From contig NC_088302.1 in the NCBI RefSeq assembly GCF_032854445.1, forward strand, positions 36,090,191 through 36,154,190: a DNA stretch of 64,000 nt, read 5' to 3'. Origin of the DNA: Liolophura sinensis (lineage: Eukaryota > Mollusca > Polyplacophora > Chitonida > Chitonidae). Numbering within the stretch: position 1 is the stretch's first letter; each line of letters begins with the position of its first letter. The notes under the pieces were generated by a model. It did no database searches and was not told where the DNA came from. It was given only the letters and a program-made list of their open reading frames with translations. Below, one piece after another: positions 1-64,000 of the stretch. Made by a program: the position numbers and the translations under genes.

Positions 1-1507
1 ATTACTGCACAGCTGGGGGCTGATCACTCTCCCTTGTCAACTTCTCCGGCAACTCAAATTGGCTAATCTTTATGACCAGAAATTTTTGTGTAAACTCGTG
101 TCATTTATGGTATATCTACTCTCAGAAAACCTCCAATTCTACTTCTCCCATACATACTGCCCCCTCCCCCCTACCCACCAACAACACACATCAACTCTCT
201 ACTGTTAATTGCTGCCTTATAAGACTGTCATATGCCCTGGTGCGATTGGAAATCTTTAGAAAATCATGATGAGCAGAGAAATGCGGTACAGTGAGTTGTG
301 TCGTGTATTTGAAACATCTGTTCCAGACGTAAAATTTGGTCGACATTTTCCTAGGGTAGATGTGCCGACTTAAAAAGTGAGGGGTCAGGGGTGGGGATTT
401 TGATGTTTATCTTCAGTTTTCTTTCTAACAAGGTAACAACAACCAAACAATATGTGGATTTTACTAAGAATACATGTAGGAACATTCAGAGCATAAGTTG
501 ATTGAGCGCTCCAAGTGCTTCAGTGTGATTTTGCCTACAGTACCACCAGGTTAAAGCGTAACGATGTTGTAGGGCTAGAATTGTGCTTCTCGAGATATAT
601 CGCCATCAAACTCTTTATCATGAAGATTGCAGGATCATTATGAACACTGAGGTTTGTTTTAAAACTGTGAAATTTACCTGCCTCACCATGCACTGCCTCA
701 AGTGACCCATTTTTTTTTTTAAATTTTCATATTTTTCTCTTTCAAATCATTACAACTTGCTCAGACATGACCAGATTCCCTTAATTTGGTCAGGGATATG
801 TATTCCAAACCTGGCATTACTGGTAGTGGTATGCAATGTAAACTAAAGTAGTATCATCAATGTCTCTTTAATTTTTTAAGGATACACTGTAGCCCATCAA
901 AGTTGATACTGCCAGGTTGGAAAGCATTTTATCTATTTATTAATTTTATGTGCCATTCAGTCTGTAATAGTCACAGTTTGCTGTGACATCCAGGGGTGAT
1001 TGTGTAGGGATAAGGGTGAATATTTCAGTTGAAAATCCTCTCATAACAAGACAGGCTTGATTCTGATCTCCAATGTATTACCCAAAACTCGGTGCAATTT
1101 ACATGCAAGTTAATTTTACCCCAGTCATTAGACTAACCCTCTGTATCACCAAACAAATAATTAAGGTAGAAATGAATAAAACTTGTTTAAGGCAGACTAT
1201 TAATTACTGGGTTTTTGATTTAATTTTGCTACTTATTTTGCCTGATTTTTAAAGTGCCATTGATCTTAGAAAAGTGTTTTGAAGTTCATGTAGAAAGTAT
1301 GATGATATCCAACTTGAAAGTTTCAGCTCCAGAATCAATCTTTATTTGCCTTTAACAAGTCTGCACAACTGTCATAGGTTATGTCCACTTGAAACAGTAA
1401 TGCCTCATGTTCATTCCTTATGGCTTATTAAAGTGAAAAGATTGTTCATTTGTTTTTTGTTTTGTTCACGTATTGACCAGGTATATGGAGTAGAAACAGT
1501 TTTACAG
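1..1507. other. Region upstream of MRPL28 coding exon 1
   Basis: No coding exon is supported. The only open frames are short (under 70 codons) with no family resemblance. The MRPL28 promoter and a non-coding first exon probably lie here, because an acceptor-like tttacag ends at 1507, but no TATA box or initiator could be assigned with confidence. Confidence 0.4.
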
Positions 1508-1530
1508 AAGTTTGTGTGTGGCCGTAAGAC

Positions 1531-4500
1531 ATGGCTTACAAGTATAACATAACCAACAAGTGGAGGGAGTTATTACCTGCTCATTATGTGAAGCGTTGCA
1601 TGGAGTTTGACAATGCCCCACCCCTACCAATCCATTGGAAGCCTGCACCTGGAAAATACAAAATCAACCCAAAGACAGGGGAAAGGTTTGTATGTAAAGC
1701 ATAGATTTAGCCAGACGTTCCTTTTATTTGACATATCTCTCCAATACAAATTTGATCAAAGTAGCATTTCTTGAAATAAATAAAGACACTCCCTGGCTAA
1801 ACATGGCTGGACGGCTTTATTTCTGAGTACCTACATTGACAAGTAACCGGTCCATCCCCCACTACCTTGTGTATTTGTCTCTAAAAATGCACTTTGGTGG
1901 GCAAAATTTTAGGTCATTCAGGGTTTTTTCTCTGCTTTAAAAGTGGCATTTATTTTTTGACCTCTCCGTTTTCTTGACTGTATTTCTTGTTTTGTAGGTT
2001 GAGAATTATAGATGACCCTATTCCCCCAATCTATCCAGAAGAAGCTAACCAGGGTTTGTGGGGAGGAGAAGGGCTTGTGCAAGGTCTCATTCGCAAGAAG
2101 AAAAATAAACTTAGGTATGCATTTCACACTTCACCACAATATGGCTGAAATATTGCAAATGTGGCGTTAAACCATAGTCATTCATTCATTTCTCTCCAGA
2201 CCACTTCGGTGGCGTAATGGTCACATCGTTCAGTCTTGAGTCAGGAGACCGGGATCAAACCTGGGTTCGGTCATACCAAAACCTTGAAAAATGGTACTTG
2301 TTGCTACCTTGCTAGTCACTTAGTATTGAGAGGTTAGAGCTAGGAAACAGGACTGGTTGGCTCGGTGTCAGTATAGTGTGACTGGGTGGGTTGTCATGTT
2401 TGGTGTCTTCAACATGATACTTCAGTGGGGCTGCACTCTAGCGATGTGGACTCAAGAAGACACAGCATATGTACACAAATCTAATGACTCAATGACAAAA
2501 CCCAAAATATACATATATACATCATTTCTCTCCATGTTTGATACTACAGGTACATGAAGTTAGTGCACTGCAGGAATTGTATTTAAAGAGGTACACATGT
2601 TAGCAGGCTTTTCCATGAAATACAGTGTGAGGCATTACTTAGAATAAAGGCTGCATGTGAATGTTTATGCAGCACTTGACTTTTGTGTACTTATGATATA
2701 TATATATATATATTGTGTGTCACATGCAAGGCTTGGTAGCATTCACATGGGGTGATTTGGGGTATTTAATTGGCGTATGTGACAGGCCAAATACAAACCT
2801 GACAGGATTTATTTCAAATGACTTGTATGGTTATACCATTCGAGCAAAATTGATTGGTAGTGAAGAAATCTCCACGTAAATGTAAAAGGTTTCACAGACT
2901 TTCGACTCCAAGTGTCTCCACAAGAGTGTTGAAAGCTTGTGACTCACATTACATTTACCTGGTGATGCCTCGACTCCTTCAATGATTTACCTGGTGATGT
3001 CTCGACTCCTTCAATGATTTGCCTGGTGATGCCTCAACTCCTTCAATGATTTACCTTGTGATGCCTCAACTCCTTCAATGATTTACCTGGTGATTCCTCA
3101 ACTCCTTCAGTGATTTACCTGGTGATGCCTTGACTCCTTCAATGATTTGCTTGATGATGCCTCGACTCCTTCAATGATTTACCTGGTGATGCCTCGACTC
3201 CTTCAGTGAATCTAAGTCAGTATATAGTTTACATGTTTCTTTTTTGTTGATGGTGAATAGCGAATGGCCATCAACACCTTTATGCAGCATTTGACCAGGA
3301 AGTATGGACTTCACAGGTCAATGTTTTGTGTGTTACAGGATTCCCAGGTTATGGCTTCCTTGCCTAACAAGACGTCCTCTGTACAGCGAAGTCCTGGATA
3401 GATGGATGATAATCACAGTTACATTCAGAACTCTGGACCAGATTGATGACTGCTATGGCTTTGACAACTACATTTTAAAGGTGATAGATATATTTCAGAT
3501 ACAATTTACCAAAGCTAGATTTTGGTTGACTGTTTATTTTGTAGGGATAATCCTTGAAGACATACTTTGAACAAATTAGGTATCATAAACTAAAACTGGT
3601 TCCCCTGCTGTCATTATTTGTGTAACCTTGTGGACAACAAGTGCTCAAGGGCTATTGTGTGCCAAGTCGAACAAGTTCTTTTGTCTTCAACAAATGTGGC
3701 ATACACATCATAATAATGGCTGTAAGTTGTTTGTTTGTACATATGTAGCCTTACAAAACCTTTCAAATTAAATAACTAAACTGGGATAAAAGAAACAAAG
3801 CATTACTGAAGCTTATTTAACATTTATTTGGAGCAAAGTAGGTTTTATACATTTTTCTTCCATTGCTTTGTTTACATCCTCATGAAAAGTTCTGGGGCCT
3901 CCATGGCTCAGTTGGTTAGCGCGCTAGCACAGCGTAATGGCCCAGGAGTCTCTCACCAATGCGGTCGCTGTGAGTTCAAGTCCAGCTGATGCTGGCTTCC
4001 TCTCCGGCCGAAAGTGGGAAGGTCTGTCAACAACCTGCGGATGGTCATGGGTTTCCCCCGGGCTCTGTGCGGTTTCCACCCACCATAATGCTGGCCGCTG
4101 TCGTATAAGTGAAATATTCTTGAGTACGGCGTAAAACACCAATCAAATAAAGAAATAAATTTTGAGAAGTTCCTGAAAAGTTTTCTCAAGGCTTGTGTGG
4201 TTTTGTTGTATTCATGATGTCCATGTCAGTGAAAGTATTAGTACCTTGTTACTAGGTGTATTCACATATGTATAGATTATAAAATTGCACGAAATTTAGA
4301 TGCAGAAATATTAAGGCGGCTAGGTCTCCTGACATGATATCCTCATCTGTCAAGTCTTTGATGTTAGTTTTGGCACACAGCATCATTTGCTACCTTTACT
4401 GACGATGAGACCTTTATTTTGTAGACCTCAGAAATAGAACTCAACTCTAAACTGGGGATGGATCTGAAAAGAGAAATGATCTTGACTTTAGCCAACAAAT

Positions 4501-7500
4501 CCCTGTACCCCAATAATCCGGAGAAGCGGGAAAAAATCTATGAGAAATATAAGCAGTTTATTATGCCGGTAAGTATCTGTTGAAGGATAATGGAGAAACC
4601 TTCAAATCATGGTAGGCTGTATGAAGTGGGAAGGTCTGTCAGTAACTATGTGGATGGTCAGGGATTTTCTCCAGTTTCCTCCAGTCACAATTCTGGCTAC
4701 CATCAGATAAATGAAATATTCTTGAGTACGGCATGAAACACCAAGCAGACGAATAGATAAATATTTATTATTTTATCGCTAGATCAGATGGATAAAGCCC
4801 TGGGATGCTGAGGCTGTGAGGCCCTTGACCAAAGAGTTTGCACACTTGAATTCAGAGTTTATGTCAAGGTCAATTCTGCATTGATAGTTGAATCGTAGAC
4901 TTTTTTTTCTAAATCAGCTATTTTTGTTAGTGGTAAGTTGTGGTTAAAATCCAGGGAATTGAAAAGAGACATCTCTGAGATAAACACAGTGCATAGCACG
5001 GATAATATTAGTTACATGGTTACTTAGTGATAGGATACGCAAATATATGGTGTCAATAATCCTCATATTTATGAGAAACCAGTTAATGAATTTGTTGTGC
5101 AAAGACCCAACAGTTCAGTGCAGAATACCAATGTTGGCCTATAGGTGTCAGTCGCTTCAGCGATGTGACCATTGTATTAACAACACCATGAAGGGAGATA
5201 ACCTACTTAGCAGACACATTTGACATCACCTGCTGGATTGGAGGATGTATCTGTACCCCATGTGAGCGTTGTTGTCCAATGAAAAGCGGAGTATTTTGTC
5301 TCATGCAGGATAAATCTGACGAGTCCTGAGAAGAAAGCAGACATTAGCTGAAGGAGATTAGGAAATAATACTGACAAAGTTATCTCCCCTGCCAACACAC
5401 TTTATTTATCGAAAACTGTATGGATATCATTAGTGCTCTTGACTTTATAGGGTTGTAGTGGAATGTTTTATTTGCCAATTTAACCAGTGGATTCTAAAAT
5501 GCATAAACCTGCCCAAAGTTTGCTATGATCAAGGAGTACAGTTTCTGTGTAAAAAGTATTGCTGTACAATTGCACAGCTTAAAACATTCCTTGCTTCTTT
5601 TTGTTTTGCTCTTTTTTGCCTCTTTGGAAACTCTGGATGACTTCTCTGTACAGGATTCTTTTAATTTCTTAATTCTTGGGTGGTTTGTGTTAGACATTGT
5701 TTAGGGCATTAGTCTTGTTATTATTGCCCTGGAATGTCCAGTATTGTTGATGACTGGTATACACGTTACGGTGCTTAGGGATGGTTTTGCTATTCTGAAT
5801 TCCAAAGTCCCATGTTGTAAAAAAGATCTGTAATCATGCTCATACCTGTACGTCATCAGTGCGGTTTCTGCGAGTTCAAGTTCAGCCTATGCTGGCTTCT
5901 TCTATGGTCATATGGAGGAAGATCTGGCAGCAGTCTGCCAGAGTTCCTCTCACCATGATGTTGGCAGCATGTCATGAAAGTGAAATATTCTTGACTAGAG
6001 CATAAGATGCCAATTGATTAAATAAATAAGTTCACCTATAAACATACTGTGTATAAGCCAAATAACCTTATATGAGCATGAAATTTCTGTAAGACAAAAG
6101 AAGAATGGGTTCTAGAAAGTGGTTCACAATAACCAATGTGCGGCAGCTGACTTTCTTCCACTGTTGTTTGGAAGGCTTTCTCCAGCTCTTTGTACATGAT
6201 TGAGCATTGAGCCTTGTGTGCATCAGACATTAAGAAAATAAATGAAGTCAAATATGAGATGAAATTATTTGGTTTTATTTAAGGTTTAAACGACAAATGT
6301 CTAGCACTGACAGTTAAATCATAAAGCTTCTATTTACAGTAGTATAACAAATAAATTATTTCTTTGGTATATGAAAGTAAATAAGGAAAACACATTTAAG
6401 CAGTCAGATAATGGCATTTGATTGATAAGTGTCAAAACATCAATCAAACATTCAAACATCTGTAAAGGTGTTTCATCTTCATGGTTTTGAGATGTGAAGA
6501 CAAGGGTATACATTGAGCATTCTTCAACATATTGCACTTTTGTTTAAAGATTGGCAAGAGTTTCTATTTGGATTTTTCCTGACTTCGTCTTGTAAAAGTT
6601 CTCACTGAAGCGCCTGAACTTTTTGATGACACTTTTCTTGTCCAGTAGCCTGGAACTCGATCCATGGCTGGAATGGGTTGATGAAGAGGAAGAGAAAAGC
6701 TTTCGTCTCGAGATTTGATCACTCTGGACAGAGTTGGGGTAAGAATTGGGTTTGGGAGTTGAGGTCCTCACATCTGGGGTGCTGCAACGATTTCCCTTCC
6801 TGCGCGAAGACTTTTTTGGGGCAGGACCTCTGGGCACCTTGAATTCTGAGATATCCGAGGCTGATGTTATAACTGATAAACCATGAATACCTGTGGAGTT
6901 CGGTTGTATTGCAGAAATACCTCTTAGATCTGAGCACTGGGAGTCTGCAATGGTTGAGCAACTAATCCGTGACCCAACAGTGGCATCAGGAGAGTTGCAC
7001 GGTGCAAATATCCCACTGCTACTAACACTTTTGGGACTGTCTGTCAGAATAGAGTCTGTCAGGGCTGTGTTCTCATTGTTCTCAAGGCTGGAACTGGGTG
7101 CACCTTTAGATAATGCTGCGGAAGAGTCTGTCCCAGGGCTGTCTTGGCTCCCGCTGGTCGTGGACATCCCAATACAACCCATTCGCCCAGGTGGGTACTT
7201 CGACGATAAGGAATCACTCCCCGAAGAGATCAGGGCACTGTTTGGGGGCGACTTCAAAGCACAAATGTCAGGAACAGAGTTTCTCTTGGCCTCGAGGGAT
7301 GAATTACTGCTGCATGGATTCAAGGATTTCTTCGTGGAAGACCTTGGCAGTGTCTGAGATTTGTAGCCATCATCGTAAAGACTGTCATTGCTGAGAATTA
7401 GGTCTTTCGGATAGAACTGTTGGATGGGAAGGTATTTCACAACTTGATTGCATGGTTGCCCCAGCATGGTGTGAACATCGTGATCTCTACAGTGGATGTG

Positions 7501-10500
7501 TTTGTCTTCCCTGTAAATGTCTCTGTGGTGGGAAGACCTCTTCCTTGGGCGTTTGTCGCCTCTTTTCCTCTCTCCATGTCGGCTGCTCTTGTGATGCCTA
7601 TGACTGGAGGTCTCAGTTCGGTTGTCATGTGAGGAACTCTGAAGGCTCCACGCATACACACTACTGGATGGTGACGTGGAGTTACCTGATGTCGTACTGC
7701 TCGCTCCACTGTGATGTCTCCCATTTGAGTGAGAGACTGAAGGAAAGTGTCGAGTGTTCTCCGTAGACTTCAGCACACGGCCGGTGGACTGGCAGTGCTG
7801 TGGTGACGGAGAATTGGAGTACTTGCTCTGGGACACAGCTGTCTTCTGCAGGGTACTACTTCCTCCTGAGGAACTGCTTCCAATGGAACCAGACCGGCTG
7901 CTGTAAGGGGGTCCTATGAGACACACCTGGTGGGACCGTTCCTCAGCACCTTCCACAAAGCGACAAAGTGTGTTGTTTGGGACATCATCTTGGGAAGAGG
8001 AGCCAGGGTCCTGACAAAGCGTGACGTCCTGCTTTTTTCTCATCTTGTTGATCTTCCGCTGTCTGTCAATGGTGAAATCAGAATAGTATTTCATACGGGA
8101 CATCATCTCTTGCTGGCGGTCTGGGCACACTTGGAGGTCTGAAGTGTTCCCGTTGGAGGATCTGTGATGTCTGGGACTGGTTCTCTTTCCTAGGTGTTTT
8201 GAGCTTGTGTCGCTCTGGTCAGACTCAGAAGAGGACACAGAATAGTCAACAATGGCGCTGCACGTGGGATTGAGGAAGTTGGCTGGCATCAAGTGGCTGT
8301 GTTTTCCTGTGTACACAGCCGGAGTTGAATGAAGCACCATGGGATTGTAGCTCGACGCCATCATAGCAGGAGTAACATCCAGCTTTTGTAAAGAGTTTCT
8401 GGTCAGTTTGCCGTGTTGACCATCTTCTGTTGAAAGAGGATTCGAGGACGCTTCTGTGGACTCGGCCAGAGGTTGAGCCAGATCTGATCCAGATGAACTG
8501 TGGCAGGATGGGTCCTCTAGGTCAGATCTGTAACTAATCATAGAAGGTAGGCAGGATCTGAATGAGGTAGACTGGAGGTAAACTGAACGGCTGAGGTCAG
8601 TGGGAGCACTTTGGTGATGAACTGAAGGGATTGCTGCTGCTGATGAACAGTTCTGACATGATGTGTGCTGCATTTTTCCTGAGGCATTGGTGCAGTGTGA
8701 TGAAGGAGGATCACATTTATCAGAGATATAGTTCGCAAATGCTGAGGAATGCGGTTCATCCGCTGTATCTGTGAAGCATGATGAAGGATGAATTTGTGCT
8801 GAACAGTTGACACAGATAGAAGGGTCTGCTTCAGATGCTGTACACTGAACACAGGATGAAGTTTGCAGGCCTCTTGGATTGTCTCTAAATTGAGATGAAG
8901 GGTTGCTCTCCACTGAGCTGTTCCCACATAATGGAGGCTGGGCCTCACCTACAACATGCCTGATACCAGACAAAGGGTTCATACCATCAGATGTACAGTT
9001 CACGTAGTTGAAGCTTGAGGATGATCCCTCTGCCTGCGTGGAGTCCAGAGATGACTGAGTAACTTGAGGGGGGTAGCAGTCTAGCACAGATGCAGGATTG
9101 ACAATGATTGAAGCCGTGTTCACCATAGCAGATGTGTTACTAACAAAGGAAGGGTTCACAGCTGCCGGTGTACAGTTTAGCACAGAGGCAGGGTTCACAA
9201 ATCCTGGCACACAGTTCAGTGAGGAATACGACTGAGCGCGGGTGCAATTTATCACAGCCTTTGATACATCCGCTTCGCATATTGATGTGCTGTTGAGCAC
9301 CGAGTCTGGGTTGAACCGTATAGAATCCACAAATGTCTTATTGTCTCTGTCAGGGTAGTAGCTCAAGTCTGAGGTGATATCTGCCTGATTTTCATTGATA
9401 CTGAAGGTTTTCAGACGATCCGGGTTGGAATTCACATCTTTCCCATACATGGGTCTCTGAGGAATATTTGCCTGTGTAGGCTCAGTTTCTGATGACTGTA
9501 TGCCCTTAGGGCCGCTGGTTTCTCCACCACCCTGACTCTTTGGGGACAGAGACTCTGACAACTCAGAGTCATCCAGGTAGCTGCTGGGCATCTCTAGCAT
9601 CATCTGTATCAGTTTGTCACCGTAGCTACAGCCTCCCTTTGCTGGAGTCTTCTTGGGACTGGAGTCCTTGCCTGGGGTGGCCATTCTTGTGGCAGATTTC
9701 TGTGGAGAGCACACAGGCTGCGGGGAGTCAATGCTGGTGTTAAATGATAGGTTGGTGTCATCAAAGGCGCAGGAGTGGATGAGATTATAAAACTCAGACT
9801 TAATCTTCGCAATCTCGTCCTTTAGTGCCTGTTGTTCAATCTTAATACTGTCCTGTTGGCAAGGAAAAGATAGTAAAGGCTTCATGTAACACGGCAGACA
9901 GTTACAACATTTAAACAGGAGCAATTTTGGAAACATTAGTTTCATTGAAGGTAATTTTTATCAGTAAGCCACAAAGTAAGCAGTTACAACATTGAAAGAG
10001 AAGCCATTCTTAACCATTTGTTTTGTTCCATGCAAATTTACACGTTTTCTTACACTGTCCTTTAAAGCTATGTTTGTTTAGCATTGGCAGGCTTTAGAAA
10101 CATGCTGAATTATTATGTGTTGTCAGTAAGCAGATTATGTTGATATTCTTACCATTTCTGTTTGTAATTCAGTCAGCATTTCATCTGGCATCATTCCATC
10201 AGATAGATCTGGGGAAGTTCGTTCTGCCATGCTGCATTCCAGCCAGTCTGCAACAAAAGATAATAGAATATGAGTGGTTGTAACATGAAGTAAATAAAAA
10301 TACCATATAAAATCCTGAGATACGAACTTTAGTACAGAAGGATTATTAGCTCATAAAAAATTCTGTGAAGGGATGTGATTTAGTGTTAATTGATAAAATT
10401 TCAGATGATTTTTCACCAACTTTGTGCAGCAGGGTGATGTGTTGGTGAAAATTATCATGAAATTCTAGGTGATTTACCATGAGTATAGAAAAACAGATAG

Positions 10501-13500
10501 CACAACTAATTTGTGTTCACACAGTTTGTAGGTACCTACCTGAAATACATTTTGGAACGTGAATGTCAAACAAGGGAACAAATGTAAAAACTTCTACAGG
10601 GTAATGTTTTGGGAAAATTCCCAGTATAGGCCAGATGTTTTCTGATGGAGATATCAGGTTGAAATGACCAGTGATCTGAGTCAGAGTCCATATTTATAAA
10701 GTCAGCAGACAGATTACTCAGTGAGAGCGTGAACACTATGGCTATCACACCTCTGCTACCTGTCAGGTACCTGTCATCTAAATGTCACATTGATCACTGA
10801 GGGTTCATCCTCTTGTCTCCCCATTAGCATGTCACTGAGAGGGAACTGAGGCAGGTGTGATAGCTGAACACCTGTAACACTTACTTTGTCACCTGACTGA
10901 GTAGAAGTCACTCTCTGCTAACAGGCTGATGTCACTTCCTGAGCACTGTTCACAAACTTTCTTTTTTGTTACACAAATACATATATGCATTCAAGGATTT
11001 GTTTTCACTGTTCTTAACAAAACTTATATATGTTTCCCCAATTGAGCGAGTTTGTACAAGGATTCACAAGGTTTTGGTTTAGTAGGGCTTTGTTGTCTTA
11101 TGCTCTCATACTTATATGCTCTCATTTGAATAGAAAATATGCTGGCATCACATTCATTCAGTCACACGTCATTCTCAAATGGTGCATTTAATCAAGATAA
11201 CAAATCAAAAACATTGCTTTGCTAGGACTAACTTGTGTTGACTTACATGTTTGTATTTAAACAGAAAATGTGGCTAATTTAATTTTAAAGAAAAACAGTT
11301 TTTTCTAAGTCTTAGTTTTCTTAAAGGATATGCTGTCATTTAAATGGAAAATATACTGACAAGAGTTTATATTTATCTAGCATGTCTTGTGAGAGAAAAT
11401 ACTCACATGCACTGTATTTTTGATCTGTTTAGAAAATCTGTTTAGAAAAGTGATCATGCAATGGTGTTATACAGGTCATAAGAGATCTTGATATGGGATG
11501 TTGAAATATACATACTGTATATATCCAGGCAGATTTCATGAACTTTCACCATGAACTATCTTTTAAATCCAAGCTTGCAAACTACAATCTCTGTCAAGGT
11601 TTTATTAAAACCTATCTCTGAAAGTATTTTACCTGTGTTGTGATTGTGTGTAAAATGTCATGTTTAAGGGGAATGTATTTATCCATATCTGTTCATTTTG
11701 AAAACCATACTGGTGAAATACACTGTATGCTAAAACCAGTATGAAAAAAGTAGATATCAGTAAAATAGTCAAAACATTTTTTAGTCATGACTACATGTGC
11801 TTTGAACCTGTACATGAACTTATAAGGAGTTATTTTGAGATTTCCATTATATTTTGAACTTCATAGTTAAATTGCTAACTTTATGTGATTTGTAACATTA
11901 AAACTGATATGGCTGACACTTTACCAATAATTTTTTTTATTTTATTTTCATATGAGATAGTGTTAAAACAAAATGCTCTAATTTGGCAAAAATGCCAAAC
12001 TGTACAGTTATCCATGTTGTTGACGTATGAAGTTGTTGACGTATGAAATGACTCAGTACATGTAATAAAAGTTAAATAACATTCTATCCTTTTAAATTTA
12101 ATCCACTGTTTCTGGGACTGTAGATATGTGAGCCGCAGTTTTTAACATGTCATTTGGATGACTATAAATATACGAGCAAATGTTTACAAAAGTTTTTAAC
12201 CTAGCCTTGTTTTTTTTAACTAACAGTTATAATGTAGAATTTCTATGACAGTACATGTGCGTAAAAGCTTAACCCACCATTTCTTTGACTTTAGATATAT
12301 GAGGAACAGTTATAATGCACCTTGTCTGTGATGATAGATATATGAGCAACAGTTTTAACCCAGCATTTCTACAAGCAGGCTTGTAAGGTTAACAACTTCC
12401 AAAGAGACTGGATTGAAACATTCTCAACATTGTTCAATGTGTCTGGTGGATGACTTACCACAGTGGTACGGGGTGTAGCAGGTACACTTGGGAGGCATTG
12501 GAGCTTCTTTGTAAGGAAGCACTGCCATCTTTAGGTTCAGCTTTAGGATTGTCTATCACTTCAGTATTAAGCAGTTCCATGAAGTGTTACATGATCCCAA
12601 GTCAAATGGTAATTCCAAAGTAAAAGTAATCCAAATGCACATGTGTTGATGGAGTTTGGAGATATACATAGAGAGAGGTATGACTGTGTTCAGTCTCTGT
12701 TCATAAGGAATGGCTGGCTTAGTCTGGGGCTGTCGAGTATTAAGGTAGGAAAAAGGGTATTACTAGTCATGGAGAATTAGTGGTACCCCTCTGGGAAGGA
12801 AAGGGGTTGTCAGGTCCCTAGCTGGGTTTGAAGTAAGCTTGTCAGTAGCCTTAGAACCACAACATGCTTAACCAGCAAATTGTTCAAAAAAAAGGATTTC
12901 TCTGTGGGTGATGTTATAGAGCATAATAGAGGGTGAGCACCCCACAGGCTGTGTCTTTTGTGGGGTTTAATCTGGGGAGGGGGTTTGGGGCCTCATGCCT
13001 TAGTTACCCAATTGTCAGGGTCTTAAACTGGGCTGGGTTGGAACCATGAGGGTATCACCAATCAGGCAGGCATTTCCTTTGTGAGAGCGATGATACCCGG
13101 GGGTGCATGGTGAATGGTTAGGGATTACCCTAATCCACTCTGAGACAATGCTGTCTTAATCACCAGGGTTAAGAATGGAAATGGATATACTGGGGATTTC
13201 CCTGGGTAGCTGACAGGCTCCTCAGAGGGTGAGGTGTTTGCGAGACTGGCTTGTCCTGTCTAGTATTTGAAGAATAGTCTTACATTGGTACCAGACAAAC
13301 CAGTAGTCTGATTAATTACTTCACCAATTGTTGTTTCAACAAGAACAGTTTGATTTCATTGTTCTGTCATAAGAAATCATTTGGATAAACATGTTGGAAT
13401 GTTCGCCTGGTTTGTGGTTTATTGACCCATTATACCTGCTGATTTGGATGTTTGGATGGTACACCCTGTCTGACCTGTTCAAGCTAAATATGTAGTAATG

Positions 13501-16500
13501 TCCTCAATATGACACTAATTGATGCGAGCATGAAGTGTTTGCTCTGTTAAAAGACAATTCAGCTGGGATCAAACCCTTGCTGGAAATAAGCTAGACAGTT
13601 ATGAAACCATGCAAGACACAGAGTTTTAATGTCTACAGATAAGATCACAACCGTCTCCAAATGTTTTAACATCAGTCACGATGGAAGTTATTTTAGAGTT
13701 AAACTATTCGGTCAATTATATGCTTCCAAAGCATTTTGTCATTTAATACAACATAGTAAAAATTCATTTAAGCTGGAAGAAAGCTGATCCATGATGGTCA
13801 TGCAAACTAAACTTGATGAGATAGGCAAACTATACAGCTTCTCATTTTGCCGAATGGCTACTGGCATAAATCCAGTAAACAAGTTCTGTGGAAAAATAAT
13901 TTGAAAGAAAGTTGAAAAGAGAGAAAATGTCAAATTGTCCACGTTGATATCTGGCTGATTTCTATGAAGGGAGGACAATAGGATAGTTTTTTGTCCTCTG
14001 ACACTGTTTTGCTATAACCCTGGAGGAGCAGATGCAGCCAACATGCTGGGCTATGCTCACGTTGACATACGTCCTGTATGCTAAAACATGTTGTCCAAAG
14101 CTACTGTCTCCTGATTTAAACATACTCTTACGATGACTGGGAAATTGCTAAAGCCCAGGTCATTCATTCACTAAATCATCATTTTTTCATCTCAGTTATA
14201 GAAATATAATTTGTCCCATCATGCCTTGTCATAGTTATAGGAACATCTGTACTGATTGATAGGTTGTCTGGAGATCTAGAGAGCTTTGATTCTTAGAGGT
14301 CAGGGGGTCATCTCATTTCTGGTGCGTTCTTCTAGTACAGGACACAAGGGCAGGGTGCAAGAAAATGGCTCATGATTGATGCAGCTATAATGTGGGAATA
14401 TTGCTGTTTAGGACTACAGTTGCAATTATAATGCACTGGCCAGTTTTGTGCCTTCTGTCCAGATTACATGATACTAGACTCAACCACAATTACAAAGGCT
14501 GTTGAGTCTCCCCTGCTATTATTGCTTGTGTCCCTGCCCAATCTTAACCACCCTCTCCATCTGCCCATAAAAGGTGGAAGCTACCTGAGCCAGCAAATTG
14601 GTCAGGGGCAGAAAGGTGAGAAAGTGTGTGTGGCTGTTTTCCTCACCATTGAATTCGTGAAGCACCTGAGTTGGGAATCAACATAGTTTAGCTGTTTTTA
14701 TTGCAAGTGGTTTCTTCCTGGATATCGCCACTCCAGTGAGTGAAATGTGGGAAATTTTGACATGGTTGACCCTGCACACCATTCATTCAGTGTGGGCTGC
14801 TATTGTGCCTGTTTAGTCATGGTTCAGTAGACAGCTCTGTCCCAGCTCATACTGTCACCTAGGATTCAGGTGAGGAGAATCAATTATACATGGCAGGGGA
14901 TGGCAAAACACTAGCTGTATTATAATGCTGAACAATTCACAAGACTATGTCCAGGATTGGTGTGGCTGGGATCCCAGGATACCTGGGTGGGCAGAATTCA
15001 AGTGTAAATCTACATAAAACACCATGCAGCGCATGTCTTGAAGGATCTTTGTCTTTCACATTTTTGTGCATCCTACTTGAAATAAGTTATCCTTGACAAG
15101 GCAAAACTGCACATTATTTCTTCACCGCCCCCCCCCCCCCCAAAAAAGGGGTTTTCCTTTTCAAACATCGTTATAAATTAACTGAGTTAGTGAACTCTTC
15201 AATTGTTTACTCAGAACTTTTTGAAAAGGTTTTGTGAAATATATGTTGAAGGTCAACTGCTGAAGAAAATAAAGAAGTGCCCTCTTTTATTTTGGCTATG
15301 TGTAAAATTGTGTAAGTGCATGAACTTCCACATGGGTCATTTGTCTTTGTGACTTCACTCATCACACGTGGACTTATCCAGGAGAATGAAACTTAGAGCA
15401 AGCAAAGATTATGCAATATTTTAGCTCATAAGTTAGCAATGAAAAGGAAAAATGTCAAACGGTAAAGGAACTCTCAAGGGCTTAAGCTGGAATGGAACCA
15501 ATGACTTGGGGAATGTTTTACTGTACACTAGAGAGACATGCCCAACGGTCATCATTGTGCCCTTTATTCAGAGCGATCATTCTCCGCCTTTGTGACATGA
15601 AAGACAACTGAAAACTTTTGAAATAGCACTGCAGAAATTTATATTTGGGTCTGAAAATCTAATTATGGAGGTGAGGTTTGTGTTGTATGGGAATTAGCAT
15701 GAGCTGTTAAACAGTAAAATTTCACTGACTTGTTGGCTGATCAACCAACAGACAGCGGTGTACAGAACACCTTATCACAGCTAAATATAGGTGACAGGTG
15801 TAAATAATTCTGTTATTTTGCTCATGCATGATCAGATTGAACAAAAAGTGAAGTGTTTATCTCTGTCACGATTTTGTAGATTATCATGTGTCGTACTTAA
15901 TAAAGAAAAAGGTGATGGTCTTGGAGAACATTATCACATTCACAGTATTATGGTGTATATATAGATGAAAGTTTGTGTTGCATAGTTATTGAACCACACA
16001 GCTGTGTGTTTTTATGGGTAGTAAACAGGAAGATCTCAGTCATATCTGTAACAGGTATCTAATGAGCAGCGGGAAATGTGTGAGTGATACAGTGAGTCTC
16101 GGTGAGGTGTTCAGTCAGAGTAAACACCTTTGTTCTCATACCTGTTCAGGTGTTGAGCCCCAGGAGTCAATCAAAGAGGATGGGGAGTGGGGACAATAGG
16201 TGACAGCTGCAGCCAGGATGAGGGGTATTCTGTGTACACACCCAGGTACAGAGCTACTGGCCAGATCTCAGGCCACGAACCAAATGGTCAGCTGAAAGCC
16301 TCCTTATAATGGTCAGTCAATGTCCACGCCACTGAGTTATCGACCCTTTAGAGCTTAGGATCATAGTCATTAAAGTCAGACCAGGGGAATCTTTCAAGCA
16401 GACACTGGATTGGAAATAATCCTAGAAATTGCACTCAATGGAAAGATAATTAAATGTGGACATGAGTGGCGAACTTTGTCTTTGTCGGTCTAGTGGGAGG

Positions 16501-19500
16501 GTGATTTGGAGTGGGAGGTGGGGGGAGCCTGACAGCTAGTCTCTAGGGTGTAAACGGCCAGTGTCTTAACAAGGCATGGCTTCAAAGGCTGACCACTCAC
16601 TAATTTCGCTGACCAGTCCATCTGCCCAATAGTGACCACTTACAAATGACTTGAAATTAGACTGTGTGCATGTCTAGTGTTAGTACAGTAGAATGAAGAG
16701 GAGGGTTGTGCTGCATCAAGGGTACATTATGAATGTACAGATCTAAAAGGTTTGGTGTGGCATAATTTGTCAGGAAGATGCACAGCACATGTACATCATT
16801 AACAGAATAGCACACATATACACAGTGCATTTCTGTGATGTTTGAAATTGTCTTTCACCCAGCTCATACTTGAAGTCTTTGCTCCAGCATTATTATACTG
16901 CAAAAGCCTTTGATGTTAAAGAGAGAGCCTTAAACAAACCTAATTTGGCATAAACGGCCTGTTGAGCCTCAGCTATCATTTTGCACATCAAACGATTTGT
17001 TAATATCTGTAGATGACAAGGTCGGGAGAGAGGAGGATCTTAAGACTGCTCCCGTGGGGTTTAATGACAACTCTGAGGGTAGGCGGCCCATGCAGATGCT
17101 CCAGGCTATGACACAAGACAGCTCCGACCACATCAGTATATTTCTCGGTTCACTGCTTAGTTGTCAAGGCTGTAAACTGGCTAATCTTCTATCACTTGTG
17201 CTTGTTTTGCAGTATAGCCTAAAGCCTGAAGCTTGAGCAAACTAATTCAACTGCTTAAGATGGGATTAATTTTGCAAATTAGCCCGTGTGGGACTCACAG
17301 GAGCACACATGACTACATCAGCATTTAGTAAACGGGGCATGCAAATTTAATTAAAAGTTCTGAAGAAAGTCACAAAAAGAGCTATATTGTATGCCTAATT
17401 TCTCAGCTATCTTCTATCAGACTAATTTTGGGATACTAATTTCAATTTAAATACTCCCATATGTCTTTTATTGTGTAAATTAGTGAGAGGCTCATTAAAA
17501 AGAAAATCTTCCTGTCTCGTCAGGGAATAGCAATATAGAAACTGATCCATCATTAACCTTACCCTGTTTAGGCATGGAAATATCATGCGTTGGCACTGTT
17601 TTTTGTCAGTCATGGAACCTGCAGGATTTCACGCATAGCCTCAAGAAAAGGATGCAATGCATATTAATGGGACCAGCATTTAATTTCCATAAAAACTTGT
17701 ATCTTATATGAGAGACAGGACAATTCATTGTGCTTTAATCTTTTTATCTTCTGTTGGCAACTGACATGGATCTCATCTTTGTAATTAGGCCTGAGTGACT
17801 GTTGTGCCTGACATAGACATGGGAGGAGTAGGTCCCAAACAAGATGGCATATAGCAGTTCTTGTCACCTCAAGATGTTAACTCGGTTTTTATCTGCTTTA
17901 TCGCTTGCTCTTATTACAGCTAACTTCCTTGTGTTTTTGACAGTCTGGTTTGTATGAGGGTCAGGTGTTAATCTGTGAAAAGTAAGGAAGTTGTATTCAT
18001 GGCCTGTCTAATTACCTGCCTGTCTGCTCCACCCATGTTCTATGTGAACAACAAGATGACCTATTGACATCATATTAAATCTCCTGTCATCACACACTGA
18101 AGGTGGTCCAGCCAATTATCAATTAACACGGCAGGGGCTAATTGGTTTTTGTACTATTTTTGTGTAACATCAACACGCAGATTTAACTAAAACCGCCCCT
18201 GTTTAATGAAGTCTGAAAGACAGCCCTCTTCAGCCTTCTAAATCATTTAGCAAGTTAAAAGCATTTTGTAGTGACTTTCTCTTGAACTATGTAAGACTTT
18301 CTAATGTGTTGACAGAAACTCAGGTTTTGCATCTTTACAGCTAGGTCATAAAAATGTTTACACAAACAAGCTTACCGTACCTGCCTCAAAAATATGCCTC
18401 AAAAGTACAAAATGAGGAACTTTGTCTGCGACAGAATTTTAGGTTAAATATCATGTTTGTACTTACATGTTGGTTATCTGTTGAGTAGTTTTATATCAGT
18501 ATCCAATGCCCGATTAAGTTTATCATACCTGTTGGTAATACTCAGTAATCCGAGGTTTGTTACCAAGATTTACAGGTGTGATGTACAGACTGACTTTACT
18601 CCAGTTTCTGCTGTGTTACTATATGATCACCCTCATCCTGTTTTCATTACCCCAGCATTCAAAGTTACACCTGCCAACTGAAATTGACAGCCATCTCAAA
18701 CCTGCATTGTGCCCTGATTTTAATATTGATACAGTTGAGGTCTGGCCCATGAATAAGCTATGCATAACCCTGCTTGGCGTGAGTAAGGTGATCCGAGTCT
18801 GCCAGATGTTTTGGACATGCCATTTGGCTTTGGAGAACTTCCCCCAAGGTGTAGGCTATTGACATTTCTGTATCACAGCAATTTTACAGCAAAATTCAAG
18901 GTGTTTGTTTAATATGTAGCGTGGGGATAGACAAAGAGACAAATTCACACAAGTTTGCATGTCAGAAAAGGCAGATGTATCAAGTTTTAATTGATGTGAA
19001 TATGGAAGTTGATTTGAAAACAGCTGCTTGTACAAAGTGAGTGTCATAGGTAAATTTGGGAGGGAGGTTGGGGTGGGGGTGGGGGGGGGCAATTGGAGGG
19101 AGTGAGTATCAGATTGCATGCCATGCCCTCAGCCATAAAGACTCACAGCCTTGTTAACATGACCCTTTTTTTATGACGAAGTTATTTTGGGGGCTCTGAA
19201 GAATAAAAAAAAAGGAGTTTTAAAGCCTCTAATATCTTTGTGTGAATATATTGACTTGTTTCATGACCTAAAATATACAGCTTATTTTCACTTCTTAAGA
19301 TGGAAAGCCCTTATTTGTACTGATATGATGTCATTCACTTGATAACGATGCTAGTAACTACATCGAAATGTCGTGACAATAAACCAAGAAGTTTTAAATC
19401 CATAAGCAATGCCTTGTCCAGTGCACTTAGGTGCCAACGTCTAATGTCACTATAACAAGTTATTTTTAGTGACCCTGAAAACCAATTTACAGTGATAAAT

Positions 19501-22500
19501 TTACATCCCATATATGTAATTTCGGAGAAATTAGTCTAAAATAGATTGTCTGTACCATAATTCGTGCTGATTAAATGTGACATTTAAAAATTGCAATATG
19601 CATGATGAAAAAATGTCATGAAGCAGAAGAAAGCAAAGAAATGAAGTAAAGAGGCTGTATTTAATTTGTAGGATAAGAAATAACATTGGCAATTAATTGA
19701 CAGGTCGCTGCAAATACCAATGACATGTGCATCCTTATATGCATTATTAACTAATGCTGAAATTTTATTTTTAGGTTAAACAGCAGTTGTTATTGTTTAG
19801 TGAAATTATGGTTGTGTTATTTCCTAAGTATTTATACAAATGTCCTGTGTTTTTGTTAACTGGCTTAACTGGTCACCCCATGCGTAATACCCTGTGGAGA
19901 AATTTCCTTGCAACTTACAAACCACATGTGCATAATCTACGGAGGTCATAACCACAAAATACACATGTGTTGACGAAGACTCAAGGTTTGCAGCCGGCAC
20001 TGGGCAGATTAGAAAGTACCCAGGTATACAGCTGAGGTAAGGCCTTATGTAGGAACAGAAGTGGTGAGGTGGATGTGTGAAGCAATGGCTTTGTTTACAC
20101 ATAGGCTCTGTGAGGTCTAAACCCTTGAAGTGACATACCTCCATGGTTAGAGTTGGCCGTGGTGGGATAAGACCCCTGTCCTCTCTCTCCCAGCAGAAGC
20201 AATGATAAATCAGGTCAGATGGGCAGCTGCCGACACAAACAGCCCAGTTTGAAATTCTCAACTGTAACTGTCTCCTAACTGCTGCTGGGGCACTGTGATT
20301 CACAAGACACAGGTACACACGCAATCCACAACCGTCTTTGAGGTAATCCCTTTGTTTATTGGGCTAACCTGTAACATCTGTCTTCAGTTGATTAAGAAGG
20401 TCAGAGTTGAGAAGTCAGCTAACATGTCCTGTGTGAAGCAGAGGCAGCTGGTGTCCTGTGTCAGTTGTAAAATCTGTACTCCATAGGGTTCAGGTAGGCT
20501 TCATTGGTTTACAGGCCTGACTTGTCGCTTTGCTCTGATCTGTACCAATATAACTTTCAGGAGGCCAGTGTTTTGGTCTGGTAACTTCCGTCAGGTAGGG
20601 GAAAAAAATACTCCTCTGTACTATCTAACATCTGCCAGTCCGCTGTATACAAATGCTCCTAAAGGCTTCAGGGAGTGTGACTGAATGGGTAAGCCCCTCC
20701 CCTCTGTCCTGTGATTGGCTGGCCAGTCACTACTCACAATAGAAGAATGGCAGGTGGGCCTTGATCTGCCAGGGGTAGAGGGAAATTTGAATTCTCAAGT
20801 TGGAAGCACATGTAGAGAGAGATTTCACAGCCAAGCCACTTCTGGCCATGACACTTGTCTTTGTTAGTGTACTCTATTGGCAGGGATCTTTTATCCGTTA
20901 CATCAAGCACTTGAAATATACCAAATTCTCTTCCATTCTCTTTTCATTAAGCTTTTAGTATATTTAAAGGATTCTTTGTCTAGTGACAAAATGTTGAATG
21001 TGTTTATAGGCCTGATAAATGCTGACTATTGATAAATACAGCATGCAAAGTGATCTATGTCAAGAGAAAATAGAATCAGATTGGAGAGGAATGTGTGTTG
21101 TTAATGGATTATGTTACCAAGGAGTTAAATGCTATATGGGAACATTTGGGTGGTTATTTTCTGAGCAATTGCAGATTCTGACATAGTGACATTTTATTTT
21201 CATTACAAAGCCATTTTTGGGTTCAAAACTTTCATCTTCTTCATGAATCATAATATTGTTTTTAAATGCTCAAACGTGGCTTGAATTAATTGTTCTACTG
21301 CAGCCAGCATAAAAGCTGTCAAAATTTTATATTGATTTTTTATATTTGCTTTTTCAGTCTCATAAAACTTTCTTTTGTTTGTACACATACATTAGATTTA
21401 AATGTTTGAATAAAGATTTTGGTCTGATATATTTTAATTTTATGTTTTTTTTTTTATAAATGGCAGCAGCAGAAAAATTTGATAGTCTGAGGCTGTGTCA
21501 TACTGAACTCAAAGTAAAGAATCCTGTTCACCCACATGAGGAAAACATTTAGAATGTTTAAATGAAATGATAGTATTCATGACTTTAATGGCTGTATGGT
21601 TTCCTTAGATGTGCTCTGTTTTATGTGACAGATGGAGATTGATTTAAGGCTTGCATTGCTGGAGTGCGGGAGCACGTGCTTACTCTGTAACTGTGCTGTA
21701 CATGGCTGTGATTTTAGGCTTGTAGCTACCTCTGTGGGATCTTACAGAAAAGAGTAATGGCTTTATGGAAATTAAGCTAGGCCTTTTCTTGACTTCAAAT
21801 CAGGGGAAGTAGGCCAAGGCGAATGGAAATTTAATTACAGAGTAAGGTGTTGATTGGTGGGGTTGAGGAGGCGAAGGTTAGGGTCACACACTCAAGGGGT
21901 AGTCAGCCAGTCCTGGGGTCTTTTGTGGAGGACTTAGCCATGTCTCCATAGGGTCAAGGCCACAATCAAACCTCATATACAAGGGGAGCCAAAACCCTTG
22001 TTAAAAATTTAAAGAACACTTTTTTTTCATGCTATGTAAATTGCCCAGAGGCAGGTGAATCCCAAGCAAAATTGCCATGTCCTATTAAAAATGTTGGTGA
22101 ATTTGGTGACAATGGTGGTGAGACTGTGGGGTACAAGCTGAGTGGGTGTGCTACCCCTTGCTCTGTTAAAGGGTGTGAGAACGGGCCCCAGGCCTGACCC
22201 ATGGGGCCACCCCAGGCTATAACACCTATACTCCAGGCACATCTCACATAGATCAGAGACATAATTGTTCTGTTTCATTGAAGATATACCATGACTTCAA
22301 GTTTCCACCACTTACTCCCCACCTTACTGTGTGTATTAGCAGTGGTGTGTGGAAACATTTTAGCGCATGTATATTGGAACAATAGCATGTCTCCCAAGAG
22401 GACCAGTGCAAACAACAGGCTGACAAAATGTATGTCCAGGTATTGCAATGAAACTTGGAAAGATTTTACTAGATGAGCAGTACAAATTCATATGTTTATC

Positions 22501-25500
22501 TGTGGGAGACAGATATTAATTCATGTAACTGTTTTACACATCAGTTTGTTTTTAAAGATTATATAGTTAAAAAAAATTCTGGCATCACAACAATGTCATA
22601 GATATGTTTTTCAATGCAATGGCCTTTGTATGTAATGGTATCATGTAACATAAATGCTGTCACAAAATTGGTATTGGTATCATGTAACATAAATGCAGTT
22701 ACAAAATTGGTATTGATGTCATGTAACATAAATGCTGTCACAAAATTGGTATCATGTAACATAAATGCAGTTACAAAATTGGTATCATGTAACATAAATG
22801 CTGTCACAAAATTGGTATTGGTATCATGTAACATAAATGCAGTTACAAAATTGGTATTGGTATCATGTAACATAAATGCAGTTACAAAATTGGTATTGGT
22901 ATCATGTAACATAAATGCAGTTACAAAATTGGTATTGGTATCATGTAACATAAATGCTGTTAAAAAATTGATATTGCTATGAAGCTGGTATGGTTCCTTG
23001 AAAGTTTTTTAATTTTATTTTTTCGTTTCTTTTCTTAAGTTCTTTTTTCTCATTTTTGTGCACGATTTACATGGCTGGGATTCTAATGTTATTGTCACTG
23101 CCATGTCATGCATTCTCAGGTACATGGCATACCAGTTGATTTGCACAACTGAAGCAATTTACAGTCATATTTTATGACTTTCATGGTTTCATGGTCTAGT
23201 TATGATGGCCATACTGGAGCAGTGCTGCTATATCAGTTCATGGTAATATGGAACCAATATGGCTGACAAGTTGGTTTTCTTTGATGATGGTGACATCACA
23301 TGCAAACTATGTGTTGTAGCTTGAGTTTGGAAGAATTCCCAATAGAATTTAGACCATTCATTTCACAGATGGTAACATCACACAAATTTTTATACAGGTT
23401 TCTAGGACTGAAACATCACATTTAAATTATATGAACAATTCTCAGTAGAATTTGGACAGTTCATTTCACAGATTGTAACCAGACACAAATGTTTATACAG
23501 GCTCCTAGGATGGAAACATGACATGTAAACTCTGTGTTGCTGAATTTTGTAACAATTCCCAGTAGAATTTGGTCAGTTAATTTCACTAATATTTATACAG
23601 GTCTGTAAGGATTGTGGCCTATACTGTTACCAAAATAGTGTTGCCACTGTCACTGGTGGCTCGCATGACTGTAGCTCAGCTCTTTTCACAGGTGGATTTT
23701 GAAGCATTTGTGGTAAGGTGTGCTTGTGTTGCGCTGTACACAATAACCTGAAGTAGGCGAGGTGGTAAGAGTAAGGGTTGTTCAGGTGTCAGTGTGTCAA
23801 TAGGTATGTAGTGAGTCGGGTCTGTTTCCTGTTCTGAAGTACCCTCACAAGACCAGAACTGGCCAGCTGAAGAAGATGTCACAGTCCATTTGTAATCTTG
23901 TCTAATGACACTAAGCTGATCAAATAAAACCGAAGTACTTTTGAAGCCTTTTGTAATATTATGAGCTCAAATGCTTTTGTGTCATGTCCAATTGTTTTGA
24001 TGACTTTGGTCAGAATTTCAAAATGATTTGGGGAATTTTGTGTTAGTTAACACTGTGTGGGTGTGTTTGAACAAAGGTATGGTAAGGTCTCATAATTGCA
24101 GTGTGATTTAATAGGTGGAGTAAGAGTATCAAACAGTCACTTGGAATCGAAAGCACGGTTCAAGAGTTGTTAAAATCCAAATATGATGACTGACATTGTT
24201 TATGGTTTTGTTTTAATGAAACTGTACTCTTGCCAACGATGTCTTGCAATTCCAGTTTGATTTAATACAACAAGAAATAACATTGCTTACAATGTCTGGA
24301 AGGGAAACGATATATTGATAACAGAGGAGAAAAAAACATTGTAGGTTTTCAGCAGTGCATTGAGAATTTTGCAGTTGAATATGAGCAAACTGTAAACAAG
24401 CTGTGTCTGTCTAATGACAAGAGGCTGCTTAGAATAGGCTGAACTACCCTAAAAGGTGCTGACTGTACAATGTTCAAACTGCTTTAATTTCAAGTCCTCT
24501 TATTTTTTAGCCTGATTGATTCAACATTTCAAACTGACTGTAAGAATCTTACATGAGTAATTATGGATAGCCTTGCATATGCTGTCCTGAGAAAGTGTTG
24601 GCTTTGGTATAGTAGGTGATAGAAACATGTGTATATGTATTCATTTGGTGTAATTACTGTGTGACAGGTTTGAACTAAATGATATTAAATATAGGATGTA
24701 TATGTACAATGTTACCATAATGCTTCAACGTTTTCGCATGTTTGCAAGGTGTTGATTCGAGCAAATTCATTATTAGTTATTCTGTGTAGAATGATAAAAT
24801 TAATCTTTTCATGAATCCGTGAAATTGGCCAATCCAATCCAGTCAGAGTTTTGACTAATAAGGAGCTATGAGTTCAAACTCATTGATCACTAAAGGTAAA
24901 CATCACCCAGTGTTGGGCAACTATTTTGGATTATGTATACTATAACATTGGTGTCTGAAAACAGTTTCACAAAAATTTATTTAGTGGACAAACAGTGTAG
25001 AAAATTGAGTAGCTGAGCATCTGTGAACTTTGAAAATTCCTAAAGGAAAGGGATGTCATTCATTCCCCTGGAACACGCCGAGGCATGAAGTGATCAGCAA
25101 ATTAATGTCAACAAAAGACTCCCAACATTTTTGACAAGTCACATGATAAAGTAGGAGGTTTTTTTACCTTTGCCAACAAGAGTTTGATCTCAAAACTATC
25201 CTATTATTCATTTTCAATGCCATGCTTCTGTGAACATGCAGCTGCATGGTAACATAAACAGGAAGTTTATAAATGAAACCACTCAGGCGTGTATGTTCAA
25301 TCGTTATATACTTACATGTCATTGTATTATAGCTGAGGTAAATATCCACTGATCCAAGTCATCTCTCTGGAATTCCACTTAATTGAAATTTTGTCCCTTT
25401 CGCACTGGTGATTATAGTAGGTTCTCTTTCCTGGTATTATCTGCCATATAGGTGACGCTCAGCGGAAAACGTCTTTGATCAGTTTGTATGTGGCCTGAGG

Positions 25501-28500
25501 GCTTATGGACAACAGGCCTGTAATAGTGGATTACAAATTGTTCTCTGTCACATCCATGATTCAGGGTGTTGTTCAAGTGCAAGCTGAACTGACCTTGGCC
25601 AGTTAGTCCATGGACCTCTGTTAGGTCCACTCAATAATCTTGCCTTTTGTGTGTTTCCATAATCTCACATTTGTGATGAAAATGATTTTTTTCCCTTTTG
25701 TTGCCCAACTTGAAAATCTGTTTATGATACTTGAGTGGGAGATTTCTAGTGGTACTTACTACTCCATTGCTGTGTGAAGACTTGTATCGAAAATACACTA
25801 ATTCACCTTGCATTTGGTGTACAGCTTTAGAATCAATACCGTTTTTGTCTTGAGAAAGAAACACTAAGGCACTGAGTATTGCACCCTGTCACATCCCTCC
25901 ATTGGGCTGCTGGTAAGTGTCTTCCATTGTGAGTGTGTATCCAAACTGGTTCTGAGGAAAAACTGCTCACATTGCTGACATTATTCCACATGCTCTAAAA
26001 CACCTACCCACAGGAGTGGTGGTATGGTGCCTACATCTAAGGCAGGGGTAAGCTGTCAAGAAAATTGGTTCACCTTGGATTTCACACTTGCTTTGGTCAA
26101 TTTTTCAAAGCTGTGCAAAAGCAATCTCCTTAGAACAATAGAGCCTTACCTACATGGGTTACAGGAGGGCCAACTGTCAGAGGTGAGAACTGTTCAAAGT
26201 TCAAAGACAGCTGATTGGTGGTCACTAATGGAAACCTGCATGGGTCAGCTGATTTCTTCCAATCAGTGCTAATATACCTATAACCTAATTAGTTAGCTGC
26301 CTGATTTGAACAGACTGGACCAGTGAGAAGGGGGGGGGGGGGTAGGAGGAGGGGGGGATAGGGATTGAAGTAAGGGTGTGGATGGAGGTAAGGGTGGATT
26401 CCCAGTGAGCTGCACAAGACCCTAATGAGCCTAGCACACCACAGACTCTGGGGTTCTAATTACACCAGGCCACATATGTTATGTAGATGTAACCAGCTCT
26501 TGTTTGTAAAAACAACATTTGCAATACATTTTGTTGTGTAAACTATATGATTTATATATTACCATGCAGTTTTACCTCTGTCTTCAATACAGCTTAATCT
26601 TTGTAAACAGCATCACACCTTACTTCAGGGTGTATGGCAATTGTCATTAATTTAATTAAATATATTTGTCTTTTAATTTAATTAAACCTTTCAAGCATTT
26701 CCATCAAGTTTTGGTGAGTATGTTTGTGTAAAATTTTCAGGAATAAGTGTGTTTTTGAAATTTAATATCTTGTTGTTCAGGTGAAAACAGGTAAGAAGAC
26801 AGGTATTTATTTTAGAACCTGATCTTCCAGCAACCTGTGGATGGTCGTGGGTTTGCCCTGTGCTTGGCCCGGTTTCTTCTTACCATAACACTGGCCACCG
26901 TTGTACAAGCGAAATATTCTTGAGTATGGCGTAAAACACCAGTCAAATAGATGAAATCATGGTTCAAGAGTTAGCAAAGATAAATTTGGCATTCATGTTG
27001 ACTACATGTATCAATTGATATATTGTATCCTTTCTGAAGAAACAGTGTTAAGTATTGGGCAGTGTGGCCAGATAAATCTTTGTGGGTGACACCCAGTTGT
27101 AACATCAGTGTGACTTTAATAATGACCTTCCTTTCTCTGATTGGTGTGGTTGCCTTTTTATTTCCAAACAAAGTACGAGGTATTGTTTAGATGTAGGTGT
27201 AATAAGTTTCATATTACACCTGGTCATTGTTGTCATGGTGTTGACACTGTGACTGACATGTCTCCAGCTATAATAATTAACCTCCCACTAATATGCTGAC
27301 ATATCCAGAACCGAAATTCCAAACAGTGTATTAATTAAATAGGACATGTATTAATTCATATTTGGTGATCTGTGTACCGAATTTGATCAACTGATCTTAA
27401 ATCTTCTAGTAGAAGTGGGAAACATACGTTCATTTCCATGCCCAGTCAAACCCAAGATTTTGAAGGGCTGCCATTCAGGAGCTGTTGTAACAAACTAATA
27501 TGATACAATTACTCTAGTTAGCTCCTTCAATAATTATTGTTGCTGATATTTAGTGTGTTATCCATAAGTAATATGTCATTTTACTCCGAATCACAGGTGA
27601 ATGGATTTAAAGATGGTTGTTTAAAATTAATTAATTGAAATTAATGCTTTTTATTCTTGGATTGTTATTTACTGTATGGACTGCTGTTTAACTATAAAGC
27701 TCATCAGATTATTTTACTGTGACTAGAAAATAAATGTAGCTAGAAAATAAATATTGGCAAGTGAAACTGAGAATGTCCAGGTTCAGGTACAATGGAGAAC
27801 TCGTAAAACTCCTTCCCGCCTGTATCAAGACAGTCAAACCCGAGTGTATCAAGACGGTCCAAAGCTGTGAACTCATTTGTTCTTTACTTTATTACGTCAC
27901 AATTATCGGTGTATTTGTGTTCGTAAAACATATATGCAACATCACAGAAGACAACGATGTGTTTTACTGTCATTTGATCCTTTTGTGAAGTTTGGCCTTG
28001 AGGCTCCCATGGACTAAAGGTAAAGTGGTAGGCTACAAGTGCACCACTAGCACACCCTTAGCAAGTTTCTAGCACTCCACTATCATTTATGTGATAAAAG
28101 GAAAAGTTTCTTGAGCAGCCTGTTAGTTGGTATTGTGATCAGACAACCCGTGGTTCCTATGACCATAATCATTCCACATGCTCACCTTAGGCAAACCTCT
28201 AGCAGACTAGTAGCTGGGTAGTAGACGGCTCCAGGTTGACTAGCCACATTCCTAACTCTGATTGCACAATGTTTGGAAAACTAAGCTATGTACTCAGGAT
28301 TCGCATGCTACCTTGCAAACCGTGAAAAGCCTTGAAAACGAATTTAAAAAAATGAAGGCCTTGAATATATAGCCTTGAAAACACAAATACTACCTTGAAA
28401 AGGTCTTGGTAATTAACATTTGTGCTGTGCTCAGGTTTTGTTTTTAATTTCATATTTGAGAGTTTTTTGTAGTACATGTAGTTATAAAAAATAATACATA

Positions 28501-31500
28501 ATGACAGACAAGACCACGAAAGATGTACGCCGTTGTGGCGTGCATGTCTACGCAAGGTACCAGTCATTGCATGCGGCACAGCTTATGAGTGTCATTACGA
28601 AAGTGTCTAATCTTAGGTACGAGCTTCGTTGTCTCTTTCAACTGCTTATCAGTATGTACACATGTATCGAAAACTAAAATATTGGTCATGGATAATTATT
28701 GAAAAGTGTGACATCATCTTTCGAGTGACAGTGTGACATATAAGCCTACTAACTACTGATGCATCAGAGTTGTCACATTGTATGCGTTTGCCTGCAGAAG
28801 TTTCGAGAGATGTTTTGATTATACCTTTTTGATGGTTGTTGAAGTCGTGTGTCCCTGTATAGGCTAACTGGACTATGCCTGGCCCACTTTGACATGAAGT
28901 TTTATAATGGCGTGTGTCTTCAATGACAACTGACTCAAAAATCCAAAGTATAAAGACTGGTTGTGCAAACATGCAGAAAAAAGTGAAGCAACATGCGGTG
29001 TGTATATCGGTGTATGTTTTCTACTGGTATGAAATTGTATACAGAAGTTCAGTTCTGTAACAGTATAATGACCGTAACATATTTATGTCATTAAACTTTC
29101 ACTTCAGACTTAAAAAATTCTTTTTAGTTTAGCTACATTCTATTTGAGTAAAGTTTTGGGTCCGCAAACCGAGTCTCAGGTTGAAGTGGAAATAGTCCGA
29201 TCTTGAAAAATGTCAAACTAACCTGGGAAAAGGTCTTTAAAATATTGGTCATGGATAATTATTGAAAAGTGTGACATCATCTTTCGAGTGACAGTGTGAC
29301 ATATAAGCCTACTAACTACTGATGCATCAGAGTTGTCACATTGTATGCGTTTGCCTGCAGAAGTTTTGAGAGATGTTTTGATTATACCTTTTTGATGGTT
29401 GTTGAAGTCGTGTGTCCCTGTATAGGCTAACTGGACTATGCCTGGCCCACTTTGGACATAAAGTTTTATAATGGTGTGTGTCTTCAATGACAACTGACTC
29501 AAAAATCCAAAGTATAAAGACTGGCTGTGCAAACATGTAGAAAAAAGTAAAGCAACATGCGGTGTATATATCAGTGTATGTTTTCTCCTGGTATGAAATT
29601 GTACACAGAAGTTCAGTTCTGTAACAATATAGAGACCGTAACATATTTATGTCATTAAACTTTCACTTCAGACTTAAAAAATTTTTTTTAGTTTAGCTAC
29701 ATTCTATTTGAGTAAAGTTTTGGGTCTGCAAACCGAGTCTCAGGTTGAAGTGGAAATAGTCCGATCTTGAAAAATGTCAAACTAACCTTGGAAAAGGTCT
29801 TATTCTGTCTGGGAAGTATGAAACAGATCTCAAATACCTCCTGTACAACTTATTATCTGTCTTGTAAACATTACAGGATAAGGACTTATTTGACTTTGTA
29901 AATGATCAGTTATAATGATTTTACAAAGTTTTCTCAGTTAAGGATTCTTTCTGATTCCAGATTTAATACGAAGTCATGTCTCTCCCCACCTCTGTATCTA
30001 AGTAAAATTATGTAGGTGATTTCAGTATGTTTTACTACAGTAAGTGTCTGTGTATATCTCATGTGTTGTGCAACCCATGGTAGGCTCATAGATCAGGAGT
30101 GATTTAAATTTGATGGGATGAAGGCACAAGCCAGCCAGCTGTATACATACAGGAGTTTTATGATCCCATCAGCCCTGTGGATTACTACCATTAACTGTTT
30201 ATATTAGGTCTCCTGAAGATGTTTAAATGACCACGTTGCCTAAGTTTATGACCATTTTATCTGATAAGATACAAGAAAAATACAGCCATCTGGGCTAAGC
30301 TTTAAAAAGATTGCCCACTACACATTTATTAGTCTAGGTCAGTATTGGAAGGCACTATTAAGGAGTCTTAGTTGAAGTAGCTTGAAATAATTAAAATAGT
30401 AGGTATCAGTCAAAGACTTCATCTCTCTTTGTCCCAGTTTGGGAACAGTTTAACCCTTAGTTTTGTGGTTTATAGTTCTGCAAGTTTTTCAAGTTTTCCT
30501 TGTGGGGATTTTGAATTCTAGGTGCATCATATTTGTACATGTATATTTGAAGAAGGGTGAAAAATTTAAAGGGAGAAATATTATCTCCCTTGTAATCAAG
30601 GCTTGTGTGCCATTTGTCACAGTTTGAAAGCAGTTTTCTGGGTTAACTCACTTTGTTTGTGAGGGTTTGGTACAGTAGCGTATATCATACTTTCATATTT
30701 GAAACAGACGGAAATAATTAAAAGACACCTGTTATTTCATTCAGAGCCTTGTTTGGCATTTGTCAAAGTTTGGGAGCAAATCACCTTTAGTGTGTTGTAC
30801 ATAAATGTTCTTAATAGTCGTGTAAGTGTGATTTTTGTAGTCCATACTAGTGTGTACACATAATCATGCACGCATATGCCACTGTTTGGCACAGAGTTTG
30901 TGATATATCAACAAATAAGCTGATTTTAATGTCCTTTGTTTGGTGGGAGTATTTAGGACGCATTACAGGGTTTGACAAAGGTAGAGAAAAAATTGCTTGT
31001 AGTTGACTGATTCTGTGTGATAGCCAACTCCATTAGTCTGGGCCACATTGTCCCCGCTTATTCTGTCCGTCTTTGTGTTCTGTGATAAGCTATACATGTC
31101 ACAGATCTTAGTCCTGACAGCTTCAGGTATACAAACCAATTGTTCCTCCCTGTATTACCTGGGTAATTTTCACTGCTCAGGTGTGCTGGTGGGGATGGAG
31201 GTGCCTTGGTTAATGGTTGTGTAACTGTACAGATAGATGTAATTAACCGCCCTGTCATTGTACTACCCCAGAGACTTAGAGACTGATAAGTCCAGTTAAC
31301 TGACTCCCTTCATTCACCCATCCCCCACTGTCTTATCTAAGCAGAGGTATAATGTTACATGGTGGGTTGACTGGCCACAGGTCCATTGCTCCAAGACATT
31401 GGAGCCCCCTCATTACCCACTCTTACATAGTGTGTCCATCTTTTGTCTGGGGTCAGCCAGGCTGTCCAGCTGTTGTCAGTTAGCTGTGTAATGGGTAGAG

Positions 31501-34500
31501 GGAGACCAGTGTTTCTTAGCAGACAATCTTATCTATGTGTTCAGCAGGATGTATAGCTTCAAGACCAAGGCTTCTGGTGATTCAGCTTCTGGAATGGAGT
31601 TGCAGAGTTTTATGTCAAGTTTATTACCATATAAAATGGTGTTTTCTTTGGCTGTCTGGATGTTTTCAGACTGCTCTGTTTTCTTTGCTGAGTGCTACAG
31701 TATAAGCATTAAATCTTGGTGGTAGCATTACATTATGAGTGACAGGCTTGTGAGAGCAGTTCATGGAATGTTGAATTTCATTTCTATGTCAGAACATTGA
31801 TCATTGGTTAGAACTTTGAGAGCATTTCTTGAAAATAGTCAAGTTTTCTTGTGATTTGTATTGTTGAAAAACAGTTTGCTTTTTATCCCAGAAACATAAA
31901 AAAAGCTGAAACCTGTAGTGTGATTTTGGCCGATAAGGTTTGAATGAAAGGCCTTGAAAGACAGAATTCATGTCATTTTACCTAGAATGACAAAAGGCTT
32001 TGGGAGATAGAGAGAGAGATAGATAGATAGGTAGAGAGATAGATATATAGCTAGATAGAGTGAGAGTGAGTGAATGAGGAAGTGAGTGAGTGAGTGAGTT
32101 AGTTAGTTATGTGGAGAAATAGAGAAAATAAACTAAAAAGAAAACAAGCCAAAATTTCAACACAGCGGTTATCAGCTTAATTGGTTTGGTGTTTAACTTG
32201 GTACATGTACACCAGAATCTGTCTTCACAGCTGTCGTATTTTTCAAGGATGACGCAGGATTGATCATTTGATGGTGTATATGTCTCATTTATCATCAGTC
32301 AGGATCTTTGTAAGATTGAGAAAATCTTTGCTTTATAAGTCAAGTAAATGTAATGTGAACATCACTGTGATTGGCAGCTCGACACTCATCACTCTACCAT
32401 TTGTGACATAAGCGTTGCTGCTAATGGGACATCCATAGATGAACATCTCATCTGCTCAGTTGTAGACTGAATCTTTTATGTTTTGTAGAACATTTTATAA
32501 AACCTAGAACTATTTTCATGAAGCAGATCGTTTAAGTCAAATCTTGAATTAGTTTTGTCTAAAATTGGGTTTACTCAATATTAAATGGGTGGTTGTTTTA
32601 TTTATTTGATTGATGTTTGACAGTTTAGTAAAAAAAATATTGACCTGTCCTTTTTACAATGGCTGTCAAGTTTATAAGTGGAGGAATCTAGAGTCCCTGA
32701 AGTACTCCATAGCTTCTTGTCAGATAGTTAACAAACCTATATATCCCAATTCCTCAACTTTTTTGCCTTCAGAAAGAGTATAATTTAACCAGTCTACACC
32801 GAAACGAAGATGCTTGAATAGCCACCAAGCATGCGGAAAGGTTGAAGAATTGCAGTACATGTATGAAGCTGTGAAAGCTGCTTATGAGCCAATTAGTGAG
32901 CAAGTTGATAGAAAGTCTAATCTGTTGTATGAAAATAAACATTTCAGCCATATAAGATCAGTTTACAGGCACAACTGGAGTCTTGGCAACACAAATGTGG
33001 TCTTAGGGTGCTGGCTTGATATGGTAATATAGTTTCGGTAGGGGGGGGGGGGGAGTCCATCTCAAATGGTGCATCTTGTTGGCTCTTTCAGTCTGCAATT
33101 AGCTTATCTGCACCCCCATCTGGGCTGGAGAGGGTAACAGAATAGCCATGGCTTGTGCCAGGCTCAAGGTGCCTCCACATGTGTCCCTGGCTGGATCTGA
33201 TGGCCCATGTAATTTGTCAGATTCCCAGGTCATTATCCAATGAAATGATGCCTTACAACTTAGCTTACTTTGTGGTCTCTTGCACCAGAATTAGAATACG
33301 TGTTAAGATTTCAGGAAGCTTTGACTCAATTGTCAAGTTAGTGTGTATTGGTTATGTAAAAGATGGTTAAAAAAAATATCTGTAAGGTACAAGACACAGC
33401 CAATTACTGGCAATGTTTAAGAAAGGAATGTTAAAAGAAATTCAGCGAAAGCTGAAATATTGCTTTCAGCTAAATTTTATGTTTTAAGTAGCTGTAGACT
33501 TTTCAAATGAATTGAGTGATGAAAAATCAAGTACATGATCAGTCTGTACTTGTCAAGATTTGACAGAAGTCAAAAGTGACTTCAAGGTGACTTCAAAGAT
33601 GGGGGATACCCTAATTTTTCATCCTTTTCAACCGCCTCTGCAACCAATATTTTGAAACAGTCTGAGATGGGGGATACCCTAATTTTTAAACTTTTCAACC
33701 ACCTCTGCAACCAATATTTTGAAACAGTCTGAGATAACTATGGAGTGTAGGAAAATAATTTACAGTTTTATGAAGATTGCATCTTTATTGACAGAAACAA
33801 ATCAATGTTAGGGTCATTTCCATAATAATTATATTCATAAACTCTGCTGAAAAAGTGCTTCTGTGGTTGAAAGGGTTGAAGAATTACAGTATGTCATTAA
33901 TGGTGTTTTCAGTATGTTTTTTTTTTGTTCTCACCATTTGTAGGGCTTTGAGTCTGTTAAAGCAATCTAGTTTTAATGATATCTGATGGTGTGCATATCT
34001 GTACATCATAAGTGGGAAGGGTTCTCAGTAACTTGCCAACGGTTGGTGGTTTACTCAGGCACAATGGTGTCCTCAGGAAATACTGTAATGACATGACAAA
34101 GTTCAAAGCGGTGAAAAACACCCTACATAGGCATGCATGTAATTATTCTATGAACAGTAAAATTATGGCCGAAGATTCACTGAATAAAGAGTTGACTGGT
34201 ACTCAGAATCAAATAAAATGTGTTTGGTTAACAGATTTGATTTACAACATTGATAAAATGCGAGAAAGTCATCCCTAGTATTCCCTTGATGACGATTGCA
34301 ATTATCTGATTTCTCTGACACCTTTGTGTTTGTTGTTGTTGTTGCAGGTAGAGGAAGCAGAATGGCTGGGTTTGTCCACAAGGGAAGCTATTCACAAAGC
34401 AAAAGCTATAAAGGAAGCTGAAAATCCGGTCCGGCCTCTCAAAGAAATATTTGCCGAAAGTTTTATTGAAGAGCTAGAAGGTACCAAACCTATTGTATAC

Positions 34501-37500
34501 ACATACTTGGGTGTTTTTTTTTTTCTTGCTACACAAGTCTCCCAAGCAGACCTTGATCATGACTGAAATTGGCTATTGTACTATTTTCTGTGCAATTGTT
34601 GTTTGTTGATTCCACCATTGTCTCCCTGGAGGATGTTTTGACGGAATGGTGTAAAGATGTTAGTCACAATCCATTGCTCTTGTTTTATTATCTCTGCCTT
34701 TCACAATAGAATGGTTGAGCTATGAATTGCAGTATTTTTACCTAAAATTTTGTCCATGACTAAATTTCTTATTTTGATAGATTCTGAGAGTTTTATTGAT
34801 CTTAAAAGAGTTTTTTTGAGGTTTGTTTGGAACATGGGGTCATATGAAGGATGAATTCTCCAAAAGTAGTATTTTCTGAGCTTTATTTGCCTCTTAAAGT
34901 GTGTTTTTTTTTCAGTGAATTTTTAGGACAGATACAGTATCAGGTGTACTATTGAGCATTACATGATAAAGGGGCTGAGCATTGAGGAGCGTGGGGGAGT
35001 TTTTAATTGTCCTCTAACTAGCCTAGTATTGGGCAGCATCCTCGACAAAGGCCAGATCAAACATGGCCTACAGCAGGCTCTCACACCAGTTGACTGTCTT
35101 TTCAAATCTGTCCACAGATTACGATCTGCTCATGGCTTGATCAAACTAGTTGATCTCAGCGAAAGTTAAGCTGACCAGGCCAGAAGTCAGTGGTCAATTT
35201 CTCCACAAAACTCGTTGTTTGTAAAGACTTGACCTCTGACATTATTCAAGTCTCAGTTGTGTGTCCAACTCAACAAGAGCACTTGATGTGTGAAACAGTT
35301 GATCTTGCCCCCTCTCATTCATCCATTAATAAGCTTAAGCATAATTCAAAAGCATGAAAAATAAGATCTTGTGTGTTATAATATTCATTTATAACAGGTT
35401 TATTTGTCGTCTTCAGATGTATATATATATTTGCTACTTGCATTACTTTTCAGTATTATCCAAAGATGACTAATAATACTTTGTCCAAATATTGAAATGT
35501 CGTCTGTGTTAATGTGGAGTATCTTTGCTTGTCCAGTTTTTCTACAACTTTCATTAACGAGTTTTGGAGACATTCTGATAAAAGAACTCTACACATATAT
35601 AAATTAATATTTGTGTTAAATGCTTCTGCTTTTTAGTAGAGAAATCTTTTTCTTACCAAAAAGTTACATAATGATGTAAAATTAACATATCTGAAAAATA
35701 GTAGATTCTGTCATTTTATTGATACAAATAATAACTGTGCACCAGATGGAATTTATTTAAAAGTTGAAAGTTACACATTTAACTTCCATAAACCTCATTC
35801 AAATTTCTTACTGTATATAGTTTGACATATGGGGTTAAAAACAATAATATTTATCTTTTATAATGTAATAGTGACAGTTCACACTTGCCTGAAATATTGG
35901 CTGAACCGCCAAGCGCCTACAACCTTCTGGGGCAGTATGGTTCACATTAAAGGCAGGAAGGGTTGGTGGTGGTGAATTTATTTATTTATTTGATTGTTGT
36001 TTTATGCCATACTCAAGAATATTTCACTTATACGACTGCGGCCAGCATTATGGTGGTAGGTAACTGGCCCGGGGGAAACCCACAGCTATCCGCAGGTTGG
36101 TGGCGGACCTTCCCACTTACGGCCGGAGAGGAAGCCAGCATGAGCTGGACTTGAACTCACAGCGACCGCATTGGTGAGAGGCTACTGGGTCATTACGCTG
36201 CGCCAGTGCGCTAACTGACTGAGCCACGGAGGCCCCCGTGGTGAATATAAACATAGACAAAAGATATCATACTGCCTGATATGAATCTAAAGGAATGAGG
36301 CCTGCAAATGGTCGGTGTGTAAGTCATGTGCCTGGCTGTTACATTTCATTGTGGACAGTAAGCACATATCATTACAGGGGCAGCAAGTAAATTTATATTG
36401 TAACACAAAGCCGAATTCAATGAGCCAAAATTGTTGAAGTTTCGTGAAAATTGCTGCCGGTGCTTTTAACCAAGCAAGCCCAAAGTTAATTCTTTCTTTT
36501 TTTGACTGTGTTGTGCAGGTACAGAAATTCTTAAGATGCCTGGCGAAACTTTTTTTTTTTTATGACATCTGAGATCACATTGCCAACTTATCTCCCCTTT
36601 AGGGCTACAAGATTTTTGCATCAGAATTTGCATACAGTTATCTTAAGCTGGCACCTGACTGATTTACCTGTCTGGTGAAGAATCTCAGAGTGCTGAACCT
36701 CCAGTGGTGTACAAGTGAAAAAACAGTTATGTAAGCTATATTGCCTGTGGTAGTCAGCATTGTCCTGCAAATTTCATTGGGTAATAGTCACATCTGTTAT
36801 GTGGGTTTTGCACTGACTGTGTTGAAGTTAATGTTGCGTTACCTGAAGGTCTAAGGCCTCATCTTCATGCCAGGGGGCAGTTTGTTAAGCTGGTGTGATG
36901 GGGTTTGTGTAGATTGTGGCATGGTCAAATTTCCTTGGTGATCTCTGTTAGCACAGTCAAGGTGTGCCATTTGTAAATAAGTTGTAGAATGCCCAAGAAC
37001 TTTCAAGCCCATAAACCTATGCAGCTGAGGTAGATTTGGCTTGATGAATAAATCATGAATTTACAAGAGCTATGTCCACATTGGACATCTGCTTTTAAAT
37101 TAAGCGAAGTTAATGCAGCAATTGTTAAATGAACAATCTAGTGCATTGTTGTGGCTTCGTGCAGTTCAAGGTAGCGAGCATGGATTGCTGACTTCACCCT
37201 TAAGCAGGGACTACTCTAATTCCCTAACCTTTTTGCCTGTGAAGGATCAACTTACAGTGCAATTTATGCACATTTTTAATTTGCTTTTGGAGACAAAACT
37301 ACATTCACTAGAGTGACCAGTTTCAGGGCTTCAGAAAAAGCATGATTTTGTCAGTCTACACAGAGTAATCCCTTCAGAATATGCTGGAATAAACACCTTG
37401 CAAACGTGTCAAAAGGTTGAAGAATTACAGTACATACAGGTAAAGAAAATATTAAAATGAATTTATATTAGATGAAACCATTAAACACTGTCCAGGGTCC

Positions 37501-39660
37501 ATGATTTATTTTTCCATCTGAGTAAAATCGTTTAAAACATCAGATTCTGTGGTGGTCTGTGGTGAACCTTCCATATTTTTTCCTTTCCTGAGGATGCATC
37601 CATAAATCTAGATGGATATCTAACTGTCTAACCTGTTTGTGACTGGTAGACACCTGGTGTGATTTCACAGGTCCCAGTATGGTCAGGAAAGGTAGCCATA
37701 GAATCCCAAATTCTTTCCACCCATAAACTGGCCACCACGGCATGAACGAAGAAAGTGTTGAGTATGGCATTAAACCCCAGTGAAATAAATAAAACATAAA
37801 CGTGAGGGTTACTCACATTTTAGGATGTTTACTAAATAAATATGAAGAAAAACTTGTAACAGTGCTTCATTTTACTTCTTAATAGCCTAGAAATAACTTT
37901 TAAGGTTTATTGGGTTGGCAAATTTTCCATGTAGCTGCCCACATTATAAAATATCGCTCTGACATCTTATTTACATGGCAGTTTTGTCCCTACTGCACAG
38001 TTGACGCTTGTCTGAATGTTTATGAGTGCAGGATATGCATGTAGGAGATGCAGATGGCATTTGCCCTGCTGCTGATTTCCAGGCTTGTTCTTGAATATTG
38101 TCATACTGACTAGGCCACTTGGGTTGAGTAAGTCCTAATTGAGGAATAGGCTGGCCGCAGCACAGAAAACCCTCATCCCCTTGTGTTCAAATCCTTCTTG
38201 TGCATAAGTCAGTTTTGTGGATGATCTTAATGTGTTTAAGGTCTTAATGTGTGTGATTAGCAACTATTGTAGAGGACTTGTCCTGGGTATTTGTATTTAG
38301 TAGTCTGACTAGTACAGGACAAAGCCTGGGTGTAAGGGGTTGATCCAGGACTCCCCACAGTGTAACACTCTTCCTCAGGCACCTTTTCAGGGCAGGAGGT
38401 TTTTTGGCCAAGCTTATATTATGTAAGTACAGAGTGTGTCAGTGTCCAGCTCACCTGTCAGTCACAGGAGATGGCCCTGCCAGCTGGTCAGTCTTATACC
38501 TCCACCACTCTGATGACCATATGGTCAAGTGCCACACAGTCTGACCAATGACCACACTGGTCAGTCAGTCAGCTGGTAGCTCCATTGTGCTGACCGTTGC
38601 AGTGTGATAAAGCCATTGCCAATTAGCCCTGTTGTGTTGTGTGAGTTACTGTAATGCTACTGTCAAAGACTTGAGGTGTCATCCTGGGCATTGTGTATGG
38701 ACCAGTAACAATGGCCATCTCATGGAATGTTACCTTCTGAATTCCTTGATGCAAATAAACTACCACACCCTAATGCAAATGTAATCTGACAGGTTAACTC
38801 AAACAAAATACTAGCTGTCACTTTTTGGAGAAGTAACATGTCAGAAAAATGGTAATTTATGAAGTTTTCATTTTGTGCTTTTGTTTTGTTTTTTTTTTAG
38901 CAGGCAAAGATTCTGATGGAAGCTCATCTAGGTGAGTTTATTCTGTAATTGAAAATGACAACTAGTTCCAGATGCTTAGATTAATGTTTGATCAATTGTG
39001 TATTCAGCGTTTGTCACAAGCGACAATAATTCCACTTACAAATGATACTGGAGACTGTTTGTATATCGTCTTAGGTCCTTCAATCCCAAACTCTCTTAAG
39101 GAAGGAAATAAATAAGAGGTAGGAGAAAAAAAAATAAGAATAAACAGGCAAATTATTCTGGATTAATAATATTTTTTGTTAATCAGGGATTTGTGAAGCT
39201 GTAAAAAATCATACTGGAGGAAAGAAGAAATTTCCACACAGACACATAAGATAAAAAAGAAATAGCTTGGAATTGTTTGGTCTTGATCTAATGGTATTGG
39301 AGATTTCAGTGCAAGGTGTTATTAAAAGATAGAACACACCTGAAGCTGGATTGGAAAGTATGTCACTTAAACACAGGCTGGCCAGTTTTTTAGTGTACAA
39401 GTCTTAACATTTTACACAAGTGAAATAATGAAAATGAAATAAGGTGAGTTATTTAAAATTTCATGGAATCATTTACTGACTCGTTCGTTAAGTACAAATG
39501 TATATAATACCCCATATTGTGTTTTGAATCTGAGTGTTAAGGGATCTTCAATTTCTCTTCTGTATTGACAGTGAAATGTTTTCATTCTTTCAGTGGCTGG
39601 CTCACAAAGTTGAACCCATTTAGTAAATCGTCTGAATCTACAGATGAAAAACCCAGTTAG
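1531..39660 (+). CDS. MRPL28: Mitochondrial ribosomal protein L28 (bL28m), 7 exons
   Basis: Component of the large subunit of the mitochondrial ribosome, acting in the matrix. Coding exons: 1531-1685, 1998-2114, 3339-3480, 4425-4568, 34348-34480, 38904-38931, 39594-39660, with phases 2,2,0,0,1,2. They join to 786 nt, 261 aa plus stop; animal MRPL28 is about 256 aa. Recognised by the order of motifs shared with the family as I know it: LPAHY near residue 15, PGKYKINPKTGER (about 40-52), GLWGGEG (about 70), RPLYSEVLDRWMIITVTFRTLDQ-type block in exon 3, YEKYKQFIMP at the end of exon 4, EEAEWLGLSTREAI in exon 5. The start ATG at 1531 has an in-frame TAA two codons upstream; an acceptor-like tttacag ends at 1507, so an upstream 5' UTR exon is likely but was not found. 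Intron 4 is 29,779 nt and contains another gene. The C-terminus (exons 6-7, Ser-rich, ending DEKPS) is lineage-specific. Exons 1-5 are certain; exons 6-7 rest on phase and splice sites. Confidence 0.93.
2190..2535 (+). mobile_element. tRNA-derived SINE, second family, in MRPL28 intron 2
   Basis: The 5' part has a tRNA-like A box (ggtggcgtaatggtc) and B box (gggttcggtc) separated by the usual spacing. The body reads 'ggttggctcggtgtcagtat' and continues to about 2480, ending in an AT-rich tail (acatatatacatc). The body is a type I associate with molluscan SINEs, but the family name needs a repeat-database match. Boundaries are approximate. Confidence 0.7.
2952..3210 (+). repeat. 32-bp minisatellite, about 8 units, MRPL28 intron 2
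   Basis: Direct repeats of 'atttacctggtgatgcctcg' plus 'actccttcaatg', unit 32 bp, eight copies with few substitutions (g/t/c exchanges at three or four sites). It ends about 130 bp before exon 3. No splice-site or coding similarity to neighbouring exons was seen. Confidence 0.92.
3896..4161 (+). mobile_element. Full-length tRNA-derived SINE, main family
   Basis: Starts with a tRNA-like head: A box in 'tggctcagttggttagcgc', B box in 'gtgagttcaagtccagct'. This is followed by the shared body (gctggcttcctctccggcc..., gcggtttccacccaccataa) and the 3' end 'cttgagtacggcgtaaaaca' with an (aata)n tail. At least ten more copies or fragments lie in the window, so this copy is a useful reference. It lies in MRPL28 intron 3. 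Confidence 0.9.
4620..4765 (+). mobile_element. SINE 3' fragment (main family), diverged
   Basis: Matches the body and tail of the 3896-4161 copy from 'gtgggaaggtctgtcag' to 'cttgagtacggcatgaaaca' and an ata-rich tail, without the tRNA head. It lies 50 bp inside intron 4 of MRPL28. Confidence 0.75.
4990..5395 (+). repeat. Dispersed repeat, copy 1 of 2 in the window
   Basis: Shares long stretches with 46930-47300 in the same orientation: 'gcaaatatatggtgtca' near its start, then 'gtgaccattgtatt', 'gagataacctact', 'agacacatttgac', 'gttgtccaatgaaaag' and 'gtattttgtct'. No open frame. Probably a non-autonomous element; family unknown. Confidence 0.75.
5855..6030 (+). mobile_element. SINE fragment (main family), strongly diverged
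   Basis: Recognisable pieces in order: 'cgagttcaagttcagc', 'tgctggcttct', 'gtgaaatattcttgact' and an aaataaataag tail. It lies just downstream of the 3' end of the nested minus-strand gene. Confidence 0.65.
6274..6279 (-). terminator. Candidate poly(A) signal of the nested gene
   Basis: AATAAA on the minus strand, about 265 nt after the stop codon at 6544-6546. Motif only. Confidence 0.45.
6544..12528 (-). CDS. Unrecognised Ser-rich coiled-coil protein, nested in MRPL28 intron 4, 3 exons
   Basis: Exons on the minus strand: 12459-12528, 10153-10247, 6544-9852; phases 1 and 0; total 1157 aa. Exon 1 starts ATG at 12528 and encodes 23 residues (MAVLPYKEAPMPPK then CTCYTPYHC), so residues 15-28 hold a small CxC...C...C cluster. 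About residues 35-80 are acidic and then predicted coiled coil (MLTELQTEMDSIKIEQQALK onward), ending in a hydrophobic FYNLIH segment. Residues about 215-470 carry degenerate repeats around NCT/NCS and NPSS. Later come a charged helix-like block (RMKYYSDFTIDRQRKINKM), a His/Arg/Ser-rich stretch with nuclear-localisation-like KRGDKRPRKR, and a basic C-terminus (KKSVIKKFRRFSENF, ending ETLANL). No catalytic domain, signal peptide or membrane segment is visible. It looks like a scaffold or adaptor, but that is inference. An alternative start at the exon-2 MAERTSPDL is possible. I do not recognise the family. Confidence 0.85.
10248..12458 (-). other. Intron 1 of the nested gene
   Basis: A 2.2-kb intron, AT-rich, without coding signal. 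It holds a cluster of E-box-like motifs at about 10755-10900 (acctgtcaggtacctgtc, gcaggtgtg, acacctgt, tcacctga), a twice-repeated 'gttgttgacgtatgaa' at about 12016-12045, and four degenerate copies of 'tagatatatgagcaacag..ttaac' between about 12120 and 12362. These may be regulatory; no direct evidence. Confidence 0.5.
12529..22600. other. Gene-free part of MRPL28 intron 4, upstream of the nested gene
   Basis: About 10 kb with no exon I can support. The promoter of the nested gene should lie just above 12528. Visible items: a run of C at about 15127-15141, G-rich runs near 16520 and 19070-19090, and stretches rich in TAATT-type motifs at about 17650-18200. Open frames here are short, and the longest (19824-20324, minus) has no domain. 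No recognisable transposon proteins. Confidence 0.4.
22638..22976 (+). repeat. 39/33-bp minisatellite, about 9 units
   Basis: Units read 'atcatgtaacataaatgcag' followed by 'ttacaaaattggtattggt'; three copies lack six bases (33 bp). Two unit types alternate by gctgtcac against gcagttac. Both lengths are multiples of three, which explains spurious open frames on both strands. Lies in MRPL28 intron 4. Confidence 0.92.
22983..26800. other. Gene-free part of MRPL28 intron 4
   Basis: Apart from the degenerate repeat at 23290-23605 and a G-rich run at about 26330-26360, I see nothing distinctive. Two near-identical AT palindromic motifs (taatttaattaaa) occur about 27 bp apart at about 26648-26686. 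Confidence 0.35.
23290..23605 (+). repeat. Degenerate tandem repeat, about 105-117 bp, 3 copies
   Basis: Recurring blocks 'aattccc(a/g)(a/g)tagaattt' at 23334, 23437 and 23554, each followed by 'agttcatttcac', then a stretch ending 'atttatacagg'. Strongly diverged. No coding potential. Confidence 0.6.
26815..26955 (+). mobile_element. SINE 3' fragment (main family)
   Basis: From 'ccagcaacctgtggatggtc' through 'cttgagtatggcgtaaaaca' to a short at-rich tail. Lacks the tRNA head. In MRPL28 intron 4. Confidence 0.8.
28665..29235 (+). repeat. 563-bp tandem duplication, copy 1
   Basis: Runs from just before 'aaaatattggtcatggataa' (28676) to 'ctaacctgggaaaaggtctt' (29235). Copy 2 follows directly at an offset of 563 bp. 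It contains no long coding frame; short minus-strand frames recur in both copies with identical residues, as expected for a recent duplication. A shorter related piece ending 'accttgaaaaggtcttgg' lies at about 28390-28408. Confidence 0.9.
29236..29801 (+). repeat. 563-bp tandem duplication, copy 2
   Basis: Repeats 28665-29235 with about 3-4 percent differences by eye, including a few single-base indels. It ends at 'ctaaccttggaaaaggtctt'. Adjacent head-to-tail copies with so few differences indicate a recent event. Confidence 0.9.
31998..32105 (+). repeat. Simple-sequence tract (gaga, gata, gtga)
   Basis: Successive runs of gagaga, gatagatagata and gtgagtgagtgagtgag. Compound microsatellite in MRPL28 intron 4. 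Confidence 0.9.
33598..33735 (+). repeat. 68-bp tandem duplication
   Basis: Two head-to-tail copies starting 'gatgggggataccctaattt' at 33598 and 33666 and ending 'ttttgaaacagtctgaga'. Only a few differences, so recent. Confidence 0.9.
35974..36237 (-). mobile_element. Near full-length SINE (main family), minus orientation
   Basis: (tttatttatttatt) tail at the left, then the complement of the family body, and the tRNA-like head ending 'actgagccacggaggccccc'. Reads on the minus strand like the 3896-4161 copy. Confidence 0.9.
37540..37795 (+). mobile_element. Diverged SINE fragment
   Basis: Recognisable at its end: 'ccaccacggcatgaacgaag', 'ttgagtatggcattaaaccc' and the gaaataaataaaac tail. The 5' part is hard to align and may be unrelated. 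Confidence 0.55.
38898..38906 (+). promoter_or_regulatory. MRPL28: NAGNAG tandem 3' splice site of MRPL28 exon 6
   Basis: After a T-rich tract the intron ends tag-cag. Using the first AG starts the exon at 38901 and the second at 38904. The two choices differ by one codon (Ala-Gly-Lys against Gly-Lys) and both keep the frame to the stop. NAGNAG acceptors are commonly used alternatively in animals; which one is used here cannot be told from sequence. Confidence 0.6.
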
Positions 39661-40240
39661 CGTAGATGAGGGACTTGTCAAGATGAGAAGCTCTTTGTAT
39701 TAACTGTGTTTTAGTGTGCTTGAATTCACATGATGACAAACCCAGCTGGCAGAGATGAAGGACTCTGCAAGAGGAGTAACTCTTTGTATGAACTGTTTAT
39801 GAGTGTGCTTGAATTCATATGACAAACCCAGCTAGTAGAGACGAGAGACTACAGAAGAAGCCTAACTCTTTATATAGAATGTTTATTACTGTGCTGGAAT
39901 TCATACGATGACAAACCCAACTGGCAGCGATGAAAGATACTCTAGAATGTTTTGGTCTTACATGAACAGTTTATAAGTCTGCGGCAGTGCCCTACCCAAG
40001 ATGATGAACCCAACCTGTAGTAATGTATGATACTTTAGAAAGATCTTGTTTTTGTATTAACTTGTCGTTTGTATGTAAATACACAACTGAAGTTGACGCA
40101 TCAAACTTGAAGAGAGGATGGCCGACTTTATAAAAAGATTTAGTCTTGTATAAACTATTTCTTAGTCTGCCCAATATGGCAAGTCCAGCTAACAAGGACA
40201 GATGACTTGGGCACTTGAGTACACTACTGCTTTAGGAGAC
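39643..40240 (+). repeat. 84-93-bp degenerate tandem repeat spanning the MRPL28 stop codon and 3' UTR
   Basis: About seven copies begin near 39643, 39732, 39818, 39907, 40000, 40091 and 40175. Each starts with a variant of 'gatgacaaacccagctggcag' and contains 'aactctttgtatgaactgtttat' and 'gtgcttgaattca' variants. Copy 1 encodes the last residues (DEKPS) and the stop TAG at 39658-39660; copies 2 and 4 have tgg at the equivalent of the stop. Copies become more diverged toward the 3' end. The array makes up most of the 3' UTR. Confidence 0.85.
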
Positions 40241-40340
40241 AAACCAGGAGGTCTCGAATTCCAAGAAATCTTCTTAACCCCAAACTGATAAAGCCAGGAT
40301 TAGCTCCCTTCTGGGCATTCTCGACCACATGTGTAGTGTT

Positions 40341-40346
40341 AATAAA
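40341..40346 (+). terminator. MRPL28: Candidate poly(A) signal of MRPL28
   Basis: AATAAA about 680 nt after the stop codon and just past the 3' UTR repeat array. It is the first canonical hexamer I see downstream of the stop. Motif only, no cleavage-site evidence. Confidence 0.5.
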
Positions 40347-40360
40347 AAGCTGTAAACCAG

Positions 40361-41057
40361 AGCTTGTCCAATATGATTTGTCTGTCTGTTCAACCATGGT
40401 GCTTTTGTTAAGAATTCAAGCTTGTAAATTTCCTTTTTGCCATTTTATTCTTTTCGGTAGTACATGTATGTACGTCACACTTCTGGTGTATATGTGCTCA
40501 TAAATCACTTACTTGTCAAGTGACAGTGTCAAAAAAAACATACCCAGTCAATCATGTGATTGGTGTGAGTTCAAGTCCAGCTTATGCTCTCCTCTCCAGT
40601 CATAGGTGCGAAGGTATGTGCGGTTTCTTCCCATCATACTGCTGGCCACCATCATATAAGTGAAATATTCTTTTGTATGGCGTAAGCATTAATCAAATAA
40701 ATAAATAAATAAATACACAAATCATAAAACAGGTAGTACTGCAACATTACAGCAGAAGTGTTTTTACTGCAATTTGAACTACTTTGTGCCGCTGGCAAAA
40801 TAGCATCAGTTTAAACTGGCAGACTAAAGGGCCTTATTAAATTAGTTCCGTTGATACCTGTGATTTCCGTAGCTTGCCAGGTTTGGCTCTGCAATGACAT
40901 TGTGATGAATCACCTTTGCATAAGGCAAATTAACAGCTCTTACATAAGTGTTTCTTCTGAGGAGAACAGCAGGTTATGTTGCCCCTCTCTAACTGAAATT
41001 AAGTGTAATCAGGTCTAAGAAAGGAAAACAACGAAGATATTTCTAATAGAACTCACT
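40361..41057. other. Intergenic spacer between convergent MRPL28 and the kielin-like gene
   Basis: About 0.7 kb between the two candidate poly(A) signals. Contains a SINE fragment (40555-40722). Nothing else seen. Confidence 0.5.
40555..40722 (+). mobile_element. SINE 3' fragment (main family)
   Basis: Reads from 'gtgagttcaagtccagct' (B box) through 'ggccaccatcatataagtga' and 'attcttttgtatggcgtaag' to an (aaat)n tail. The 5' head is missing. Confidence 0.8.
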
Positions 41058-41063
41058 TTTTAT
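41058..41063 (-). terminator. Candidate poly(A) signal of the kielin-like gene
   Basis: AATAAA on the minus strand, about 335 nt after the stop codon at 41398-41400. Motif only. Confidence 0.45.
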
Positions 41064-41397
41064 TCCATTTTGTGTCATCTTAAATAATTGTATCTCCCAT
41101 ACTATCAATGTGGACATGCAGGATAAGTAAAATCTGATGAAATTTGAGCTCTGATATCCTTATAAGGACAATAAACATGTAATGCTATACATGCGCAATA
41201 TTTTCATAACATCATAACAGTTTTTAAAGTTGGCACTTCAGAATTATAAATTTCATAACCATTCGTAAGGCACAGTTATCTGGATAGTTACCATTCTTTC
41301 ATATATGGATTTATAGATTTGTACACTCAAAATTGTCAAAGGCTGGGCCAATGTTCAAGCTGGGCCAATGTTCAAGCCAGGTCATGATTGATGAAGA

Positions 41398-44300
41398 TTA
41401 ACTGGGGCATTCACTGGGGTTCACACACTTCCCATCATGCACCACTTTCCCGGCAACACACTGACATCCTGGAATGCAGGGTTTGAAGCAGTATTCCTCG
41501 ATGTTACCCAGAGGTGTGTTTTGGTTTTCACAAGTCCTTGGGCATGGTGGACCACACTCATCAAATATAAAACCTCGGTCTTCTGGGCAACTTATGGCTG
41601 TGAAAAAAAAAAAAGCACACAACTTACAAGCTTGTTTTCATTATGCTTGCTGCAGAGTAAACTCACACCTTGAGAATCAGTTTACATATTTTTATGTCTT
41701 TACAAATGATGACACGGGCAGTCTCATCAGAAGTATTACATAAGTGATTGGAAGATGGAGTGGATGATGATGTGGAAGCCAATGGCATAAAAAAATAAAT
41801 GAGATGAGCATGAGGCCTTTAATACTTCCAGTTTATCTGGAAAAACTACTTTCAGGATTAAAGGTACCAGATGGCAACTGATATTTCACTATCCAAAAGC
41901 TAGACGACATTAGCTTTGATAAGACATATCCATCAGAATGCCAGCATTCTCCAGATTCAACTTAGACTTAAATTATCACACAAGTGTCTGTTATTGTCAA
42001 TCTTGTAAAACTGAAACAGTTGTATGTTTATTGGCGTGCTTACCACACAGGGCTGAGGACCTCCACTGTAGCCTGACCCCAGCCTTGGCACACTCATGGG
42101 CATAGGAGGCGAGAACATTACATAGGCAGTCCGTCTCTTCAGAGCACACACACATATCAAATACACAAGAGGAGAAGAAGGGCTCAGGGGAGATAACTCT
42201 ATGACATCGGGCAAACAGATCACTCTGAAATGAGGACAAGCAATTCGATTTCATATGAGCTGCCTTTAGGCAGTAACTGATCTTTAAACTTTTATTGGAA
42301 AGGAAAGAATAATACAGTTCTGTTTTGCTTAAAAGGCGGTTAAGATGTACGATGAAACTCAGCCACGAGCATAGCGAAAATAACCACGTGGGCTAAGGGG
42401 AAATAACTCTGTGATAGTGAAATAACTCTATAAAGAGGACCAGCAGCTTCATTTTAAACGGAATGCATTCATAAAGAAATTGTTATCCTTTCATTTAAAG
42501 GAAATAAATACAAAAACCTACAAACACTTCTTGTTGCACATATGCTGCTCTCTACACTCCCTTTTCATTGCTTCCAAAGCTAGACAAGTCAAGTTTGACC
42601 TTTACATCTTGAGCAACATAATGGACCTCACTAGTAATATCTTCCTGCGAACTTAAAATCTGCATTCTGTGTTTGTCTGCATTCACATCCATTTGGATAA
42701 AAGGGTATGCTTGTGTATGAAATATCAAAGACAAGAATGTTGAGAGGCAATTTTCGTAAAAAAAAAATGTATGGTGTAAAGAGATCGGTGCATGCACCGT
42801 GAGGAATGTGGAAAAGAATAAAACCGGTAATGCTACAAATCATGGCCTATTCACATAAATGGTTGAAACAACCTGAGCCATTTAGCTGGTCGTGTGTAAA
42901 GGTTACTAGCTTTCAACTAAAGAGGTCATGCTTTCAAATCCAGTATGATTCCAGCTTTATGTACATAGGTTTGTCAGTTTCTTGCTAATGTGGGGTGGAA
43001 TGTCTATTTTCCTGAACCAACTGAATTCTTACCAAAAAGTAATCTGGAATGTTTTGTTACCAACAATTACATATAATCTTGCCAAAGCAGTCTGTCAATT
43101 ACAAAATACCTTACCTTGATGACTGCACATTTCACATTGGCTATTTTCTTGGCCCTGTACCCAGCTTTGGCACAAGGGTCTATATCTTCAGCATCACCAC
43201 ACTGATCATTAATCTGAAAAGAAGCAGAAAAAAACAATTTGTTGTAACAACTGGAAATTTGTGGAGGAAGCGGGGCAGCTCAGGCTGCCTCTATCCATAG
43301 GTTCTAATCTTTATGAACAACACACCAAGTAGATTGAAAGTGAAAAGAACACGTGTTGTTATAATAGATTTAAATATCTGACAATTTTTAGAGGAAGACA
43401 GTTTGATTGAGATGCATTCAGTCTTGAACCAGTTTTGTAATCCTTATTACATACACAAAGTTTCACCATTTTGCTATACATGTTTTTAGATTTTGAGGCA
43501 AATATTCTATGTAAACAAAACCGACTAGACAGCTTAGACTGTGTAAAGAAGGTATCTTCCATTCTGGGTGATCTCTGATTTAAGTGTCGAGGCTCAAAGG
43601 AAAAAAGATTGTATAGAAACTAAAAACATACTTCATAATGAAGTCCCAGAATAAAATTGAAAAATAAAGCAAACTGCCGCCACACTGCTTTGTAGACCAG
43701 TGATGTTCGGGATGGCTCACCTTCCAGCTGTTTCCAAACACCGCAGGGGAATTTGTAATCTTCCCTATCTTGGTCTTCATATCATCTTGTGGGAAGCCAT
43801 TGAAGTTGCCGCATAACCCACAGGTTCTACGTTTGTACGTGCCGGGTACACTCAGCTCTGCCGTACTGGCTCCATCCCATGATAGCTGACAAAACACCAA
43901 AACATACCCAATAGGATTTCCCAGGTGTACTTATCAGGGTCTTCTTCACCTAACTGTGCATGTTAACCTTTTTCTTTTGTAACTTGCTGTAGTGTAACAG
44001 AAATTAGATACTTTTTCTAAATGAAGATAAATTATTTTGTTTAAATCTTTGAAAATGTAACTCCAGTGTTTTAAAGGTAAGAAAGAGAAAACATTAAACT
44101 GTCTTAAAGGACAATGAAAAAGCTACATGTAAGTCTTCATGACCTACTTTCAACAGCCATACTGGAGGAACAACGCTGTACAAGCCCATGTTAATATCAT
44201 TCCAAGACCGATGGAAAAACTTTTAGCCCTAACAGAAGTAGTGACGTCATATGCAAACCCTAAACATTATGCAAAAAACGGCTTTCTATAAGAGGGAATG

Positions 44301-45671
44301 GAATGTCAACCTATTTTTGCAAATTTTATCTGATAAAATTTTATTTTCCTACCTTCACACCCAAGTTTGTGTTGAGCAGGATTGTGTTTTCACTTCTCTC
44401 CACATAGAAGTATGGCTCCTGAAAATATGGTAAGCTTACCTCCCTGCCTCCTGCCTGTAACACACAAGCTTTTTATGAGAAGGTGTACAAATACAAGCAA
44501 TTTTTATTTCCTCACTACGATTCACAGCATCTACATTATATTTACATATTTTTTATTAAGATGTCATCACCTTTACTTTCAAAGCAAAGAAAAACTCCCT
44601 TTATTCTTATTGTGCAAGGTATATATTAGCTTATTAATAAAGTTTACTTTGCCAACATGGTTCTGCGGCATATCGATCACCTAGTACATGTGAAATAAAA
44701 CTTACCCTGACAACATGGTTCTGTAGCAGATCAACCGTGAACTCGGCTAGTTTGACAGTGAGGTTCTGAGCCCAGGATACTTTCTCCTCCACACCTCTGT
44801 CGTCATGGTGAACCTCTACCCTGAAACAAGCCCAAGGTCATAAAAAGTTAGGAAAGTAGCTCAGTGAGTAAAATGTGCAACTCCTAAACATAAGGCACAC
44901 TAGGAGCAGGTTCAATCCCGACAATGGAATTTGTAGATGAATTTGCTCTCACGGACACTTTTGTGGTGGTTTATGCAGTCCTACAAGTGTTGAACACCAC
45001 TTCTCCCCCACCAACAGTGTGGGCATACATATATCTGTAGGTTACACATGGGAAAGTTTGTCAGTAACTTGCAAAGGGTTGGTTTGACCAGAACATTCCT
45101 CACCCAGAAAATTGATTGCCATCATGTAAGCGGAAAGTTGGTGTTAAATAACATTCAAATCAAGCCAAGCCGATGGAAAATGCATTTCTTGCTAGCCTGA
45201 GTGATTCTTAAACTTTTAGAAATATCACATATGTGCACTCAAGGTTTTCATATTTTCCAGTACTTTTCATTTAATCATGGCTAAACATAAAGAATAGCAC
45301 TGACTTTGTTGGCTGAGTGATAAAGAATGCCTGACCAAGGACATCACAGGTTCAAATCCAGCTCTTGCCACCTTGCCTGCAGCTTTTCGTCATGGATTTA
45401 TATAATGGAGTACTGAAGTTTCCACCACCCACAAATATGACAACTGACTATTCATACACAGAATACTCTCGCACATGTTTCAATGTCTATTCACAACAAA
45501 ACAGATGACCATGGTTTCCCATCAACAGAACTGTTACCCATGAAACCTACGTGAAGTCTCCTCCTTCACAGTCTGTGGCCATGATATAGCGACATGTGCC
45601 CTGGAAGTGGTAGGTGGTTCCATCAAAGGTTTTGTAGTGAGGGTCTCCAAACACAAGACAGGTGGCCGGTT
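41398..45671 (-). CDS. KCP: C-terminal VWD-C8-TIL module of the kielin-like gene
   Basis: Seven exons. The VWD domain opens in 45551-45671 with [14 protein letters not shown], continues through 44706-44820 (LLQNHVVR) and 44353-44454 (GREVSLPYF), and ends in 43721-43885 with [15 protein letters not shown] and NSWK. The C8 domain spans 43115-43213 ([18 protein letters not shown]) and 42044-42224 ([19 protein letters not shown] then [17 protein letters not shown]). The TIL domain is in 41398-41597 ([27 protein letters not shown], stop). Cysteine spacing and order match BMPER and KCP as I know them. The VWD start holds a GDPH motif, the site of autocatalytic cleavage in some relatives. Exon 44353-44454 has a second in-frame AG acceptor giving a start at 44418, twelve codons shorter; the longer form is preferred because GREVSLPY is a VWD motif. 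Confidence 0.92.
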
Positions 45672-48600
45672 CTGAAATAAGACAAGGGAAGTAATTGTGC
45701 TAATGATCCCGTGGCAGAAAGTTTAAAGTAAGACATCAAGATGGAGAAGTTCCAAGACAGCACAATTTCTGTTCTTGGTTGATAAGTAATATACAAGTCA
45801 AAATAATTAGAGGATATTCTATATAAATGAGCCACAGCTATCAATATTCAGCATCTTAAATTAATAGGTAGAAACATCTTACGAAGGAAATGATAGAAGA
45901 AGAGTTTTACTTCTGACTGAATCAGACAAATGAAGGAATGAATTTGGATGCAAATTTCGAAATGTGTCCAAACAGAATCAGGTTCACGTACTGCACAAAG
46001 CCTTTACGACATTGATATATTTAGGTAATCATCAAAACAAGTCCCAAAGAGCCGAATTGTGTTACTTATTCATTGGCATTTAGAAAACATATTTTTTAGA
46101 AAAATCAACACAAATTGGAAAATTCCCTATATTTTTTATATTTCGTGCATTACACACAAATTTCTGTCCTGTTCAGCCATAACTTCCTTACTGAACTTTT
46201 TCCAGAAATGATGTCTCCAATGCAGGTCATAATGTCATAAGGCAACAATACCCTTTGTTATTTCACCTGTCGCCAAGTTTTACACCTAGGAGAAAGTGTG
46301 AATGTACTTACTGGCCAGGCAGACAGGACAGCAGCTTCCAGGGGACAGGGATGGAATCTCGTCAGCAGGACACTCCAGGGTAGAGCACTGCTGTACATTA
46401 CACAAGGCCTTACCCCCTCCACAGGTACAGCTTGTGCATTCATCAGCCTTCCACTCCTCACCAGCCTGCAGAGAAGTGTTTAGCATTACCACCACATTCA
46501 AAACCATCATTAGCAGAATGAAGAGTATCATCGCTTTGGATCTCCTTTTCTTCACCTAGAGTTTGGTATTTGTCACGTGACACTTTTTGCTGGATTCATT
46601 CACCATACAGGGCCACTAACGACTTTTCTGCAAAGTTTAATCAATGTCTTTATTTATTTATTTATTTGATTGGTGTTTTATGCCGTACTCAAGAATAATT
46701 CACTTACACGACGGCGAACAGCATTACGTTGGGAGGAAAACGGGCAGAGCCCGGTGAAAACCCATGACCATCCGCAGGTTGCTGCAGACCTTCCCACGTA
46801 CGGCCAGAGAGGATGCCAGCCTGAGCTGGAGATCAATGTCTTATCAGAAAAACCAAAGTGTTGGTGATGAAATGTATCACTTCACAGCTATCATGTTTCT
46901 CAAAGTGAATTTTACATACCAATCTTTGAGTACAACACTATTAGTTGTATGGTTACTCACTGGTACAATATGCAAATATATGGTGTCAGTAATTCTCATA
47001 TTGGGCGAGGCGTTGATATCAGGATTATTGACACTGCAAATCTGTATCCTATCACTGAGTCACCATGTAGCGAATTTATTCTGCAAAGACCCATCAATTC
47101 AGATCAGAAGGCCGATGTATAGGTGAATCGCTTCAGATGTGACCATTGTATTCACAGCCCAACAAAAGGAGATAACCTACTCAGTAGACACATTTGACGT
47201 CAACAGGATTCGAGAATATATCTGTGCCCCATGTGACTGTTGTTGTCCAATGAAAAGTGCAGTATTTTGTCTGATGCGGGATAAAGTGCTTTACGAATCA
47301 GTAGTGCCCCGTGAGTTACCATATTGCTCGTCAGCTGGTCAATAACCCACTGTGCTCTTTAACAATACCCCACCTTTAGGGTCACTTGATAGAGAGCTAT
47401 AAAACCATAACCAGTCATATAAGTGAAGTATTCATTACTGCCTATTGAACTGTGCTAAGGGAGATAACTGGCTGCTTTATCTTGTTCCAACCAAAAGCCC
47501 TGCTCTTCCTGTACCCGGTAGATTTATTATTTATTTGATTGGTGTTTTATGCCGTACTCAAGAATATTTCACTTATACTACGGTGGCCAGCATTATGGTG
47601 GGAGGAATCCGGGCCAAGCCCAGGGGAAACCCACGACCATCCCTCACCTGGTAAACTCTGCCACGATGAAGACACTTGAGTTGTCTGGTCTTGCTACACT
47701 CCTCACAGCACCTGCCCTCGGGCTGTATCAGCTCTTCTCCAGGCCCACACTGGACAACTGGACAGTCCACCATACTACACTGTACAGAGCCTTCCTGAAA
47801 TCAACCATAGTATATACTGTATCAGCCCCAAAATTCGCCACACAAAGTGCATTTTTATAGGTAAATAACACTCACAAAATATTACTTCTGGTATTGAAAC
47901 TTACACTGTTCCTGTAGAATTTCACGGTCAACCTTCCACATTTTTATATTTAGCTCAAGTCATCAATTTATCAACTAAATTTTGTATTAATTTACATGAC
48001 TCAACATGAACTTGATGCAAGGTGAGACCACACCTCAGACTGAAATTTACATGTTACAACAGAGTGAGATTTAGCACTGCATTAATAATATCCCATGAAA
48101 TTTCTCTGCACTGATTTTCTATCATGTGTATGTGAGAAGCATAATTAAAACCCTGGTCATGTCAGATTATCTACCTATTACATATAAATCTATTTGAAAT
48201 TCCAAAATTGGCAGTACATAAACTGGAGTAAAGATGGATTAGCACAATACTGGGCTCTCATAACGTTTCCATCTCTAACTCAACCACCAGTTTACAGCTG
48301 CAGGTTACAGGGCCTGTGTCTAGGCCTTGCTAAAGTTCCTTCTGCTATCACAAATATATCCATTTTACTTTCTACACATCCATGATTAGAACCCTTATAG
48401 TCAAAAAAAATAACATCATCATCAGTGCATTCTCAATGAGCATCACTTCCAAACTCCTCTCACCAGATATCCCAGATTCTCAGACAAGAGTTACATGTCT
48501 TATATAAGGCTTGCCCTCATCTTCCTACTCACCGAACAGGCACAGGTTATACAGGGGTTCTCCTCATCATGCCATTCCTCCCCCTCATGGTAGTACCGAC

Positions 48601-51600
48601 CAGTTCGTCTCACGTAACACACTGTGACAACATAGCAAACATGGTCTTATTATTTCCACTCTGTTACAAGCTTTCTTATACATGTAACATATTTAACAGG
48701 GATGAAAATCTTGCTTGATTTGCTTGATTGTCCACCCAAACATTATTGTCCCCTGAACTCACTACAACCTGCACCTAAATGTGGGTGGATAAAAACACTT
48801 AGGACCAATTTATAGTCTATTTCAAGACAAATGTAATAAAAGGTTGCTGGATGAAGGGAGATACATGGCTGATAGGGGTGGGTGGGGGGGGGGGGGGGTA
48901 AGGGGAGATAACAGGCTGGTTCACGAGAACACGGAGGGGAGATAACTGGCTATCTTACCAGTCCACTGAGGGTAGATAACTGGCTGTCTTACCACGGCTG
49001 AGCGGGGAAAACTTGCTGTTTTATGGGGCACTCAAATGGGGAAATAGCTGGCTGTTTTTTCAGGGAAATGAGAGGTTAGATAACTATCTCTCTTACCTGG
49101 ACACTGAGGACAGCATTGACCTGGCACAGGTTTCTGCTCAGAGACAGGGCATGACAGAGCATCACATGACTCCTTTGTACAGATCCAGTTGAATGATGCC
49201 TGCCAGTAGATACAAAACGACATTGAACTCTCATCAATTTTGATTTCAATGGTGTAAGGGTAATCTAGATTATGCTCAAGATATATGTCCAAGAAATTAC
49301 TGATTTGATACTTTGTAATAAAAACGACTCCAGGTCTTTCATTTATATTGCATTGAAACCTCACATTTTTCTTTACATTGAGATCATAATTTTGATTGAA
49401 AAATGGAAGACGTACTGAGAATAGCACACTCCCCCATTTGTTTTTATAGGCAATGTTTTTTTTCTTTTTGAGAATTTGTCAAGAAATGTATGGTATATTT
49501 GGGGATTCAAAATATCTGTGTACCTAGACCTACCTTACATTCGCACACAAAGCAAGGGTCATCTGCACGAGGTCGTAACATCATTCCTAAATGTTCCCTT
49601 GTGCAGTTAGTGCCAACTGAAACCAAGTTTAATTCCTTCATATAAAAACGCAATTTATTACCAGAATGATAGTAGTAATTTCACTGACTGGAATACACAG
49701 GAGAAAATTTTTCTACTTTTCTATTTTAATTTTTCTAACTTTCTATTCTAATTTTTCTATTTTCATTTCATAAAAATCCTTTGGAAGTTTGTTGTGTTGG
49801 CTAGGTTCTCCTGATCGAACTGAATAATTACACTTGTCATCGAGTTTGTGTTTTTGCTTGTAGTTGCTTGTCTGTCATTTGGTCTGTCTTGTCTGTCAAA
49901 AACTTCAGCAAAAAAGTTCACAGATTTTGATGAAATTTTGTGCTAGATTTTTGGGGATGATCTAGATCCACCCAATTTTTTGACAGATTTTTGAGGAAAA
50001 ATTCATATTTTTTGTTATTTCACCAATGTGGGATAAAACAATTAAAGATGGAGACTCAAACCAAAAACATTTCAGTTGTCTATAGCACATGTAGCAGATC
50101 TATTGTACAATGTCTTACATCCTGCACAGGTTGGGCAGCACACCCCTGGCTTAGCTGGTATGACCTGTTCTGAGGGGCAGTGGTTCACATTGGGACAGGT
50201 TTCATGGATACATCGCAGATGGCCCTTCTGTGAATGGAAAGTAGGTACATTACAGAAGTGTGTATACTACTACAAATAGATGTTGACATGAAATATGTTT
50301 GTGGGTTTAAACAGGAAGGCGTAACATTCTACCCTGTTCTTAGTTGCAGGCTGTGTGCAAATATACATATTAAATAGAGATGACCTTTCAAACAACACCG
50401 ATAGTGTCACACAACACACTGGCTGATACGTTTACCTTCCCAAATTATTATCCCAAGATTATTTCTAAAAATGAAAGAACTTGAGTTTGTTTACATGTTA
50501 GTTTTAATTTTATAATTTATATTTAGGTGAACCATTGGAATTTCCTTCAGTGATAAAAGTGTTATTTCACACAGATTATAGAGTAACGCTTTTGTTTTTG
50601 ACATTTTTGGTATTTTACACTCAGATGACATGGAAAAAGAAACATTTGTTTCAAGACGTTCCCAATCTGAGTTCAGCAACATGATGTCACAATACATGTA
50701 CAGTACACTTTTACATTCCTATGTCACAAAACAATAAGGCATGACATCAGACATACGGAGCTTTGAAATATCTAGGTCAACTGTGATGGCCTAAGCTTGT
50801 TTTTTTTTTTTTTTTTTTGATTGGTGTTTTACGCCGTACTCAAGAATATTTCACTTATACGACGGCGGCCAGCATTATGGTGGGTGGAAACCGGGCAGAG
50901 CCCGGCGGAAACCCACGACCATCCGCAGGTTGCTGGCAGACCTTCCCACGTACGGCCGGAGAGGAAGCCAGCATGAGCTGGTCTTGAACTCACAGCGACC
51001 GCATTGGTGAGAGGCCTGTGGGTCACTACGCTGCCCTAAGCTTGTTGATTGGTTTAAAAAGCAAGACCTCTGTGGAGGAAATGAAAAACAATGGTAGCAT
51101 GAAATATGCCGCTACATTTATTGCAATAGAATTTAACATCTTCGTCTTGGTGTTTGTTGTGTTATTCGATACCACAACAGTACTTTAGTACTCAGTACGA
51201 AACAAGTTTCAGCGGTTTCATTGGGTTACACAACGAACACTGCTACGACAGTATTAAACCCTTAAACAGCATATGAGGCAATCAAAATGATGTAAATGTA
51301 TTTTAATCATAGTGACACTCAAGGCTTGCACGCACTCACATCTGACAGGTGAACTATATTAGTTTTCATACCACTTGCCACTGTACATGTACATTTGAGG
51401 TATTCAAGAGACGTAAGAGTTTCTCATGAATGTTCTCAAATATTACAGAAAGATTAAATAAAAGAATACAACCACTGGAAGGAATACTTTACCATGCATT
51501 TACAAATGTCACAAGGGTCTCCATTAGGGTTGAATTCGTCTCCATCTTCGTAAGAGGCTCCATTGTATTTGCATGCTGAAACACCATGCAGTATACATGT

Positions 51601-54600
51601 ACATATGAATGAATGGTTATAACTTTAAACTAGAATGCCAATATCACATCCATATTGTTGTGACACATTCTTTGTTCCTTCTTTAAGTATTTGTATACCA
51701 CTGACAATGTATAATAATCAAAATTATTTTCCAAATATGAAAACTTCCATTCCGAATTTATTTGACTGGGAATTTATTCTTTAGTGAAGAATATTTCACT
51801 TTATACAAGATGGTGGTAAAGTTGTCGGGTGGAGGAAACCAGAGATAGTGGGAGATGGATCTGAATACACAGCCTTTAGTTTTGGGCTCAAGAGCTAATC
51901 ACCTTCTTGAACAGTTTATTAGATACAAAAAACAGTGGCTTTTGATCTGGGCTAGAATATCATATCTTGGAAATATGAGCTGGGCGAAAAAAAAAAAAAA
52001 AAAAGCACAACAAACTTGTAAAAAGAAGTCAAAACCACAAGCGTTTCTGTCTGCAATTCACCACTGATAAGGAAAGTCATACTGGTTTCATCATTTATAA
52101 CCCAGTAAGCGAGAAGAGTTGGAATACAACATGTACTTACTGGGGCAGACAGGGCAGCACTGGCCAGGCATTTTGATAGGGTTCTCACACATGGTAAGGC
52201 AGCTCAACTCATCACAGGTAATCACCCCAGTGCTGCACATGCATGAGACGCAGGGGTTGTCCTGCAGGATCCAGTTAGAGGATTCCTCATAATGAACACC
52301 TTCATACATACAACCTGTGAACACAGAGAATGCGTTCATATGTACAACCTGGGAACACCTTCATACATACAACCTGTGAACACAGAGAATGCGTTAATAC
52401 ATACAACCTGGGAACACAAGAGAGCACCATACATACAGCCTGGGAACACAAGAGAGCACCATACATACATACACAGAGTACATATTCATACATATGACCT
52501 GATGAAAATGTTGACCATTTTCATACATACAACCTGTGAACACAGACAGAACACCTTCATACATACAACCAGGAACACAGACAGCACCTTCATACACACA
52601 ACCTGCAAACATAAAGAACACTTTCATACATATATACAAAACCTATGAATACAAAGGACACCTTCACATTTACAATCTGCGAACACAGAAAACACCTTCA
52701 TACATACAACCTGTGAACACAGAGCATATATTCATACATACAACCTGGTAAAATGTTGAACGCCTTTGTACATAACTTCTTTAAACATACAGTATGTGAT
52801 TATACATAGTGAACACCCTCATACAGCCTGGGAACACAGGCAGCATCTTCATATGTGTACATACAAACTGCAAAAACAATGAATATCTCACAAAATCAAC
52901 CTGTGAACACACCTTCATACATACAACCTGTGAATACACTTTCACGCAAACAATCTGTGAACACATCTTCATACATACAAGTTGTGAACACACTTTCATG
53001 CAAACAATCTGTGAACACACCTTCATACATACAAACTGTGAACACACTTTCATGCAAACAATCTGTGAACACACCTTCATACATACAACCTGTGAACACA
53101 CTTTCATGCAAACAATCTGTGAACACACCTTCATACATACAACCTGTGAACACACTGTCACGCAAACAATCTGTGAACACACCTTCAAACATACAGCCTG
53201 TGTACACACCTTTATACACACAATCTGTGAACACACTTTCACACAAACAACCTGTGAACACACTTTCATACATACAACCTGTTAACACGCCTCCATACAT
53301 GCAACCTGTGAACACACTTTCATACAAACAACCTGTGAACACACTTTCATACGTACAACCTGTGAACAAACCTTCACGTATACAGTATGTAAACACACAT
53401 TCATACATACAACCTGTGAACACACCTTCATGCAAACAATCTGTGAACACACCTTCATACATACAAACTGTGAACACACTTTCATACAAACAATCTGTGA
53501 ACACACCTTCATACATACAACCTGTGAACACACTTTCATGCAAACAATCTGTGAACACACCTTCATACATACAACCTGTGAACACACTGTCACGCAAACA
53601 ATCTGTGAACACACCTTCAAACATACAGCCAGTGTACACACCTTCATACACGCAATCTGTGAACACACTTTCACACAAACAACCTGTGAACACACTTTCA
53701 TACATACAACCTGTTAACACGCCTCCATACATACAACCTGTGAACACACTTTCATACAAACAACCTGTGAACACACTTTCATACGTACAACCTGTGAACA
53801 AACCTTCACGTATACAGTATGTAAACACACATTCATACATACAACCTGTGAACACACCTTCATACATACAACCTGTGAACACACTGTCACGCAAACAATC
53901 TGTGAACACACCTTCAAACATACAGCCTGTGTACACACCTTCATACACACAATCTGTGAACACACTTTCACACAAACAACCTGTGAACACACTTTCATAC
54001 ATACAACCTGTTAACACGCCTCCATACATGCAACCTGTGAACACACTTTCATACAAACAACCTGTGAACACACTTTCATACGTACAACCTGTGAACAAAC
54101 CTTCACGTATACAGTATGTAAACACACATTCATACATACAACCTGTGAACACACCTTCATGCAAACAATCTGTGAACACACCTTCATACATACAAACTGT
54201 GAACACACTTTCATACAAACAATCTGTGAACACACCTTCATACATACAACCTGTGAACACACTTTCATGCAAACAATCTGTGAACACACCTTCATACATA
54301 CAACCTGTGAACACACTGTCACGCAAACAATCTGTGAACACACCTTCAAACATACAGCCTGTGTACACACCTTCATACACGCAATCTGTGAACACACTTT
54401 CACACAAACAACCTGTGAACACACTTTCATACATACAACCTGTTAACACGCCTCCATACATACAACCTGTGAACACACTTTCATACAAACAACCTGTGAA
54501 CACACTTTCATACGTACAACCTGTGAACAAACCTTCACGTATACAGTATGTAAACACACATTCATACATACAACCTGTGAACACACCTTCATACATACAA

Positions 54601-57600
54601 CCTGTGAACACACGTTTATATACACAGCCTGTGAACACTTTCACACCTGTGTCTCACAATACCTTGCACTTGTTTGTCCTTACCTGAACATTTAGGACAA
54701 CACTCCCCAGGCTCAGTCACTGTCTTCAGACAGTCCAGTTTAGGGCACTGTTTGTCCTCACACACAACGTCTCCATTCTACAAACAAAACAGTGTCAACT
54801 TTGTATGTAGGTGTACAGCTGCATGGGTTTATTTACTGTATTTATTTATTTGATTGGTGTGAGAGGTAACCGGACAGAGCCACGGGGAAGCCCTGGGCCA
54901 TTCACAGGTTACTGGCAGACCTTCTCACATACGGCAGGGGATCACAATTAACAGGTCTCTTTGATTACTAGGTCTATTGCACAAAGTATAGAAAACATGG
55001 ACAAATCTGATAAACCAGGTGCGCAAGATTCCTATATGTTCAGTAATTAGTAATATAGGCATCTGGTATGACAGAAAGACGTTCCTTTGTCATTTCTGAT
55101 CATTCAGGAGTTGAATAGTTCCATCAAGTATTTTCTGTCACGCACCCTTATTTGTTCATACTCACAGTGCAGAAGCATGTTTTGCAGGGGTGTGGTCTGA
55201 ATGTCTGTCCATTACCCAGAAGTTGACCCTCAAAGTAACACTCATCACAGGAAGGGCAGCATTGCCCTGGGGCTGGGTGGGAGCAGTCTGCAACACACTG
55301 TGCTAGCGCACAACTCACTCTACCGCCCTAGGAGAGAACCGGGACATAAAAGTTCTGAGTGGGCGCATTGATTATGAGATATCAAGCAAGGTGTAAAACA
55401 ACAAAATGAAATGCAATATTGTGCCAGCTTGCCATTTTTTTTTGGAAGGAAAAAAAGGGTTATGAGAAAAGGGATTCAGTGAAACTTTGCTTATCATTGC
55501 TTTCTAACTGTTTTCAGTGTTTTACCTCTTTAAGTTTTAACTTTCTTCGATGAGGTGAACATACATTATTACTTGAGTGGACCATTGTGGAAATCTTGAA
55601 TATAGTAGGAAATCCTTGTCGAGTATAATGCTGCCACAATTTTACCATAATTTGAAGATTTAAATATACCCTAGAGTACATTCCCCAGATAGTAAAGTCC
55701 ACTGTTGTTAGAATTTGGTAAATGATTCAGAATGGACAGCATTCTGATTTCTTCAGTATTGCATCAATCGATCTGAGGATGTTATACTTACAGAGCAGGT
55801 ACACCTCTTACACTGATCTTCTGGGTGGACAAACGACTCTCCATCCTCATACTGCTTGTCGTAAAACTTACACACTGAAAAAAACACCGAAGTATCGTTT
55901 GTTTATTTGATTTACTGGATTGGTGTTTTACGCCGTACTCAAGAATATTTCATTTACACAGCGGCGGCCAGCATTATGGTGGGAGGAAACTGGGTAGAGC
56001 CAGGGCAAAACCTGCAACCATCTGCAGTTTGCTGTCAGATCTTCCCACGTATGGCTGGAAAGGAAGCCAGCATGAGCTGGACATGAACTCACAGCGACTG
56101 CATTGGTGAGAGGCTCCGGGATCAATGCTCCGCGCTGGCATGCTAGCCTCCTCGGCGATGGAGGTGCCTAATAAAGTATTGTTGAGTTAGACATGAAAAC
56201 ATAATGTTGAGGCAAACCGAGTTTCTGGGTAGACAAGTGACTCTTCATCCTCTTACTGCTCTTCGTTAAACCTGCCCCAGTAACTTAAAGGAGCCAAGGC
56301 ATTGACGAGTTAGTTGTGTATACAAATTCAAATCTTACTGGTTCAGCCGTTGTTTGTTTATTATTTCATGAATTTATTAACTAATTTATTAATGAGTCAT
56401 TTATCCACGCTGTAGATCAGTGTTAAAGATGTGTATGACTCAACAATACTTTGTTCATGTTTTAAGTGTGAAAATGTACAAAAACGATGAATGATTAGTT
56501 GGAATTGTAAAAATTTGTTAACTTCACTCCTTGCTTACACTGGCAGATGATGAAGGTAACACAGGCAGAAAGGTAAACAGGCAGAAAATATAACAAAAGA
56601 AATACAAACAGATGGTTTTTGTTACAAGTTACTTGAGAAAATGAACAGTTCTGAGCACGTGCCAATTCAGATCATTTTTTTTTCTGTACCACACATACCT
56701 GGGCATTCAAAGCAGCATTCTCCCGATCTCCTCACAGGGCTAGCACAGCGGGGCTCTAAACAGACTTTCCTCTGACAAGTCACACTGCCACTCTGGAGAA
56801 AATGTGAGCAACATTTAACAAAAAAAGAGAATTTAACTATGCTGCTTTTCACTGATTTAAATACAAAAGAAATGTTATTATTTAAATAATCTGCATGTAA
56901 GAGAACACTGTTCTGCCTAAAACTACTTTTACATATTTTTTTGTTCAAAACATCAAATGTTTGAAATGATAGTGTTAGGTCCAGGAAAATCCCATTATGG
57001 AAACATTAACACTGCACAACCAGACCAGCTGCACTTCACAAATAAAGCACTGGCAGACTAGTAGCTCAGTACTGGGGTACCCTGAGAGAAGCGTTTCCTT
57101 GGTCTGTATTACAATAAATGATCTTAAGTTTTGCCCATGACTAAATTGCACATTCTGCCTCATTTTAAGTGTTCTGTTTATCTTAAGAAAGGTGTTCTGG
57201 GATTTGTTTGGAGATGAATATGCCAAAAGTAATATATTATGACATTAATTTGTTTAAGAATATGAACTCTTTGGGTTGAAAATTTAGGTCATTTGTCACA
57301 TATTCCTAGGGGGTAACAGCCCAAAAACTTGAGATAACAACTGACCCCATATGACAGCTTTCTGATATTACTGCCATTCTGAATGGCATTGGTCATTTAC
57401 CTTACAAGAACAGGACAGACATGGATCTTCTTGTGAAACAAACTGTTGGTCATCCTCATAGGTTTGACCCTCGTAGAAACAGCGGTCACAGACTGGACAG
57501 CAGTGGTCAGTGGAGGCAGGATGGGTACATGTCTGCTGACAGGCGACAGTCTCACATCTAACATTACCAGCCTGCGGGGGTAATGGAAGGGAAAATCATC

Positions 57601-60600
57601 AGAATATCCCAACATTGCCAACATCATATGCTGAACAGCAATGATCCATTCCTAAATTTCAAAGAAATTATATTTATGTATCTATTTATTTTTTTGGTGT
57701 TTAACACTGTACTCAACAACATTTTCATCTGTGGATTATCGGCATTTGGCAAGTCTACAATGGTAAACTTTCCTGCATGTGACTGCATTAGAATTTCAAC
57801 GTAATGCTGAAAAACTATGTGATGTATAAAGAACTTCTTGTAAGCTCACCTTAAAGGATACAAAAAAAGGTACTATAAACCAAAGTGTATGGCTTTAATT
57901 AGAATGAAGAAAGACGTGTGCTAAGAAAAAGTCCATTTGAAGAGTGTACTGTTATCAGATCAGACAGTATAATGCTCTGAAAGAAAACTGATTTTCACAG
58001 ACTTTCAAGGGCCTGACATCTTACATTAAAAAACACAATTAGTTAAAGTACAAATCTTCATGTCGAGACTAATTAATACTATATTGGCATTTTTTGAATC
58101 AAACCATTTTGAATATAATATGATATTTAACACAAAAGTATTTTTAAGGACATATCCCAAAAGAGACTTTTTTGCAGAAGCTTAAGTTTAAGTACTTTCT
58201 GGGATTTAATTTTGGGAAAAATTAATCCTGTGATACATGCAAAAAATGATTGAAAATGCATAGGTGGGGCGCTCATAAAATCTTAGATTTTATACCTGAC
58301 AATTACACGTCTGACAAACGTCGGACGGGTGGTTGAACTGCTGACCATTGTCCACTGATATCCCGAGGAAGACGCAGTTGTCACAATGACCACACCCACA
58401 CTCGTCCTGAGAGGGGTGGCGACACCTGGCTTGCTCACAGCGCTTTGCCTCACACACAACTGACCCTCCCTGACGAACGAAGAGAAATAACTTGAAAGTG
58501 ATAGGAGATCAAATATATACTGCAGGAATGAAATGGGACTGTGTATTCTTTATTGTGTTTAATACAGTTCCAGACCAAAGACGAACAAAAAAATGACAAC
58601 AGATACAAGAATAAAGTTTATTCAACTGACCACACTCTGAAGATAATTTCCATACAATTGTCACTCCAAGTTCGGATGTATGTTCCCAATACACAGGGAC
58701 AGAACCTTATTCTGGTCAATGGCTCCATTTCACAAAGAGATCAAAGTTGACTGGAAGTACCATGGCAATATCTCCAGCCTGTCTCAGCATGATAGTTACA
58801 ACAGACGTAGATACACGATTTTACAACTGCTTTGTGGAACCAAATCAAGACACTAGGGTTAATCGAGTGCTCTTCCAATGTAATTCTATAGGAGACAGAG
58901 GTGGACATCATAAATACTGACCCTACATGTACAAGTTTGGCACTTGTCCTCTGCACTGGGGAAACTGGACCCCTGGGGCACCCTCCTCCCCTCAAACAGG
59001 CAGTCTGCCCCACACTGAGGGCAGCACTGCCCCATCACCGGGTGCTGGCAGGAGACTGGGGAGCAGGGCCTCTTGGAGCAGGTCACTGTGCCATCCTGGG
59101 GGGCAGCAACCAGATATGGAAATACGAAAAAAAAAAAAAGAAAAAAAAAAAAAAGAAAAAAAAAAAGAAAAAAAAAAAAAGAAAAAAAAATGCTAATAAG
59201 AATAATTCAAATTTTTTATTTCATATAAATTCATCTTCTTGTGTGGGAGACAAGGAGTGTTTATCCCTGAAAACTTGTTAAAGGCAAAGAAAAACAATAA
59301 TTTCAAGTTATTACCAACTGGAAAACCGTCACCAGCTACATGCATTTCTATAACCATTCTTATCATTTAATAAAATTTTACTTCCAATCTAACAAATACC
59401 ATATAATGCAAAACAGAAATTATCATGTATGAGCAAGAGTTTCTATAAAAGATACCAAGCCACAGTAATGATGCTATCTATGTTCAGCACAATGATACTG
59501 TCTTACCTGACAGTTGCATTCCTTACACTGGTTCCTGACATCGCTAAAGGTCTGACCGTTGATATACCGCCGGCCATTGTAGAAGCAGTGGCTGCATTCA
59601 GGGCAACACTTGTCAGGCAGACTGACCGGGTGCAGACAGGATAGCATAGGGCAGTAGGTCTGCTCGCACTGGACATTTCCTTTTACACACAAGCACTTTT
59701 GACAGTCTTTCTCCAGAGATTGGCCACTGTCCATGACCTGTCCCTGGTACAGACACTGACCACTGCACTGTAGACAGCACGGCCCCTGAACAGGGTGGGT
59801 GCAATACGTCACAGGGCACTCTTTCCGTCTACAGGTCACTGTGCCACGCAGGCATACGCAAAGACGGCACGGGTCCGATGTGTCCGGGAATTCTGTACCA
59901 CTGCGAATCGTTCGGTTCTCGTAGAGACAGTCACTGCATTCGTGACAGCATTCGATCTTCACAGGGTGTCGGCAGGTCATGACGGGGCAGGGTTTGTCCT
60001 GGCACTGAACAGTTCCATCCGCACAGTCACACTCCCTGCACTGGTCTGCAGGGTCCTCAAACCGCTGGCCGTTGTCGTAAACCTGTCCGTTGTAGCGGCA
60101 GGCATCACACTCCTGGCAACAGGCACCCTGGACAGGGTGGCGGCAGGTCACCGGTGGACACTGTGGGCTACGGCATGTCATGGTGCCCCGGGAGCAGTGA
60201 CAATCCCGGCATCCTACCCCACCCCCTCCGCTTTCGCTAAACCCCTTACCGTTCTCGTACTGCGTTCCCTCAAAGAGGCACTGTTCACACTCAGCACAGC
60301 ACTGACCCTGCACAGGATGTTGACATGTCACCGCTGGACAAGCTCGCTTTCTGCAAACCACGTTGCCTCGCGCACACTGACAGATGTTGCACTCGTCTTT
60401 CAGATCCTGGAAAACCTCGTTGTTCCTTCGTCTGACATCTTCGTACAAGCAGTCTTCACATTCTCGACAGCACTGGCCCTGGACTGGATGACGACACACA
60501 ACTCGCCTGCACTGTCGCTGACGACACACAACATCTCCGTTCCTGCACTGACACACCTTACACGGATCTGTCTGATCAGCGAATGACTGTTGATTACGGT

Positions 60601-63600
60601 ATTCTGCCTGGTTATAGAAACACCCGTCACACTCTGGACAGCACAACCCCTGGATGGGATGACTACAAGCAGGTTGGGTGCACATCTTGGGTTGGCACTC
60701 CACATTGCCCTGGTGACACTGACAATACTTACAAGGGTCTCGGTCATCCTGAATGATCTGCTGATCCAGGTACTCTCTACCCCTGTGTAGACAGTTCCCG
60801 CACTCGGGGCAACAGCGCCCCTGGGCAGGGTGCTGACAAGGGGCGTCGGGGCAGGGCCTCACTTGACAGCGGACATTCCCTCGCACACATTGACAAGTGT
60901 GGCACGGGTTACGTGGATCCTCAAATGTTTGGGAATTGTCATATTGTACCTGGAGATAGCTGCAGCCGGAGCACTCATCGCAGCATCCATTTTTTACAGG
61001 GTGGCTGCACAGGGCATTGGGGCACTGTCTGGGGCGACACACCACATCTCCTCGCTGACACACACATTTGTTACAGGTGTCCGCAGCATCAGGGAACATC
61101 GCCCCTTCCTGATGCTGTACCCCATCATACAGACAACCAGTGCATTCAGGGCAGCACTTCCCCTGCACTGGGTAACGGCACTGCACCGGAGGACATGTCT
61201 TGTCACGGCAGTCCACGTTCCCATCTCGACACAAGCAAACTTTGCAATCATTGGTTGGTTCGTCAAATGCAAGTCCATTGCGATAGCGCTTGTCGAAGAA
61301 GCTGCAGTCGTTGCACTCCAGACAGCACTTACCTTGTGCTGGGTTCTGGCAGGGCAGATTTGCACCGCAGGTGACGGCTGCACATGTAACAGTGCCATTA
61401 TGGCATACACACTCACTGCAAGGCTCTGTGGCATCAGGGAACCTTTGCCCATTACGGTATTGTCTTCCAAGATACAGGCACTGCCTACAGGATGGGCAGC
61501 AGTCCAGTGGTGCCGGGTGCTGGCAGGACACGGGGGCACAGGGGCGCTCCAAGCAAGTCACATTACCCCCGCGGCAAGTGCAGTCCTCACATCTGGAGTA
61601 CGGGTTACGCATCGTCTGGCCACTAGGCAGAGGGCGACCAAAGAACGTGCAGCCTAAGATAAGATTTAAGATTTGTATCGGTAATTAGTGTGTTTGATCA
61701 GCACAATACCAGATTTGCTTAAATATATGTAGTAGTTTGACCCAGGCTAAACTCTTTTCAAGGGGATGCCACAGACATATTGAAACAAAAATTCTTAACT
61801 TTACATGACCAAATCTGACAAGAATTTGTGACTTTTACCTTACAAAATGACAAATTCTGAAGGCCAATACTACTTCATTAAATGATTTATATGTACTGTA
61901 TCTCAGATGTTTCCCCATCAGGCTGAAATAATAAAGAAAGGAAAAACATTCACATCTATGACTTTTGCATTTTCTTAAAATTCATGAATGTTTTTATAAC
62001 ATTTCACGACTCTTTTTTCAATGACTGTCAGTGTTCAGGAGCACAGCATTAGCCTGCTAGCAGTGTGCCTGTGGAATGGTAGTGGAGTGATTGCCATATG
62101 CACATACCATGGCAGTAACATTATTTTCCAACACAGACCTCCCCCTCCCCCACACCCCATCCCAAACAAAAACTGACTGCACTTAATCATCAAAATGTTT
62201 TGATCATTTTACCGTCACAAGACGGGCAACAGTCTCCATTCAATGGGTGTGAACATGTCACAGTAGCACACTGCATCCTCTGACAGGAGATTCTGCCTCG
62301 ATCACAAACACATTCCTCACAAGGGTCTCTTTGACTGGGAAATCTGAAATCACAGTGAATATACATATAGACAGTTAAAACTTTTCTTCTGACAACCTAA
62401 TGATTTCTGTCCTCATTAGAAGGCTGACTTTCAAGTCCACATTTCATGAGTCAGTTTTGTAAATAATTTCAAATAAAACATTTTCAATGAATGAACTGCT
62501 TGATGTAAATGTTTGCAGTTTTCCAACAGATTTATTTACAGTTCATTGGTGTTTTCAAGACCATTTCACTAGCATGATGTTTGTTAGTAAGACTGCCAGG
62601 GGGCCCGGTTTCCTCCCACCATAATGCTGGTTGCCGACATAAAAGTAAAATATTCTTGAGTACAACACAAGCACAGCGTAAAACACCAATCAAATAAATA
62701 CATAATAAAATACTGCCAGATGGATAACAGAAGAGCAGAGTTGTGAAGAGACCTCGTCAAAAATTGGTTTGGTAGAGGCCAACTGTTTGATAGACCAGTT
62801 ATGTCTCCCATTTGTTTTTTAATGTTCTGAAAAAAAAAACAGCCATGAGTTTTTATCAGTATGATTCATCTAATTTGAGGTTCCTAATGTTTGACTGAAT
62901 CCCTGTTGTATTCAACATGGCTCCTGCACCGAGTACAAAAACTGCCAGGTTCAACATTTTAAGCATGACTGAACTTCGGCTTTTCAAGAACATAATGTAG
63001 AGAATCATCCAAATCACACTTTACATCTTTAAAACTATAAAGCTTTTTCTTGCACAGACAGGTTGCTGACCTTTGGCCCTGCTGGAATTGCTGACCTTGA
63101 AATTCGCATGTTTCAGGTGGACAGATAGGGCAGCACTCTCCTGGCAGACTAAGGGGTTCTGGGCATGGTGCAGGGGAACAAGGTCGTGGCTGACAGTTCA
63201 CTGATCCATCCTACAGATAGAAGAAGCCCGAGAACGTTTTAATGCACAGATATCACAGCAATTAGTCTTATGAATGGGTGAAGCCAGGTAGAGCCAAGTG
63301 GTGGAACCTCCATATGCTTGTAGCAACCTCCAGACACAAAACCGCAGCTAAGATTAGGAGATAGGTTTGAATATGCCAAGGGTCACAGACTCTTTGTCTT
63401 TCAGGACAAACAATAAAGTATGTCGGCAAAAACAGAGGAAAAGTGGAATAGGGCTGTACTTTATGGACAGCTTTTAATAACTTGTATTGCTAAATGCAAC
63501 CTAAAACCCAAGTTAAACAGAAATAAGTTAAATCACACAATTCTTTCTTTGGCTAAATGTGCAGAATCAATCAAAATCAAGGAATTTATCAAATATGCAA

Positions 63601-64000
63601 AACTTAGGCAGAGACTGGGCTGCTTTTCTGACTTGATCTGATGATCTGTTAAAGTGAATATGAACACAAAATCTCACAAAACTTGCATATTATATAGGGG
63701 AATTATTGCACCTAAGTCACAAACATGAACAGATCCAAAATATTCTTTTTTGCAGGAGTGTAGGATAATAAACAATTTGAAGGCAACATATTTTTGATGA
63801 CCTTTTTTTGCATTAATAAAAATTATCATCAGAACTACAGCTAAAAATTCTTGCCCATAAGCCTACCCGACACAGGCATTCCTGGCACTTGTCCTTAGGA
63901 TGACGGAAAGTGTGTCCATTACGGAACAGACGGCGATCGTGTGCGCAGAGGTTACAGGAAGGGCAACACTCCCCCAGGGCCCGTGCTGGGTGGGTACATG
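41398..64000 (-). CDS. KCP: Kielin/chordin-like protein (multi-VWC, VWD, C8, TIL), 5' end outside window
   Basis: Predicted secreted modulator of BMP/TGF-beta ligands; vertebrate kielin/KCP has the same order of many VWC domains then VWD, C8 and TIL. Exons (minus strand, 5' to 3'): 63867-64000 (partial), 63071-63210, 62213-62343, 59507-61653, 58922-59095, 58296-58469, 57401-57571, 56699-56792, 55792-55874, 55166-55327, 54684-54777, 52141-52314, 51493-51575, 50119-50227, 49534-49616, 49097-49199, 48533-48621, 47648-47794, 46312-46465, 45551-45671, 44706-44820, 44353-44454, 43721-43885, 43115-43213, 42044-42224, 41398-41597. All phases agree, giving 1808 codons plus stop. I count 25 complete VWC domains plus a partial one at the window edge; human KCP has fewer (about 18). 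Signal peptide and first domains lie beyond position 64000. BMPER/crossveinless-2 shares the C-terminal half but has only five VWC domains, so kielin/KCP fits better. Confidence 0.92.
42375..42465 (-). pseudogene. Diverged copy of an intron-exon edge (C8 exon 42044-42224)
   Basis: On the minus strand the stretch matches the acceptor and start of exon 42044-42224: 'tgctggtcctctttatag' against 'ttgcttgtcctcatttcag', then 'agagttatttccccttagcc' against 'agagttatctcccctgagcc'. A few bases are missing between the two blocks. It lies about 200 bp upstream of the true acceptor, in the intron. Non-coding relic. Confidence 0.6.
44651..44685 (-). pseudogene. Diverged copy of an exon-donor edge (VWD exon 44706-44820)
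   Basis: Minus strand 'gatatgccgcagaaccatg' followed by 'ttggcaaagtaaac' matches the end of exon 44706-44820, 'gatctgctacagaaccatg' then 'ttgtcagggtaagt', at about 26 of 32 positions. The true donor GT is not kept in the copy (ag-gt became aa-gt). It lies 20 bp inside the downstream intron. Confidence 0.6.
44865..45175 (+). mobile_element. tRNA-derived SINE, third type, diverged
   Basis: Head with A box 'gtagctcagtgagtaaaatg' and B box 'ggttcaatccc'. The body includes 'gtcagtaacttgcaaagggt' and 'tgattgccatcatgtaag', with tail 'gttaaataacattc'. A second tRNA-like B box (ggttcaaatccagc) occurs at about 45348. Boundaries uncertain. Confidence 0.5.
46312..54777 (-). CDS. KCP: VWC exons of the kielin-like gene, C-terminal group
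   Basis: Nine exons from 54684-54777 to 46312-46465. They encode the second half of one VWC domain ([13 protein letters not shown]...ECCPKCS) and five further VWC domains. Each keeps CxxCxC in its first half and CCPxC at its end. Most domains are split by a phase-0 intron after the CxCx motif and separated by phase-1 introns. The exon at 52141-52314 is an exception: it holds a whole domain ([12 protein letters not shown]...QCCPVCP) with no internal intron, and its 5' edge has generated a 2.3-kb minisatellite. Domains here are longer than those in the giant exon, with inserted residues before CCPxC (for example [14 protein letters not shown]). Confidence 0.9.
46648..46835 (-). mobile_element. 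SINE (main family), 5'-truncated, minus orientation
   Basis: (ttta)n tail at the left, then 'ttgattggtgttttatgccg', 'agcccggtgaaaacccatga' and 'gccagcctgagctgg', where it stops before the tRNA head. Intron between exons 47648-47794 and 46312-46465. Confidence 0.88.
46930..47300 (+). repeat. Dispersed repeat, copy 2, with an internal hairpin
   Basis: Homologous to 4990-5395 in its 3' part. Its 5' part is an imperfect inverted repeat: 'atggttactcactgg...gcaaatatatggtgtcag' pairs with 'aggattattgacactgcaaa...tcctatcactgagtcaccat' (about 46950-47070). Copy 1 keeps only one arm. Structure suggests a foldback or MITE-like element. Confidence 0.65.
47524..47642 (-). mobile_element. SINE fragment abutting a splice donor
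   Basis: Minus-orientation 3' part of the main SINE family (tail at 47524). SINE sequence extends to 47642, only five bases inside the intron from the 5' splice site of exon 47648-47794 (cag/gtgag, then SINE ggatggtcgtgg). The donor therefore now reads into SINE sequence from position +6. Confidence 0.85.
48906..49111 (-). repeat. 34-bp tandem array built from a 5' splice site, 6 units
   Basis: Plus-strand unit starts at 48906, 48940, 48974, 49008, 49042 and 49078, each a variant of 'agataactggctgtcttacc'. The last unit is the true donor region of exon 49097-49199, and the unit extends into the exon (cactgagg in exon and copies). On the minus strand three units carry gtaaga in the position of the true donor. 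A G run (about 48884-48898) precedes the array. Confidence 0.85.
50801..51034 (-). mobile_element. Recently inserted SINE with target-site duplication
   Basis: Long T run at the left (poly-A tail on the minus strand), followed by a body nearly identical to the family consensus and part of the tRNA head, up to 'gaggcctgtgggtcactacg'. The flanking sequence cctaagcttgtt is present on both sides (about 50790-50801 and 51035-51046), a perfect target-site duplication. Confidence 0.93.
51988..52004 (+). repeat. Poly-A tract
   Basis: An uninterrupted run of about 18 A in the intron between exons 52141-52314 and 51493-51575. No attached element recognised. Confidence 0.85.
52315..54650 (-). repeat. 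27-bp minisatellite derived from the adjacent splice acceptor
   Basis: On the minus strand the unit is 'tgtgttcacag/gttgtatg' plus 'tatgaagg', 27 bp, matching the true acceptor and first codons of exon 52141-52314 (ttcacag/GTTGTATGTATGAAGGTG). About 64 regular units fill 52899-54650. The part nearest the exon (52315-52898) is irregular, with longer, decayed units. Because 27 is divisible by three, both strands are open for about 580-610 codons. The minus frame reads CMYEGVFTG repeatedly, the start of the VWC domain. The array fills nearly the whole 2369-nt intron. Confidence 0.93.
54840..54960 (-). mobile_element. SINE fragment with internal deletion
   Basis: Tail (tttatttatttatttgattg) joined directly to an internal part of the body (gagaggtaaccggacagagc) and ending near 'catacggcaggggatc'. 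Roughly 60 bp of the family body is missing in between. Confidence 0.8.
55166..59095 (-). CDS. KCP: VWC exons of the kielin-like gene, middle group
   Basis: Exons 58922-59095, 58296-58469, 57401-57571, 56699-56792, 55792-55874 and 55166-55327. The first three (174, 174 and 171 nt) start and end in phase 0 at the same point inside the VWC fold (CTCR/GGSV, CNCQ/AGNV, CSCK/SGSV), so each carries the second half of one domain and the first half of the next. Skipping any of them would keep both frame and fold, and they could act as cassettes. The domain formed by 58922-59095 and 58296-58469 has an unusual ECGCGHC in place of ECCPxC. Confidence 0.9.
55895..56165 (-). mobile_element. Near full-length SINE (main family), minus orientation
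   Basis: Tail 'tttgtttatttgatttact' at left, complete body, tRNA head ending 'cctcggcgatggaggtgcc'. Imperfect flanking duplication (aagtatcgtt / aagtattgtt) at about 55890 and 56175. It separates exon 55792-55874 from a dead copy of that exon. Confidence 0.88.
56215..56287 (-). pseudogene. Dead duplicate of VWC exon 55792-55874
   Basis: Plus-strand 'ttctgggtagacaagtgact' and 'cttcatcctcttactgctct' parallel the exon's 'ttctgggtggacaaacgact' and 'ctccatcctcatactgcttg'. Translated on the minus strand, the copy resembles [17 protein letters not shown] but has a stop codon where the exon has Tyr, and the first Cys is lost. It is in the same orientation, about 420 bp upstream in the intron. Confidence 0.8.
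57660..57800 (-). mobile_element. Possible SINE 3' fragment
   Basis: 'tatctatttatttttttggt', 'gtttaacactgtactcaaca' and 'catctgtggattatcggc' look like a decayed main-family tail and body on the minus strand. Weak. Confidence 0.4.
59123..59190 (+). repeat. A-rich tract (aaaag)n
   Basis: Runs of A interrupted by single G in the intron just downstream of the giant exon's 3' neighbour. Low complexity; it creates spurious lysine-rich frames. Confidence 0.9.
59507..61653 (-). CDS. KCP: Giant 2147-nt exon with 12 complete VWC domains plus half of a 13th
   Basis: Open from acceptor (atcttag, exon starts at 61653) to donor (gtaaga at 59506). It encodes 715 codons: twelve VWC domains of about 56-60 residues each, then the first half of another ([14 protein letters not shown]...CNCQ) completed by the next exon. 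The typical repeat is C(L/F)Y.G..Y.NGQ.F.D..D.C..C.C..G.V.C....CP...C.HPVQG.CC.EC. No intron occurs at either of the two sites used elsewhere in the gene. Repeat 9 has a glycine insertion (SESGGGGVG). Long antisense open frames here (for example 60830-61657 +) are shadows caused by the repeat periodicity. Confidence 0.93.
62213..64000 (-). CDS. KCP: VWC exons of the kielin-like gene, N-terminal group (partial at window edge)
   Basis: Exon 63867-64000 (open at the window edge) carries the end of one VWC (ALGECCPSC) and the start of the next ([20 protein letters not shown]). Exon 63071-63210 completes it ([11 protein letters not shown]...GECCPIC) and starts another ([12 protein letters not shown]). 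The donor there is the weaker AAAG/gtcagc, chosen because it joins in phase 2 to 62213-62343 and gives a complete domain ([14 protein letters not shown]...GDCCPSC). The next exon is the giant exon. Confidence 0.9.
62590..62705 (+). mobile_element. SINE 3' fragment with small insertion
   Basis: From 'cggtttcctcccaccataat' through 'aaatattcttgagtac' to 'gcgtaaaacaccaatcaaat', with about a dozen extra bases (aacacaagcaca) inside the usual gagtacggcgtaaaac. Confidence 0.8.

Follow-up and report, generated by a model that had tools for sequence, protein, structure and literature searches.

A molluscan VWC-gene intron made up largely of copies of its own 3' splice site

In amphioxus, minisatellite-like tandem copies of an intron-exon boundary have been described under the name of mirages, at acceptors and at donors (PMC3087553, PMC3902484). 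They are found in Adh3, in the globin genes BflGb6 and BflGb9, and also in PGBD5 and TnC; the units measure 10-72 bp in Adh3 and 150-160 bp in the globins, and of two BflGb6 haplotypes one has 6 units and the other 3 (PMC3087553, PMC3902484). Regular splicing is reportedly undisturbed by them (PMC3087553). AG or GT is kept in many but not all units, as in the mollusc array described here (PMC3087553, PMC3902484). The mollusc array differs in having about 80 copies in two tiers, the bigger of which has weakened acceptors, and a higher-order block structure.

Our literature search found arrays named mirages only for lancelets, with single-gene parallels in human. The VNTR of human ABCA7 intron 18 has a 25-bp unit in about 12-427 copies and starts at the GT of the exon-18 donor, one copy of the site acting as a cryptic donor (PMC5954066). 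It thus lies on the donor side with a unit that starts at GT, and the accessible part of that report does not describe exon sequence in the unit (PMC5954066). In human CBS, 844ins68 is a 68-bp duplication of the intron 7/exon 8 junction in which the more distal site is strongly favoured; unlike the mollusc intron, it is a single extra copy and no array (PMC2630376). The sites are called donors in PMC2630376, and the title of a paper cited there has 3' splice site. A second CBS repeat, the VNTR c.1444_1467+7, is present in 16-21 copies, fewer than in the mollusc array; its name implies a span from exon into intron, and it is on the donor side (PMC2630376). Human segmental duplications contain variable internal tandem repeats at exon-intron boundaries, a proposed source of new introns (PMC2812944). 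These are likewise of minisatellite type and sited at the boundary, but they lie within exons of recent paralogues and, in the text available, are not described as splice-site copies (PMC2812944). Nor are such copies described, in the parts seen, for the simple repeats of Conus introns (PMC3862624) or the large intronic minisatellites of earthworm metallothionein genes (PMC12783039). An earlier note on this DNA knew of no described case of a domain exon's acceptor seeding so large an array; given the amphioxus mirages (PMC3087553, PMC3902484) and the ABCA7 donor VNTR (PMC5954066), that claim is not supported.

The DNA analysed (the window, 64,000 nt) includes a multi-VWC gene on its minus strand, which holds the array. 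The host intron (54683-52315, 2369 nt) is almost entirely taken up by repeated copies in which its own acceptor is joined to the opening ~20 nt of the following exon. Its parts are as follows.

54684..54777, minus strand: upstream exon, coding for the latter half of a VWC domain, ending TCA G in phase 1 (from sequence)
52315..54683, minus strand: host intron, 1755 nt of distal tier plus 582 nt of proximal tier
52901..54655, minus strand: distal tier, 65 gap-free 27-bp units (GTTGTATGTATGAAGGTGTGTTCACAG), with acceptors apparently weakened
52896..52898, minus strand: in-phase TGA at which the frame running in from the distal tier ends (from sequence)
52315..52896, minus strand: proximal tier, about 15 older segments reaching the true junction (from sequence and scores)
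52294..52417, minus strand: 59-bp tandem duplication, 2.1 copies, 95% (Tandem Repeats Finder)
52141..52314, minus strand: VWC exon, its first ~20 nt being the exon-derived part of the repeat unit

The VWC exon (52314-52141) starts GT TGT ATG TAT GAA GGT GTT CAT, and its peptide matches Pfam VWC from its first Cys (E 5.5e-10). The upstream half-exon (54777-54684) matches profile positions 27-57 with E 4.2e-5 and 24.2 bits, which falls under the Pfam gathering score of 27.6. No paralogue with the same VWC exon was found: a DNA search of the assembly returned one match, the exon itself, and the next protein match by E-value was 41% identical.

The consensus unit is identical to the exon start over 19 nt and equals the junction window (-7 to +20) at 26 of 27 positions. 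The 122,774 other 27-mers of the window match the unit at 11.7 +/- 1.5 positions on average and at 21 at most, and the longest exact match elsewhere in the window is 10 nt. The earlier note had asked for this alignment, having read the unit as the intron end plus the first VWC exon codons and the exon edge itself as the last copy; both points are borne out. That the repeat unit comprises acceptor and exon start, with the real junction as the last copy, is shown by the sequence. Copying from exon into intron would be the simplest direction because the exon part of the unit does encode VWC sequence, the argument being one of VWC homology. In the 609-Mb assembly, with withheld stretches masked as N, all listed matches to a 21-bp junction word with 0-1 mismatch fall in the host intron or its junction, and a reversed 21-bp control word has 2 matches. 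A genome-wide satellite was considered and ruled out; outside the intron the junction word occurs only with 2 mismatches, at six places. One of these, the C6 array, has 64 copies of a 47-bp unit that has a 21-bp core in common with the junction word (2 mismatches), and no exon is evident there. Part of the similarity could thus reflect an amplification-prone motif.

The earlier note described one array of 27-bp units. This holds from 54655 to 52901, but the segments adjoining the exon are 24-40 bp long, with one of 83 nt (two segment ends were placed by eye). Tandem Repeats Finder likewise reports an array at 52897-54638 with periods of 54 and 81 (each a multiple of 27) and, at 52301-52748, a looser array with a period of 34. 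Most proximal segments have a pyrimidine tract and (C/T)AG; the distal unit is shorter and lacks the pyrimidine tract of the acceptor. The first distal unit is degenerate, with mismatches at 13 of 27 positions, and after three leading units the distal copies are grouped as blocks of 16, 11, 16 and 19. Between two consecutive 729-bp blocks there are 2 differences, which suggests recent growth of the array. CAG ends 59 of the 65 distal units, so that many but not all copies retain the splice signal, as is characteristic of a mirage. Next to the exon, the 59-bp duplication gives rise to a decoy acceptor (exon start 52373) that lies 59 nt upstream from the true site, and the 23-nt score windows at 52373 and 52314 are identical, the authentic junction being the terminal copy.

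Acceptor strength was scored with a matrix built from 21 acceptors elsewhere in the gene; 22 gene acceptors served as the comparison set. The true site scores 12.41, the median of the 22 is 8.08 and the weakest real acceptor has 0.66. In the proximal tier, 10 of 25 AGs reach at least the gene median (52867, 52827, 52710, 52676, 52642, 52602, 52533, 52439, 52407 and 52373; scores 8.9-13.65), against a background of 2.0% of the window's minus-strand AGs. All ten lie at most 553 nt from the exon, and the scores of 52533 and 52373 equal or exceed that of the true site. None of the 64 distal CAG sites reaches the median (mean 4.00, maximum 6.23). The dozens of decoy 3' splice sites proposed earlier are not supported by these scores. 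The matrix alone does not rule the distal sites out, since 63 of 64 outscore the weakest real acceptor, and the best distal site equals or outscores 7 of the 22 real acceptors. With scores overlapping and a matrix of 21 sites, the predicted weakness depends more on the pyrimidine count (5-7 per 15 positions in the 64 distal CAG sites versus 8-14 in the 22 gene acceptors) and on the preceding AG, which is 11-12 nt away in 57 of the 64 and at least 19 nt away in all 22. By these two measures, which separate the groups better than the matrix does, the 27-bp units are predicted to be poor acceptors.

A sample of 82 loci from the same genome yielded 11 further mirages, three at acceptors and eight at donors, so that 12 arrays, that of the host intron included, carry exon sequence ending at the splice site. 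The loci comprise 30 of 50 VWC matches, 30 of the 150 Sushi matches listed and 22 of 81 myosin matches; some overlap, L055 and L062 showing one and the same array, and part of the arrays were read base by base. Exon boundaries of the 11 were placed by eye, with exon support from a Pfam scan of seven adjoining exons and from the family match itself for four. In front of a myosin P-loop exon stand 16 exact copies of the exon's acceptor (the myosin array lies at C2:5377809-5378505), and at a VWC donor array GT is changed to AT in the copies. Weakening of the copies as a general rule was rejected; in several other mirages nearly every copy has its splice signals intact, so a mirage need not lose the pyrimidine tract. 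The array beside the L079 myosin exon was dropped, as it begins within the intron and is without exon sequence. Another array, at 2953-3209, has AG/GTAAAT in its unit, with no exon recognisable there. Eight haemocyanin domains in tandem mark the genome as molluscan.

Minisatellites are dense around these loci: of the random 80-nt windows, 131 of 1632 near VWC/Sushi loci and 102 of 704 near myosin loci fell inside arrays. Exon edges lay in arrays no more commonly than random windows (5 of 102 for VWC/Sushi, 1 of 44 for myosin), in counts that leave out nine VWC loci within an 11-domain exon. Random placement was estimated with 23 distinct arrays in the 128-kb union of 51 loci, and with a myosin list of 15 rows. 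At a 51-nt tolerance 0.93 were expected and 5 observed (P 0.0027; 0.013 without the given case), and at 101 nt P was 0.040 (0.105 without the given case); the myosin set gave P 0.38 and 0.61. That exon edges are preferred seeds of arrays above the high minisatellite background is not established.

That background would suit an ordinary minisatellite, born within the intron, that met the exon by chance or has a core motif that is simply amplification-prone, and the core in common with the C6 array points the same way. However, a chance meeting would not give a unit with 19 nt of exon encoding the start of a VWC domain, and twelve sampled arrays carry exon sequence up to the splice site; we consider this origin very unlikely. 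Still less credible is a partly coding array, with units spliced in to add Cys-rich repeats of nine residues. In exon phase there is an open frame of 585 codons, and 22 of the 65 units have a donor-like AAG/GTGTGT, so that a pseudoexon of 15+27k nt would leave the frame intact. Yet the opposite strand is open for 624 codons, and the array translation has no Pfam match. Among 63 units (the first two distal ones left out), 27 distinct substitutions comprise 6 silent, 21 replacement and 0 stop changes, with no silent excess over all possible single changes of the unit (16 silent, 61 replacement, 4 stop), and they look neutral for the protein. The frame from the distal tier stays open until the TGA closing at 52898, which was reached from three entry points unless spliced again. 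An exon-coded amino-acid repeat was rejected on these grounds.

A different role would be that of a switch, in which the ten strong proximal acceptors compete and give early-stop transcripts, array length or trans factors tuning the amount of protein. All ten do lead to a premature stop without a second splice, as do the three distal units tested, and two of the ten equal or outscore the true site. The earlier note had expected decoy use to insert Cys-rich repeats or stops, with the CAGs in exon phase; the stops and most distal CAGs hold, but the insertion is not supported, and 5 of the 10 strong decoys are out of frame. In ABCA7, RNA shows retention of one unit from a VNTR donor copy, and exon-19 skipping rises with longer VNTRs, but the one-unit retention is unchanged by VNTR size (PMC5954066). 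Amphioxus mirages reportedly splice normally (PMC3087553), and CBS 844ins68 strongly favours its more distal site (PMC2630376). We therefore think a switch improbable, although less so than the two preceding readings. With good confidence, we take the array to be a mirage, probably grown by tandem duplication of the VWC exon's 3' splice site and carried as a tolerated passenger rather than a regulated switch. An early slippage or unequal exchange may have doubled a stretch of about 34 bp that spans the junction, with copies piling up on the upstream side while splicing stayed with the one next to the exon; later, loss of 7 bp (TTCTCTG) between two TGTT repeats may have yielded the copy that expanded. 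The spliceosome would be expected to skip the 27-bp tier, with its few pyrimidines and its close preceding AGs; exon definition would be expected to favour the true acceptor against the ten strong old copies. Mis-spliced RNA would be expected to decay, because all ten strong decoys lead to stops.

More generally, splice-site arrays are likeliest a recurrent, mostly neutral product of slippage that splicing tolerates. Twelve mirages among 82 sampled loci of a mollusc suggest a broader animal phenomenon, and boundary arrays bear on the proposal that tandem duplication of a boundary creates new introns (PMC3087553). Arrays of identical acceptors or donors in conserved genes are test cases for whether exon distance, synthesis order or exon definition governs the choice of site. 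Whether such minisatellites are pervasive in this molluscan genome, a sizeable share of those near exons sitting on a splice site (acceptor or donor) and reaching a short way into the exon, with their copies weakened or tolerated, we judge to be evenly balanced. If so, the genome would constantly make tandem near-perfect splice sites, which would be weakened (the tract lost in the VWC intron, GT to AT at the VWC donor) or tolerated, as before the myosin P-loop exon. They would form a natural library of how the spliceosome chooses when many sites are nearly identical, and a constant source of new introns.

The array sits in a minus-strand gene whose product carries numerous VWC domains and, after them, VWD and TIL domains, as assigned by Pfam; 'kielin/chordin-like' would be a label for this architecture. 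The intron carrying the array is 2369 nt long and separates two VWC exons:

54777-54684, minus strand: VWC half-exon, upstream of the array
52314-52141, minus strand: complete VWC exon, downstream of the array

The array begins about 28 nt into the intron with a distal tier of 65 gap-free 27-bp units, the first degenerate, which run down to 52901; about 15 less similar segments, the old tier, then continue as far as the acceptor. A single unbroken frame of 736 codons with 11 VWC stretches was also seen at 59477-61684 on the minus strand of the window. The gene's other VWC domains are mostly divided among small exons, and this block is possibly intron-less or retro-copied.

The earlier note derived the repeat unit from the splice acceptor, and alignment of unit and junction bears this out. 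Positions 1-19 of the 27-bp consensus, GTTGTATGTATGAAGGTGTGTTCACAG, reproduce the exon's opening 19 nt, and the consensus ends as the intron ends; from -7 to +20 of the junction, 26 of 27 positions are identical to the unit. Other 27-mers of the window (n=122,774, any rotation) matched it at a mean of 11.7 positions (sd 1.49; maximum 21), and away from the array and junction the longest exact run of the unit within the window was 10 nt. When a 21-bp word spanning the true junction was searched in the 609-Mb assembly with up to 1 mismatch, all of the matches listed lay in this intron or at its junction. The array is real, can be traced to the acceptor and belongs to a class already described. 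The overall reading is quite probable; our confidence is slightly reduced because the distal units score in the same matrix range as weak real acceptors. Elsewhere in the genome, locus L006 has 64 copies of a 47-bp unit (1167-4154; assembly G000, contig C6:69449666-69452653) with no exon recognised alongside, and some of these units contain TTTACAGGTTGTATGTATGGA, the junction word with 2 mismatches.

Typical old-tier copies, GTTGTATGTATGAAGGTGTTCTGTCTGTGTTCACAG, comprise the exon start and an acceptor with a pyrimidine tract. Read from the sequence, the 27-bp unit is the 34-bp form minus TTCTCTG between two TGTT repeats, and it would have arisen from that form by loss of TTCTCTG. The 27-bp tier contains 24 distinct units, with 3 leading units followed by blocks of 16, 11, 16 and 19. 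Mean identity is 0.94 between units 27 places apart and 0.81 between neighbours, and two adjoining 729-bp blocks are identical but for 2 sites. Judged by divergence, the far end of the array appears to have grown recently and the untidy exon-adjacent end to be older. Both strands of the array are open. The 63 units compared show 27 distinct substitutions, 6 silent, 21 replacement and 0 stop, compared with 16, 61 and 4 among all possible single changes of the unit; on these counts, we regard the array's open reading frame as no evidence of coding.

Decoy strength was assessed with a matrix built from 21 of the gene's other acceptors, chosen by eye from reading frames, with the 22 gene acceptors scored leave-one-out (median 8.08, minimum 0.66). 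The true acceptor scored 12.41. In the old tier, 10 of 25 other AGs scored at least 8.9, and two decoys equalled or exceeded the true acceptor. The distal tier has 124 AGs, including 64 CAG sites (59 at unit ends, a few within units) with a mean score of 4.00 and a maximum of 6.23. The lowest-scoring real acceptor lies below all but one of these 64, and 7 of 22 real acceptors fail to exceed the best of them. The distal sites have 5-7 pyrimidines in 15 positions versus 8-14 in the gene acceptors, a complete separation, and the preceding AG is 11 or 12 nt away in 57 of 64, versus at least 19 nt in 22 of 22 gene acceptors. Because pyrimidine count and AG spacing separate the two groups, the likely decoys would number about ten, all within 553 nt of the exon, rather than dozens. 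The dozens of decoys envisaged earlier are thus not upheld for the 27-bp tier, with its few pyrimidines and near AGs, and the idea survives for about ten old-tier copies. The nearest strong decoy is a 59-bp duplication, with an identical 23-nt acceptor window at 52373. Use of decoys had been expected to add Cys-rich repeats or stops; stops are what is predicted, as all ten strong decoys reach one after 4 to 69 residues. Not all copies keep the exon's phase, since 5 of the 10 are out of frame.

A base-rate sample from this one genome (30 VWC, 30 Sushi and 22 myosin-head loci) was searched for exon-edge words recurring nearby, and arrays with splice-like units were then read. Beyond the given case, 11 boundary arrays were found, 8 at donors and 3 at acceptors.

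Boundary arrays in the sample (locus, contig, family, site, unit)
L013, C1, VWC, donor, 98 bp
L055, C6, Sushi, donor, 53 bp x 10.9
L066, C4, Sushi, donor, 87 bp x 9.3
L050, C13, Sushi, donor, 39 bp x 9.5
L087, C12, myosin, donor, 66 bp, 7 copies
L092/L077, C1, myosin, donor, 31 bp, 6 copies
L093/L084, C3, myosin, donor, 121 bp x 8.4
L080, C12, myosin, donor, 31 bp x 18
L014, C6, VWC, acceptor, 73 and 96 bp
L069, C13, Sushi, acceptor, 82 bp x 5.3
L089 9-705 (G000 C2:5377809-5378505), myosin, acceptor, 32 bp x 21.9

A Pfam scan of seven adjoining exons found Sushi or Myosin_head in 7/7; the L080 exon scored 32.0 bits, below the cut-off of 33.3. Counting the true site where the locus contains it, GT is kept in 7/9 copies in L055, 7/7 in L087, 6/6 in L092, 8/8 in L084 and 17/18 in L080; AT replaces it in 5/7 copies of L013, and 10/23 copies of L066 have no GT. 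The L089 unit, cttgtctgctgtgtttgtag/GTTTGAGCG, forms an array directly preceding the myosin P-loop exon that encodes RFERNQSIIVSGESGAGKT. It keeps AG in 20/22 copies, of which 17 (16 plus the true acceptor) share the same 27 nt, making this the cleanest candidate case of identical acceptors in competition.

Past the L087 donor array of 66-bp units, about 38 copies of a 25-bp unit carry on a related word, CAGGT(A/G)TGTGAT, visible in the overlapping C12 loci L087 (56-1008) and L080 (2127-3079); these arrays are perhaps a second two-tier array. Within the window, a 32-bp unit repeated 8 times at 2953-3209, minus strand, includes CACCAG/GTAAAT with no exon recognised, and might be a donor-side array. 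On contig C8, 37.88-37.89 Mb encodes a tandem series of eight haemocyanin beta-sandwich domains. One of them matches long multi-unit haemocyanins in the PDB, e.g. KLH1; these proteins are molluscan, and the best match, 3j32, is from abalone. The haemocyanin series marks the genome as that of a mollusc.

Exon boundaries are possibly, but not clearly, special as array sites. In the VWC and Sushi loci, 4.9% of positions lie in arrays, and 5 of 102 edges tested are hit, the given case among the 5, versus 8.0% of random 80-nt windows (5.4% without loci bearing edge arrays). In the myosin loci the figures are 1 of 44 edges versus 14.5% of random windows. A placement estimate, in which the array must end near the edge, gave an excess in the VWC/Sushi set and none in the myosin set. 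The edge test is blind to boundaries outside the family match, and several arrays were found by reading at other exons.

The earlier note knew of no described case, yet the array falls in the class of mirages, minisatellites of intron-exon boundary copies named in amphioxus, for which PMC3902484 gives PGBD5 and TnC as additional genes. Human parallels are described in PMC5954066, PMC2630376 and PMC2812944. No molluscan splice-site minisatellite was found among the matches listed from the open-licence literature (for one search, 20 of 39 matches). The larger result is that the mirage class is present in a mollusc and recurs within a small sample of its loci.
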